In this document: piece by piece, positions 1 to 64,000 of the stretch
Numbering within the stretch: the stretch's first letter is position 1
Layout: every line of letters starts with the position of its first letter
NCBI RefSeq assembly: GCF_040183065.1
Contig: NC_091132.1
Coordinates: forward strand, 162,276,602-162,340,601
Length of the DNA stretch: 64,000 bases
From: Periplaneta americana
Lineage: Eukaryota > Arthropoda > Insecta > Blattodea > Blattidae
Direction of reading: 5' to 3'
Notes under the pieces: generated by a model
The model's database searches: none
What the model was told of the DNA's origin: nothing
What the model saw: the letters and a program-made list of their open reading frames with translations, nothing else
Program-made: the position numbers and the translations under genes

Positions 1-1671
<1,671 letters not shown>

Positions 1672-1699
1672 GTGAAACATAAAGATAATGCAAAATATA

Positions 1700-1900
1700 A
1701 ATTATATTAGCTTTATAAGTAAATATGTATTTACATATAAATCCTTTCCCTGGTTATTACTAACTGAAAATTGTGTGATGAAAGAATAATGGAACAGAGA
1801 AAAATTCTCTCCGGCACCAGGATTTGAACCCGGGTTTTCAGCTTTATGTGCTGATGCTTTACGCACTAAGCCATACCGGATACCCATCCCGGTGTGGGAC
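1700..1900 (-). mobile_element. tRNA-derived SINE with a foldable cloverleaf head
   Basis: On the minus strand 1880-1810 folds as a complete 71-nt tRNA: a 7-bp acceptor (TCCGGTA/TGCCGGA), a D arm GCTT/AAGC, an anticodon arm TCAGC/GCTGA with loop ACATAAA, and a T arm CCGGG/CCTGG with loop TTCAAAT. The A-box and B-box are intact. The loop has C instead of U at position 33 and anticodon ATA. An unrelated body (GAGAGAATTTTTCTC...) follows at once, and I recall the combination as a dispersed cockroach repeat, so I call a SINE rather than a tRNA gene. Ends are approximate and no TSD was found. Confidence 0.7.
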
Positions 1901-2249
1901 AGAATCGTCTAAAAAAAAAACATATATATATATATATATACGAAAATTGTGTTACGGGTGTCACCAAATTCGGACACATAGACATGTACATACATCTTTC
2001 CAGGAAGAAAACTGTCAATCAACTGATGGTACGCGAACAATTATTGTAGTACAGTATGTTGAATATTTTGGCAATTTGCATGTTTGGAAGCAAAACCTTT
2101 ATTTTATGCTTCTTATCAGAAAAGAACAAGAAAATTGTGTTAACGTATTTTTGAATACCTGTAGAGATCTTGTGCACATATATGTAAAGTTGGAAATGCA
2201 TTCCAAATAATCATCTAAATTTCTCGTCATTATTTACTCACTTTTCCAG

Positions 2250-2332
2250 GAAGATTTGTTCGATGTGGACAGAGTTCAGCAGGAACTCAAAGCCGAAATA
2301 TCTTCAGAGGAGGAAGAAGTTTTCCCTGAGAG
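2250..2332 (+). CDS. Zinc-finger unit A, penultimate coding exon (acidic linker)
   Basis: The 83-nt exon follows TTTTCCAG and ends at AG|GTGAGT. It encodes EDLFDVDRVQQELKAEISSE and then EEEVFPE, with an Arg codon split 2+1 across the intron. The exon at 18430 in unit B and the one at 47600 in unit C have the same length and phase. Joined to 5574 it runs in frame into the finger array. The segment is acidic, with no known fold visible; it is a linker between N-terminal acidic exons and DNA-binding fingers. The first exons of unit A must lie left of the window. Confidence 0.85.
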
Positions 2333-3281
2333 GTGAGTACTGTGCTGGTTATGCTCCTTCCATTCTTTCACAGCTTCATCTAATGACGAAGGACATAAAT
2401 TTTATAACGCGTAAGTTAATACTATATCTGCTGCTTTATTATTCAGCTGTCCTGTGGGAACCATGATATTCGTGAAGTGTAGGATCATATGGCATTATTT
2501 TGATTGGTAACATTTCTACTGCATCTGCAATCCCTGTGTGTCGAGCTAGTTGGCTGCTTTTCTGCAGTTTAATTCGAATGCCTGAAAGTTGCGACGAGTT
2601 TTTATGGGCCTGGTCCATATATTTTTGCAACCATGGCTTGGCTGCAACTCTCCATCTCCCTGTTCATACTTCTCTGCATTTTAGCGTTCTGTTCCGTATC
2701 AGATTATCATATTATGAATGCAAGCATCTTAATCTTAAAGAGCTATTTGATATTGATACCGTTCTATGATTTTTGAAGCATGACTTTGAATGCGTTGTGG
2801 AGGAAAACGCTTCTACTTCATATGTATTAATGAATATATCTAGGTAGTGAAGATGACGTTCAACACGAGACGCTATTTAAACAAAATCTGCGTGTATCTT
2901 AATTAAACGTGCGCTTTCAATTCGATCCTTTCAATATTCTCACCAGATTGTTTGCATACGCGAATTGAAAATTGAACAGTGTAGATACAGCTTTAATATA
3001 TCGTGATGTAACCGACTGTATAAGGAATGCATGTAGTTCACTCGTGATGAGTACGTTTTCACTTATAAAGCCAATTTTGCTTGTTGCATGTATTTCAGTG
3101 CATCTACTTTGATATTATTCCGATTTTGCCTTCAAAATTGCTGAAGACTTTGGAATGAGGTTTTCTTGCATTGCCTTTGTACTTATTTCTAACCTTTCTT
3201 CTTTTCTTGCAAATTCCACTCATCCATATTTTTGTTTTCGATTATTTTATTACGTTTTGAGGTTAGCTGTGTTTATGACGA

Positions 3282-3282
3282 A

Positions 3283-3316
<34 letters not shown>
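3282..3316. repeat. (AT)n microsatellite
   Basis: A run of TA dinucleotides with one interruption (ATGTA). It is absent at the equivalent place in copy B (about 22310), so it expanded in copy A. Confidence 0.9.
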
Positions 3317-3317
<1 letters not shown>

Positions 3318-3340
3318 GTCACTGCTTTCAATAACAAGGC

Positions 3341-3387
3341 TCATGGCCTTCGGAATTACGATTTTGCTATAATTCCGAAGGCCATGA
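3341..3387. repeat. Perfect hairpin, 18-bp arms
   Basis: TCATGGCCTTCGGAATTA at 3341-3358 is the exact reverse complement of 3370-3387, with an 11-nt loop. The copy B equivalent (22364-22403) has mismatches. It sits at the 5' border of the Penelope-like remnant. Confidence 0.85.
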
Positions 3388-3489
3388 TGACTTAATTCAG
3401 AATTGAATTAATTACAAATCACAAAAAACTTAAGAATACAACACAAACACAAGACCACAAAGAATACATCACACTAACATAAGAAAACA

Positions 3490-4000
3490 AAAACACACAC
3501 AAGATTGCAGGCTCATTCTAGAAATTAAAGTACAACATCGAATGCAGAACAAATAATACTCTACAAAAACATCTCAACACACAAACAAACAAATACAACC
3601 ACACAGGCTTACACAAACTCAAATGTAACAACTGCAACAACTTGTATATAGGACAGACATGCTGATAATTTCAAACATGTTACAAAGAACACATCACAGC
3701 CATAACAAAACTACAAAACACTTCTACATATGGAGACAAATCACCACACCCACAGAGACATAACACAGACATGGAAATTCTACCATTTCGACCAAATGCC
3801 AGAAAGTAAACACAATAGAAGAAAATTCAAATGTATAGTTACACAAAAAACACATCCATATGAAATTCTCAACACACAACTCAATTTCAGAACATACACA
3901 CTCTTCGACACCAGATTACACTATAGAAACACATCCTCAACTGGTTGAAACAAGTTTACCAGGTACTGTAATATTTAACACGCAAAATATATATAATACA
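3490..4000 (+). mobile_element. Penelope-like retroelement remnant (GIY-YIG region), copy A
   Basis: A broken frame reads HKLKCNNCNNLYIGQT, then KEHITAI, then HTHRDI, MEIL/WKFYH, and a final NTQLNFRTYTLFDTRLH. A CxxC followed by LYIGQT and a downstream KEH is the layout of the GIY-YIG nuclease at the C-terminus of Penelope-like elements. It is followed by AACCAGGTACTGTAATATTT, which I recall as a common 3' end of such elements. Several stops and frame changes are present, so it is a relic. The copy at 22440-23080 shows it predates the A/B duplication. Confidence 0.6.
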
Positions 4001-4164
4001 TATTGCGGAGTGATACATTGTTAAAAGTTGTATAATCAAGATGTATAATTGATTTTATTTTAAATGTGTATTAGTTTGGGAAATGCAAACAAATGAAACA
4101 CCATTAAGTTAAATTACAAATAGTTAATTTTGGTTTAGTATCATTTTGGTAAAAAAGGCTCTAA

Positions 4165-5212
4165 TGCCGAGTTTCTGAAAAGACAGTTACCTCAATATAC
4201 AGTGTTATCTATGATTTAACGTACTTAATTGTTAAAAATTAGTTTCCAAAAACATATATTATTGTCATCTTTACAGTTATCTATGCTTCAACTGCTAACT
4301 GTATTTCGCCCTGTATTTACCTGGCTGTTAGTACTGATTCGAACAAATACCAACATGCGACGTTACTGCATTACTGTTTTGTAAACTATTATAACCGATA
4401 TTAAATAATATAGATCACAATAAATTGTTTTATTATATTATCTGTATAGTTTTAAAAATTTGGAGTTGTATTTACTTCACTTAAGGTAAATGTCTCTTAT
4501 TTCTATGACATATTAGGATGATAATATGTTTTAAAAACAATTTTGAACATCGCAAGTTAAATTTTCGTCATCAACTAAAGATTCTATGTCGTCAGTCGAG
4601 GAGGAGTATTTTATTCTTGCATGTTCTACCAATGCCAATCGTGTTTCGGACTCTGAAAAGTCGATTTGAATTCATGCAAGCATTCATATGGACGAATGTA
4701 AAATATTTTGATATGTTTATCGGAATGGCTGCCATAGCCACAAAGCTGAATATAGTTGCAGTTTGGAAGCAGAAGTTACATCTAGCCCTCTTTTCAATAG
4801 TATTATTTACATCGATGACCACGCCAAATACCAACAGTTATTGCTTTTTAATCATATTATGATTGAGATAGAAGTGTACAAGTACACTATCGTTTGTCAC
4901 ATAATTCTTTAATTAAAAAGCCTTCCACCTACTTGTACAGAGCTCACTGTTTACATATCAGCCACATTAATGGTGAAAACTCCTGTAAACAAAAGTAACT
5001 CTAAATGACTAAAAAATCACAAAGAAATACTGGTGGACACATCTATGGACGATAATAGATATTCAACTTGAAGTTACCTCTACTATTAGTTACAAGCACT
5101 GATAAATCTACAGTCAACTTTCCGGGAAACTCATGACAGTTATCACTGCAGTTAAATTTATGAGAACAGTTAAGTAACTGAGAGTTAACTGAGGTGTACC
5201 AGAAACCGGACA
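4165..5212. mobile_element. Copy-A-specific 1.05-kb insertion with imperfect TIRs (possible PIF/Harbinger-type MITE)
   Basis: Copy B (about 23243) lacks this segment. The left end reads TGCCGAGTTTCTGAAAAG and the right end, reverse-complemented, TGTCCGGTTTCTGGTAC, so they are imperfect inverted ends sharing GGTTTCTG. CAGTTAC/AGTTAAC motifs recur next to both ends. No frame matches a protein I recognise. The flank shows CTAA on the left but no clean duplicate on the right, so the superfamily is a guess. Confidence 0.5.
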
Positions 5213-5573
5213 CAACTATTTCAAATATAGTAAGTCAAAATATGCAGCAATGGAAAAAGGTGCTCTAAACTATAGTAAAAGGAAAAACTTAACTAGTATT
5301 ATAATGATTTTTATTAATTTGCAGGGATCCCTTTATAGCCAACAGAGGCAAGTTCCGAAGGTTTCTAAAAAAATGTTTCCTTTATGAAACTTATGCAGGT
5401 GTTTCCACTTTGTGCCACTAGCTCCAAATAACATGCCGTAGTTATGAATTGTTTTGAGCTGCTTTTTTTTTTCCCCCAAGATAATACGTCATTGTAGTAC
5501 ATTATGCTTAATATAGTCGAACTTCACCGCATTGAGTATTGAGCACTCTAATTTATTTTTCTTTTCATATCAG

Positions 5574-6540
5574 GATTGTGAATATTGTTGAGAATCGTCT
5601 GTCACAAGAATGCGCTAGTGTTCATCGTGAAGAAGACCAGTTGACACAGTGTGGTAACCACAGTGGTGACAATTCAAATATTAGTAACATAAATCATAGT
5701 TCTATCAAATTTAATTTAAGCAATGAGGTTTTTGTAACACCTCAAACACTGAATGTTCATTTTGACGTACCTGCAGACAAGACGTCGTTCCAGTGTGATG
5801 TCTGTGGGAAGAATTTTTTTAAATCAAGTGACGTAAAGAAGCATGCAATCTTTCACACTGGCGGGAAGCCGTATCATTGCAATGTGTGTGGGAAGTCATT
5901 TAGAAGATCCTGGAATTTCAAGGTTCATGCACGTATGCATACCGGGGAGAGACCATTCAAATGCGAGGTGTGTGGAAAATCTTACTTACAATTGGCAGGA
6001 TTAAAGAAACATTTGCTGATACACAGCGGCGAAAGGCCTTTCAGATGCCAAGCTTGTGGGAAGTGTTTCTCTCAGAAGGAACATTTGAAGAATCATGCAC
6101 GGATACACACAGGCGAAAGGCCATTCAATTGCAAGGTGTGTGGCAAGCGTTTCACGGAAAAATGTCATTTAAGTACGCATGCACGCATACATACAGGGGA
6201 AAGGCCGTTTAAGTGCGAAGTTTGTGGGAAGTGTTTTTCGGAAAATGGATGGTTACGCAGGCATGCTCGGGTACATTCTGGCGAGAGGCCATTCAAATGC
6301 AATGTGTGTGGGAAGTGTTTCACTCAATCCGGGCACTTACGTAAACATGCACGCATGCACACGGGCGACAGGCCATTCAAATGCGAGTTGTGTTTGAAGT
6401 GTTTCACACAATCGGGACACTTACGTAAACACTCACGCATGCACACTGGCGAAAGGCCATTCAAATGCGAGGTGTGTGGAAAGAATTTCATAGATAAGGG
6501 CCATTTAAGAACCCATGCCCGTATACATACACGTAATTAA
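5574..6540 (+). CDS. Zinc-finger unit A, terminal exon with nine C2H2 fingers
   Basis: The exon begins after TCAG at 5573; its first G completes the Arg codon of the previous exon. After about 75 residues of linker (IVNIVENRLSQEC..., weakly conserved with unit B) come nine consecutive C2H2 fingers starting at about 5790, of the C-x2-C-x12-H-x3-H type joined mostly by TGERPF linkers, which mark sequence-specific DNA binding. Predicted contact residues (-1,2,3,6): KSDK, RWNV, QAGK, QEHN, ECHT, EGWR, QGHK, QGHK, DGHT. Fingers 7 and 8 have the same contacts, suggesting recent finger duplication. The stop TAA follows HTRN where the linker Arg should be, and finger-like sequence continues in frame to about 6590. 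Role inferred: nuclear DNA-binding regulator, target unknown. No KRAB, ZAD or BTB domain is seen in the exons present. Confidence 0.9.
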
Positions 6541-6600
6541 CCAGTTATTTGCGAAATTTGTGGGAAGTGTTACTGTACACACAGACGATATGCAATATAA
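6541..6600 (+). pseudogene. Remnant of a tenth finger after the unit A stop
   Basis: The same frame continues as PVICEICGKCYCTHRR and then decays, with another stop at about 6598. The start matches the first half of a finger (C-x2-C-GKC). This is untranslated unless the TAA is read through. A homologous stop is found in unit B. Confidence 0.75.
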
Positions 6601-7126
6601 TGCGGCTATTCCGAAATCTACAAAACACCTACTTCCCGAACACAGTCGAAAGAATTTTTAAAACATATCTCTGGAATATATGTTACGTTTATGTGAAGCT
6701 AGAAAGCCATATTTGGTTACAATTTATGGTACATTTACAGTGAGGATTTCAGTGTTGCGGCCCCTTTGAATGCGTCTGCTTACTAGGGGTAAGCTACAGC
6801 CACCACAGTATGAATGTCATCCTTTGCTCTCTTCATTGCGCATGCTCTAATCGTGTGAACGCCGATACTAGCATAAAACCAAAGTATAGTCTCAAGCGCC
6901 GGAATTCAGATGTTGAATTGTTTGCGCCTTTTTGTGCAGAAGAGTTTTATTTTATGTTGATAGCATTCCAAATATTAATAATAATAATAACAACAGTAAT
7001 GCTCTACTGTGCCAACATTGTAGTACTATATTCCGTAAACATTCAGAGTTACAAATTTAAACATGTACATTTAATCGTATATGAAACAGAACATATGAAC
7101 ATAATATCGTATCATATTTCAACCAC

Positions 7127-7130
<4 letters not shown>

Positions 7131-7176
<46 letters not shown>
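7131..7176. repeat. (TAA)n microsatellite
   Basis: About 15 uninterrupted TAA units. An equivalent but shorter run is present at the aligned place in copy B (about 25354). Confidence 0.9.
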
Positions 7177-7179
7177 TTC

Positions 7180-7400
7180 AAGGATTTAGCAATAGCTTTG
7201 TATTGCATAGTCCATTGATTTACTAAACTACATATTTATGATGATTGGGACATACCATTCCTTGTGGATTTATCAGAAGCTTTGGATTGTATAGATTATA
7301 GTTACCACCTTTTCTAGACCACAAACTATATATTTTGATTTTCACGTTCACCAATGCTATGTAACAAATAATTATGAAAGATAAAATCGTCGAATAAAAT
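7180..7400 (+). mobile_element. Decayed LINE reverse-transcriptase patch, copy A
   Basis: One frame reads FVDLSEALDCIDYS, resembling the RT motif A pattern (hhDhSKAFDxhDH) of non-LTR retrotransposons; copy B (25475-25510) reads MDLSEAFDRIDYRSHL, closer to consensus. The rest is not readable. It predates the duplication. Confidence 0.45.
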
Positions 7401-7517
7401 AAAGTACTGGTACAATGTAATCATATAAGAGGAACACAAAATTTGGTGTAATTTCCCCAGGAATCCCTTTTGGAACCTCTCTTCTTTATAAAATAAAAGT
7501 AAATCTAAATAAGACGG

Positions 7518-8734
7518 TGTGATGCTCCAGCCTTCCCATGGTCCCATGTACCTAGAACCTTTAACCTTTCTCACGGCACACACGTGCATTGAAATTCCTC
7601 TGTAAGATTATATTCAAAAGAGATTCATAAGTTATGACTAAGATAGATAAGGAGTAACGAGGAAGCTCCATCCTGTGTATCGTCCGGCCCTTGTGGTATT
7701 GTTGAAGATGCCTTCTCACGACCACAAGATGAGCCAAGGCTTAAAGGAAGCCATATCATCCTGGTAAATGTGGTATGTGAACCTTGACCCATCCTGTCTT
7801 TTATTGTCTAAATATGGTAACACGTGTCGCCTTGAATACTTTTACTTAACCAATTGTAAACCCTTTCTCATAAACGTAGATGCTTCCTTTGTATTTTTCT
7901 ACCCAATCAGAGAGGGGCGCCAGGGCGTTGTTCGGCGGGTTTTAGTATTTGAAAATCATATAAAATGACGGGGTGAAGGGCTTAGAGACCATTGCAGCGG
8001 GGCACAAGCGAGAAGATTTTGTTCAAGAGATAGGAAGTGAGGAGTAGAGTAGGCGAGGGTGCTATACACTCTGAAGTTCTCCAACGCATCGCATCATAAC
8101 ATCTAAGTGTTGATTTTCACACTTAGTCTTTATTGTAAATATTTTGTACTTAGAAATTACAAGTCTACATTATATAACTAGGACTTAGAAGTTTTCACTC
8201 ATCTTGTGTATGAACATTATTGGACTTTAACTTTTAAAGCGAGGTATCTCTTTGGTTTGGTTACCCGTGGAAGCGTCTTCGTCACAACCATCGTTCTTCG
8301 TCGTCGCCATGAAGTCTTCACTACTATCAATCTGTAAGTGGATAATTGTTTGTTAAACTTAACACAGCCAGATAATAAAAGTTTATCTTTTCTAAAGGGA
8401 AGGCATTGGCATTATGAGAAAAGGGTAGATGATTTTGTTATTTCATTTATTCAATATTTTCTTTAACCTTGAAGTTCATAAAGGAACTTAGCAACTTTGT
8501 TTATTTTACATTTTTAATTACTGATTAATTAATTGATTTTAGTTTATAATATATTTATTTAAAAATAGTGACTGTTTTATTTGTTTGAACCAGTGAACCA
8601 GTGAACCTACCCTCCTCCTCCAAATATCTGACTCTTGGGGTCCGTAGCGTCGATTATAGAATTGATAGGGAGCTAACCCAAGAACCCTAGGTCCTCCCTT
8701 TCATCCCCTATAAATCCGTCCCTGGGGTATGACA
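7518..8734. mobile_element. Solo LTR (1217 bp) inserted only in copy A
   Basis: The segment begins TGTGATGC and ends GTATGACA (TG...CA, with short inverted ends) and is flanked by ACGG on both sides (7514-7517 and 8735-8738). Copy B (25708-25717) runs straight across the site without it. No internal gag/pol region is present, so this is what recombination between two LTRs leaves. A TATA-like CATATAAAATG lies at about 7955. A 4-bp TSD fits Gypsy- or BEL/Pao-like integrases. The orientation is not certain. Confidence 0.75.
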
Positions 8735-8738
8735 ACGG

Positions 8739-9077
8739 AATATATGACTGCAAATGATGATGGAATCGAAGTTGAAGGGCATAATGCAAAACTAAGTAAG
8801 TTGAAAATTTCAAATATTTGGCTGCAGTATTGCAACAACTCAGATAATCAAAATGAGAAGTAGATGTGCGGAAATATGAAAGGAAGTGAGCTCTTGGGAT
8901 GTTAAAATCTTGACTCTGGAGCAACAACATATTGACCAAAAGGAACAGAATTATTTATATATATTGATCGCTGTACAGAGCAGAGACTAGGGCAATAAAT
9001 AGGGACAAGAAGCAAAATTAAGAGCCACTGAAATGGTCTTCAGAGAAGAGGAACTAGAAAATTGCAAGACAGAAGAG

Positions 9078-9150
<73 letters not shown>

Positions 9151-10473
9151 GTATAATACAAAGGGAAGCAATTAATGTAGAAAAAAGATTTATTACTGGT
9201 AGATGTTACAAATGAAAAAAGGGATGAAAGCTGGAAGAATACCAAAAAATTAATATGAAGATTGGAACTTGATGGAAGCATAGGAAAGGAAGATCAATTG
9301 AAAAATAGATGGAAGGAGTTGGACGGTGTAGAGGTTGAAAATATTAGAAGATGAATATAAGTTGCATAGGGAACAGTTGCGAAAAAAGAATTAAATTTAC
9401 CATTTTTTTATGGCTAACAAGTTTGTTTGGTTGAATAAAACTTCAGCATTGTATAAAATCCTAATAAATACTAATGTATTAATTTTATAGTATTATAATA
9501 CGTGTTGACTTGATCTATAATGGTGTACAGCAGCTATGGGCATAGGTAAGCATAGAGGGCGAATGAAAATCTCCCTCTCTTCTCACGAGCCTTGGTGTGT
9601 CTTAGTGAGATGCTCTCATGGATTTGATCTCGCAGTATGTTAACAGAGAAGCTGTGCACAAAGGAGTGTAAACATTAGAAAAACATATGGAAGAATGTAC
9701 TATCTCATATGAATTGGCATAGTTTGCATCTAATGGAGAATTTAAAATTTATTTTTCTTCCAATTCCATATTAAAATCTTTTACCAGATCCATATAGGTC
9801 ACTTTGTTTTCATGGACTCATCTGAATTATAACATATCCTGGGATCAGTATTTGAATCAGGGTTAAGCATAACGTAACACTGTAAAGATGGAATGCCTGA
9901 GAAATAAGCCTATAAAATATAACATCACTTTCAAGACCAACAATTCTGCATGAATTCTGTAGTGCCTTTGTGTGTTATATGCTTTTATATTTTGTAACTG
10001 TATTTACATTACACACAATGCATTTTATCATCTGTGAATATCATGAAATTAGCATTTTCTCATTCCTTTCGAAACATTGAAGCCTTCTTTTACGACAAAT
10101 GTCATTTCGAACCCGTGTAGTCGTAGATTACACCACTGTTCATTGCAGGTGATGTTCAGGAGTAGTAAATATACTATGTTCAGCGTACACCGAGGAGTGG
10201 GTATACATGCCATGCTTTTTTGGCCCTTAGTGTCATGAATGTCCTTGGCTGATGTCTATCAATCTACTACCACCATCACTGCCATCACTTCCACTACTAG
10301 AACTAAGTGGTCTGTAGGAATAAAATACCTTTTTTACCACTCTCTTCATGGCATAGATATTCTTTTAAACAAAATCAAGTCTTGAAATGGAACCAAACTA
10401 TTCTAAGAACGGCACTACCTTACAAACTGCAAGGGAGGGGGGATTTAGGAAGACCCTATTCCAGAGTGATATA
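8739..10473 (+). other. Duplicated noncoding flank, copy A
   Basis: This aligns with 25715-27205 and 28456-28637 in copy B. Apart from the AT microsatellite I see no gene or element in it; short frames have no recognisable domain and are not conserved between copies. Confidence 0.5.
9079..9150. repeat. (AT)n microsatellite, about 70 bp
   Basis: A nearly pure AT run. The copy B equivalent (about 26060) has only a short AT stretch, so it expanded after duplication. Confidence 0.95.
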
Positions 10474-11299
10474 CAGTGACACCCCATTAATACACGCCCG
10501 TTTCTTACGTTTTCTCGCATTATAAGAACTTTTCGTCCGATGCCTTCACATCCCTATATAAAATCATGCAAAATCCATCACATAATATGCACTTCATTCC
10601 GTTTAATACACTTTTTCTTCTTTTGAAAATTCTAAAATATCGTTCTGTAAATGACACTGAGAAAATTTTCTTGGACTTCTACATTTACAACTATGGCTTG
10701 CATGATCAAGAATTTGTAACGGACTTTATTTGGTAAATACAATAGAATGGAATGCAACCTTTGAGTACTTACAAGACTACTGTTTTCAGAGCCTGTTGTT
10801 GCTCCCTGTTTTAATTCACATTGTCACTGATGACTAGACGAAGTGGACGTGGAAGCGGAAGACAATCCAAATCCTTCTCATAACAAAGCCCTTGCCACAG
10901 TGTCTGTTATTCGTAGATTCATTAATGTTTTGGAGTCAAATTACTGATGTCACGATTTAAATCGTGTGGAAAATGCAGTTTATTCACAGTACTGGATTAT
11001 GTGCAAGACAGAAAACAGGTTTTGAATTTTTTAAATATTGGACACTTCAATTGATAAGACAGTGTATTTGTTCTGACATTTTCTGAAAGGAAAGAAAATA
11101 AAATAACTTTTTATCCTGCGTAATAATTACATGATTTGATCCTTAAATTTCTTCAACATATGTTTATGCTGATTCATAATGTACCTTTGTGTTAAAATTT
11201 AAAAAATCCAAAAATGACCCACTCTTGCTATGATGCTGTGCCGTATAATACGCTATTTTTATGCGGTGCCTTGAAGAACGTCTTACAGAGGTTTTATTG
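10474..11299 (+). mobile_element. pogo/Tigger-type transposon relic, copy A
   Basis: The ends are TA|CAGTGACACCCC and TTTTATTG|TA; the better-preserved copy at 28638-29446 ends CAGTGAAACCCC...GTTGCACTG between TA dinucleotides. Around 10840-10950 a frame reads DEVDVEAEDNPNPSHNKALA followed by TVSVIRRFINVLESN, resembling the C-terminal tail of Tigger transposases. Internally deleted and full of stops. Older than the A/B duplication because both copies carry it. Confidence 0.6.
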
Positions 11300-11721
11300 T
11301 ATTTCTGTAGTCACGTAATGGGCAAATTACGTCACCCGAAACTGCAAAAGGGAACAGCAGTCAACCTTTTTACAGAAGAACTACAATTTATTACTATAAT
11401 ATTATGACTTTAGTTACATTTGACGATATTTATTGATAGGCTATTCCATGAGACATAATTTCCTTTACCAGTACTGCTAGAACATTTAACAAGCCAAGTT
11501 TAATTGGACACTATCAAAAATCAACTCTGGCAGGAGTGAATTAACGTAATTCAAAGATTTTGCAATCCAAAAGACACAGTGATTCATTTAAAATTTTCAC
11601 CGCAAATATTTCTGAAATAAAAGTGATATTGATGTGCTGTTTTCACGGAATTGAAGTCTAAGTAAGGGCTCATAATTGTAGTCCATACATAGATTTTAAT
11701 AATTTATAGGATGTATTTTTT

Positions 11722-12180
11722 TTAGAAAGTTTCATTTCTTTCATTTGGAACAATAGCTATCGACATGAACAAAATAATACCAATGCATCGACCAGGTAGG
11801 TGTTGACACATGTGCATGCGGATCTTCGTATGGCAATATAGAGGGGCTCCGTATTGTTGGAAAATGAACCCCTGTTCCTCGTGCGTGATTTGTGGCAGTA
11901 GCTGAAATGAGATCGATGGACTGTACTGGTTGTGTAATAAATGCAGACAGCAACTTCTACACATGGCCACCCCTTTCACCGAATGTCACAGTGTGCAATT
12001 TCTTTTTATGGGGTTTCTTGAAGGACAGTGTCTACATACCTGCACTTCCAGCGGTGTTCACCGAATTGAGAAGGCACATTAACACAGCAATCAGGAACAT
12101 CACACAAGACGTGCTTGAGAGAGTTTAGCAAAAAATGGAATCACCACCTAAACTTCTGCCATATAATACTTGGGGATCAA
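11722..12180. mobile_element. Mariner-type transposase relic with an internal inversion
   Basis: On the minus strand (about 11910-11785) one frame reads FIFQQYGAPLYCHTKIRMHM and then CQHLPGRCIG, matching the FQQDGAPPHY...LPGRWIG block. On the plus strand from 11965 another reads WPPLSPNVTVCNFFLWGFLK and then DSVYIPALP...TELRRHINTAI, the WPPRSPDLTPCDFFLWG block that should follow directly. The two pieces face opposite ways, so the first was inverted after insertion. Catalytic Asp residues are replaced (QQDG to QQYG, SPDLT to SPNVT). Not functional. Confidence 0.65.
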
Positions 12181-13180
12181 ATCGAGTTCATGCAAGGTTA
12201 GTATGAAACTTCTATCTTCCCCTCTTTCAAATGATGATAATATCATGTATTTATGTTCAATATTGGTGGAAATATAGCCTTCTGAAATAGTCCAATAATT
12301 TGTGTGTAATTCTACTTCTACTAAGAATTTCAGTGTTTCTCGCTGCAGCAAAGATAAACATTTTGGTAGAATTACACACATTCGAATAAAAATTTAGGAA
12401 TCACTCACTTCTGGTAGAATGGATATATGGATGTTGCAAAAATCCTGCAGGAACTGCATGTCAAGTCTACCTGGTCTGTGACAAATCTGAGCTGTATTGC
12501 CAGTTCCTCACAGGTTATTGCGGTCTGTTAAACTACATAAAAGTTCTTCAGCCTTGATGTTGTTCAAATCTGTACACAGTAGCCTATATGCTCTGGTTGT
12601 TCATGTGGGTGCTCGTTAGCTTTTCTCTTTATAGGTATTGTTTCTTTTCTAGCTGAATCTACAATATTCCCTTCATGCAAATGTGCCTCAGGTCCAATGT
12701 ATAGAGTAAAATAAGTACCACCTCAAAATTTTTATCAATTTTGCAGCGCGCATTGCATTCATTTCCTTGTATCATGTCAGTAAATTTTGTTGCTATATTG
12801 ATAATAGGTTACTTTTGACATAAATGTCTACGGTAATGATTGACCTTTTTGAGACAATTATTTGAGCCATGTTCCACTGCTAACCTGACTCTGTTAGGAG
12901 TCAAGAGTCAACTAATACTGTTAAAAATTTAAAATATTGTTGAGGAATTACAATTCACAGCTGGTGTTGAACTTTTGTTGTTAATATTTTAGAAGTACAC
13001 TGTAAATTTTCGTTTGGAATATTTTTGTAATGGACCAAAAACGTTGTAGTTATATATCTGGACATAGTTTTATATTTGTACATTTTTGTTATGTTCTTGC
13101 TATTATAACCCCATTTCCTGATGGGCTATTTAATGACTGATCCGATTGCTATGAATATCAATTACTTCTCCCGTATCTTA
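12181..13180. other. Intergenic DNA between units A and B
   Basis: No gene, repeat family or RNA gene recognised. Confidence 0.4.
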
Positions 13181-13189
13181 ATGTGCACT

Positions 13190-13390
13190 ATTTTCATTTG
13201 GACATTTTACATTTTAGAAGCTTGCTCTTTGGAATTTTTCCAGTTTGGACATTTTACACTTTGGACACATTTGTTTCTTGGGACATTTTAGCATTCCACA
13301 CTTTGTTTCGGCATTTTTGAGTTTGCACATTTTTGGTTTGGACATTTACATTTTGGACATGTTTTCTTCGGTCACTTATTTGGACATTAT
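13190..13390. repeat. Degenerate minisatellite of TTTGGACATTTTACA-like units
   Basis: About ten irregularly spaced copies of TTTGGACATTTT or one-base variants (TTGGGACATTTTAGC, TTTGCACATTTTTGG, TTTGGACATTTACA) occur in 200 bp. It lies just before the conserved 5' block of unit B and is not seen upstream of unit C. Confidence 0.65.
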
Positions 13391-13409
13391 GATTGGGGCT
13401 TTGTCGCTG

Positions 13410-13650
13410 CGCCACAATCCATGATCACGGCTCACTTGATCATACTGGAAGCTGATAATCCAATTGAATTTTGTCTCTTAATTGGGAAGTGGTTTAGTTT
13501 ATTTTAATATTTCTTAAAGATAAGTGTCTACATTCGTCAATATTGCCACTTGTTATCTGCGGTGTATTTATTACTCGCGTTTGACTTGATATTTCATTTT
13601 CGATTTTAAGGTTCGTCTGTAAGCCTGTTTTGCAGTGTAATGCAGCTGTT
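13410..13650 (+). promoter_or_regulatory. Conserved 5' block of unit B (putative promoter and first noncoding exon)
   Basis: This block aligns with 33180-33435 upstream of unit C, sharing ATCCATG.TCACGGCTCA, AAGTGTCTACATYCGTCAATA, TCTGCGGTGTATTTATTACT and TGACTTGATATTTCATTTTC. The coding start lies 1.5 kb further on behind a splice acceptor, so an upstream noncoding exon is expected; this is the best candidate. No clear TATA box or donor can be fixed. Confidence 0.45.
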
Positions 13651-15139
13651 TGTAAATTTACATAGAGATGAGCTTAAAATATATTTTCAACTATCTGTGA
13701 CAAATATCGGTGATTTTGTCACAACGATATTTTATATCTGTAAGTTAGCACAATATGCATGAATTACACCGATATTTTGTCACACCTATAAAAATTAAGA
13801 AGAGCAGTGTAATGTGAATACGATTTCTCTATACACGCCACACATCAGTGATTTATAAGGGAACATCCAACAAATAAATTATGTACATGTACCACTAATA
13901 AATAAATACTTACGTACCTGACCAGTAACATGTCTAAAGTTAACCTCATGTCCCAAGAGGTTATATTGTAGATATGGAATCACAACAACAGAAAAAAAAA
14001 CTCCATATTGGCAAGGAAGTAATATTAAGAGAGAAAAAAAAATTATGAAAATTATGTTTAATGATGCTGCGGAAGAAGTATCCAAAATTCCGTTATTGGA
14101 TAACACTGTTAGTCGTAAAATAAAAGGAATGTCTCACGACATTGAAATTAATGTGACCAGTTAATTAGTGGGGATACTGTATTTGCTCTGCAGTTGGATG
14201 CAAGCCATGACACAAGCAGTACATGCCAATTAATTAGGTTTATAGGTTCGAATATAATTGAGACATTACTGAATGGTTTTTCTTTTGCAAAGAACTCAAA
14301 ACCACTATAGTAGTCCTATCAACCATATATAGGGGAACTCTGTACAACCCACCAAGCACAGACTTCACATTAATTTAAATATGTAGTTTTAAAAAATAAA
14401 AATCTTTTCGGACATCCAGCATAGATACTTTCGGATTTTTTACGCATTCCTTTTTTTTTTTTTTTTTTCCAATGCTACTCAAGTTGCTGCTTCTTTCCTG
14501 GAATTTTCTATTACGTGTTAACATCGATCTATTAAAACTTTGGTTGTCCGACAGTACAAAGAAGTTGTTATCAGTGTTTTTTTTTCTCACAGAACTGGAT
14601 GGAACGGCGAAATATGTGTGAATAACTATTTGGCTAAAAGACGACAAAATTCCCGTGCAGTGTGCAATAATCATCTCCCTGTCCGCTGTAAAATATTCTA
14701 TAGCGAGTTCCACTTCATTTTTCTTCAGAAGTAAAACACTGGTTGTTATTATATTATTAATAGTAAAAACAAATATGTGTGTCGCGATATCGTGGGCGTT
14801 CAATAAATCGTGTCGTCAGTCAAACAAGTTTGGGAGGCACTGCCTGAAGTATTACAAATAGCTTAACTCAGTTATAATTTCCAGTTCATGCCTTTGTGTG
14901 TAGCAGAGAAACTCTGCGTGCTTAAATTGATTATTACTAATGGCTCTTCTGTCAAAACCCATTTAAACAGAAACTTCGTATATTCTATTTTATATTCAAC
15001 TATTCAGATATGTGTATATTTATGTAATCACCTGCATACAAAAAACCACACACAGTTAATTCATAATAGGAAGATAATAAATTTTCCCTCGGAGCCAACA
15101 TTCTGCAGTTGATTTTAACTAATTTCATTATCTGTTTCA
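13651..15139 (+). other. Upstream intron of unit B
   Basis: Its last 150 bp align with 33515-33660 of unit C (TATTTATGTAA.CAC.TGCATAC, TTTTCCCTC, CATTCTGCAGTTGATT). The rest is present only in B. No gene seen; a poly-T tract sits at 14452-14468. Confidence 0.5.
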
Positions 15140-15145
15140 GTTGCG

Positions 15146-15244
15146 ATGGATGTGATCAAGACGGAACCCAAAGTCGACCCGCTGGCTATACAGACGAATG
15201 ATTACACAGATGTGGAACAGGAAGGGAAGAAGCCTGTATCAGAG
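15146..15244 (+). CDS. Zinc-finger unit B, coding exon 1 (start exon)
   Basis: After TTTCAG|TTGCG comes the ATG at 15146. The exon encodes MDVIKTEPKVDPLAIQTNDY and then TDVEQEGKKPVSE, and ends at GAG|GTAACG, phase 0, 33 codons. The start is chosen because unit C has the same ATG, length and phase at 33664 (27 of 33 residues match). The peptide is acidic, with an IKTEP-like motif that resembles a SUMO-acceptor consensus, recurring as VKSE and MKTE in the next exons. Joined to the other four exons it gives a 443-aa protein with no frame break. Confidence 0.88.
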
Positions 15245-15971
15245 GTAACGTGAAAGTCATTTCTACTTCATATAATTATGCGAGGTAGGGGTATAATAAG
15301 TTTTTTAATCAGGAAGAGCTAAGGCCTGTTGGCCAGATTCTAATTCTGTCTGAATACAATAGGCTTACCGTAGTGATTACATTAATATGTAGGTCATGAA
15401 ACGATATGAAAGTAAATAATGAAAGTTAGATAAGTAATGTTCGTGAGACAATAATAAACATTGATAAAAATAGTAATAGTAATAATCTTAGTAATAATAG
15501 CAATAATAATCAGATAATTTAAATATTTATCCTGTAATAACCATTAAACATTGAGAAACTTGAAACAACTATTATTCTTAACGAGCATTGTTTGAAAAAT
15601 ATTTCTTAGTCTATTCTTGAAGTAGTCTGATGTCTGACAGTCCCTCACATTACTCGGTAGGGAATTCCAAAGTCGAGGAACAGCCACAGTGAAAGAAGAT
15701 GAGTATGAGGATGTTCGGTGGGAGGTAATGGATGATATTGATGCGTGTTGTGATCGTGTATCTAGATTTTTGTGGGTGGATATTTTTTGAAAACGAGATG
15801 CGTGATAGAGAGGAGTGGAGAAATGCATTATATGAAAGAGGAGGGAAAGACAGTGGATTTTCCTACGATCTTCTAGAAGGAAACAGAACATAAATCGTTG
15901 TATATTATGCTACAAGCAGGAGTGGAACACTGGTATAAATTATGATTTTATGTTTTCAGTTTGTTATCCAG
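15245..15971 (+). other. Intron 1 of unit B
   Basis: The donor is GTAACG (weak) and the acceptor TTATCCAG. It contains a LINE 3' fragment in antisense (15544-15905). The rest is unremarkable. Confidence 0.7.
15544..15905 (-). mobile_element. LINE 3' fragment (RT C-terminal tail)
   Basis: On the minus strand the frame reads LEDRRKIHCLSLLFHIMHFS, then SSYSSSFTVAVPRLWNSLPS and NVRDCQTSDYFKNRLRNIF before a stop. A VPRLWNSLP-x-NVR-x-FK-x-LR block is the usual end of the ORF2 product in Jockey/CR1-group LINEs. Strongly 5' truncated; no TSD identified. Confidence 0.75.
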
Positions 15972-16097
15972 GAACTGAATTTGTTGAATGTGCCCTCGAC
16001 TGAGATAAGCAACGACTACAGCAGTTCTGTCTTAGAGGTGAAATTTGAAGAAACCCCAGTTCCATTTAATTTTCCCGTGGTGAAGTCTGAAGGTCAG
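15972..16097 (+). CDS. Zinc-finger unit B, coding exon 2
   Basis: The 126-nt phase-0 exon (CCAG|GAA ... CAG|GTAAGT) encodes ELNLLNVPSTEISNDYSSSV then LEVKFEETPVPFNFPVVKSE and GQ. The counterpart in unit C (44692-44826) is 45 codons and keeps IKTEC where B has IS, so B lost three codons. It holds a VKSE motif resembling a sumoylation site. No fold recognised. Confidence 0.85.
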
Positions 16098-17112
16098 GTA
16101 AGTGTAACACACAGTGTGCCCTAGCTCTTCTCCTTCCTCTGGGTTTTAACTTGTATTGTGTTCGTCAGAGACTCCGTCTTCATAAACGTAACCACAGTAT
16201 TGTTTGAATCATGAGAGAGCTACTATCTTTTTCAGTGTGCTATTAATAAGATTGATCATATCTTTGTATCTTTCTTCATAAAACATCTCCTCATCGAGTT
16301 CCATTTGCCATATGTTTTAGTCTTCCTTTCTTGAAGTTCGTTTGGAATAATTTTTTGTCAATGATATGTTCATTACAACAGTATTTTTCTATTTACACTT
16401 TCTTACAGCACTTTACTATTTTAATCACTTAATATAGCTGCTTTTTTTCGGCCTTCTAGAGTTATATATGAATTTTAAACTTTAGTTCACTGCGTATAAT
16501 CATAATTTATATCAGCACACGCAGGTGAGCAATAAAGTATCATGTTCGAAAATGCATTTGCCCTCATGGTGTACAATATAAATCTGCTTCTTTTACATTT
16601 ATTACACATTTTACGTATAGAATACTACAATATGTAAATTCAATCATCGGCTGGAACAATGTTGTAAGTTACATTTGGTAAAATTTACAGGAGCTGCACA
16701 AATGTGTATACCTACAACGTTGTTCTTATAGGGTAGCAAACTTTTGAGTGCACAAATTTCACGTACTGCATTGCTGGACAGTTGCAAGCCAAAGAGTATA
16801 GCAAGGTAACATGACTTACAATATTATTACACGGAAACACGCCGAATGAAAATGTTGTAACTTACAACGTTGTTCCAGCCGACACTTCAATTATTTCCAG
16901 AGTAATACGTATCCTATTATTAGTCATTTCCTTTTCGCCTTAAGGTCTGAGTTCTATTCTGCCTTAAATTTTCTTCTCTAAATTGTCGCCTAAGTTGTGG
17001 AAGTTAGCCTATAACTGCGATGTAAAACCAGACTGTTAGGTATTACACATAAAGTGAACTTTAATATACCGTAGCTAAAGAAATGTATTCACGATGTGTT
17101 TATGTTCTCTAG
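16098..17112 (+). other. Intron 2 of unit B
   Basis: The donor is GTAAGTG and the acceptor TTCTCTAG. It contains a 241-bp MITE at 16645-16885. Nothing else recognised. Confidence 0.7.
16645..16885. mobile_element. 241-bp MITE with about 25-bp TIRs
   Basis: The left end CGGCTGGAACAATGTTGTAA and the right end, reverse-complemented, CGGCTGGAACAACGTTGTAA continue to match into GTTACA. TTCAAT flanks both sides (16639-16644 and 16886-16891). No coding capacity. The superfamily is not clear. Confidence 0.7.
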
Positions 17113-17253
17113 GAAGGCAGTTTATCGCAACTGGAAGTGACTGACATGAAGACAGAATGCTGGTACAACAATTATGATATAAAAACAGATATAAAAGTTG
17201 AAAACACCACTCCAGTGAATATTAGCTTTCCTATGGTGAAATCGGAAATTGAT
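17113..17253 (+). CDS. Zinc-finger unit B, coding exon 3
   Basis: The 141-nt phase-0 exon (TCTAG|GAA ... GAT|GTAAGT) encodes 47 residues including SQLEVTDMKTECWYNNYDIK and FPMVKSEID. Its end resembles the end of exon 2 (NFPVVKSEGQ versus SFPMVKSEID), which suggests the two arose by exon duplication. No matching exon is found in unit C between 44826 and 47600. Confidence 0.8.
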
Positions 17254-18429
17254 GTAAGTGATTCACTATCAATATACATATATACCAACACTGCATTTTA
17301 TATATATCAGAACCATTAATATTCTCGAATAGTGTTAATTGTTTCCCTTTTTTTTGAGAATGCCAGTCTCACAGTCGTGACATGTTCGGTTTCAAATAAT
17401 TGTGAAATATATCAAATTCAATATTCCTGTTTCAAATTACAGACGTGGACAAATTATTAGCAAAATTGAAGATTTTTATTATATATTTTTACAAAATATG
17501 ATTCTTCAATTTAGACTACACTTGACATTTTTGCGTATTTCCAAATTATTAGCAAAAGTGAAGATTTGTACTGTATATTTTTAGAAAATTTAACTCTTCA
17601 ATTTGGACTACATTTGATATTTTTGCATATTTACAAATTATTAGCAAAACTGAAGGTTTTTATTATATATTTTTACAAAATTCGATTCTTCAATTTGGAA
17701 TACAGTTGACATTTTCGATATTTTTTTTCAAAATATTAGCAAAACTGAAGATTTTTATTTTTATAGTTTTACAAAATTTGACTCTTCAATTTAGACTGTA
17801 GTTGACATTTTTGCTAATTTACAAATTATTAACAAAATTGAAGATTTTTATTATATATTTTTACAAAATTTAACTCTTCAATTTAAACTACAGTTGACAT
17901 TTTTGCATATTTCTGTCTACTGCAATGATAGAAATATGCAAAATTGTCAATTGTAGTCTAAATTGAAAAGTCAAATTTTGTAAACAGAATTATCATAAAA
18001 ATCGTCAATTTTGTTAATAATTTGTCCACGTCTGTATACCTCTTTAGTTAATATATTTGATTGTGTTATAGTATCTCCAAATTATTTTTAAAATAACTCT
18101 GTGTAAATAAGTTATTATTATCTGAAAACTGTGTGTTACGGTTGTGACCAAATTCGGACACATAGACATTTACATTCATCTTTCCAGGAAGAATCAACTG
18201 ATGGTACGCAAACAATTATTGTAGTAGGCCTACAGTACGTTGAATATTTTGGTAATTTGCATGTTTGGAAGCAAACCTTTATTTTCTGCTTCTTATCAGA
18301 AAAGAACAATCAAATTGTGTTTACGTATTTTTGAGGACCTGTGTAGATCTTGTGCACATATATGTAAGGTTGAAAATGTATTCCAAATAATCATCTAAAT
18401 TTCTCTTCATTATTTACTTACTTTTCCAG
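17254..18429 (+). other. Intron 3 of unit B
   Basis: The donor is GTAAGTG and the acceptor TTTTCCAG. It contains a 595-bp foldback MITE (17440-18034). The last 300 bp align with 1950-2249 of unit A. Confidence 0.75.
17440..18034. mobile_element. 595-bp TA-flanked MITE of five tandem about 93-bp units plus one inverted unit
   Basis: The TIR is CAGACGTGGACAAATTATTA on both ends, and TA flanks both (17438-17439, 18035-18036), as in Tc1/mariner elements. Inside, units starting at about 17449, 17541, 17633, 17728 and 17821 each carry ATTAGCAAAAYTGAAGATTT, ACTCTTCAATTTAGAC and TTGACATTTTTGC. The last unit (about 17930-18031) is inverted and supplies the right TIR. So the terminal half-element has been amplified in tandem. 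Confidence 0.8.
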
Positions 18430-18512
18430 GAAGATTTGTTCGATGTGGACAGAGTTCAGCAGGAACTCAAAGCCGAAATATCTTCAGGGGAGGATGAAGT
18501 GTTCCCTGAGAG
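18430..18512 (+). CDS. Zinc-finger unit B, coding exon 4 (acidic linker)
   Basis: The 83-nt exon, phase 0 in and phase 2 out, differs from its unit A homologue by only a few bases: SSGEDEVFPE replaces SSEEEEVFPE. It splices at AG|GTGAGT to G|TTTGTG at 23600, giving Arg at the junction. Confidence 0.87.
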
Positions 18513-19128
18513 GTGAGTGTACTGTGCAGGTTATGCTTCTTCTAGTCTTGTATAGCTTCATTTGATGACGAAGGACTTAAATTTTATAATGCATAAGTTA
18601 ATACTTTATCTGCTGCTTTATTATTCCTCTGTTCTCCGGGAACCACGATATTCGTAAAGTGTACGATCACATGGCATTGCTTTTGATTGGTAACATGTCT
18701 ACTGCAGCTGCAATTCCTATGTGTCGAGCTAGTTGGCTCCTTTTGCGCTGTGTAATTCGAGTGCAGTGAAAGTTGCGACAAGCTTTTTGGGCGTGGCACA
18801 TATATTTGTGTGCAATCATAGGTTGGCTGCAACTCTTCATCTCCCTGTTCATACTTCGCTGCATTTTAGCATTGTGTCCCCTATCATATTACCACAATCT
18901 ACTATATACAGTCGCGAAGCTTGAGGTGATTTTTTGCAAATCTCGTGATAAAGTGCTCCAAGCGGTTAGCAACTAGAAACAATACACTGTCCATGGTCGA
19001 CTTTGGACTGTGTCGTATTTCTATCGAGTGCTAGCTCATTGCATATTTCACATTGATGCTTGTGAAATGTTCGTTATTGGTTGTAATGAAAATGTTAATG
19101 GCTAAAATATAATAATTGGAATAATAAT

Positions 19129-19281
19129 ATGGGACAAGGAGGAGATGTTTGTAGTGCTATAAATTGTAGCAACAGTAAGAGAAAGAGGCCAGAGTTATCC
19201 TTTTTCCGATTTCCGAAAGATTCAGAAAGGTTCCTGGGTTTCCACAAGAATGCTGTGCACAAACAAAACTCTCAATTTTGA
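19129..19281 (+). CDS. THAP-domain fragment (50 aa) inside the TIR element
   Basis: From the ATG at 19129, GGDVCSAINCSNSKRKR is followed by PELSFFRFPKDSERFLGF, then a stop at 19279. C-x4-C, a basic stretch and the F-x-FP pattern are hallmarks of THAP DNA-binding domains, which use C2CH zinc coordination. The second CxxH half is missing before the stop, so it would need splicing to a further exon, or it is truncated. It probably once bound the element's own ends. Confidence 0.6.
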   Translation: MGQGGDVCSAINCSNSKRKRPELSFFRFPKDSERFLGFHKNAVHKQNSQF

Positions 19282-19384
19282 AGTTCTTTGTGACTGTTAG
19301 AATACATTATATCCTTAAATTTCACAATGAACTTTTTCAGTCTAACCGAAAGGACATTAGATACCGATTAAAGTTCTGTCACTT

Positions 19385-20010
19385 CTGTCCAGAGAAATAA
19401 AGGTTAGGTCTACTTTTTTTCAGAGGATATATTTTTAATTGTAGCTATTAATTTTGTTATTATTTTTATGTGTTATTTTACTAAAGACGTAGAAAAATTA
19501 AGTTTGTTTTAATGAAATTTATTGATCACGTTTTATTTTCAATTCTGGTGGGATTATTATTGGTTAGGCCTACTTTTTTTTTTTCAAAGGACATGTTTTT
19601 AATTATAGCTGTTAATTTTGTTGTTATTTTTATTTGTTGCTTTAGTAGAGACGTGGGCTGCTAAAATTCCAGAGAAATAAAGGTTAGGTCTACTTTTTTT
19701 TTCAGAGGATATATTTTTAATTGTAGTTATTAATTTTGTTATTATTTTTATGTGTTATTTTACTAAAGACGTAGAAAAATTAAGTTTGTTTTAATGAAAT
19801 TTATTGATCACGTTTTATTTTTAATTCTGGTGGGATTATTATTGCTTAGGCCTACATTTTTTTTTTCAAAGGACGTTTTTAATTATAGCTGTTAATTTTG
19901 TTGTTATTTTTATTTGTTGCTTTACTAGAGACGTAGAAAAAGTCTGTTACAATAAAATTTATTGATCACGTTTTATTTCTAATTCTGGTGTGATTATTAT
20001 TGCTTAACCT
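19385..20010. repeat. Tandem repeats inside the THAP element (two about 280-bp periods, each of two half-units)
   Basis: CCAGAGAAATAAAGGTTAGG begins at about 19390 and again at about 19670. Within each period a related half-unit starts with TTAGGCCTAC, and TTTATTGATCACGTTTTATT recurs three times. The repeats are the deleted element's filler and do not code. Confidence 0.75.
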
Positions 20011-20640
20011 CATCCCACTTTGTTAACTACGTAAGCCTACACTACAAGTACCGGTACACGTAAGTTACTCCAGTAATTCATATTTCCATTATTATTGTTG
20101 TAAAGGGAAATGCAAATGAATATATATTGGTTTCATAGTTAATTATCGCTATAATCTTGAATGAATGAAGCTATTATAGTAAATTTCAGTGCGTTTTGCA
20201 CAAACAAAAATTATATTAACTTATTTCTTGCAGGTATCTTCGAGTTTATGGTGGAATTTAATATACTTCATTAAAATAATAAATTAACTTTGTGCATTTA
20301 ATATTTCAATATGGAAAGAAGGTGTTAATTTTTCCCAAAAGAACAAGACAACGAAAGTGTAACATATTTTGTCGTCTGTTAGGAGAGAGAGCTGCGATGA
20401 TGAGGCGATAGTAGCGATCCTAGTGGTGGGCAACTACCCATGTTTGCATTTTTACTACATATTGAGCTTCGCGACTGTATATAGTAGACTGTGATATTAC
20501 CATGTTATGAATGCAAGCATATTCGTCTTACATAGCTATTTGTTATTGATACCGTCCCATGATCATTGAAGCATAAACTTGGATGCGCTGTAGAGGAAAA
20601 TGCGTCTACTCCATAAGATTTCCAGGTGCTGCTGCACACA

Positions 20641-21250
20641 TAACCTGCGCGAGATGACTAGGCTATGCTTTCAGCTTTGGTGGAACGGCGTCTAAAAATA
20701 GAACCATGATTTTAACTATAAAGAAAACTAGGGGTCTGTCAAAAACTGAAGAAAACTCGAGAACAGTGCGAAATTCCAATCGCCTTGAGGATTATTATGG
20801 AGATACAAACAGATCTGTGTGAAGTGTTTCATGTTGTTATCAGGAGGTACTCTTACTGCCCTTTATTCTATTGAGTCCGAAGAGTATGAAATGCTTTTTA
20901 TTTGTTATTATGTCAGTCACCTTTAATTTGTATACTTCAGAAGAACTCTTTTGGTTTAGGTAGGCATATTAGTTATCTTTCTGTCCCGAGTAATAGTGAA
21001 AATTTACATTATCATAATGAGACCTATTTAGTTTAATAATTACCAATAGCGCTATATTTACAACTAATTTGCATATTTGTTTTTGAAACATTGCTAGGGA
21101 AAGTCTAAAATTTAATTGTGTCGACATCACACACACACACACATACACACAGATATATACATACAATCAACCCAGAGGACATCGACGGTTAGGAAGGCCC
21201 TTTAGAAGACTGTTAGATGGGGCTGAAACAGGTCTACACATGCCTAATTC
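20641..21250 (+). other. Intronic DNA without recognised elements
   Basis: It includes a short (CA)n run at 21128-21150. No gene seen. Confidence 0.4.
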
Positions 21251-21260
21251 GTGACGGTCA

Positions 21261-21530
21261 GTCCACACCTGTGGTGTAACGGTCAGCGCGTCTGGCTGCG
21301 AAACCAGGTGGCCCGAGTTCGAATCCCGGTCGGGGCAAGTTACCTGGTTGAGGTTTTTTCCGGGGTTTTCCCTCAACCCAATAGGAGCAAATGCTGGGTA
21401 ACTTTCGGTGCTGGACCCCGGACTCATTTCACCGGCATTATCACCTTCATATTATTCAGACGCTAAATAACCTCGATGTTGATACAGCGTCGTAAAATAA
21501 CCCAATAAAAAAAAATAAAATAAAATAAAA
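21261..21530 (+). mobile_element. tRNA-headed SINE, full length, with 10-bp TSD
   Basis: The head carries a TGGTGTAACGGTCAGCG A-box and a GAGTTCGAATCCCGG B-box, the body contains GGTTTTTTCCGGGGTTTTCC, and the 3' end ...CAGCGTCGTAAAATAACCC is followed by an AAAAT-rich tail. GTGACGGTCA flanks both ends exactly (21251-21260, 21531-21540), so the insertion is recent. The same body family occurs inverted at 31408-31666. Confidence 0.92.
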
Positions 21531-21859
21531 GTGACGGTCATGATGATGATGATGATGACGACGACATATACATACACGTTCTTCGTTGTATATTTAGTAA
21601 CTGACAAAAATTCATAACATCACACCTTAAAATGTAAATGAACAATACGATATATTGTTTTCATATTTATGTGTACCATATAAAAATATCAGTCAACAGG
21701 ATTTTAGGCCAATATTTAAAAAATGCACTGTTGTTCACAAGTAGTTTGTTCTGTACCTATAGAATGCGGGCTCTGTCTCCTATATTGGCGCGCTCAGCTA
21801 TCTTGTGATGTCAGAATCGCTCTCCTTTCCCCGTCAATCCCTCGCCAACAAACTCGATA

Positions 21860-22200
21860 CTAATGCAACCTATGAGAAGTTTAGAAGCCTTGTATGTGTC
21901 GTGCTAGTTGACTGCTTTTTGTGCTGTTTAATTCGAATGTGTGAAAGTTGCGACGAGTTTTTATGGGCCTGGTACATATATCTTTGGCACCATAGTTCAG
22001 CTGCAACTCTTCATCTCTCTGTTCAAACTTCGCTGCATTTTAGCGTTGTGTTCCCTATCAGGTTATCATATTATGAATGCAAGCATCTTCATGTTAAATG
22101 GCTATTTGTTATTGATACCGTTCCATCATCTTTGAAGCATGATCTTGTATGCCCTGTGGAGTAAAATGCGTCTACTCCATATGTCCAGGTGCTGCTGCCC
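21860..22200 (+). repeat. Intronic duplicated block B2
   Basis: Third copy of the block at 2470-2830 and 18650-20640, uninterrupted here (GTGTCGTGCTAGTTGACTGC, GTTGCGACGAGTTTTTATGG, TATCATATTATGAATGCAAG). Shows a local duplication inside this intron. Confidence 0.75.
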
Positions 22201-22439
22201 ACATAATGTTTGATATTCTTAGGAAGATGTAGTTTTACATCCCTTTATTTTATTGAGTCCGAAGGATATGAGGTTATCTGTGTTTATGACGAAATTTTCT
22301 TCTCGTAATATAACAAATGAATTCAATATATAGGTCACTGCTTAAAATAACAAGGCACAAGGTCTTCGGAATTACGATTGTACTATAACTCCGAAGGCCA
22401 TGATGACTTAATGGAGAATTAAATTAATTACACTTCAGA

Positions 22440-23080
22440 AAAAACATAATAATACAACACAAACACAAGAAAACAAAAAATTCATAACACTACCATACGA
22501 AAACAAAAAACACACAAAATTGCAATCTCATTCAAGAAATAAAATTATACCATCGCATGCAGAACAAATAATTCCTCTAAAATACATCTCAACACACAAA
22601 CAAAGAAACACAACCACACAGGTGTACACAATCTCAAATGCAACAGCTGCAAGACCTTGTACACAAGACAGACAGGCAGATCATATCAAACACGTTACAA
22701 AGAACACATCACAGCCATAAAAAAAACTACAAAATCACTTCCACATATGCAGAACACATCACAAATGCTAACCACACGCACAGAGACATAAACACAGACA
22801 TGGAAATTCTACACATTCAACCAAAAAGGCAGAAACTATACACAATAGAACAATACGAAATATATAGACACACAAAAACACATCCTAATGAACTTCTCAA
22901 CACACCCTAATAAACTTCTTAACTAACACACACTCTTAGACTCCACATTACACTACACTACACAAAAACACCCTCACAGGGAACACGAACAAAAGGCGCC
23001 AAAACGAGCACCAACCAGTTCTGAAGATGACCAATAACAGGCTTGAACAAGTTAACCAGGTACTGTAATATTTAACACGC
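22440..23080 (+). mobile_element. Penelope-like retroelement remnant (GIY-YIG region), copy B
   Basis: Frames read LKCNSCKTLY and QTGRSYQTRYKEHITAI, then TYAEHITNANHTHRDINTDM and EILHIQPK...TIEQYEIYRH. CxxC, QTGRSxxTRYKEH and the downstream EILH...EQYEIY are the features of the GIY-YIG nuclease of Penelope-like elements, clearer here than in copy A. The segment ends with GTTCTGAAGATGACC...AACCAGGTACTGTAATATTT. Frameshifts make it a relic. Confidence 0.7.
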
Positions 23081-23599
23081 GAAAGCTATGTAATACACAT
23101 TCAGAAGTGATACAGTGTTGAAAATTGTGTAATCAAGGTGTATGATTGATTTCATTTTAATTGTGTATTAGTTTGGGGAAATGCAATCTGTATTTAAGTT
23201 AAATTACAATTAGTTAATTTCGTATCATGATGGTAAAAAATGCTCTAAATATTACAAAAAATAAAGTAAGTCAAAATATACGACAATTGAACAAAGTGCA
23301 CAAAACTATAGTAAAAAAGAAAATTTTAAATATTATTAAATCGAATCTTACAAATTTGGAGGGATCCCTTTATAGCCAACAGAGCCACGTTCCAGAGGTC
23401 GTTCAAAAGTTTCGTTTATAAAATTTATTCAAGTGTTTCCATTTTGTGCCACTAGCGCCAGCTAACATCCCGTAGTTATGAATTGTTTTGAAGTGCTTCT
23501 TTCAAAATAATACGGAATTGTACTACATTATGCTTAATATATTTTGACTTCACTGCATTGAGTATTGTGGACTCTAATATTTTTCTCTTTTCATGTCAG

Positions 23600-24482
23600 G
23601 TTTGTGAATATTGTTCAGAAGAGTGTGTCCCAAGAATGCACCGGCGTAAACCATGAAGATGACCATTTGACACAGTGTGGCAGCCAAAATGGTGACAGTT
23701 CAAATATTAGTAACATAGACCATAGTTCTATCAAATGTAATTTATCCAATGAGGTTTATGTAACAGCTCAAACACTGCAAGTTCATTCTGATATACATAC
23801 AAACAAAAAGTCGTTCCAGTGTGATGTCTGTGGGAAGAATTTTTTTAAATTAAATGACTTAAACAAGCATGCCGTCCTTCACTCCCGCTGGAAGGCGTAT
23901 CATTGCAATGTGTGTGGAAAGTCATTTAGATACACATGTAATATCAAGATTCATGCACGTAAGCACACTGGGGAGAGACCATTCAAATGCGAGGAGTGTG
24001 GAAAATGTTTCTTTGAATCGGGAGTTTTGAAGAAACATTCACGGATACACACAGGCGAAAGGCCATTCAATTGCAAAGTGTGTGGCAAGAGTTTCACGGA
24101 AAGTGGCCATTTAAGCACCCATGCACGGATACATACAGGCGAAAGGCCATTTAAGTGCGAAATGTGTGGGAAGTGTTTTTCGGCAAAAGCAGGGTTACGT
24201 AGGCATGCTCGGGTACATTCTGGTGAGAGGCCTTTCAAATGCGAGGTGTGTGGCAAGGGTTTCATGGAAAGGGGCCATTTAAGTACCCATTCACGCATAC
24301 ACACAGGCGAAAGGCCATTCAAATGCGAGGTGTGTGACAAGTGTTTCATGGAAAAGGGCAATTTAATTACACATTCACGCATACATACAGGCGAAAGGCC
24401 ATTCAAATGCGAGGTGTGTGGTAAGTGTTTCAGTGAAAAGGGCCATTTAAGAAGCCATGTTCTCATACATACACGCGAATGA
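23600..24482 (+). CDS. Zinc-finger unit B, terminal exon with eight C2H2 fingers
   Basis: After TGTCAG at 23599 the exon completes Arg, runs through a linker (FVNIVQKSVSQEC...), then eight C2H2 fingers from about 23818 joined mostly by TGERPFKCE. Contacts (-1,2,3,6): KNDK, YCNI, EGVK, EGHT, AAGR, EGHT, EGNT, EGHS. Compared with unit A it lacks one finger (A4-like) and differs in most contact sets, so the paralogues probably bind different sites. The five exons sum to 1332 nt, 443 aa. The TGA stop replaces the linker Arg after HTRE, and more fingers continue in frame beyond it. Predicted nuclear DNA-binding regulator; target unknown. Confidence 0.92.
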
Positions 24483-24768
24483 CCATTTAAGTGGGAAAGC
24501 TGTCGGAAGTGTTTTTCGAGGAATGGAAAGTTACGCAAATATGCTCGGGTACATACTGGCGAGAGGCTATTCAAATGCAATGTGTGTTGGAACTGTTTCT
24601 CGCAATCGGGACAATTACGCAGACATGGACGCGTACACAGAGGCCGAAGGCCATTCAGATTTGATGTTTGTGGGAAGTTTTTTTTTTTTCTTACCGGATT
24701 ATTTAAAGAAACATGCAACACGGGTTAGGCAATACGGATGTGATGTGTGTGAAGAGTGTCTACACTGA
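24483..24768 (+). pseudogene. Finger array continuing past the unit B stop, decaying
   Basis: In the same frame after TGA comes PFKWESCRKCFSRNGKLRKY (first Cys lost to Trp, last His pair damaged), then a complete finger CNVCWNCFSQSGQLRRHGRV-H, then one with first Cys to Phe. A T-run of about 13 at 24678-24690 shifts the frame, after which DYLKKHATRVRQYGCDVCEE appears in another frame. This is the untranslated remains of a longer ancestral array. Confidence 0.8.
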
Positions 24769-25162
24769 CGAGACACAATTAAATTGGACTATTTGGAAAT
24801 CTACAAAAACTGAACTTCCCCACACAGTCGAAAGAATTTTTAAAACTTATGTCTGTGGAATATATGTTACGTTTTAAGGGAAATTAGAAAGCCATATTTG
24901 CTTACACTTTGTGGTACATTTACAGTGAGGATTTTTGTGTTGGTGGCCCATTGGATTGCGTCTGCTTATAGGGGGTAAGCTGCAGCCACCAGAGTATGAA
25001 TGTCATCCTCTGCTCTCTTCAGTGCGCATGCCCAAATCGTGTTAATGCCGATACTAGCGTAAAATCAAGGTAAAGTCTAAAGTGGTTAATTCAGATGTTG
25101 AATTGTTTGCGTCTTTTTGTGCAGAAGAGTTTTATTTTATGGTGATAGCATTCCAAAAATTT

Positions 25163-25201
<39 letters not shown>

Positions 25202-25715
25202 GTAATAATAACAATAATGCTCTACTGTGACAACATTCCGTACTATATTCCGTAAACATTGAAAGTTGCAAATTTAAATATGTACATTTAATCGTATATG
25301 AAATAGAGCATTTAAACATAATATCTTATCATTATGATATTTTACCCCACGTAATAATAATAATAATAACAACAAATTTTGTCTTCAAGGATTTAGCAAA
25401 AGCTTTGTATTGCGTAGACCACACATTTACTAAGCTATATATTTATAATGATTGAGACATACCATTCTTTATGGATTTATCAGAAGCTTTTGATCGTATA
25501 GATTATAGATCACACTTATGCAAGACCTCAAACTACATATTTGATGTTCGGGTACACCATTGCTATGTAACCAATAATAATAAAACGTACAAATGGACGA
25601 ATAAAATGAAGTACTGATACAATCTAATCAGATTAGAGGAACATGAATTTTGGTGTAAGTTTCCCAGGACTCCATCTTGGAACATCTTTTCTTTATAGAA
25701 TAAAAGTAAATCTAT
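24769..25715 (+). other. 3' flank of unit B
   Basis: It aligns with the unit A 3' flank. It contains (TAA)n at 25164-25210 and a LINE RT motif A patch (MDLSEAFDRIDYRSHL, 25470-25520). No other gene. Confidence 0.6.
25164..25210. repeat. (TAA)n microsatellite
   Basis: About 15 AAT/TAA units with two interruptions (AGTAAT, AACAAT). Confidence 0.9.
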
Positions 25716-27205
25716 ATAAGACAATACATGACTGCAAATAGTGATGTAATCGAAGTTGAAGAACATAATGTAAAACAAAGTAAGGTGAACATTTTAAATA
25801 TTTGTGTGCCTTATTGCAACAAGATAGATAATTAAAATTAGAAGTAGATAAGCAGAAATATCAAAAGAAACAAGCTTTTAGGATGTTAAATGCCTTACAT
25901 ATTGACCGAAAGAAACAAAAGTATTTATATAGATAAATTATTTGATATATGGAGCAGATACTAGGACATTAAATAGGGTACAAGAAGGAAATTTAAGAGT
26001 CCTATAAATGGACTTTTGGAGAAGAGGAGCTGGAAAAGTCTAAGTCGGAAAAGCTAAAGAATATAATAAAAAGGGAAACAATGAATGTAGGAAAAAGATA
26101 TATTACTGGTAGAAATTGTAAATGAATAAAGGAATGGAAGATGGAGGATTACCAAAAAAAGTAATATGATGATGGAACTAGAAGGAAGGCATAGGAAAGG
26201 AAGACCAACTGGAAAATAGATGGAAGGATTTGGACGGTGCAGGAGCTGAAGTATTACAAGATGAATAAATGTTGGTTATGTATCAGTTGCGGGAAAGAAT
26301 TAAAATAACATTTGTTTTAGGGCTTACAAGTTTGCTTGGTTGAGGAAAACTTCAGCATTGTATAAAATCCTAATAAACAATAATGTATTTGTTTTATAGT
26401 ATAATATTTGTTGACTTGCTCTATATTGCTGTACAGCAGCCATGGTCATAGGAAGGGAAGCATAGAGGGCGAATCCATATCTGCCACTATCCTCACGAGC
26501 CGTGGTGTGTCTTACTGAGACGTCATGGATTTGGTCTCGCAGTGGTGGAATGTGTTAACAGTGGAGCTGTGTACAAGAGAGCGTGAACATTAGAAAAACA
26601 TTTGCAAGAATGTGCTATCTCATGAAGGCATAGCTTGCATCTAATGCAGGATTGAAATTTTAATTTTCTTCCAATTCAGTGTTAAAATCTTTTACCAGAT
26701 TCATATACGCTACTTTGTTTGCCTGTAGTCATCTGAAGTATAACATAAGCCTGCCATCAATATTTCAATTAGGTTTAAGTATAGCGTAACGGAGTATAGA
26801 GTGAATGCGTGAGAAATAAGTCTATCAAATATAAAATATCTTTGAAAAACAACACGCATCAATTTTGCAGTAAGTTTATGCTTTTATAATTTGTAACTAT
26901 TTTTAGATTCCACACAATCCATGTTAACATGTTTAAATTTCATGAAATAACAATTTTCTGATTTCTTTCTAAACATTCGAAGCATTTTACGAGAAACGTC
27001 CATATGGAACCCGTGCAGTTGTACATTAGACCACTGACTATTACAGATGATGTTCAGGATTAGTAAACAAACTATGTTTAGCGTACACCGACGAGTGGGG
27101 GAGTACTTCTCATGCTTTTTTGCCCCAGAATGCCACGAATGTCCTTGGCTGATGTACATCAATCTACCACCATCACTGCCACCACTTCCACTACTGCTAC
27201 TAAGT
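25716..27205 (+). other. Duplicated noncoding flank, copy B
   Basis: Aligned with 8739-10310. No gene, no additional element recognised. Confidence 0.5.
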
Positions 27206-27213
27206 GGTCTGCA

Positions 27214-28455
27214 CAGCGAATAGGGATTATAAAGAATGGACACTGAGCGATTTTTCCTTGTTTTGTTTCTCTGTGCGCCGGTGTTTAGTTCCAATTTCAA
27301 GCGCTAGAGGTTAGAGTAATCGAGCATACGCTAAGATAATAATTGAGTATAGGGTTGAGACACAGGATCCAACCATCGCCTACCTATAGCTAGACCACTT
27401 AGAAAAGGCAGCTATGGCGGAAACCTAAATCATTTCCTTCTCCCATACTCGCTGCGTGTTCCCCTCTGTGCATTCCCCGACGTCGATCACCAATCAGAAT
27501 CTGTGTCTTAACCGAAGTTGGCGGTGCTAAGTCGCTATTATCGAGACTCTTATTGGATTGTGTTCTTTACTTCCGCTTCAACTGTACACTTCTGGTCAAA
27601 ATATTTGTCCTCTGATTTCCGCATAATTTCGTCTATTTTTCTGGGGAACATTCATACATGAGTTTATGATCAAACAATATTACTCACGTAAAGACATGTC
27701 AATACTCTGGTTATAACTTAAACACACAGCACTATTACTAGTATTCATTTATTTATTTTATACTACCACTTCACTTCACTTTGGTGCAACTGTACTCCCT
27801 ACGAATTCAGCGCTCGCCATGAACAAGAACTGTAGGAGGGGAGATTAGCGCATGCGCATTACAACTGCATTTACAAAGTGGTACCCCTATAATTGCATAA
27901 TCCAGTAATGCTTTGCTTCAAATAAATTCGTTAACAGCTTTTCCTTATTTCTCATTGACGAACTAGTTGTAATAATATTTTTTTTATATTTCAGATATAA
28001 TAAATTATATTATAAAATAATATAATACATTATAAAATTAAGTACCAAATTCGTTTAATATTTGTATATAATATAATATAGGTATATGGTTTTACTTCTC
28101 ACAAGAGTATTGTTTTTCCATTTTCAGTGCTATCAAATCATTACATATTTTAATTGTTGGGGTCAACGTCTCAACTCTCATTATAAAGGAACTCTAGAGT
28201 GTAGACATTACAGTTAATGACGGGTTTATTATTTTATGGATCCAATTTATTTTATTTTAGTACATAATGTACGTAATGTATTAATTGTATGTGTTATGTT
28301 TCTGCTGTGTCGATTGCTAGCTGGTGTGATGTCAGCGCCAACTGTAGGGAGAAAGCAGAATCTCACGCTCTAGCTGGCTTGAAGGTCATTGAAATCAGTC
28401 TCGCTTCATCAAAGGTACCGATGTGAAGTGTCCATACTTAAATTACCTATACGCT
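27214..28455. mobile_element. hAT-like MITE (1242 bp) inserted only in copy B, 8-bp TSD
   Basis: GGTCTGCA is duplicated exactly (27206-27213, 28456-28463). Copy A keeps the single site (GGTCTGTA at about 10310). The ends are CAGCGAATAGGG and, reverse-complemented, AGCGTATAGGTAA, with TATGGACACT shared about 25 bp in on the right (GAATGGACACT on the left). An 8-bp TSD and CAGCG ends fit hAT. No transposase frame is present. Confidence 0.78.
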
Positions 28456-28637
28456 GGTCTGCAGGTATAAAATACCTTTTTTTTTTTTTACCACACTCCT
28501 CATGACATAGATATTCTCTTAACAAAATTACGTATTGAAATGGAACCAAAATATTCTAAGAACGCCAGAGGAACAGCACTACATTACAAACCACAATGAA
28601 GGACGGATTTAGGAAGACCCTATCCCAGATTGATCTA

Positions 28638-29446
28638 CAGTGAAACCCCAGTAGTACACGCCCGTTTGTTATGCTATCCCGTATTATGCACTCTATTCGT
28701 GTGGTCCCTTAATATCCATATATAAAATCATGCAAGATCCACTACTTAATATGCTCACCATCCCGTTTAATACACACTTTCATCTGTTGAAAATTCTACA
28801 ATATCGTTCTTTAAAGGATACTGAGAAACATTCTTGGACTTCTACATTTACAACTAGCGCCCGCATGATCAAGAATTTGTAGTAGTCTTAATTTGGTGAA
28901 TACAATAGAATGGAATGCGACCTTTGTGTACCTGCAAGACTCCCTACTATTTTCAGAGCCTGTCCTTCATGCTGGCTGTTTTAAATCGCATTGTCATGAT
29001 GACTAGACGAAGTGGTAGACAATCCAAATTCTTCTCGCAACACAGCCCATGCCGCAGTGTCTGTGATTCATAGTTTCATTAATGTTTCTAGTAGTCAAAT
29101 TACTAATGTCACTTCCGATTTAAATCTTGTGGAAAATGCAGTTTATTCATAGTGCTCGATCAAGTGCAAGACAGAAAACAATTTTTGAATTTTTAAATTA
29201 AATTGATAAGACAGTATATTTGTTCTGACATTTTATGAAAGGAAAGAAAATGAAATAATCTTTTATCTTGCGTAATAATTATATTATTTCATCCTTAAGT
29301 TACTGCAACAAAAGTTTAAGCTGATTCATACCTTTGTGTTAAAATTTAAAACATCCAAAAATGACCCGCTCTTGCTAAGATGCTGTGCCGTATAATACGC
29401 TATTTTTATGCGGTCCCTTTAAGAGCATCTTACAGGTGTTGCACTG
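28638..29446 (+). mobile_element. pogo/Tigger-type transposon relic, copy B
   Basis: CAGTGAAACCCCAG at the left and GTTGCACTG at the right form short inverted ends between TA dinucleotides. The inside matches the copy A relic (10474-11299). Remnant coding near 28990-29060 (DEVVDNPN-like) is broken. Older than the duplication. Confidence 0.62.
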
Positions 29447-29767
29447 TATTTCTGTAGTCACAGAATGGGCAAGTCATGTCACCCAAAACTTGAAAAGGGA
29501 AGAAGGAGAACAGGAGTCAACCTACTTATGAAAGAACTACAATTTGTTACTGTAATATTATGAATTGAATTAACATGATGCAAAGACTTGGCAATCCAAT
29601 ATACACAGTGACTCATTTAAAATTTTCACCCCAAATATTTCTGAAAAATAAAATCATATTGATCTGCTGTTTTCACAGAATTGAAGTCTAACTTTGCGCT
29701 CATAATTCTGGCCCGTACATAGATTTTAATAATTAATAGGATGTGTATTTTTTTAGAAAGTTTCATT

Positions 29768-30935
29768 ACAGAACAGGTCAGACTAGGAAATTAAATATCA
29801 GAACTAGAAAATGTAACGTCAGGCGTGCCACAAGGGGCGATCCTTGCACCTCTATTGTTTCTTATATAATATATGTGATATATATTATATAAAGGATATA
29901 AATAGAAATACTACGTCTCAGGTAAGGTTATTTGCGGACGACTGTACAACATACAGACAAATTAATGATGAATCCGATTTCGCTGCCTTACAAAACGATC
30001 TTAACGTTATTGAAATCTGGACGACAGAAAATAAAATGAAAATCAATGCACTAAAAGTTAGTCAATATCCTTCTGTAGAACCCATAAAGAAATTTGGCTC
30101 AGATATCAGCTGAATGGTACATCGGTACCACAAGTGAATACTTGTAATACCTAGGTATGTATTTAAGTAACAAACTGAGTTGGGAGGAACAAGTCACTAA
30201 TACCACAAGGAAAGCCTAGATAGCACTACATTTTTCTATGCGTATTCTGAGGAAATCTAACCGAAGATTAAAAGAATTAGCGTACAAAACCCTTGTTCGC
30301 CCAATTATGGAATATGGATTAGTAGGCTGGAATCCATACAGACAAAACCAAATCGATTCAATAGAAAAGGTCCAACGCAAGGCAGCAAAATATGTCAAAA
30401 TGGGAAGGGGACATGGTGAAGAGATAGTAAAAGACTTAGGGTGGGAATCTCTCAAATCAAGGACACGAAAAACCAGACTCACCGCATTGCTTAAGGCACA
30501 AATGGGACACAAACTATGGACCGACATCAATGCTAGATTAGCAACACCATCATACTTAGGCAGGGCTAATCATATTAGAAAATTTAAATGTAGAAAACAA
30601 AGGACGGATGTTGCAAAAATTTTCCTTTGTTAACCGCACAATAGTAGTCTGGAACAGCTTACCTGCGGCAATCTTTCACGGTGGTCCTCTCGATATCAAT
30701 ACATTTAAAGAGAGGTTGAGAAGATTAGACTGAAAATGTAAGTGTAAGTGCAGTGTAATTAACTAAGTTGTGTCATGTAATTAAGTTGATATGTAATTAA
30801 TTAAGTTAATATGTAATTAAGTTGATATGTAAATAAATTAAGGTGATATGTAATTAATTAAGATGATGCATGATTAAGGTGTTATGTAATTAATTAAGGT
30901 GATATGTAATTACTTAAATTGGTAATAGCTGGGTG
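29768..30935 (+). mobile_element. LINE 3' portion (Jockey/CR1 group), RT domain to 3' tail
   Basis: Coding remnants run SGVPQGAILAPLLF (RT motif B region, 29820-29860), VRLFADDCTTY (catalytic F-A-D-D, 29928-29960), then YLGMYLSNKLSWEEQV, then an open stretch 30238-30633 (YKTLVRPIMEYGLVGWNPYR ... IEKVQRKAAKYVK). After a one-base shift at about 30620 it ends VVWNSLPAAIFHGG...LRRLD with a stop at 30731-30733. The 3' tail holds ATATGTAATTAATTAAG-like repeats. Damaged by stops and shifts at several places, so not active. It sits exactly at the end of A/B similarity. Confidence 0.82.
30774..30920. repeat. Short tandem repeats in the LINE 3' tail
   Basis: About seven copies of GATATGTAATTAATTAAGGT or close variants. 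Confidence 0.8.
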
Positions 30936-31395
30936 AAATAGAAGTACTTATATGTTAGGTTTACTTTTGCTTATTGTAGGCGTTATTACAGCATAGATTT
31001 TATTTATAGTCCTAGGTTTATTGCACCTATATATTTATAGCTAGAAGTAAATTTACTGCTCGTGTCTCGCGTCCTGTGCCGAGAGCTCCCTAGTGCTTAT
31101 AACCACGCCTCTTAGGTCTGCTCGGACCGTCACGGCAGCAGCAGCGTGCAGCACGGCAGCATATTACATGTGCTGAAAACATTATCCTATGCCATTCCAG
31201 GGGTCTTTACTGTTTATATAATGGATACTCTAATCGTGGTTACCACTATCGCTATTATCTTGATGCCGATTTCCTAAAATGTATGTACACACTACGTCAC
31301 TCTTCGTTCAGTCTGGACAACTGCTGAATTACCATACAGCAGCGTTTCTCAGAGTATGTTCCGGAGTTCCGTGAGCCCTATATGATTTTAAATTT
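30936..31395. other. Intergenic DNA with a GC-rich patch
   Basis: 31060-31170 is clearly GC-richer than the surroundings (GCAGCAGCAGCGTGCAGCACGG) but has no supportable frame or RNA. Unknown. Confidence 0.3.
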
Positions 31396-31407
31396 TATTT
31401 TACACTT

Positions 31408-31666
31408 TTTTTTTACTTGGTTATTTAACGACATTGTAACAACTACTAGATTATTTTGCATCAATGGGATTGATGATAGCGAAATGGTATTTGATGAGAT
31501 GAGAACGGGGATTCGCCAAAGATTACATGACATTCCCCTTACGGTTGGGGAAAACCTCGGAAAAAATCCAACCACGTAATCAGCCCCAGCGAGAATCGAA
31601 CCCGCGCCCGAGCGCAACTCTGGATCGATAGGTAAGCTCCTTAGCCGACTGGGCTGCCCCGGTGGC
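31408..31666 (-). mobile_element. tRNA-headed SINE, inverted, with 12-bp TSD
   Basis: On the minus strand the head CCGGGGCAGCCCAGTCGGCT carries an A-box, GCGGGTTCGATTCTCGC is the B-box, and the body (GGATTTTTTCCGAGGTTTTC) and end GTCGTTAAATAACCAAGTAA relate it to the SINE at 21261. The flanks TATTTTACACTT (31396-31407) and TATTTTATACTT (31667-31678) are a TSD with one mismatch. Confidence 0.88.
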
Positions 31667-31743
31667 TATTTTATACTTAGTAGATACCATAAAAATATAT
31701 AAATGTTACGAAAATATGAATCCATAATAACATGAAGCCACCG

Positions 31744-31796
<53 letters not shown>
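31744..31796. repeat. (TAA)n microsatellite
   Basis: About 17 ATA/TAA units without interruption. Confidence 0.95.
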
Positions 31797-31799
31797 CCA

Positions 31800-33180
31800 A
31801 TAATAAGCGTAATAATAATATGTTTAATGAACATCTAAAACGGGAAATACCCATAATACTTATCACTTTCATCACTGGATTCTCTGCATATGTGTTCACT
31901 AAAACAAAATACCAAAAAGACAACTTACAGAAGTACAGTAGAAATGAGACTACAACTTTCCGCCATAAAACCAGATTGCAGACTTAAAAAGCAAATACAT
32001 TCGTCCCACTGGACAGAAATATTGAGATAATAGCTTTCACTTGCCTGTTAATTATTAAAATAATACTAATAAAATATTACAAGTATTCCGCAGTTACACT
32101 TTAGATTAAAAGGTGTTTCTCGGTGGAAAAAGTTTGAGAAATACTGCCATAGAGGAAAGAGTTTACGGATGCGTACACAAGACAAATGTAATCGAATAGA
32201 GACTGTAGTCTACCATTGGTATTAGTGTTTAGTTACAGGAATTGATGAGTAGGACATAATTTGTTTTGTGAGGTGATAGCCTATACATTCGCTTGTCCAT
32301 GGTTGATCTTGCTCCATAGCTGACGACAGCAATCCTGAAAAGGCCGATGTGTTGAACGTAGGGTAGTAGGCACAAGCTGTACTCAGACTTCCCACCTTCC
32401 CCCTCTGTAATTAAAAGGAATAATTATTGAATGTACAATTTTCAAATTTGAATGTGGTTGGTGGTTCAATTGATGTTATATTGGACGTGTGCGTAATTGA
32501 AGTGGAACTCGTTGATTTAGGCCTACAGGGTGTATTCAACTTATTCAGGATTTCCGAATGAATAATTTGTAATGTTGAGATGGTACAATAATACATTTGA
32601 AGACAGTTGTATTTTCGTAAGTCAATATTTTATTGTATTGGAGTACTTCGTTACTTCTAATCTTTATATACTTTCTTCTAATCGTGTAATAGTCAATTAA
32701 ATCCCACTCGAGTTTTGATTTTCTCTAGATAAATCTGCTCGTGTTCCACTCGCAGATTTATCGATAAAATCAAAACGTCTAGTGAGATTACTGTTGATAA
32801 AAGACTTCCATTGTCGAATATATAGGGAAGATAGCAGATCTTTGAACTCATATTACTTTGACATAATCGCGCAGTACAATGAAACCTAGAGGTGAAGATG
32901 ACCAATTATGACTTGCATGGCAAGCATAGCCACTATATTGATTTTCAAAACATTTGAAGTATGTTTTTTTTTTCTTCATATTAGTCAACGCCATACTGAA
33001 TGAAGTCAACTTGTCTAAAAAGGGACGAATTAACCTTTGATTTTATAAGTTCCAAAATAATTTTGTTCTTTCATTAAAATAGCCGTATAAAATAGCGTAC
33101 GACATAGAGTTCGGTCGTACCTCTTACAATTAGTCAAAATAGTCCTAAGCGTACGACTTTAGTCCTACGTGTGGCAACTC
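31800..33180. other. Intergenic DNA between units B and C
   Basis: 32600-32760, read on the minus strand, matches 51640-51740 (AACTCGAGTGGGATTYAATT, GACTATTACACRATTAGAAG), a dispersed repeat fragment. Otherwise nothing recognised. Confidence 0.5.
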
Positions 33181-33435
33181 CGCAGTGCCATCATCCATGG
33201 TCACGGCTCATTTGATCATACTCGTATCATTCGCATTTTGTCACCTACATTCTCAATAGTTTTTTTTTTTTCTTTTTTTTTTTTAGTAATTCTTAACGTT
33301 AAGTGTCTACATCCGTCAATATTGCCAGTTATAATCTGCGGTGTATTTATTACTCGAGTGTGACTTGATATTTCATTTTCGACTTTAAGGATCTTCTGTA
33401 AGGCTGTTTTGCAACGTATTGCAGCTAGTATGTCC
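33180..33435 (+). promoter_or_regulatory. Conserved 5' block of unit C (putative promoter and first noncoding exon)
   Basis: Homologous to 13410-13650. Conservation ends after TTGCAGCT in both copies. A poly-T stretch (33260-33285) is inserted here. Confidence 0.45.
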
Positions 33436-33663
33436 TGTATATTGACCGTTTCTTACTAGATTGTATACAATAATCTCGTAAGCAACGATATTGACATACA
33501 CACATTTTAAGGCCGTATATTTATGTAAGCACGTGCATACGAAAACACACTCACCCCGGAAATGTAAACATAGCACACAGTTAATTTTTAATAAGAAGCT
33601 AATACATTTTCCCTCACATTCTGCAGTTGATTGTTGCTATTGTAATTACTTCTTTCAGTTGCG

Positions 33664-33762
33664 ATGGATGTGATCAAGACGGAACACAAAGTCGACCCGT
33701 TGAGTATACACACAAATGATAACACAGATGTGGACCAGGAAGAGAAGAAGGCGGTATCCGAG
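33664..33762 (+). CDS. Zinc-finger unit C, coding exon 1 (start exon)
   Basis: Preceded by CTTTCAG|TTGCG as in unit B. It encodes MDVIKTEHKVDPLSIHTNDN then TDVDQEEKKAVSE, 33 codons, phase 0, with donor GTAAAG. Same role as exon 1 of unit B: an acidic N-terminus with an IKTE motif. Intron 1 here has grown to 10.9 kb through nested transposons. Confidence 0.87.
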
Positions 33763-34639
33763 GTAAAGGGAAAGTCATTGCTATTTGATATATGGGACGT
33801 AAGCACGGACATAAGAATATACTGGTATCATATGTTGGAGATGTTCCGAAATTATAATCATCTGACCAAAGAAAATAAATCATTGTTTTTTTTTCGGCTT
33901 ATTTGCCACCATATCCAATGTTATAGCTGAAGAGTTCGCGGGAAAAGCGATGAATGTCACAGTTTTGTTAAGGTTGATGTCATTATCTAATTCATGGATC
34001 ACTACGAAATTTAATGTTTTTCTTATGAAAAATGGTAAAAAGGAGAATTATCATCACGAATACAGTAATCCTTTCCTTTATTTTCTATAGAAACAGCACT
34101 ACATCTTGCAGTTATAGACTCAATTAGATCATTATCTAATCCTTAACAGAAATGTGACATTCATCATTTTTCCCACGAACTCTTTAGATATGTTTTAAAC
34201 TTTTGACACTTTACTTGTGCATTCCAAAATTATTTTTATGCCAGAGAAATGTAGTGTGAAAGACTAAAGTAAGGTGGAGAACATTGTGCGTGCGTAAAAT
34301 TGCACTCCTTGTACTGTATCAAACTTTTCCAGAATCATCAAAATTTAAGGATAGACATAAATATATGTTTTTAAATACTTTTCTTCATCATGGCTACACA
34401 TAATTATATAACGATAGCTTCAAACCGATTGAGACGTGTGCAGGAGCTGGCGTCCATTGCAAACTGTTCTGATACTAGTGGGTCATCCACTTATTTTCTG
34501 ACCATAGCTGCAACAGCGATAGTGCCAGCCGATAACCTATTGCTTTCCACCAGCCACACAATACATGAGTCCTTGGTTCAACAGTTACTTGTTATGCTAG
34601 AGTGACAGCGTAATAAATTCTAATGCATTTTGGAAGTTA

Positions 34640-34830
34640 TGTACTCACCCATGTGACGCAAGCAGATGCTGGAACTGCCTGCCATTAATTTTCACACATT
34701 TATAGCATCTGCTTAGAAGGTTTCTTAGAGGAATTTTCTAGGCATTCATTGTCATCAAGATTTTCTTCTGTACGTCGCATTTTTCGCTTCTTATCTTGAA
34801 CACTTCTCGTTTCCCGAAATTTACTAATTC
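34640..34830 (-). mobile_element. Possible mariner N-terminal fragment
   Basis: On the minus strand a broken frame reads KFRETRSVQDKKRKMRRTEE then NLDDNECLENSSKKPSKQ, resembling the linker after the first helix-turn-helix of mariner transposases (K-F-x-x-T-x-SV...RT-x-EN-x-D). Two stops flank it. Weak evidence. Confidence 0.4.
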
Positions 34831-35049
34831 ATTTATAAACTTCAAACGCGATCACCAGGGAATTTCTCGTGACTTAATCTCCTGACAACATGAGCAGATT
34901 TTGTACTGACATATGAAAATAAACACCCAGTATGAAATAGAATAATTAGGTCTATTATGTGCCACTTATTCTTAGCAGACTCTACACGTGTAGTTGCTTG
35001 CAGTGTTCAGACAACACTAACTGCCTTGCGTGAGAGCCAGGTCAAAACC

Positions 35050-35985
35050 AGTTAATCACGCCTGCGGATCCATTTCTCAAGCATATCTCATACATGTTCG
35101 ATAGAATTTAAATCTGGAGACATTGCTGGCCAATCCATTACAGGAATTTCGTGTTCGTTCAGAAAGTTCATGAAATCTGCAGCAATGTGGGATGTCGCAT
35201 TGTCACTCATTATAAAAATCCAGCACCCATACCTTCCATTACGGGCAGAACATGTTGCCGCAATATGTTCTCCACATAAGCGATTGCATTTAGCCGGCCA
35301 GGAACTACGACCAGGGCTTCTGAGCTGATACCAGCCCAGACCATAATTGACCCCCACCAAATCTGTCAATTTCAAGAATGTTGTGTTCAATGAGACGCTC
35401 TTCACGACGTCTCCAGACACGTACTCGTCCATCAAATGAAGTCAGAGAGAACCTTGATTCGTCTGTGAACAGTACTTGCCTCCAATGCCGAAGTTGCCAA
35501 TTTACATGTTCCTGAGTGAATCTTAACCTTGCTCGCTTGTGATGAACCTCCAAATGAGGGGCATGTAGAGGTCTCCGAGCTCTCAAATTAGCTTCCTGCA
35601 ATCTAATCCTGACCGTCTGGTCACTTACTGCTTTTCCATGTACTAACCTGAGGTCATTTTGCGGGCAACGAGCAGTTCATGTAGGCTGATGCAGACCAGA
35701 AAGAACTAAAAATCTGTTCTCATTTCTAGTACTGTTATTGCAAGTTATCTCGAACCTTACATCCCCTAAGCATGCCTCTCGAACTGCTCGGTACGGCATG
35801 TACTCATCAACATAATGGCATGGCAAGGCTGCCACCCTCTCAGGTAACGTGACTCTTTTCAGAAAACATTGGTTCTTTCACTTTACGGGTCTCTTGGTTC
35901 ACTACAGACATCGTCATCCCACGACACTCCGGTTTTGAGAGGGGAACGTGGTTTCGTAGCAGGTTTTAATTAACTTGTAAAGACT
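35050..35985 (-). mobile_element. Tc1-type transposase relic
   Basis: On the minus strand a first frame (about 35601-35305) reads RLRFTQEHVNWQLRHWRQVL then FTDESRFSLTSFDGRVRVWR, the first catalytic Asp region. After a frameshift near 35320 a second frame reads IFIMSDNATSHIAADF (second Asp) and DWPAMSPDLNSIEHV (SPDLNPIEH-like, final Glu), and then hits TGA where WD should follow. Sequence on to 35985 probably belongs to the N-terminal part but is unreadable. Frameshift and stop make it inactive. Confidence 0.8.
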
Positions 35986-36242
35986 AAGGCCCAGTTGCAG
36001 AAACACTGATCAAAATATGATTGGCGATCAAGGAGGGTTTGATTGGCCATCAGTTCTATTTCTGTTGCAGAAAGAACAATCAGTATTTGATCGGAGATCA
36101 GTCTTCCGTCAGATTTGATCAACAGATTTTCGCTGGTTAAGTGACTGATCACTGATCAAGTATATGTTGTTCTGTTCATTGTGCGTACTGTAATTTATAT
36201 AACAATTAGTTACAGCGTAATAATATTGTTTTCGACGTAGTA

Positions 36243-37328
36243 ATGGATTCTTCTGATGAAGAAATTTTCGAACAATATGAAGAAATATTATTAAGAAGAC
36301 GGCATTTCCGCGACAGACATGAATTGTTTTTTATGTATAATGAGAGAGAATTTGAACAAAGATTTAGGTTAAGTAAGGATTCGTGTGTTTTTTTACTTTC
36401 GAAAATTGAAGCAAATATATGCAGACAGACAAATAGAAACTTACCACTTTCTCCTATGAACCAACTTCTAATAACGCTGCGATTTTATGCTGTCGGAACT
36501 TTTCAAGCGGTCTTGGGTGATCTTGTTGGGGTCCACAAATCAACTATTTGCCGAGTAGTAAGGGATGTTACACATGAAATTGCTTTGCTTTCGCAGGATT
36601 TCATAAAGCCTCCAACCTCAGACAGGGAACGACTTGAAATCCAGAGAGAATTTTCAGCCATGTCAGGATTTCCAAGAGTCATTGGATGTATAGATTGCAC
36701 TCACATCCCCATCCAATCACCTGGTGGAAATGACGCTGAACTTTATCGCAATAGAAAAGGTTTCTTTTCTGTGAATGTACAGGCAATATGTACACCATCA
36801 TTGAAATTCTGGAATGTTGTAGCCCGTTGGCAGGGTTCTACACATGACAGCACAATATTTTTAATGAGTAGGTTACGAGCTCAATTCGTAAACAGAGAGA
36901 TGGGAAATGGAATTCTTTTGGGTGATGGAGGCTATGCATGTTCAAATTTCTTGTTGACTCCCCTAGCAAACCCCACGACAGAAGCAGAAGAGTTGTATAA
37001 TTCAACACATATATACACTCGAAACTGTATAGAGCGAGCATTTGGCGTGGTAAAAAGAAGGTTTCCATGCTTATCGTTGGGTCTCCGTTTCAAGTTGGGA
37101 AGGCAACGATCAACAACACTAGAATGTATTGTTGCATGTTTTGCCATCCACAATTTATTGTTGGAGAGAGGAGAAAATAATCCCCCACCTCCTGATGAAG
37201 ATCTCATTGCAAGATTCTACCCACAAGCTGATGAGGGTGAAGCACCTATGGGAAGAAGGAGAAATGGAGGGAACACAGTCAGAACTACACTAATAAATAC
37301 ACACTTTACAACACTGGCAGAAAGGTGA
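36243..37328 (+). CDS. HARBI1-like DDE transposase (PIF/Harbinger nuclease)
   Basis: A single-exon 361-aa frame, the full family length. The N-terminal half carries a helical DNA-binding region with a helix-turn-helix-like VHKSTICRVVRDV (about 98-110). The nuclease domain follows: GCIDCTHIPI (first Asp, about 147-156), GILLGDGGYACSNFLL (second Asp, about 226) and IERAFGVVKRRFPCL (Glu, about 262), the DDE triad of PIF/Harbinger. LYRNRKGFFSVNVQAIC and the C-terminal HNLLLERG are also characteristic. In this superfamily the nuclease needs a Myb-like partner to enter the nucleus and bind ends; the candidate partner is encoded convergently 50 bp away. The start is the first ATG after the TIR region. 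No damage seen. Confidence 0.93.
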   Translation: MDSSDEEIFEQYEEILLRRRHFRDRHELFFMYNEREFEQRFRLSKDSCVFLLSKIEANICRQTNRNLPLSPMNQLLITLRFYAVGTFQAVLGDLVGVHKSTICRVVRDVTHEIALLSQDFIKPPTSDRERLEIQREFSAMSGFPRVIGCIDCTHIPIQSPGGNDAELYRNRKGFFSVNVQAICTPSLKFWNVVARWQGSTHDSTIFLMSRLRAQFVNREMGNGILLGDGGYACSNFLLTPLANPTTEAEELYNSTHIYTRNCIERAFGVVKRRFPCLSLGLRFKLGRQRSTTLECIVACFAIHNLLLERGENNPPPPDEDLIARFYPQADEGEAPMGRRRNGGNTVRTTLINTHFTTLAER

Positions 37329-37378
37329 GCAAAATACTCGTAATTAATTAGTTCTTTTATTTTTGATGCAAACTTTAT

Positions 37379-37798
37379 TTATTTATTTTCTTTGGCTAGA
37401 ATTGCCCTTTTAATCTCTAACTCTACTTGGGCCACTTGTAGATTAGTTTTTAAAATTTCCATTTCCATTTCATGTTTTTCGATCAGAAGTCGACACCTTA
37501 ATTCATTAAAATCAGTTTTACTGGACGTATAGTCTTCCAGCCTGCTTCTTTGTGATCTTGATCTGGGCCTAATTATTCCACTCCTGCTTCCTGTCAGTGG
37601 GTTTATTGGTGTAATTTCTGATGACAGATGACGACCTGCTGACAATGAATCTTGTTGATTTGCAGAAGACGGGGACGGCGGAATAGATGAGGCCTCATCT
37701 CCATATTTGTCCCCATTGACATCATGACCAGAAGTTGAATGCAAACGAGCAGGGTGCACTATAGACACAGCTCCATCAAATAAAGTTTCATGGCTATC
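37379..37798 (-). CDS. Harbinger Myb/SANT-like partner protein, exon 3 (C-terminal)
   Basis: On the minus strand the acceptor TTTACAG precedes GATAGCCATG. The exon encodes 139 residues and a stop. The first part is Ser/Pro-rich low complexity; the end (SSKTDFNELRCRLLIEKHEM to the stop) is a charged helix likely to be coiled coil for pairing with itself or the nuclease. Joined phase 0 to exon 2. Confidence 0.82.
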   Translation of the reverse strand, partial: DSHETLFDGAVSIVHPARLHSTSGHDVNGDKYGDEASSIPPSPSSANQQDSLSAGRHLSSEITPINPLTGSRSGIIRPRSRSQRSRLEDYTSSKTDFNELRCRLLIEKHEMEMEILKTNLQVAQVELEIKRAILAKENK

Positions 37799-38142
37799 CT
37801 GTAAAACAAGATGAAGTATACAATATAAATACACAAACTGGAAAGTTATTTGTTTTGTGTTTGAACTGAATGGCACTATTTAGCCGAAAAATTTCCTTAA
37901 TTTTTTTTGTTAATGTATTGTTGTTTGCTGTGAGCTGGTTTCTTATAAAATAGGGTTATAAGACTGTAAATAAATTAAAGGCAAAATGAAGTTCATCTAC
38001 TCCAATTATATTTCCATTTCACCACCTCAATCGATATTTTTATATTCTGAGTGATGGGATGATGATGGATAATGTAGATGGATATTTTTTACTTTTTTTA
38101 GGCCTACCCAAATTATGTCAAACTAAGGTTATATATTCTTAC

Positions 38143-38313
38143 CTCCAGTATATTGCAATCCTGTTCTGTTACTTGAAAAACTTGGTACTGGCCATCACTG
38201 TCACAAGGATTATTCACAGGTGCAAAATGGGAATTCAGCCTGGATATTAGTCTTTCGCCATCTGCATCTAGCTTCCTTTTAAAAGTTCCTCCACCAGTTT
38301 TGTAGAGCTCTGC
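38143..38313 (-). CDS. Harbinger Myb/SANT-like partner protein, exon 2
   Basis: 57 codons, phase 0 both sides, between TTTCCAG|GCAGAG and CTGGAG|GTAAGA on the minus strand. It begins AELYKTGGGTFKRKLDADGE, a segment that commonly follows the Myb/SANT domain in these proteins. Confidence 0.8.
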
Positions 38314-38493
38314 CTGGAAAAAAACAAAGATTCAATGTAGATCAAGAAACTAGTTAGAAGAAAATAATTATGAATTTAAATCTCCCTCTATATTTTTGAG
38401 ACGTAATAATATTTATGGAATGCCACAAAAACGTAACTGTCCATTAATAAATCTAGAAATAGGTAAAAATTATACGTCACAGCTTAGGCCTAC

Positions 38494-38757
38494 CTTATCG
38501 TCAGCTGCAAGTTTCTTGGTTCTCCTTTTGTAGTTTTCATATGCAATCTTTAATTGCTGGGGTGTTCTTGCGACCTCATATGTAGCTTCATTAAATTCTG
38601 AAGCAATTTTCTTCCAGGCCTCCTCTTTCTGCTTCACCCAAACACTATCTGTCTTCTTATTTTCAATGATATGCATAAAGCTCTCTATGATGTTCAATAA
38701 GAGGGCTCTATCATTGTCAGAAAAATTGGGCCCCCTTACGTTTTTTGTTTGCTTCAT
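38494..38757 (-). CDS. Harbinger Myb/SANT-like partner protein, exon 1 (DNA-binding domain)
   Basis: From the ATG at 38757, MKQTKNVRGPNFSDNDRALL starts a trihelical Myb/SANT-like domain (W40, W48 and VARTPQQLKIAYENYKRRTK as the recognition region). 88 codons, donor AAG|GTAGGC. The three exons give 284 aa. The P element is inserted in the target CTTCATAG, which contains this start codon, so the ATG survives but the Harbinger promoter and 5' UTR are now 3.4 kb away beyond 42200. The frame also opens upstream into the P TIR (from 38847), but unit logic favours 38757. Confidence 0.85.
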
Positions 38758-38989
38758 AGCATGGTGGAAACATAGTAGAGGTGTGGGACAAGCTGTGCGT
38801 GTTTTCGTTCGGTCTGCGCATGACGTCACCTTTACTGCAGGCCGCACTCGAATGACACAGTCTACATAACAGATTGTTGATGGTTAGATCTGCGTCCATA
38901 GATTTAAATGAATAAATAAAAATCATTGTTTGTGTATTCAGTAAATATTGACAGTATATATAATAGGGTCTACCTTGAAGTGATAACAT

Positions 38990-39590
38990 TATAAAATAGA
39001 GATCAATAAATTAAATTCAAGAGTCAAGAAATAATGTAATATGGTAGTGCAACGTTAATAATTGCCTTCTTTAATATACACGTACTTTTATAATTATAAT
39101 ACATTATGCTACAGATATGCACAAAATTAGGCCCATATATCACACACATTATACTACACACGAATTCAAGTACAACGGGAACTTCCTTGAAATGATAACG
39201 TAATAAAATTATGATCTATTACATATTAAACTCAAGTTTCAAGAAACAATGTGATATGGCAGTATGTCATTAATAATATTGCCTTCTGTAATATACACGT
39301 GGTTTTATAATAATTACAATACAATGTGTAATAAATATATACATACTTAGATCTATACAGTTATTTATAACATACATTATTTTGTACATGAATTCAAATA
39401 CTTTTGAACCTTCATTAACATAAGTATATGAATTTCTTGGAATAATTTGTCATTATAGTAAACAAATATTTTTATATATTCAGGCTATTGGAGACATAAT
39501 ATAGTCTACTACATTATTTACCTTATTATTCCACACACGACATAATATAATTTCACCATTATAAATCCCACTCTGTTAAGTAAATACTAA
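38990..39590. other. Noncoding 3' part of the P element
   Basis: AT-rich. An imperfect duplication is visible: AATATACACGT..TTTATAAT and CAAGAAAYAATGTRATATGG occur at about 39025-39095 and 39237-39312. No frame. Confidence 0.5.
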
Positions 39591-39593
39591 TTC

Positions 39594-41811
39594 TTATGCA
39601 ATCTTTTTCATTTTCTTTATAACATTTCTCTTTGAAATTCCAGACATTTTTATTATTTTATTAATTTCTTTAATTCTAATAAATGTTTTTGTTCTAACCA
39701 ATGTCGTATTTACTTCTGGCGGAAGAGGAGAACTGATTTCTGCTTCGTTTTTCATGGCAGAATTAATCAAATTTACAGTCTTTTTTATTATAAATTTCTC
39801 ACGAGAAACAGAATCTCCGTGCACATCTGAGAATATACTGTCAACAAGCATGGCAACCAATTGCAGATCCTTAGAAGGGAGAATAAAGTTTCCACGGGAC
39901 ACTGTAGTAATCCAGTCTTTTTGATTAGCAGAAGTTGACAATTTTGTGGGAATTCCAAGATTCGGGTATTGCTCCATATGTTTTGATGCAGCATATCCTG
40001 CAATATATTTTAATCCTTCCTGGGATATCCGCTGTCTTGCAGAGATTTCATATATTTTTTCTGGGAGACCTATATTTTCTTCAGGATCTCGATCGTTGGT
40101 AAATTTAACCGGTTTCAGAATGCCTTTAAGAAATTCTGCCGTTGCACATAGTTCTTTCTGCAGATTATCATTGACTTCTGATTGGCTTGTACTAGGACCC
40201 ACTATTAATGCCTCTTCTTCCGAAAGCAAATCGGAGGTGTTTTTGTTCTCACAAAACTGAGGTAATGGATTTCGACCTAGTATGTACCACTTCAGTGTAT
40301 GTTTAAAATCTAAAGCAGAGGGATGATCGTTTGTTCTACCCATGCTTCTAATTTCCGAAAAAAAGTTTTCTACCAGATCTTGGTTAAGTTTTCTTGTGAT
40401 GATGTATTCAATTTTGTACTTATACCTCATTGCCTCATACAAAAATGTTAATGATTTATTATTTATTAGAATCCTCTCCTGATAAGGTAATTTCCTGTTT
40501 GCTTCTCCTAATTTAACTGTGGTCACGAAGTCATTCATTTCTGAGAGTATAATATTCTGATCTTGAAGGTTTATTCCGTAACTATGCAGCCCACGGTGGG
40601 TACCGAATTTAGAAACGGTATTAAATAAATCAAACCAATCATTAGTTAATTTTATTGCCTTTGAAGTTTCATTCCATTCATTTGATCTCAACAGCTCGTT
40701 TTCACCACACCATTTCAAGGCCTTTGCAACTCTGTTGGAAAATAATTGTGCTGCCAAACTAACTTTTTGTCTTTGGGTACCACGGACACTTTAGTGTAAA
40801 GGAGTTAACTTGTAAGCTAATTTTGTATCAGAGGACGAGGATGCACGTAAAAGTTCATGAATTGGTTCTGATGAAATGTTCAATCCGTTCAAGTTGAAAC
40901 CATGATCTAGAAAGTGATTCCTGTGTAATTTCAATAAATGTGGAGCGTCTGAAAAAACAAATATTTCTCGAGTTGAATCATTTGGATTAGGAAAACTGCA
41001 ATTTAGTTTGGTAGAAATTTTCAAATCACGCCACAATTTTCTGTTACTTCCACCTAAATCGCTAACTGTGGCCACAACTTGAAAACCACTGCCTTCTAAC
41101 TGGCACATTATGTCTGTTAGGATTTATTTTGTCATTGTCTGTTCATATTTATAGTATACGGGCTGCTTCCACCTTGCAACCTGCACTGCCTTATGAGGTC
41201 CAATTATTTGTTCTTCCCTACTGTCAAAAGAAATCTCCTCATTTAAATACATTTCATCAAATGCTAATACTGTTACACGATCTAACTCCGACATATTTGT
41301 AGCTCTCGCCTTCATTAATTTTAAGACATCATGAAGTACACCTTCCTCAAGCGATAATTGTTTTACTGCCCATTTTCTCAGAGTTGACAAATCAGGTAAC
41401 GGGTAATTTAATTTTGTTCTTAAGTATCGGTATGTTTTTGGACTTAGGTTTCGAAGTGTTATTGCAGTACCGTAATCTTCTACAGACCATTTCACCCTAC
41501 GTGTTTTATTCAAAAGAGCATCAATTTGCCCAATAGTGAAAAATGGTTTCAAAATTTCAGCCACTTTAGATTTAACTTCTGTTTGTCTAATGTTTTTCAA
41601 TGAAATTAAATCCTAATGTAATTTTCTTTTGTCTTCTTCATGTTTCCTGTTGGCAGCTGTCAATTCCTTAATCCTCGTTTCTAGAGAGTAATTCTTCTCT
41701 TCTAATTCTTGAATTCTTTGTATTAGTATTTGGCATTCCTCTGTGACAGTAGACTCAGTGGCTCCGCGATTTTCCATTGTTACATTAGTGCTGGATGCTC
41801 CTGTTGCGCTG
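39594..41811 (-). pseudogene. P-element (THAP9-like) transposase pseudogene, three nonsense codons, no frameshift
   Basis: On the minus strand, from an acceptor TTACTTCAG at 41812, one frame runs about 740 codons to a normal stop after KKMKKIA. It is broken only by TAG (41615-41613), TAA (just after YKYEQTMTK, about 41124) and TAA (after YKLTPLH, about 40791). Order: coiled coil (IQRIQELEEKNYSLETRIKE), then VLAFDEMYL (first Asp region), SDLGGSNRKLW and FSDAPHLLKLHRNHFLDHGF, which match P/THAP9 RNase-H blocks, a GTP-binding-like insertion region, and QDLVENFFSEIRSMG (Glu region). Catalytic positions look kept, so loss came through point nonsense changes. THAP domain not found. Inactive as read. 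Confidence 0.88.
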
Positions 41812-42200
41812 AAGTAAAAGAAAGTTAATAGGTACAGTAGCCTACATGCAATCAGGGGCGTATTTAGGCCTCGGCAGACTAAGCAGCTGCCTAGGATGGC
41901 AGATTTGAGGGAGCGACTTTTAAGCTATTACTGTTAATTTTTTATTTGTTTTTTAAATTTTATTCATAACTCTTTTAAAGAGTACATGAACTTAAACGCA
42001 CAATGAAAAGGATATGAATAACATTGGCAACAATCAGTTCAAATTATGTATTGTAATTAATGTCTAGTTAGGTTTATTAAAGAAAATGTACTCAACGCAA
42101 TGAGCTGCGATCGCTGTCTGCAGTAAAGATGACGTCACACGCCTCGGCCGCTATCGCAACAGCATGCGCAGTCCCACACCTTTACTATGTTTCCACCATG
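41812..42200 (-). other. 5' noncoding end of the P element
   Basis: It contains GGGGCGTATTTAGGCCTCGG..GCAGCTGCCTAGG (about 41860-41900), which looks like another dispersed repeat inserted where the THAP exon would be expected. Right TIR at 42181-42200. Confidence 0.5.
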
Positions 42201-42517
42201 CTTCATAGTCTATACAAATACAATCCGCTGTTTCCCTTCTACAAAAACAACAAAACAGCAAAGCATTCACTTGTTTTCCTATTCACCGCCTACTAGATGC
42301 ATACGTTTCGCGACTGTAAAAGAGCATCAAATTGGCTGTGGTTGCTAAATAGCGATGTTGTCAAATGTTTTTCTTTCTCAAATCAACAATTAGTAAATTG
42401 AGACAAGTTGATTGGAGATTTACGTTTGTGCAACCCAATGAACAATCAAATAAATCAGACATCAACTGATTGGCGATCAGGGACTGATTTGATTTGCGTT
42501 TCTGCAACCGGGCCTAA

Positions 42518-43360
42518 GTATTTAAATATAATCGTGTGTACACTCCTCCTCTCTCATCCGGGCTGGGGACCGACAATGGCGGACTTACTACAGCTATTTC
42601 TATACATTATATAGGCTTACATGACTTACACCTACAGCTGATATGTACATATTTTTACATCAATATTATGATGAATATACTCTTAAGTCAACATTCGGAG
42701 GCTTGTGAGAAGCATGTCTCGTAGATGCCAAGCAGTAATTCAAGCTCATGGAGGCCACACGAGGTACTAAATTCATCTAGAGATGGTGTGAACTCATGTT
42801 TCTTAGAATAAAGAAACAGATTTTTCACTTTGTTTTGTGCAGTATCGAGTTAGATGACCATTGTTGACCACAACTTAGTTGTAAATCACCATGAAAACTA
42901 ATTTTTTATTAAACATAATGTTTGAAATTCATGCTGTAACAAGGACAACTTCCTGTGTTTTCATTGTTAAATAATGCATTAATTTAAAACCTTGTTCCGC
43001 TAATTATTGTATGCTATATGGTTCAGCAGATGTAACTTCAGTTTCTTATAAATTTGTAGCAAACCAAGATCGTACTTGGCGTGCATGTCACTCAGCTCAT
43101 GCTGTAACAGACTATATTCTGTACCATTCGTCTCTCAATCGACACATAATATGTTGGCTTGAACTGTAATTTCTAAGATTAATTTGTCATTATCTTATGT
43201 TGGCGATAATGTACCATATATACCGGTATTATCGTTATGAATTGGTTCATCAGTATTTTCATTAAATATGATATAAAATAAATTTTTATAAGTTCAAATT
43301 TAACCTCACTCTGACAAGTAATCCATTATACTTATGTTGTTCAATTACAGATGCTAATAT
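42518..43360. other. Intron DNA of unit C
   Basis: No element or gene recognised. Confidence 0.4.
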
Positions 43361-43370
43361 ACCTTACCTT

Positions 43371-44356
43371 TCAGTTTCTGTCCGATGCGTTTCCAATTCA
43401 CTGTGGGCTAAAGCAAGGAGATGCACTATCACCTTTACTTTTTAACTTTGCTCTAGAGTATGCCATTAGGAGAGTTCAGGATAACAGAGAGGGTTTGGAA
43501 TTGAACGGGTTACAACAGCTCCTTGTCTATGCAGGTGACGTGAATATGTTAGGAGAAAATCCATAAACGATTAGGGAAAACACGGGAATTTTACTTGAAG
43601 CAAGCAAAAAGATAGGTTTGAAAGTAAATCCCGAAAAGACAAAGCATATGAATATGTCTCGTGACGAGAATATTGTACGAAATGGAAATATAAATATTGG
43701 AAATTTATCCTTTGAAGAGGTGGAAAAATTCAAATATCTGGGAGCAACAGTAACAAATATAAATGATACTCGGGAGGAAATTAAACACAGAATAAATATG
43801 GGAAATGCCTGTTATTATTCGGTTGAGAAGCTTTTATCATCCAGTCTGCTGTCAAGAAATCTGAACGTTAGAATTTATAAAATAGTTATATTACCAGTTG
43901 TTTTTTTATGGTTGTGAAATTTGGACTCTCACTTTGAGAGAGGAACATAGGTTAAGGGTGTTTGAGAATAAGGTGCTTCGGAAAATATTTGGGGCTAAGC
44001 GGGATGAAGTTACAGGATAATGGAGAAAGTTACACAACACAGAACTGCACGCATTGTATTCTTCACCTGACATAATTAGGAACATTGAATCCAGACGTTT
44101 GAGATGGGCAGGGCATGTTGCACTTACGGATGAATATAGAAATGCATATAGAGTGTTAGTTGGGAGGCCGGAGGGAAAAAGACCTTTGGGGAGGCCGAGA
44201 CGTAGATGGGAAAATAATATTAAAATGGATTTGAGGGAGGTGGGATATGATGATAGAGATTGGATTAATCTTGCTCATGATAGGGACCTATGGCTGGCTT
44301 ATGTGAGGGCGGCAATGAACCTGCGTGTTCCTTAAAAGCCAGTAAGTAAGTAATTA
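43371..44356 (+). mobile_element. LINE, 5' truncated, with 10-bp TSD and TAAG tail
   Basis: It starts within the RT domain: [20 protein letters not shown] then [15 protein letters not shown]. The catalytic box is YAGDVNML, where YADD is normal, so one catalytic Asp is gone. It continues VNPEKTKHMNMSRDENIVRN, FEEVEKFKYLGATVTN and, after frame breaks near 43900, NIESRRLRWAGHVALTDEYR, RPEGKRPLGRPRRRWENNIK and a stop at 44333-44335, then (TAAG). ACCTTACCTT flanks both ends (43361-43370, 44357-44366). Confidence 0.9.
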
Positions 44357-44691
44357 ACCTTACCTTATTATTTATTGCCTTTGACTGTCATGGCATGTGA
44401 CTTGGCGATCATCTGTATTATTATCTAGCGAATAATGAATTTTTATTAAGGTGTACACATGAATATATATCTGTGTTTCAGAAAGAGAGAGAGTAGATGA
44501 ATTGGGAATGATAAGAAAGAGACAGATGCTGATAAAGAGCTGTCAAGAATAATAATTTTTCCTCAGTTTTGGTTTGTTACTATTAACGTGTTTTCTATTC
44601 TAATAGTATTACATAAATTTTTGTATATGCTATGAGTAGAAACATAGCACTGGTATAAATTATTAATTTACGTTATCATTTGGTTTTCCAG

Positions 44692-44826
44692 GAACTGAAT
44701 TTGTTGAATTTGTCCTCGACTGCAATAAAGACGGAATGCAACGACTACAGCAGTGCTGTCTCAGAGATCAAATTTGAAGAAACCCCAGTTCCTATTAATT
44801 TTCCCGTGATGAAATGTGAAGCTCAG
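44692..44826 (+). CDS. Zinc-finger unit C, coding exon 2
   Basis: 135 nt, phase 0, TTCCAG|GAA ... CAG|GTACAT. It encodes ELNLLNLSSTAIKTECNDYS then SAVSEIKFEETPVPINFPVM and KCEAQ. It keeps the IKTEC motif lost in unit B. The donor GTACATG is weaker than GTAAGTG in unit B. Confidence 0.85.
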
Positions 44827-44904
44827 GTACATGTAACACACTTGGTGTCCTAGCTGTACTTCTTTCTCTGGTTTTAATTTGTATTGTATGTATTGTATTG
44901 TGTG

Positions 44905-45172
44905 TTGGGATCCCTAAAGAATATATCAGATAAATTCCTTAGAAAGAATCCAGTATAGGGCAGCTAAATTTGTTAAAGGTAAAAGAGAAGATGGAAACGA
45001 TATGATAAAAGAACTTAAATGGGAAACTTTGGAAAACAGTCGTAGGATAACTAGAATAACATCATTGTATAGAGCACATCTAGGTCAGAAAGCATGGGTA
45101 GACATAACGGCTCGGTTAGAGAATCCAACGTACTATGGTAGGAGCGATCATAATTTTAAAATCAAATGCAGG
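44905..45172 (+). mobile_element. LINE fragment (same family as 29768-30935)
   Basis: One frame reads IQYRAAKFVKGKREDGNDMI then KELKWETLENSRRITRITSL and HLGQKAWVDITARLENPTYY, homologous to YVKMGRGHGEEIVKDLGWESL...WTDINARLATPSYL of the LINE at 30.3 kb. Stops upstream. It ends where an inverted LINE fragment begins. Confidence 0.78.
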
Positions 45173-45435
45173 ACACAGACCCTGTCTGTTATCCTGAACT
45201 TTCCTAATGGCATATTCTAGAGCGAAGTTAAAAAGTAAAAATGATAGTGCATCTCCTTGCTTTAGCCCACTGAATTGGAAAAGCATCAGATAGAAACTGG
45301 CCTATACAGACCCTGCTGTAATTTTCATTGAGACACATTTTAATTAATCAAGCTAGTTTCTTGGGAATACCAAATTCAATAAGAATATTATATAAAACTT
45401 CTCTCTTAACCGAGACATATGCCTTTTTGATAATT
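45172..45435 (-). mobile_element. LINE fragment, inverted (family of 43371-44356)
   Basis: On the minus strand: SIIKKAYVSVKREVLYNILI then EFGIPKKLA (stop) [40 protein letters not shown]. This is the RT region upstream of and overlapping the start of the 43371 copy. Frame broken at about 45265. Confidence 0.8.
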
Positions 45436-46466
45436 GAGGCGCTGACATGGGAAAGGTAGTAACTGCCAAAAACAAAATTTTTCAGGGGAAGCAAAAAACA
45501 AATTTATGAACACTTTCTTACTTACATTATCACAGAAACTGCTTTAAATGAAAGGCATGCACTCATGTTTGTGTTACATATGAAATTTGAAAAGTCTGGC
45601 ACAGATTTATCTGTGAAATCCTATTTTATGAAAATACAACATTGAAATCACTCCTTAGCCAAACTGAGAATTAACGTTATTTATACATTATGCACAAATT
45701 TTTCGGTAAAATGCATGATACTTTTCATCGAGGAAGTCTAACATAGATAACAAGTCTCTCTTTTTGGCATCAGGGACGACTGGTCTTCTTTCAAGGCGTT
45801 GCAAGCACTGTAAGTTAGTCATTGACGTTAATGACTGTGCTTTCTTAAAAATTCTGTGCTCTGTCCACATTTCAAGGTTATTAAATGACTGTCTTGTTTT
45901 TATTAGAGGAAAATCAGCTCTTGAGAGTCTAATCCAGTTGAGGGTGCTGATTGATAGGAATTGTATTCAAAAACTTGTCTCATTCTGCACAAAATTTGAA
46001 GAAATCCTCATCCTTCATCATTATTACATTATTAGGCCTTATCTCTTCTGGAACCATGGTCTTCCATCTTTTTTTTCTTTTCTCTATGTTGCCAAATTCC
46101 CTATCATATGGCATGTAGGAATGTTCTGAAACCAGGAATTTGAAGTCCACTGAATCAAAATGTTTCTTGGCAATAATGTAAATCAGGACATTTGAATCGT
46201 CCGATTCTTATTCTGCCCTGCACAGTTGTCAGGCCATATTTGTCTAGACACACTCTGATGTTGTAAAAGGAGTTACTACCTTCTCCGCGCCAACAGCTGT
46301 GCACATACAACTTACAACATTAGTGACTATGTTTCCAACTTCGTTTCATTACATACGGACATACTACCTTCTCTGTGCCACTGGCATGGCCATTTACTAC
46401 CTTCTCAATGAAAAACCTAAAAATTCGAATTTTTGGCAGTTACGACCTCTCCCATGTCAATGCCTC
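45436..46466 (-). mobile_element. TIR element with TACTACCTTCTC subterminal repeats and a decayed gene
   Basis: The left end GAGGCGCTGACATGGGAAAG and right end, reverse-complemented, GAGGCATTGACATGGGAGAG continue through GT.GTAACTGCCAAAAA, so the TIR is about 35 bp. AATT flanks both (45432-45435, 46467-46470). TACTACCTTCTC occurs at 46274, 46372 and 46395, and as its inverted variant at 45451. On the minus strand a frame from about 46165 reads HFDSVDFKFLVSEHSYMPYD then REFGNIEKRKKKMEDHGSR, and another stretch ends KRDLLSMLDFLDEKYHAFYR. I do not know the family. Confidence 0.68.
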
Positions 46467-46470
46467 AATT

Positions 46471-47090
46471 AATTTATTATCTGTTTTAAATCGTTTGTTC
46501 CTGAAGTACTTTCGAAGTTGTATTTAGATCTATGAATGTAACTGTTATTAGTTATTACCATGCAATAGTTTCTGGAATTGTTCGATTAATTCTACTTTTA
46601 AGCTTGGTATTATGTTAAATCTAACAGCGTTTGAAATAGAATATATTTGTAGGAACTGAAGGTTGTTACTCTCACCTGGAAGAAGGCTATGTGATTTGAA
46701 ATAAGGTGTTGTACTGCCCTATATTATTTAAAACGTGAGTTGATAACGGATGTACTACTAATTATTCTTGCAACGAAAAATAGTTTCCTGAGATTACCTC
46801 ATACAAACACACAAACATTCTCTCTTTATAATAATATTTAGTATAGTATAAAAGCATATTAATATCATCCGTATAAAAAGGGTTGTCAAATAAATATTAA
46901 TCTGACTGTTGTCCAAGGCCGCCTTATATAAATGCAGATTCATTTGTTTTATCTTTATTACTCGTATATTAATCTGAGGCAGCAATGATATGAAAAGCAT
47001 TGTTATTTTAAAACAGATATATCTCTCCATATGGTAATGCAGAATTACTGCACGGAAATATCATCATGTACTTTGGTACATCATAGTAAT
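46471..47090 (+). other. Intron DNA of unit C
   Basis: AT-rich, no feature recognised. Confidence 0.4.
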
Positions 47091-47094
47091 ATTG

Positions 47095-47520
47095 GTCCTA
47101 TCAAAATTTTGCATAGAATAAAACTTACCGGAAACCGTTTTTAAAGAAACTTTTATTATTAATATTTTTCATAAAAATCAATAATAAGTATGATATTTCG
47201 ATTTATTTAATTCAGGCCCCCTTATAACCCCCTTTAAATAAAGTATTTTGAATGACATATAGCCTGTAATCGAAGTTAGAGCGAACTTAATTTATATTCC
47301 AATTTTCATATAAATCGGTTCAGCCATTATTGCGTGAAAAGGTAATAAACATCCAGACAGACACACAAACAAATATTTCAAAAAAGCGATTTTCGGTCTC
47401 AGGATAGTTAATTATACATGTTAATACCAATTATTTTTGGAAAAGCGAAAATTACCAGAAATAGTTTGGTTACGGAGACGTTAGTATAGATTAACCTTAT
47501 CACAATTGGCGGGGTTTAGC
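47095..47520. repeat. Dispersed repeat with CAGACAGACACACAAAC core
   Basis: AAATCGGTTCAGCCATTATT, GCGTGAAAAGGTAATAAACA and TCCAGACAGACACACAAAC followed by a decayed 3' part match a type of noncoding repeat I recall from many arthropods. No frame and no TIR seen. Borders approximate. Confidence 0.5.
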
Positions 47521-47599
47521 TTTGAAGGTAACGTATCATACACGAGTAGACATCTGAAACTTTTTATCCCTGGTTACGTTATTTGCCTTCAATTTTCAG

Positions 47600-47682
47600 G
47601 CAGAGTTTTATGAGTTGAAGACAATAAAGGAGAAGCTGGAGCTGGGAGAAATGCCAGAAGAGAATGAGGTTTCAACTCAGAG
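47600..47682 (+). CDS. Zinc-finger unit C, penultimate exon (acidic linker)
   Basis: 83 nt, phase 0 in and 2 out, TTTTCAG|GCA ... CAGAG|GTGAGT. It encodes AEFYELKTIKEKLELGEMPE then ENEVSTQ(R). Length and both splice phases equal the 83-nt exons of units A and B, though the peptide has diverged. Because it should splice to a finger exon, that exon is expected further right, but none is seen before 64000. Confidence 0.75.
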
Positions 47683-48170
47683 GTGAGTGTGGTGAACCAT
47701 ACTTCAGTTCGTACTTTCTGTAACTACCTTTTTCAAATTATTACTTATGACATTAATTTGTAATTAGTTACAACATTTTCTGTTCAGTGTATACAGTTTA
47801 ATTGATGTTGAAATTAACAGCTCAACATATTTATTGTTCTAGAAATTATTTGATCTTACATTTTGCTGTTGACACTATTGCTACTCCTATTACTGCTGAT
47901 ACAAATATTATTACTACTGCCAGTAGTACAAAACTACTAATATTATTACTACTAAGATTTACTTCAAATCATCCGTCCTCAAGTGAGGTTGACCGCTGGG
48001 ATCCGGAATTAACAAACATGAAAGATAAAGGGTTGTACATTAAAACAAAAATTTACGTGTTAACATATAGATGATAGTGTAGAATTTGAAGAGAGGCCTT
48101 CAGAATTTCCATTACGATATTCTGAACCTCATAAAAGGGAATTTGAAAGGATTTAAGGATATTACATGTA
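47683..48170. other. DNA after the unit C donor
   Basis: It contains loose ACT/ATT trinucleotide runs (47875-47960). No exon found. Confidence 0.4.
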
Positions 48171-48174
48171 AATT

Positions 48175-48475
48175 TTGGTAAACAACCCCTCACTCCAAAT
48201 AGTAAGCCTGTAAAAACCCAGTTGTAAAGCGAAATGCCATATTTTTCACTGAGGTATGGAAGACAAAGTACATATTTAGCTCGCTTGTCATCATTTATCT
48301 ACAGTGCTTGATTCGTGTCTCGTTCAAAGCAAATCGTAGGGTCTAAGACCATCGTTTTCTGGGTTCTTCTATTGATGGCAATTATATCGACTCTTCTATG
48401 AGAATCATCTTCAGATACACAATGAATCTCCTCAATTACAACTCCTAATACTATTATTTCTACTGCTACTAGTAC
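48175..48475 (-). mobile_element. LINE C-terminal fragment
   Basis: On the minus strand: EEIHCVSEDDSHRRVDIIAI then NRRTQKTMVLDPTICFERDT, NQAL, stop, INDDKRAKYVLCLPYLSEKY and GISLYNWVFTGLLFGVRG. I recognise this as the C-terminal end of a non-LTR retrotransposon protein common in cockroach-like genomes. One nonsense codon. Upstream it is replaced by the trinucleotide repeat. Confidence 0.68.
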
Positions 48476-48547
48476 TACTACAACTGCGGTTGCTACTACT
48501 CCAACTACTATTACTACTGCTGCTACTAATACTACCACTACTACTAC

Positions 48548-48590
<43 letters not shown>

Positions 48591-48598
48591 GTTATTAA
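48440..48598. repeat. Compound trinucleotide repeat (ACT)n and (TTA)n
   Basis: ACTACTACT-type units with variants to about 48547, then about 15 TAT/ATT units. Confidence 0.9.
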
Positions 48599-48720
48599 CA
48601 GATCTATAGTGAGGATCATGTCAGTGTAGTTCCTAAAAGTCAAATTTGGCCATCTCTTCAGTTTTGCCAACTAATAGCAGTTACCACCAAAGAGGGGGAA
48701 AATCATAATACTACGTACTC

Positions 48721-48721
48721 A

Positions 48722-48777
<56 letters not shown>
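48721..48777. repeat. (AAT)n microsatellite
   Basis: About 18 AAT units without interruption. Confidence 0.95.
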
Positions 48778-48779
48778 AT

Positions 48780-49359
48780 TAATTAACGATAACTGCAATA
48801 CATGTCGTACTTATTTACCACATCTCATCTTTATGTTGCGAGCTGTTTTCTACATTATTCAATAATTTATGAGATACTATATTTTTCTTCTGGAATTCTC
48901 GTATATTATGTTGGTAATTAGGATTAGTGTGATCTAATATTAAACTTTATTTTGTCTGGCAACATGAAATTCATTGATTTAACTAAACAGTTTACGATTC
49001 ACGAGACTAACCTAAAATGTAGTTTGATCACGTGATATGATTAGTACGAATTCCGACGAAAACAGAACATCACTTTGAAATGTATAGCTTACTTAAAATA
49101 CTTTCAAGCACTTTCATTCTTGGAGAAGTCGCTAACATGCTGTTTCCTGTCTTGAACGTTTTAATAAAAATCTAAATACGAAAGAATTTCATTAAAATGT
49201 CAATATATTTACATGCATGTTTCATACGAAGTAGGGCTATAAGTTATTTCTTATTTAATTACAGTTACCTGAATATAGAGTTGAATTGGAATCACAACGA
49301 AACAGAACTGAATTGTGTATTGATATTAATATTAATACCAGTATTACTAATTAATTATT
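48780..49359. other. Unassigned AT-rich DNA
   Basis: Nothing recognised. Confidence 0.4.
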
Positions 49360-49375
49360 AATTCACAAGCCTAGG

Positions 49376-50405
49376 ATGGGAATCGATTCGAGTCTGGGAA
49401 TTATTCTAGAAAGAAAAATCAAATATTTAGGTAATATTCTGTGTAGGAATGATTCGGCAGTTATGAAAACGTATCTTTTGTATGAAAGCCGCTAATTGGA
49501 AATCAAATTGGCTGAAAGAGCTGGAACGAGAAATAAGCAGATTAGGTCTAAATTGGCTATGGAGAGAACTAGGGTCTATAAACACGAAAACTATTGAAAG
49601 AATAGTAAAAGAGAGGGCAAACGAAATTTCGAGACAAGATATTTTTAGTAATATTAAAGACTTAGGATCACTAAAATACTATAGGGAGGTTAAGCAGTTT
49701 TGGGAACAGGAAGAATATATTAGACTAAATTCAAGGGAAGAGAGAACGGGAATGGCATGGTGGAGATTAGGTATCTGGAGACTCAAGAATAAAAGAGGGA
49801 ACGTAGAGAAGGATAAATGTCCTTTGTGTGGACTAGCTGAAGACTCAATGCATATTGCGCTAAAGTGTCAGGCAACGACTGATTTGAGACACAGTTGGGT
49901 AGATAAAAAATTTCTACAAATAAACGCTATAGTAGCTTATAAAAAAATGAATGGTGACCTAAACGCCAGCAATTTGCATAAATTAGGAAAATTTATTTTT
50001 AGAGTTAAAATTAGATGGTGAAGAGAAAGTCAAAGCTCTAACGGAGATGGAATTATAAATGTTGAGTAGTCACACGATAAGAAACTACGAAGAGTAGTCA
50101 ATGAAGTTAACAGAATAATTCTTAAGAGATTGAGCATAAAATGAAAAAGCTAAGGTAGGAGTTTTAAATACAAGAGCTTTACTTAGTATTAGGCCTAGTT
50201 GGGTATTATTATTATTATTGTTATTATTATTATTATTATTATTATTAGTTTTATTATTGTAAACAGAGGAAACTTATAGGTTCATTATGTATTACTTTGT
50301 GTTATATTTGTATTGAGAGTGATGGCTGATTAAGAACTGGAATACATCTAATCCTGCATGACGTGAACAAAGATTGATGAAATAAATAAATAAATAAAAT
50401 AAATA
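49376..50405 (+). mobile_element. LINE, 5' truncated, with 16-bp TSD and AAAT tail
   Basis: AATTCACAAGCCTAGG (49360-49375) and AATTCTCAAGCCTAGG (50406-50421) flank it. An open frame at 49482-50021 reads WLKELEREISRLGLNWLWRE, GMAWWRLGIWRLKNKRGNVE and CPLCGLAEDSMHIALKC, a zinc-knuckle (zf-RVT-like) C-terminal region of some LINE ORF2 proteins. (AAAT) repeats end it. An ATT microsatellite lies at 50204-50259. Confidence 0.85.
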
Positions 50406-50421
50406 AATTCTCAAGCCTAGG

Positions 50422-51640
50422 TACTTGCATTTTCATCAGTTTATTTTGCTGCAAACCGAAGTCATTGACGCCAACATAACAGAAAATAACTGCCGTTTTT
50501 TAGTATTTGTCGGTACCCGAAATTCGAAACGAAGTTTGTAAAAGAAAATTCAACTTCAGAGCTAGAAAATCACTATAATCCACTTGCATATGTAGTAATA
50601 GGGGAAAAATGGTTAGGTTTCACCCTTAACGTATTAAGTAAGCTGATCCGGACTACAATACTACTACTACTGCTATTACTATTACTACTACTGCTAGCAT
50701 TAATTCTATTACTGCTACTGCTATACCTACTATTACTACTACAGATGACAAGACCAACAGGGTTTTCACTGTCCGCTGCTGACACAGTCGTGATGGGGAA
50801 CAGATAGTGTAGAGTCGTGGTGATACAAGCATACAAGTTTCCAAAATGATGTTGCAAACATGCACATGTTCGTCCTGATTCGTGTCTAGGTTAGTGAATC
50901 AGTCTCCAAGTGACATGGTGCATAGTATGGTATAATATACAGTGTTTTCTTGTGCATTAAAAGTGAAAGTGTGAATAAGTGTAAACTGCATAATGGCTAT
51001 TCAAATGTTTACTAGTACTGAACGACATGTATATATTTATTATTAATATGTGTTAACCCAGTCTGCCAGCCAAGTACGAAGATGGTATGAAACACAGTTC
51101 TTGCGTGCAAAAATTCCGTCACATATAAGAATCCATAATTTATAATAAATTTCAGGCAACAGGAACTGTTTAGCCTAAGAAACAAAACAGACAGCATAGT
51201 ATTCTCACAGAAGAAACATTAGATTGACATTGGTCATCAATTGGAGCGGTCTCCTAGAAAATCTCTTAGGTGCATTTGACAACAAGTACAAATCTCTCAT
51301 GGTTCTGTGCAAAAAACTACGTAATTATTAAAGTTGCAGCTGTATAAAATAACTAACAGACTTGCTCTGCATTTTGTGAGTGGATGTTGAATAATAATCA
51401 TAAATCATAATGGACTAATAGACCCACATTTTATATTTTTTCACAAACGAGGCATGGCTCCACCTCCATGGTTATGTGTGTTCACAAAACAATCGTTATT
51501 TAAATGCTGAGAAATATCGCTCATGAAGTACCTCTCCATGGCGAAGTACCCCATGCATTCTCAATTCACTGAAACGTAATATCCGTCACGAAATTATCAA
51601 CAGTAAGCTCACAAGAGGTTTCGATTTACCTAGAGAAGAT
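50422..51640. other. Unassigned DNA with an ACT-rich simple repeat
   Basis: 50656-50745 is an irregular (ACT)n/(TACTGC) run. Apart from it nothing recognised. Confidence 0.4.
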
Positions 51641-51964
51641 CAAAACTCGAGTGGGATTCAATTGACTATTACACAATTAGAAGAAAGTACATAAATATTA
51701 GAAGAAATAAAGTAGGCTACTCTAATGCAATAAAATATTAATTGCCTTATTAAAATTCTATTTCACTAATGTTTTCTTCACCAAAACTTTTGAACGGAGC
51801 CGTCATTTTCAGTTGACTGTCTATGCGGTAAACAAATGACGATCACAAAGCATGCTTTATAGTACCGCAAAGAATTTGCAGGTTGAAATTTGGCAAAAAA
51901 AGAAACAAATGGCAGGGAGATGATAAAAACAGAAGAAGGTATATAAAAATTAGAAGAAATAAAG
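51640..51964. repeat. Dispersed repeat unit, left copy
   Basis: 51700-51964 matches 53041-53270: AAAACKTTTGAACGGAGCC, TCTATGC, ACAAATGACGATCRCAAAG, TATAGTACC.CAAAGAATTTG. The start also matches 32600-32760 inverted. A LINE lies between the two copies. Confidence 0.8.
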
Positions 51965-53037
51965 TTGTTGTTGTTGTTGTTTTCTAATGCCAGGCGTTTG
52001 ACAATAAAGTCATTTGACCTCTTGCACTCCAATATTTTTCAAAGATATTATCATGACTAGCCACTGAAGCACAGATTTTGAGGTGTTCCGAATCCATTTC
52101 TTGGTTTGAGTTGCACAATGGGCAGTTAGGGGACTGATATATTCCAATTCTATGCAGGTGTTTGGCCAAACAATCATGGCCTGTTGCCAATCTAAATGCA
52201 GCTACAGACGATTTTCGTGGTAAATCGGGAATTAACTGTGGATTTTGATGCAGAGAGTTCCATTTTTTCCCTTGCGATTGTGTTATCAAATTTTGTTTGT
52301 TGAAGACTAAATATGTAGATTTAATAAATCTTTTCACAGAGTAATACGTAGATTTAGTAACAGGTCTGTAAGTAGCAGTGCTGCCCTTCTTTGCTAAAGC
52401 ATCCGCATTCTCGTTTCCCAGGATTCCACAATGGGATGGTATCCATTGGAATACAATTCTTTTATTGAGTGATAATAATTGAGAGAGCATTTTAGTTATT
52501 TCTGCTGTTTGAGATGAAGGTGTGTGTTTAGAGACGATTGATAGAATAGCTGCTTTGGAGTCTGACAGTATAACTGCATTCCTAAATTTATTGATGTGGC
52601 ATAGAAGATTCCTGAGACATTCACTTATTGCAATGATTTCACCATCAAAACTTGTTGTTCCATATCCAAGAGATCTATAAAGTGAGAAGAGACAGCACGT
52701 AACACCTGCACCAGCACCTTGTTCTCTGGAGATCAAGGATCCGTTGGTGTATAAATGAAGCCAGTTTTGTGGAGGGTACCTAATATTAATTGTCTCTAAA
52801 GACAATTGTTTCAGTATTTCAGTGTTTACTTCTGATTTCAGTATTTCTTCTGTTAAATTTAGATTATATTCTATATTTAATAGAGTTAAAGGGTTTGGTT
52901 TAATTTGTAAGTTTCCTTTTAAATTCGGGATATTGATTTTCTGTTTTAATTCTTGGACAATGGATATGAAACTTTTTTTAGTTTTCAATCTACAAAGAGG
53001 ACTGTATGAATGCCAATTGTTACCTGGTAATCTGATA
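51965..53037 (-). mobile_element. LINE 3' part (RNase H plus zinc knuckle), with 13-bp TSD
   Basis: AGAAGAAATAAAG is duplicated exactly (51952-51964, 53038-53050). On the minus strand an open 334-codon frame (52988-51984) holds an RNase H domain: NWLHLYTNGSLISREQGAGA (normally D at YTDGS), TTSFDGEIIAISECL, AVILSDSKAAILSI and FQWIPSHCGILGNENADALA, then SVAAFRLATGHDCLAKHLHR and CPLCNSNQEMDSEHLKIC. A CAA-rich 3' tail ends it. RNase-H-bearing LINE, I/Jockey-like group. The frame is open but the first catalytic Asp is changed to Asn. Confidence 0.9.
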
Positions 53038-53040
53038 AGA

Positions 53041-53290
53041 AGAAATAAAGTACTCTAATACAGTGAAATAGATATTAATTGACTTACTAAAATTCAATTT
53101 CGCTAATGTTACCTTCACCAAAACGTTTGAACGGAGCCACCATTATCAGTCGACTATCTATGCTGGAAACAAATGACGATCGCAAAGTATGTTTTATAGT
53201 ACCACAAAGAATTTGCAGTTTGAAATGTTGCCACACACAACAAATGCTAGGGAAGTGATAAAAAATAAACAAATGCTATGGAAGTGATAA
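53041..53290. repeat. Dispersed repeat unit, right copy
   Basis: See 51640-51964. The LINE inserted inside a pre-existing tandem pair, or between two copies in direct orientation. The repeat appears to continue to about 53510 (GCATGATTGGTTGAAAGACG, TCATGAATAGGTGCCAGAAA). Confidence 0.75.
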
Positions 53291-53635
53291 AATTGTGCGA
53301 TAAGAAGGCATGATTGGTTGAAAGACGTTGTTTCGTACCGTTGTATTTGTCGAAAGAGTTATGACGTAGTAGAAGTGTAATAGCATTATCGACGAGAAGT
53401 ACAGCGATTTATGGGACATTTCATGAATAGGTGCCAGAAATGTGTGGACAACGAAGGCGACCAGTTTCGGCACCTCCATCAATAAAGTTGATGAGTAAAA
53501 CACTTTTTAAAATAGTTACAGAAACTTGTAACGTTGTATCACCGCGACTTTACGCTGTCTATTCTCTGCCATGAGTATATCAGCAGCGCATAATGAAAAC
53601 TCCATTCCTCCTGTCCATACCTCATCTGATCTCTT

Positions 53636-53832
53636 TCTACTACTACTATTATTCTTTGGAAAGTACAGATAGTACTACTACTAATACTACTACTACTACT
53701 ACTAGTTGTACCATTACTGCTACTTCTGTTTTTAATATTAGTACTAGTACAGTTACTACTAATTCTACTTCTACAGCTACTACGATTGCTGCTACTTCTG
53801 CTGCAACTTCCATTACTATCAGTATAAGTACT
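53636..53832. repeat. Irregular (ACT)n trinucleotide repeat
   Basis: Mostly ACT/GCT/TCT units with variants. Frames through it are low-complexity Ser/Thr runs and not genes. Confidence 0.85.
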
Positions 53833-53845
53833 ACTATTGCTCAAA

Positions 53846-54075
53846 GTCGACCTGGTTGGCTAGTTGGTATAGCGCTGGCCTTCTATGCCCAAGGTTGCGG
53901 GTTCGATCCCGGGCCAGGTCGATGGCATTTAAGTGTGCTTAAATGCGACAGGCTCTTGTCAGTAGATTTACTGGCATGTAAAAGAACTCCTGCGGGACAA
54001 AATTCCAGCACATCTGGCGACGCTGATATAACCTCTGCAGTTGCGAGCGTCGTTAAATAAAACATAACATTTTTA
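53846..54075 (+). mobile_element. tRNA-headed SINE of a second family, full length, 13-bp TSD
   Basis: GGTTGGCTAGTTGGTATAGC (A-box) and GGTTGCGGGTTCGATCCCGG (B-box) lie in the head. The body has GATGGCATTTAAGTGTGCTT and AATGCGACAGGCT. The end GAGCGTCGTTAAATAAAACA resembles the 3' end of the first SINE family, suggesting a shared LINE partner. ACTATTGCTCAAA flanks both exactly (53833-53845, 54076-54088). Confidence 0.92.
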
Positions 54076-54088
54076 ACTATTGCTCAAA

Positions 54089-54417
54089 ACCTGTTTTATT
54101 TTTATTTATTTCTCCGTTTTATTTTAAAGATATTTCATTTCTCTCATTTTCTGGTTGTTTCATGTTGTTAGCCTACAGTATCAAACCATGTTTGTTTTCC
54201 AATCGGTCCTTTATAAAATGTGCAGTTACGAATTTCCAGCAATTCTCCTTATTTATGATTAGACTTTTTCCAAGCAAACATTATTATTAATAAAGAATTT
54301 TTGTAGGATATACAGTGCAAATAATCAGAATGCTGATAAATTTCAAAATATTCTTTTTTTTTAAATGAAACCCACCTTTAAGCTTCATAAAATTTATTTT
54401 TGTTTAGTTAGTAGGAA
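54089..54417. other. Unassigned AT-rich DNA
   Basis: Nothing recognised. Confidence 0.4.
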
Positions 54418-55170
54418 AACAATTTTATGAATAACCTTATTTTATTTAATATCAGTGTCATAAATTTGAAATGTCTAAATTCCGGTTTCCTGAATTTTTC
54501 TTAAAAATCGGGAATTTCATTACTTTTTAATATTCATCTGGCAACTCAATGTATTAAACATGTTTAATATTAAAAGAAACCTGTCAACTTCATCAATTTC
54601 AACACTTAAGGGGAGTTGGTCATTATCGCATGCAAAATAATGGTAAAAATAGCCTATCTTCTAGCAGTCATAAATATAATAGTCTACTATTTATCAGTGG
54701 TCTTTCATTTTTGTTAGCTATGTGTGTTAAGCTTTAAAATGAAAAAGAATGGTGACTCTAGAGTAAACCTGTATCCTTAAATTAATTTTAATTAACAATT
54801 TTATGAATAACCTTATTTTATTTAATATCAGTGCCATAAATTTGAAATGTCTAAATTCCAGTTTCCTGAATTTTTCTTAAAAATCGGGAATTTCATTACT
54901 TTTTAATATTCATCTGGCAACTCAATGTATTAAACATGTTTAATATTAAAAGAAACCTGTCAACTTCATCAATTTCAACACTTAAGGGGAGTTGGTCATT
55001 ATCGCATGCAAAATAATGGTAAAAATAGCCTATCTTCTAGCAGTCATAAATATAATAGTCTACTATTTATCAGTGGTCTTTCATTTTTGTTAGCTATGTG
55101 TGTATACATATTAAGCTTTAAAATGAAAAAGAATGGTGACTCTAGAGTAAATCTGTATTCTTAAATTAAT
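54418..55170. repeat. Tandem duplication, 376-bp period, two nearly identical copies
   Basis: Copy 1 starts at 54418 and copy 2 at 54794 with AACAATTTTATGAATAACCT. Only scattered differences are seen (GTGTCATAAA versus GTGCCATAAA, CCGGTTTC versus CCAGTTTC, an extra TATACAT in copy 2). Very recent. The duplicated unit includes the outer part of the left foldback arm. Confidence 0.92.
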
Positions 55171-55647
55171 TTTTTTAATTAAGCACATTTTTTTTTTATA
55201 AATTCACTACATGTCTGTGATTAGGTACACTCTATTCACTTATTATAACACATATTGAATTGAAAATTTGACCACTTACTGCTAATAGATACTAAAACAT
55301 ACCCTACTAAAATTATTCATATATCTCTAATATTATGGGCATAGGGCTTATAGTAACCATCACCGTCAATAAATTTAAAAAATATTGAAGATTAGTATAA
55401 GCCCTATGCCCATAATATTACAGATATTTTAATAATTTTAGTAGGGTATGTTTTAGTATCTGTTAGCAGTAAGTGGCCAAAATTTTAATTCAATGTGTGC
55501 TATGATAAGTGAATAGAGTGTACCTAATCACAGATATGTAGTGAATTTATATAAAACATATGTTTAAATTCAAAAATTAATTTAAGGGTAAGATTTACAC
55601 TAGATTAACCATTCTTTTTTCATTTTAAAGTTTAATGTGTATACATA

Positions 55648-56567
55648 CGAGGGGGATCCAGGAAATAACGACCGTTCGCGCATACCCGCCGCGCAGCTGA
55701 CTCCCCTTCCTTGTTTGAAGGTCAACTGGCTCCCTTAACATGTGTTCTCATAATGTTGTGAGTACTGGTTGCAACAAGTCGCCATTGTGCATTTTGTGTT
55801 ACTTCAAAATGAACGACGTGATTGATAATCCCGCCGACTGTGAGGTGAGGAGTGTGATTCGATTTTTGAATGCCCGACATTTGAAACCTGCAGAAATTTA
55901 CCGGCAGTTGAAAGAAGTGTATGGTGATACTGTAATGAATGAAAGAAATGTGAGAAAATGGTGCGAAATGTTCAACAATGGGCGAACAAATGTCCACGAT
56001 GAAACTCGACCCGGACGCCCATCACTCATCACAGAAGACCTGAAGACTAAAGTGAACGACAGAATCTTGCAAGACAGGCGCACATCACTCGACGAATTGC
56101 ATATTGCCTTTCCTGACACTTCTCGTTCTTTGCTTGGTGAAATTGTGTCGCAACATATTGGATACCACAAAATCTGTGCCCGCCCGCACATTACTGCTTC
56201 AACTCGAGAATTGCTGGATCAATTCGGTTGGGAAATCTTTGATCATCCGCCCTATAGTCCAGACCTTGCTCCTAGCGATTTTCACCTTTTCACTAAGCTG
56301 AAAGACTTTCTGGTTGGTACGCGTTTTGGAAGTGATGAAGAGTTGAAGAAGACAGTGAACACCTGGCTTAATGAACTGGCGGCAGAGGAGTATAACACGG
56401 GAATTCTAAACCTAGTGAACAGATACGACAAATGTTTAAATGTAGGTGGTGATTATGTAGAGAAGTAAAGGAAGCTTCAGTTATGTAACAGACTTTGTTT
56501 TTTCAAATAAATATATATTTTTTTAATTATTACAACAAAACGGTCGTTATTTCCTGGATCCCCCTCG
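55648..56567 (+). mobile_element. Mariner element (920 bp), internally deleted, in the foldback arm
   Basis: The TIR CGAGGGGGATCCAGGAAATA matches at both ends (and continues ACGACCGTT), flanked by TA (55646-55647, 56568-56569). It contains a transposase frame with an in-frame deletion. TIRs are nearly perfect, so the element is young and could be mobilised by an intact relative. Confidence 0.93.
55740..56468 (+). CDS. Mariner transposase with internal in-frame deletion (non-catalytic)
   Basis: The frame opens at 55740 with ATGs at 55740 and 55809; the second (MNDVIDN...) is the more natural start. Residues VIRFLNARHLKPAEIYRQLK then EVYGDTVMNERNVRKWCEMF and NNGRTNVHDETRPGRPSLIT form the paired helix-turn-helix DNA-binding part. 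After IGYHKICAR the frame jumps to PHITASTRELLDQFGWEIFD, so roughly 100 residues with the first two catalytic Asp blocks are deleted. The third block HPPYSPDLAPSDFHLF is kept. About 220 residues instead of about 345. It could bind ends but not cut; a dominant-negative effect is conceivable but unproven. Confidence 0.88.
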   Translation: MCSHNVVSTGCNKSPLCILCYFKMNDVIDNPADCEVRSVIRFLNARHLKPAEIYRQLKEVYGDTVMNERNVRKWCEMFNNGRTNVHDETRPGRPSLITEDLKTKVNDRILQDRRTSLDELHIAFPDTSRSLLGEIVSQHIGYHKICARPHITASTRELLDQFGWEIFDHPPYSPDLAPSDFHLFTKLKDFLVGTRFGSDEELKKTVNTWLNELAAEEYNTGILNLVNRYDKCLNVGGDYVEK

Positions 56568-56675
56568 TATATCACTAAAAAAATGAAATAGCTGTGATAA
56601 ATAGTATTACATTTATGACTGCTTGAAGATAGGCTATTTTTACCATTACTTTGCATGCGATAACGTCCAATTCCT

Positions 56676-57030
56676 CTTAAAAGGTGAATCAGCTCAAAAT
56701 AACCATTTCCACATAATTTCAAATAATAAAAGATGGGAAAGCCTCACTGTTCAAAACATAATTCTTGAGTACTCACGGAAAAGAGCAGTTGCATCCAATC
56801 GATTACTCACAAGGAATGACTGTTTGTTAAAACAAAATTGGAATTTCTCTTCACCATTTTGTCCATTGTGCAGTCTTCAGAAAGAAATGCACTAGAATTA
56901 TCTTCAGCAATGTCCAGTCCTTTGCTCTAAATCCACTGTGTGTGAGAAATATTGCAGACCATGCAAATTAATGGCTTTATTGCCCAGAACTTAGCATTGG
57001 TGACCGACGACGACAACAACATATTTAAAA
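56676..57030 (+). mobile_element. LINE 3' fragment (family related to 51965-53037)
   Basis: A frame reads AVASNRLLTRNDCLLKQNWN then FSSPFCPLCSLQKEM, stop, LQQCPVLCSKSTVCEKYCRP and CKLMALLPRT, paralleling SVAAFRLATGHDCLAKHLHR...CPLCNSNQEMDSEHLKIC...FEKYWSARGQM. CGACGACGACAACAACA tail. It starts directly at the outer edge of the foldback arm. Confidence 0.72.
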
Positions 57031-59166
57031 AACGCACTATTTCTTAAAACAGTATAAAAAGTAGTTTAAAAAAGCTTCTTTTAATATTTTTGAATACATC
57101 TTTTTCTTGCCAACCCTGACTGCTAATATTGTTATTGCTACTACTAGTACCACTACTACTGTTGTTACTTATTCTCTGCAGTAAGCAATTCTTATAGACT
57201 TGAAACCGGCCGAATGCACAGGATAAAATTGTGCCAGAGCCAGCTTCAGTTACAAGCCAGAGCATGGATAGGTTTGGCAACACTGAGTGGAGGCAGGTAG
57301 AGACGAAATAAGGCATGACGTTTGACGTTTTAGTGCTTTAGTTTCGTTGTGACGTATACATTTTCGACATTAATTTATACAAAAGTAAGTCCATATGTTC
57401 TAGATTCAGTGTATTGATGTACTTAATTTATTACGGAATCCGAAATGTTATTTTATTTGAGTTTCAGAATACCGCGTAAGTACTTGCATACAGCCACTTA
57501 TACCTTAAAAAATTAAAAGCATTTTTTTTATTGATGGTAGAAGGGACAATCAATAAATACTTAAAGAAATGCTACTTGTAGCAAAAATAAATGAAATAAC
57601 GACGTACTTTCGCAATACCCTATTCCAATCAGTGAACCATTATATAGCTAGTAAATTGACAATGCTTTGCCGCTTTATGTTGTTTCACCTCTGATGTGAA
57701 ATGTTTAGGATATCATATACATTTTAATCTCATGTGATTATCTGTCGTGCTTTTCTATATGTGTTTCACATGCCTATGAAGCCAGATTTAGTTTGAACCT
57801 GGCCAGTCACCATAACAATGCTGTTATCTCGAGTTATTTGTTATAAACATTTTAAAATATAAGTTTAAATAAATATAACTACAGAAAACAAGCTAAGAAT
57901 TTAAATTATGGATATAAAATAAAAATATAAATAGAGGTAACTGTTGACATATTATAATAAAATATGAGGATGTAAATACAGTTAGGCCAAGTATAAACAT
58001 CTATGAAAAAAATGCAGAAAAATACCTTTAACGTGATACGCAACAAAACACATTATCTAATATGTATGTGCCAATTAGCGTAAATTCAGTGAACTTTAAA
58101 TCCTGTAAGTACTAAGTGAAAACAGACATGTTTATAACAAATTTATTACAAAAAATAATATTAATAAACGAACCTTGGAAACCAATAAAGTATAGATTAT
58201 AGTAGTTTTGACATATAACAGGCATTCCGAATGTTCAACGAAACTGCAAATTTTATGGGATCACAAAGCAGGTGTTTCCAATGAACTTGAAAATCAACGG
58301 CGTAACTTTACTGATATAGCAGGCGAGACCCAACAATTTGGCTAGAATTCTGATAACCACAAACCACAAGTCAGACTATAAATTTGTAGTTTATACAATA
58401 TTTAATATTAAGAAGAATTGTCAATGACTTTGTCATCATTAACTGTAAAAATTGTCAAAGACTGCAACCATTTTATTTTCATTTCTTATCTTGCTTATAT
58501 TACCAATACACTCTTATACTAGGGGCAGAAGAAATCGGTGGGTCTGGCGAACCCCTACTTCTCTACCCCGGCTCCTACACCACTCAGAACCTTCTTGGTG
58601 TATGGTCCTGTCCCAAATAATTTTCTCCTCCATTCATACTTTTCCACTACGGGAAACTTAGAAAATAAATAAAATAATAACGTGATTTGTAGTAATTACA
58701 AATAGGACCTACGTTCTTTACGCAATATTATCATTATAATATTTCGCAAGTTATGTCATTTCACAAATGTAATAAAATGTAATGTAAACCTAATATAAAT
58801 AAAATATTTAGCATTACACAAATATTTTGTATTTATGTATTTTCAGAATGTTGTGTTGAAATAGTAAATAATGTTTATGCAGTATACTTACCAACTTTAT
58901 AAATCACGATAAAATTAAAATACAAAATATTAATGTATGTTTACTGTTTGTGGAATATCTATATTTTTATAACATGAACGAGTTTCGTAATGAAAGTACA
59001 CTTAGGAATCTCTTAGCTTAATAAAATAACGCAATAAGTGTGACACAAAAAATCGTGTTATAAATTGGGCACTCAGCACTATTCTAATTCTATACGGTGA
59101 CTTTCATTCAATCTTGTGTTATTGAAGTTCATCAACAATTCAATACAAGTGTTGAAATAGCATATA
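57031..59166. other. Unassigned AT-rich DNA
   Basis: 2.1 kb without a recognised gene or element. A short GC-richer patch at 58520-58620 (GGTGGGTCTGGCGAACCCC) has no homologue in the window. Confidence 0.35.
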
Positions 59167-59178
59167 TTCAGTGAAAAA

Positions 59179-59312
59179 GTCGGTCTCGGTAGCATGTTTG
59201 GTATAGCGCAGGCCTTCAATACTCGAGGTTGCGGGTTCGATCTCGGCCCAGCTCGATGGCATTTAAGTGTGTTTAAATGCGACAGGCTTATGTCAGTCAA
59301 TAATTTAAATTT
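59179..59312 (+). mobile_element. SINE of the second family, 3' truncated, with imperfect TSD
   Basis: The head GTAGCATGTTTGGTATAGCG ... GGTTGCGGGTTCGATCTCGG matches 53846; similarity stops after GCGACAGGCTTATGTCAGT. The flanks TTCAGTGAAAAA (59167-59178) and TTCAATGAAAAA (59313-59324) differ by one base. Confidence 0.8.
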
Positions 59313-59324
59313 TTCAATGAAAAA

Positions 59325-60210
59325 AATGTAGATCAAATAGGTGCAAGTCACAGTTATATCTACATAAATTAATGCATTATTGCCAAGTTATTAAATAATA
59401 TTTCATTTTATGATCCTAATAATATTTTATTCCCAAACGTAATGCATTTTACCTAATTAAACTAACACTGGAGCTCCTGAAAATTTAGCATTCATGAATA
59501 TGTGGTAGCCCACAATATAATACGACAGTTGACATAGATATAATTTGCATACCAATTAAGAAATTTAACTTATTCCGTGAACAATTTCTAAAAAATTAAA
59601 TTAACTTAATAATGGTCTTCAACAATCTAAATAATGAAACAATTTTTCACTGTTAATGTCTTAAATAAACAACTTAATATAGTATAAAATAAAATGTTAC
59701 AATATCTGAAAAAATATATTACTAATTTAAATATAAAATTCCATATTATCCTCATCTGTCCGTGTATTCTTTAAATAAATATATGTAAAATTACCAGTGT
59801 AAATTACAAAATTTGTAATTTTGGCTGCTACACTCATTGTATATAATTATTTATCCATGACCATAACGAAAAACATGCCTTTACTAAATACTTTTGCGTG
59901 TGTAAAGTAGGCTTTTATTCAACATTACTTTATTCCACTAGTGAGATAAAGACTTTACCTCACAGTTTGAACTTTATCTCACAGTTCATTAGTATTTTCC
60001 TAGTACCCGGGTACACACGTATACTTTTCCATTGAACTATTACTCAAGAAGTTAATATATTAGTTACTAGATGTCACTACCTCTACTTCTTTATTACCAT
60101 TTCTTAAATATACATACACTCAATCTCCTTCTCTTTTCTCTATCTGCTACGTCGTAATTTGTACATTACATCCATATCTAATATGCATCTTTTTAAAATT
60201 TTGTAATAAT
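59325..60210. other. Unassigned AT-rich DNA
   Basis: Short inverted motifs GTGAGATAAAG/CTTTATCTCAC at 59941-59997. No gene. Confidence 0.35.
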
Positions 60211-60260
60211 TTACCTTTTGGGATGCGAGGAGACTTGAACCTACAAAGCTGGGTTTATAG

Positions 60261-61848
60261 CACTGCCGTCGTGATCTAATACAGGCCGTAAGGCAGACCA
60301 CGTGACTCGCTTAACAGCTGATCGCGAAGGGCGGTCTTTCAACCATATCAATTAGTTGCAGTACATGAAAAATAACATATATTTCTCTGAAATGCAGTGT
60401 AATCGCGTCAGTAAAATTTTAAACAGTGACTGTGAGACACTTGAGACACAATTCACTTGCAACGTAAGGTATAATATTATTTTTGGTGTGAAAATTACTT
60501 TGTTGCAGACAAAGTTCCTATGTGTAATACCTGCCTTTATTTCGATTAAATATTGCGCCCTTATGTGGTTAAGTGAATTTTTGGTGTTATAAACAGTAAA
60601 TATTTGTAATAATATACACGTGAAAGTCAAACATTGACTGGGATGTAAACTAAATTATGATTAGGCCTAAGTGCAGCGTTACTGATGTTACTCTTGTCTA
60701 ATCCATTTTTTGTTAGTTTACCGTATTTGTTTTATTAAATTTAAATTATTGCGCCCTTCTTATGTGTGAATAATCTACATTATAAATAATACGTTTGATA
60801 ATATACACAATTTGAACTAAAAGCGAGATACATATAGTATATTATGAAAAATTATACCTTATAGTTTTCATTACTTTTACAGTATCTAGTATTGTAATTA
60901 ATTGAAATAAAGCACGCTCGCTTCATTACGAAATTCTTGCACATTCATTTAAGCACGTTTCAACAATTTTCAGTTGCATCGCACGCATATTTTGATGTGT
61001 TGACATTATAGGTTATGTTTACTCTATCAGTACTTGCCTTATTTCTATATTCGCAATTATGCACAATAATTAAGTATAACGCTACGTATAGCTTGTAAAT
61101 GCAATTTGTTTACACTTCAATTGTATTTATTCGTTTCATACGGTACTCCAGTCTGATTAGTTTAATATGTTACCAGGACTAAACTAGCGCTGAGGTAGTT
61201 CCCTTCGTATTCATACACCTTGCATATACTAATTAGTTCGGTTAGTACAGGCTTTTATTATGCCTTGCTTAGAGGATGAAATGCATCTCCACAAAGAATA
61301 AATTCAACTGTTTTCAGTTCAGAAGTTACCGGAATTATACCTCAGCGCTCGTTTAACCCTAGTTAAGTAATATAACCGTATGTACATTTCATAGGAGGGA
61401 CTGTGGTGAATTTTCTACCTATAAGTAAGGAAGATAACCGTGTTCTGAAGTTTATCCTAAATATATTCTTCTTTATTAAATCTCAATCTACCTACAAGTA
61501 AGGAAGATAGATGTGCTAAATTAAAATCACAATATAAATAATTCTTCTTTATTAAATCTCAAAATAGCTTCCATTCCAAACTTAAAATGTTGATGCAAAC
61601 AGGTTATGTTAACATGTAAAACTCCGTTCACATTAAAATAACACAGTTTTGTAATTATTTCTGCAACATATTATACAGTAAGAAGTGAACGTATCTTATA
61701 CACACATTACACTAAATAAAATTGAGCACCGTCACGCATTAAAGTAATATATTTCACTCAGCTCCGTATACTCAAATAGAAAAGCCCGACCCATCGAGTG
61801 ACGTCACACATCCTGCATTACGGCCTGGTTTAGATCACGATGGCAGTG
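60261..61848. mobile_element. 1588-bp non-autonomous TIR element with 8-bp TSD
   Basis: GTTTATAG is duplicated exactly (60253-60260, 61849-61856). Ends CACTGCCGTCGTGATCTAAT and, reverse-complemented, CACTGCCATCGTGATCTAAA stay similar for about 55 bp (CAGGCCGTAA, GTGACTCG). An 8-bp TSD with CA...TG ends suggests P or hAT. Inside, TATTGCGCCCTT...TATGTG is repeated (60551, 60748). No transposase frame. Confidence 0.85.
61415..61565. repeat. Short tandem duplication, about 70-bp period
   Basis: CTACCTATAAGTAAGGAAGA and CTACCTACAAGTAAGGAAGA, each followed by TTCTTCTTTATTAAATCTCA. Confidence 0.8.
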
Positions 61849-62256
61849 GTTTATAGGATTTTAAAACAACACGCGTTAGCCAACTGAGCTAAACAGACAC
61901 GATTATTGATTAAATTTTGATATTTCTCTTAAGTTTACAGAAGTAAAATGTGAAATTATTTTAATCACATTAGTTCCGTGAACACTACTAAATAATCCCT
62001 GAAACTTCAAAAAGACGAAAATACACGTTTAAAGTGAAAAAATATATATTAAAATTATATAATTAATTATAATTTGTTATTTATCCAACGCCTTAGATAC
62101 CATTCTTTACTAATCATGGCCTCCTACATCATGACCTACCTAGTAACGTATTGATTCTAAAATCCATGCCATGGTATGTGATTACATGAGGACTTATTTT
62201 CAACATATTTTCTTTTATAAAACATAATTTTTCGTTAAGTCATGGATAAAATTACG

Positions 62257-62376
62257 TATGGTACTTGTGAGCGTGATCTTTATTGCACTCGTGTAATTTA
62301 AGCACTCTGCTGACACCTCGTGCTTAAATCTTTCCACTCGTGCAATAAAGATGCACTTACCTCACAAGTACCATAA
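62257..62376. repeat. Hairpin (foldback) about 120 bp
   Basis: TATGGTACTTGTGAG...ATCTTTATTGCACTCGTG...TTTAAGCAC pairs with GTGCTTAAAT...CACTCGTGCAATAAAGAT...CTCACAAGTACCATA. Imperfect arms of about 50 bp. Confidence 0.8.
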
Positions 62377-63707
62377 ATAACTATTATATCAGCACAAGTG
62401 TACAGTTAAGGAAATGCGATGTATGATGAAAATCATCCTTATCAGTAACAGGCTTCTTGTATTCTACAATATTCTTTGGAGACGAAAAAGATGGCTCCAT
62501 AGGATCATTGTTTTTCTGCTATTCTTCTCCCTTTTGCACAAATTCTCTGGACCAATCGTAAAGAAGCGCCAGTGTCATTTGACAGTAACTGTCTCCTTTG
62601 ATGATAGGACATTAAAAATGTCCCCACAGTTGTTTCAAGAAACAGTGAAGTTGATAAATAACACTTTTAGTAAGGCTTCTGATATCAGGGCCCTACTGAG
62701 ACATGATAGCGATTACAATACTCGGATGATTAGTAGCTGTTTAAAAATACTGTTTATTGTGAGATATATTGTATTTGCGAACAAACTGTCGCAGTAATAT
62801 TACAGACGAGCACTTGTCAATAACTAACATTCGAACAGAGCAGCAGAAAGGTCGCTTTGTTCAGGTCATAAACCACTAGAGAAAGTGTGGAGTGAGTTGT
62901 TTCCGTACCAAACCAAAAACCCGCCTATTGATTCTGCCTGTACTATAGTTTGTAATACATAAACAATAAACGTTTGATACGACCGCGAACATAATTTCAT
63001 CGACACACGCTTGTTATAACATTCATTTGTGCGAGATCATGTGTATTTGCTTGTTTTCCGCACAGAACCAATACGCGGTAAGTGTGAAATACCACATTCA
63101 GTATTCCCAACGTAACACACATAACAATTTCCCTCTTCTTACCGCTTAAGCGCGACATTCATTTTACTGTTTTAGGCTTTTAACATATTATTTTTAGATA
63201 CTTTTAACATAGTAATAATTATAAATTGGAAACTTACCACTGCAATTTCACCTAAATTGCAATGTTAATTATTGTTTTTAAATATTTGCAAAAATTAAAA
63301 ATTAAGTAAAGTCTATTACTCCCAGAAACTTATTGCATTCCTGATACAAGTAACATTAAGGATGCCGTGAAAAAATCAACAAGATTCCAGATGCCGATGT
63401 TATTACTGCAATATGTTATATAAATAATATTGTTAAAATATTAAAGTGAAAAATAAATCATTACATAACCTTACCGTTTGTTTTAAGTTCGCATTTATAG
63501 ACTGGGGGAAAAAAAAGACAGACGTATATCACGGACTGCTGGATTATAGTAAACACAGAAAACATTTTATAGCAACAATGTTGAAGAAAGATATTTTGGT
63601 GTTCCGAAGTTGCCGTCATTAAACAGAAACCAACATGGAGATTTCATTGCAACTAATTAGAAATTCGTCTTTCAGGTATGTAATAAACGATCTTCGCACA
63701 AAATAAT
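62377..63707. other. Unassigned AT-rich DNA
   Basis: An open frame of 127 codons (62414-62797) has a hydrophobic stretch (WLHRIIVFLLFFSLLHKFSG) but no known domain or splice context; I do not call it a gene. Confidence 0.35.
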
Positions 63708-63708
63708 G

Positions 63709-63830
63709 TACGATACACGAGCGGTATGTTTGTTTTCACGTTCTCGGAAATTAAAAAAGCTCAACTACGTTTCGCTTTTTCAATCTTTTCCTCGACCATG
63801 AAAACGTCAACATACCGCTCTTGTAACGTA
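63709..63830. repeat. Hairpin (foldback) about 122 bp
   Basis: ACACGAGCGGTATGTTTGTT..TTCTCGGAA..TTAAAAAAGC pairs imperfectly with GCTTTTTCAAT.TTTTCCTCGACC...AACATACCGCTCTTGTAACG. Confidence 0.72.
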
Positions 63831-64000
63831 TATTACTATTACATTGAAAATCGGCATTGATACAAAGGCGTGCTTTTGTACCATAGGCGTCCTGTTGACA
63901 ATTAATTACTGTGTTGCCGACCCAATGCTCCGGCTTTGTATATAGATCGCTCTGATTGTGCCCATTAATCACATAGCCTATCATTTGTTTGATTTCCTGT

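Follow-up and report, generated by a model that had tools for sequence, protein, structure and literature searches.

How did a P-type transposon come to lie against the start codon of a gene that belongs to another transposon, and what would this mean for the gene? The locus is part of a 64-kb stretch of the Periplaneta americana genome (the window, meaning the whole 64,000 nucleotides analysed), and the genome searched for further copies comprises 3.23 Gb in 91 contigs. In large genomes, nested DNA transposons, the younger inside the older, are ordered by means of empty sites. The case described here is of this known and ordinary kind, though clean and clearly ordered; unlike nested insertions in general, its duplicated target happens to hold a start codon. 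Among the published titles returned by our literature searches, none describes a P element inside a Harbinger.

The original prediction placed a P element on the start codon of the Myb-like partner gene of a PIF/Harbinger element. This was borne out: the inserted sequence has P-type tips that agree at 29 of 30 positions, and the 8-bp duplication that flanks it, CTTCATAG, holds the ATG. The features of the locus, in window positions, are as follows.

35985..35987, no strand: left copy of the Harbinger target duplication TAA, by direct reading and comparison with the left flanks of six other copies
35988..38759, + strand: left arm of the PIF/Harbinger element with tip GGCCCAGTTGCAGAAAC, from inverted-tip alignment, six copies being aligned up to 38712
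36243..37328, + strand: Harbinger nuclease (transposase), 361 aa, open; PF13359 DDE_Tnp_4, E 7.5e-29
37379..37798, - strand: predicted exon 3 of the Myb partner gene, from splice sites and open frame
38143..38313, - strand: predicted exon 2 of the Myb partner gene, from splice sites and open frame
38494..38757, - strand: exon 1 of the Myb partner gene with the Myb/SANT domain (PF13873, E 2.7e-19), ATG at 38755-38757
38752..38759, no strand: left copy of the P target duplication CTTCATAG, which holds the Myb ATG; a single copy in 16/16 empty sites
38760..38789, + strand: left terminal inverted repeat of P, 29/30 identical to the right arm
38816..38850, + strand: left subterminal inverted repeat of P with TGACGTCA, 80% over 35 nt against 42108-42142
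39597..41777, - strand: P transposase frame, interrupted by three stops (41613-41615, 41124-41126 and 40791-40793)
42108..42142, - strand: right subterminal inverted repeat of P, 80% over 35 nt against the left repeat
42171..42200, - strand: right terminal inverted repeat of P, 29/30 identical to the left arm
42201..42208, no strand: right copy of the P target duplication CTTCATAG, from a sequence search of the window
42209..42514, + strand: right arm of Harbinger with the displaced Myb leader, the presumed promoter and the right tip; joins the left arm without a gap in 16/16 empty copies
42515..42517, no strand: right copy of the Harbinger target duplication TAA, by direct reading

The Harbinger and P sequences together span 6527 bp (35988-42514), and an empty Harbinger measures 3078 bp. 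For the 8-base-window count and the motif ranks given below, the right boundary of Harbinger was set at 42511/42512, the tip itself ending at 42514. Rfam, searched with 35900-42600 at gathering scores, returned 0 matches. Elsewhere in the window lie two C2H2 zinc-finger frames (5536-6540 and 23562-24482) with similar beginnings, on the same strand and 18 kb apart, as well as transposon remains at 51984-53054 and 55719-56468, namely an RNase H reading frame that we take to be LINE-like and a Mos1-type HTH. A piece just left of Harbinger (35088-35435) is presumably Tc1/mariner-like.

By its ends and its transposase, the 3441-bp sequence at 38760-42200 is an element of the P superfamily, but a defective one. 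Its tips read CATGGTGGAAACATAGTA(G/A)AGGTGTGGGAC and are inverted; both subterminal inverted repeats carry TGACGTCA. The minus-strand frame from 41777 to 39597 contains a transposase in four pieces with three stops between them. These pieces matched PF12017, PF21787, PF21788 and PF21789 above the cut-off, the families for the HTH, the GTP-binding region and the N and C parts of RNase H, and PF12596 below it, and they matched the Drosophila P transposase structure 6p5a with E 1e-33 and 4.1e-16. The 8-bp target duplication, the ~31-bp inverted tips, the subterminal repeats and a homologous transposase that contains HTH, RNase H and GTP-binding insertion domains are likenesses to the Drosophila P element, from which the window copy differs in having its transposase frame interrupted by stops. 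It also differs from full-length P transposase, with its N-terminal THAP domain, since an uninterrupted C2CH (THAP-type) pattern occurs in 0 of the 20 two-ended P copies (the window copy and all 19 others), in a test that reads one uninterrupted frame and is blind to a THAP exon that is split or frameshifted; the P pieces scanned gave no THAP profile match. Two adjacent stretches of ~210 bp (38970-39173 and 39182-39401), located past the transposase stop and before the left P end, are 72% alike. Every two-ended P copy examined (20/20) has an outward-facing CATG at both ends, which makes this a trait of the P family and means that, wherever a copy inserts, the adjoining sequence is presented with a start codon. 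At the left end, the outward CCACCATG is present in 20/20 copies, and the outward ATG is preceded by CCACC in 20/20 copies at the left end and 14/20 at the right.

The enclosing element retains, as originally predicted, an open nuclease and both of its ends. The tip sequence GGCCC(A/G)GTTGCAGAAAC opens the element at 35988 and closes it, in inverted form, at 42514, and a TAA flanks each end; 16 of the outer 17 bp are identical and a weaker match continues farther in (the family range is 25-50 bp). The nuclease is open in all seven copies read (the window and six others), and in five of the six others the protein is identical to that of the window; a PDB search with it gave 0 matches at 0.001. 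The Myb/SANT gene was modelled on the minus strand as three exons coding for 284 aa, with predicted splicing, and its first exon comprises 88 codons opened by the ATG inside the P duplication. PIF elements target CTWAG-type sites. The right flanks of the 16 empty copies, in which the tip is followed by TWA in 12/16 and these three bases by G in 16/16, fit such a target, and the 3-bp target duplications match in the window and in four of six other copies (mismatches in L075 and L079). The window element thus has the DDE nuclease, the Myb/SANT partner and the 3-bp target duplication that are also found, according to PMC9710019 and PMC9179366, in zebrafish Harbinger3_DR and rice PIF/Pong. The sole difference of kind seen from such two-gene elements is that in the window the partner gene is parted from its leader and presumed promoter by an insert.

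Which element arrived first could be read from other Harbinger copies. A search with 38470-38759 (290 bp) gave 96 candidates, 40 of which were scored; among these 40, 17 places, the window included, reached at least 98% identity. All 16 others contain an empty site with a single CTTCATAG and with the two arms joined directly. When compared with the flanks of the window insert joined together (353 bases), 12 of the 16 agree at every base and the remaining four at 343-352; the outer flanks differ. The check for inserts covered these 16 places and eight of the 23 scored places below 98%. Within the window, CTTCATAG occurs on the + strand only at 38752-38759 and 42201-42208, and its complement at one further place, 57774. 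A chance duplication was considered and rejected, as the repeat is exact over 8 bp here and 18 of 20 other P copies have a perfect duplication of their own (that of L040 is off by one base). The 16 empty sites, together with the closest of the aligned P copies (L039, described below), which has its own duplication elsewhere, show that Harbinger came first and P second, the order originally predicted.

Copies of P were sought with its left 241 bp. Of the 260 candidate places found, 40 were scored, one of them being the window itself. Full-length sequences were fetched for 20 of the 39 other scored places, and 19 of these were aligned; the one left out, L054, has no right tip. The closest of the 19 is L039, on another contig, which differs from the window copy by 3 substitutions, a 9-bp gap and 2 extra bases; its target duplication is GGTTCAGG and its flanks are unlike those of the window copy. 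In the same alignment, the window copy shares two stops (41613 and 40791) with L039-L043 and one (41124) with L039 only. Stops held in common with relatives are most simply older than the jump into Harbinger, which suggests that the window P was already broken before it landed and was moved in trans by transposase from elsewhere. An autonomous P element was rejected, given three in-frame stops, shared with relatives, and no C2CH pattern. A single open stretch across the transposase region was found in 0/20 P copies, the longest being 562 codons in L052. The states of the window P at 38863 and 39114 were found in 0 of the 19 other aligned copies, and the Harbinger left arm, compared with six others, has one private substitution, a silent one at 36359; these two private changes in P and one in Harbinger point to both insertions being recent. 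Two further pairs of P copies resemble each other in their surroundings. L044 (C16) and L049 (C10) have the same duplication, AATGGAAC, with flanks ~88–93% alike, and either the same repeat spot was struck twice by P or P was copied along with the repeat. L054 and L055 are alike at 96% over 846 bp of left flank, which reflects either a longer shared repeat or a duplication.

We are therefore highly confident in the following reading: a young Harbinger at a TAA target was later hit, at the start codon of its Myb gene, by an already broken P element. A young PIF/Harbinger copy inserted at TAA; a P element lacking an intact transposase frame, presumably mobilised by transposase made elsewhere, then entered the 8-bp site that holds the Myb start codon and duplicated it.

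Of the 8-base windows of an empty Harbinger, 12/3068 (0.4%) hold a whole start codon of either gene, a small chance but one to be read with the case having been chosen afterwards from a P family of 260 candidates, 40 of them scored. Letter counts that include the window and L049 give the P target motif as approximately GA....GTTYRAAC....TC, which is palindromic; the fly motif GTCCGGAC is palindromic too, according to PMC3276498. A target model was built from 17 other sites, leaving out L049 (which shares the site of L044), L040 and L054 (neither with a clean duplication) and the window. In leave-one-out scoring, 15/17 sites ranked in the top 5.3% of positions sampled from the window, the outliers being L045 at 16% and L047 at 20%. 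By comparison, 41% of positions score as well as the window site or better; the site ranks 1335th of 3056 in Harbinger and is the lowest of the 18 sites scored. With so poor a match, the hit is not accounted for by a preference for sequence. One explanation is that the site was chosen because it lies at an open 5' end rather than for its sequence, which would agree with the gathering of fly P elements at promoters and replication origins noted in PMC7776569. This is a single case, however; the lowest of 18 is expected by chance about 1 time in 18, and a random hit explains the site as well. We consider choice by 5'-end position possible, if on balance doubtful.

The start region was also compared in eight older relatives (L081-L088; 86–93% identical), hand-picked, among the 23 places below 98%, from + strand rows whose match reaches query base 288, a selection that favours copies keeping the start region. 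The Myb ATG is kept in 6/8. Just before it lie extra bases (17 in 6/8 relatives, 21 in L082 and 9 in L087), which the young family probably lost before it spread; the later P insertion falls where the young family is without this stretch (38755-38760). In L081 and L085 (2/8), other sequence begins ~25–30 bp upstream of the ATG. That of L081 is tRNA-Tyr-like and is perhaps a SINE. The idea that conservation ends at the ATG among older relatives was dropped, leaders being conserved too in 6/8. The motif-disfavoured P site and the other upstream sequence in two of eight older relatives are the basis for a broader and decidedly unlikely proposal, that the Myb leader of an active Harbinger serves as an open-chromatin landing place for other transposons, such that transposons knock out one another's partner genes but leave the nuclease usable in trans. 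If true, copies with only the nuclease could feed transposase-only domestication, which is reported twice in cockroaches in PMC9710019.

For the gene itself, where the original prediction expected the partner's expression alone to be lost, the insertion keeps the Myb ATG and places its leader and presumed promoter 3441 bp farther off. A native Myb transcript would need to cross the P element, and a transcript leaving through the P end would first meet the CCACCATG of the P tip. On the minus strand, this CCACCATG followed by CTATGAAG gives a two-codon frame, ATG CTA TGA, whose TGA overlaps the Myb ATG and whose own ATG is out of frame with Myb. As judged from sequence, little or no Myb protein would most likely be made from the window Harbinger copy; the left arm, with its one private substitution, has no decay that would confirm a loss of function. 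Expression of Myb might instead have been changed and not lost, driven by a P promoter or by read-through. The P transposase and Myb genes run in the same direction, so a read-through Myb message is possible; moreover, AATAAA is absent from the sense strand from the transposase stop to the left P end, and the Myb frame can be extended backwards without a stop into the P end as far as 38883. Against this, the same interval has one ATTAAA (39070-39075), the upstream in-frame stretch is without an ATG, and the P tip adds its out-of-frame ATG ahead of that of Myb. We regard changed expression as unlikely.

Other alternatives concern the origin of the junction. P and Harbinger could have moved or been copied jointly, the join being old and inherited; the Harbinger tips enclose the P element, and joint movement is possible in principle. 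Yet P is absent from 16/16 close Harbingers, and in 30 P loci that were cut out, with ~1500 bp of the left side covered at each, a Harbinger match (E 1e-10) was found in that left-side stretch at 0/29 loci other than the window. Furthermore, the window P has only two states unseen in the 19 other aligned copies, and a jointly moved element is very improbable, though a second composite may exist beyond the 40 of 96 Harbinger candidates scored. An assembly artefact joining two unrelated sequences is scarcely conceivable, given the exact 8-bp duplication, the complete P ends, the 0 N bases in the window and Harbinger sequence on both sides that matches the empty sites (identical over the 353 bases in 12/16). 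The original prediction had itself named joint movement and an assembly break as threats, and neither showed itself in these counts or in the N-free window.

With Harbinger struck by a broken P element, what would be lost locally may be supplied from elsewhere. In rice and zebrafish, movement requires both the Myb-like protein and the nuclease, as stated in PMC9710019. An intact Myb gene is present in other, near-identical copies, so the nuclease and tips of the window copy are probably usable in trans, and supply of the partner protein by other Harbinger copies is the natural expectation; for the same reason, any local loss probably matters little genome-wide. The window P probably no longer works as a transposase gene and might travel with Harbinger, should the latter move. 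The locus would be a natural knock-out of half of a two-gene transposon, clean and open to ordering. At least 16 close copies that escaped the hit serve as controls within the same genome, which would allow a direct test of trans complementation. The locus also records two transposon families that were mobile recently in a single large genome.
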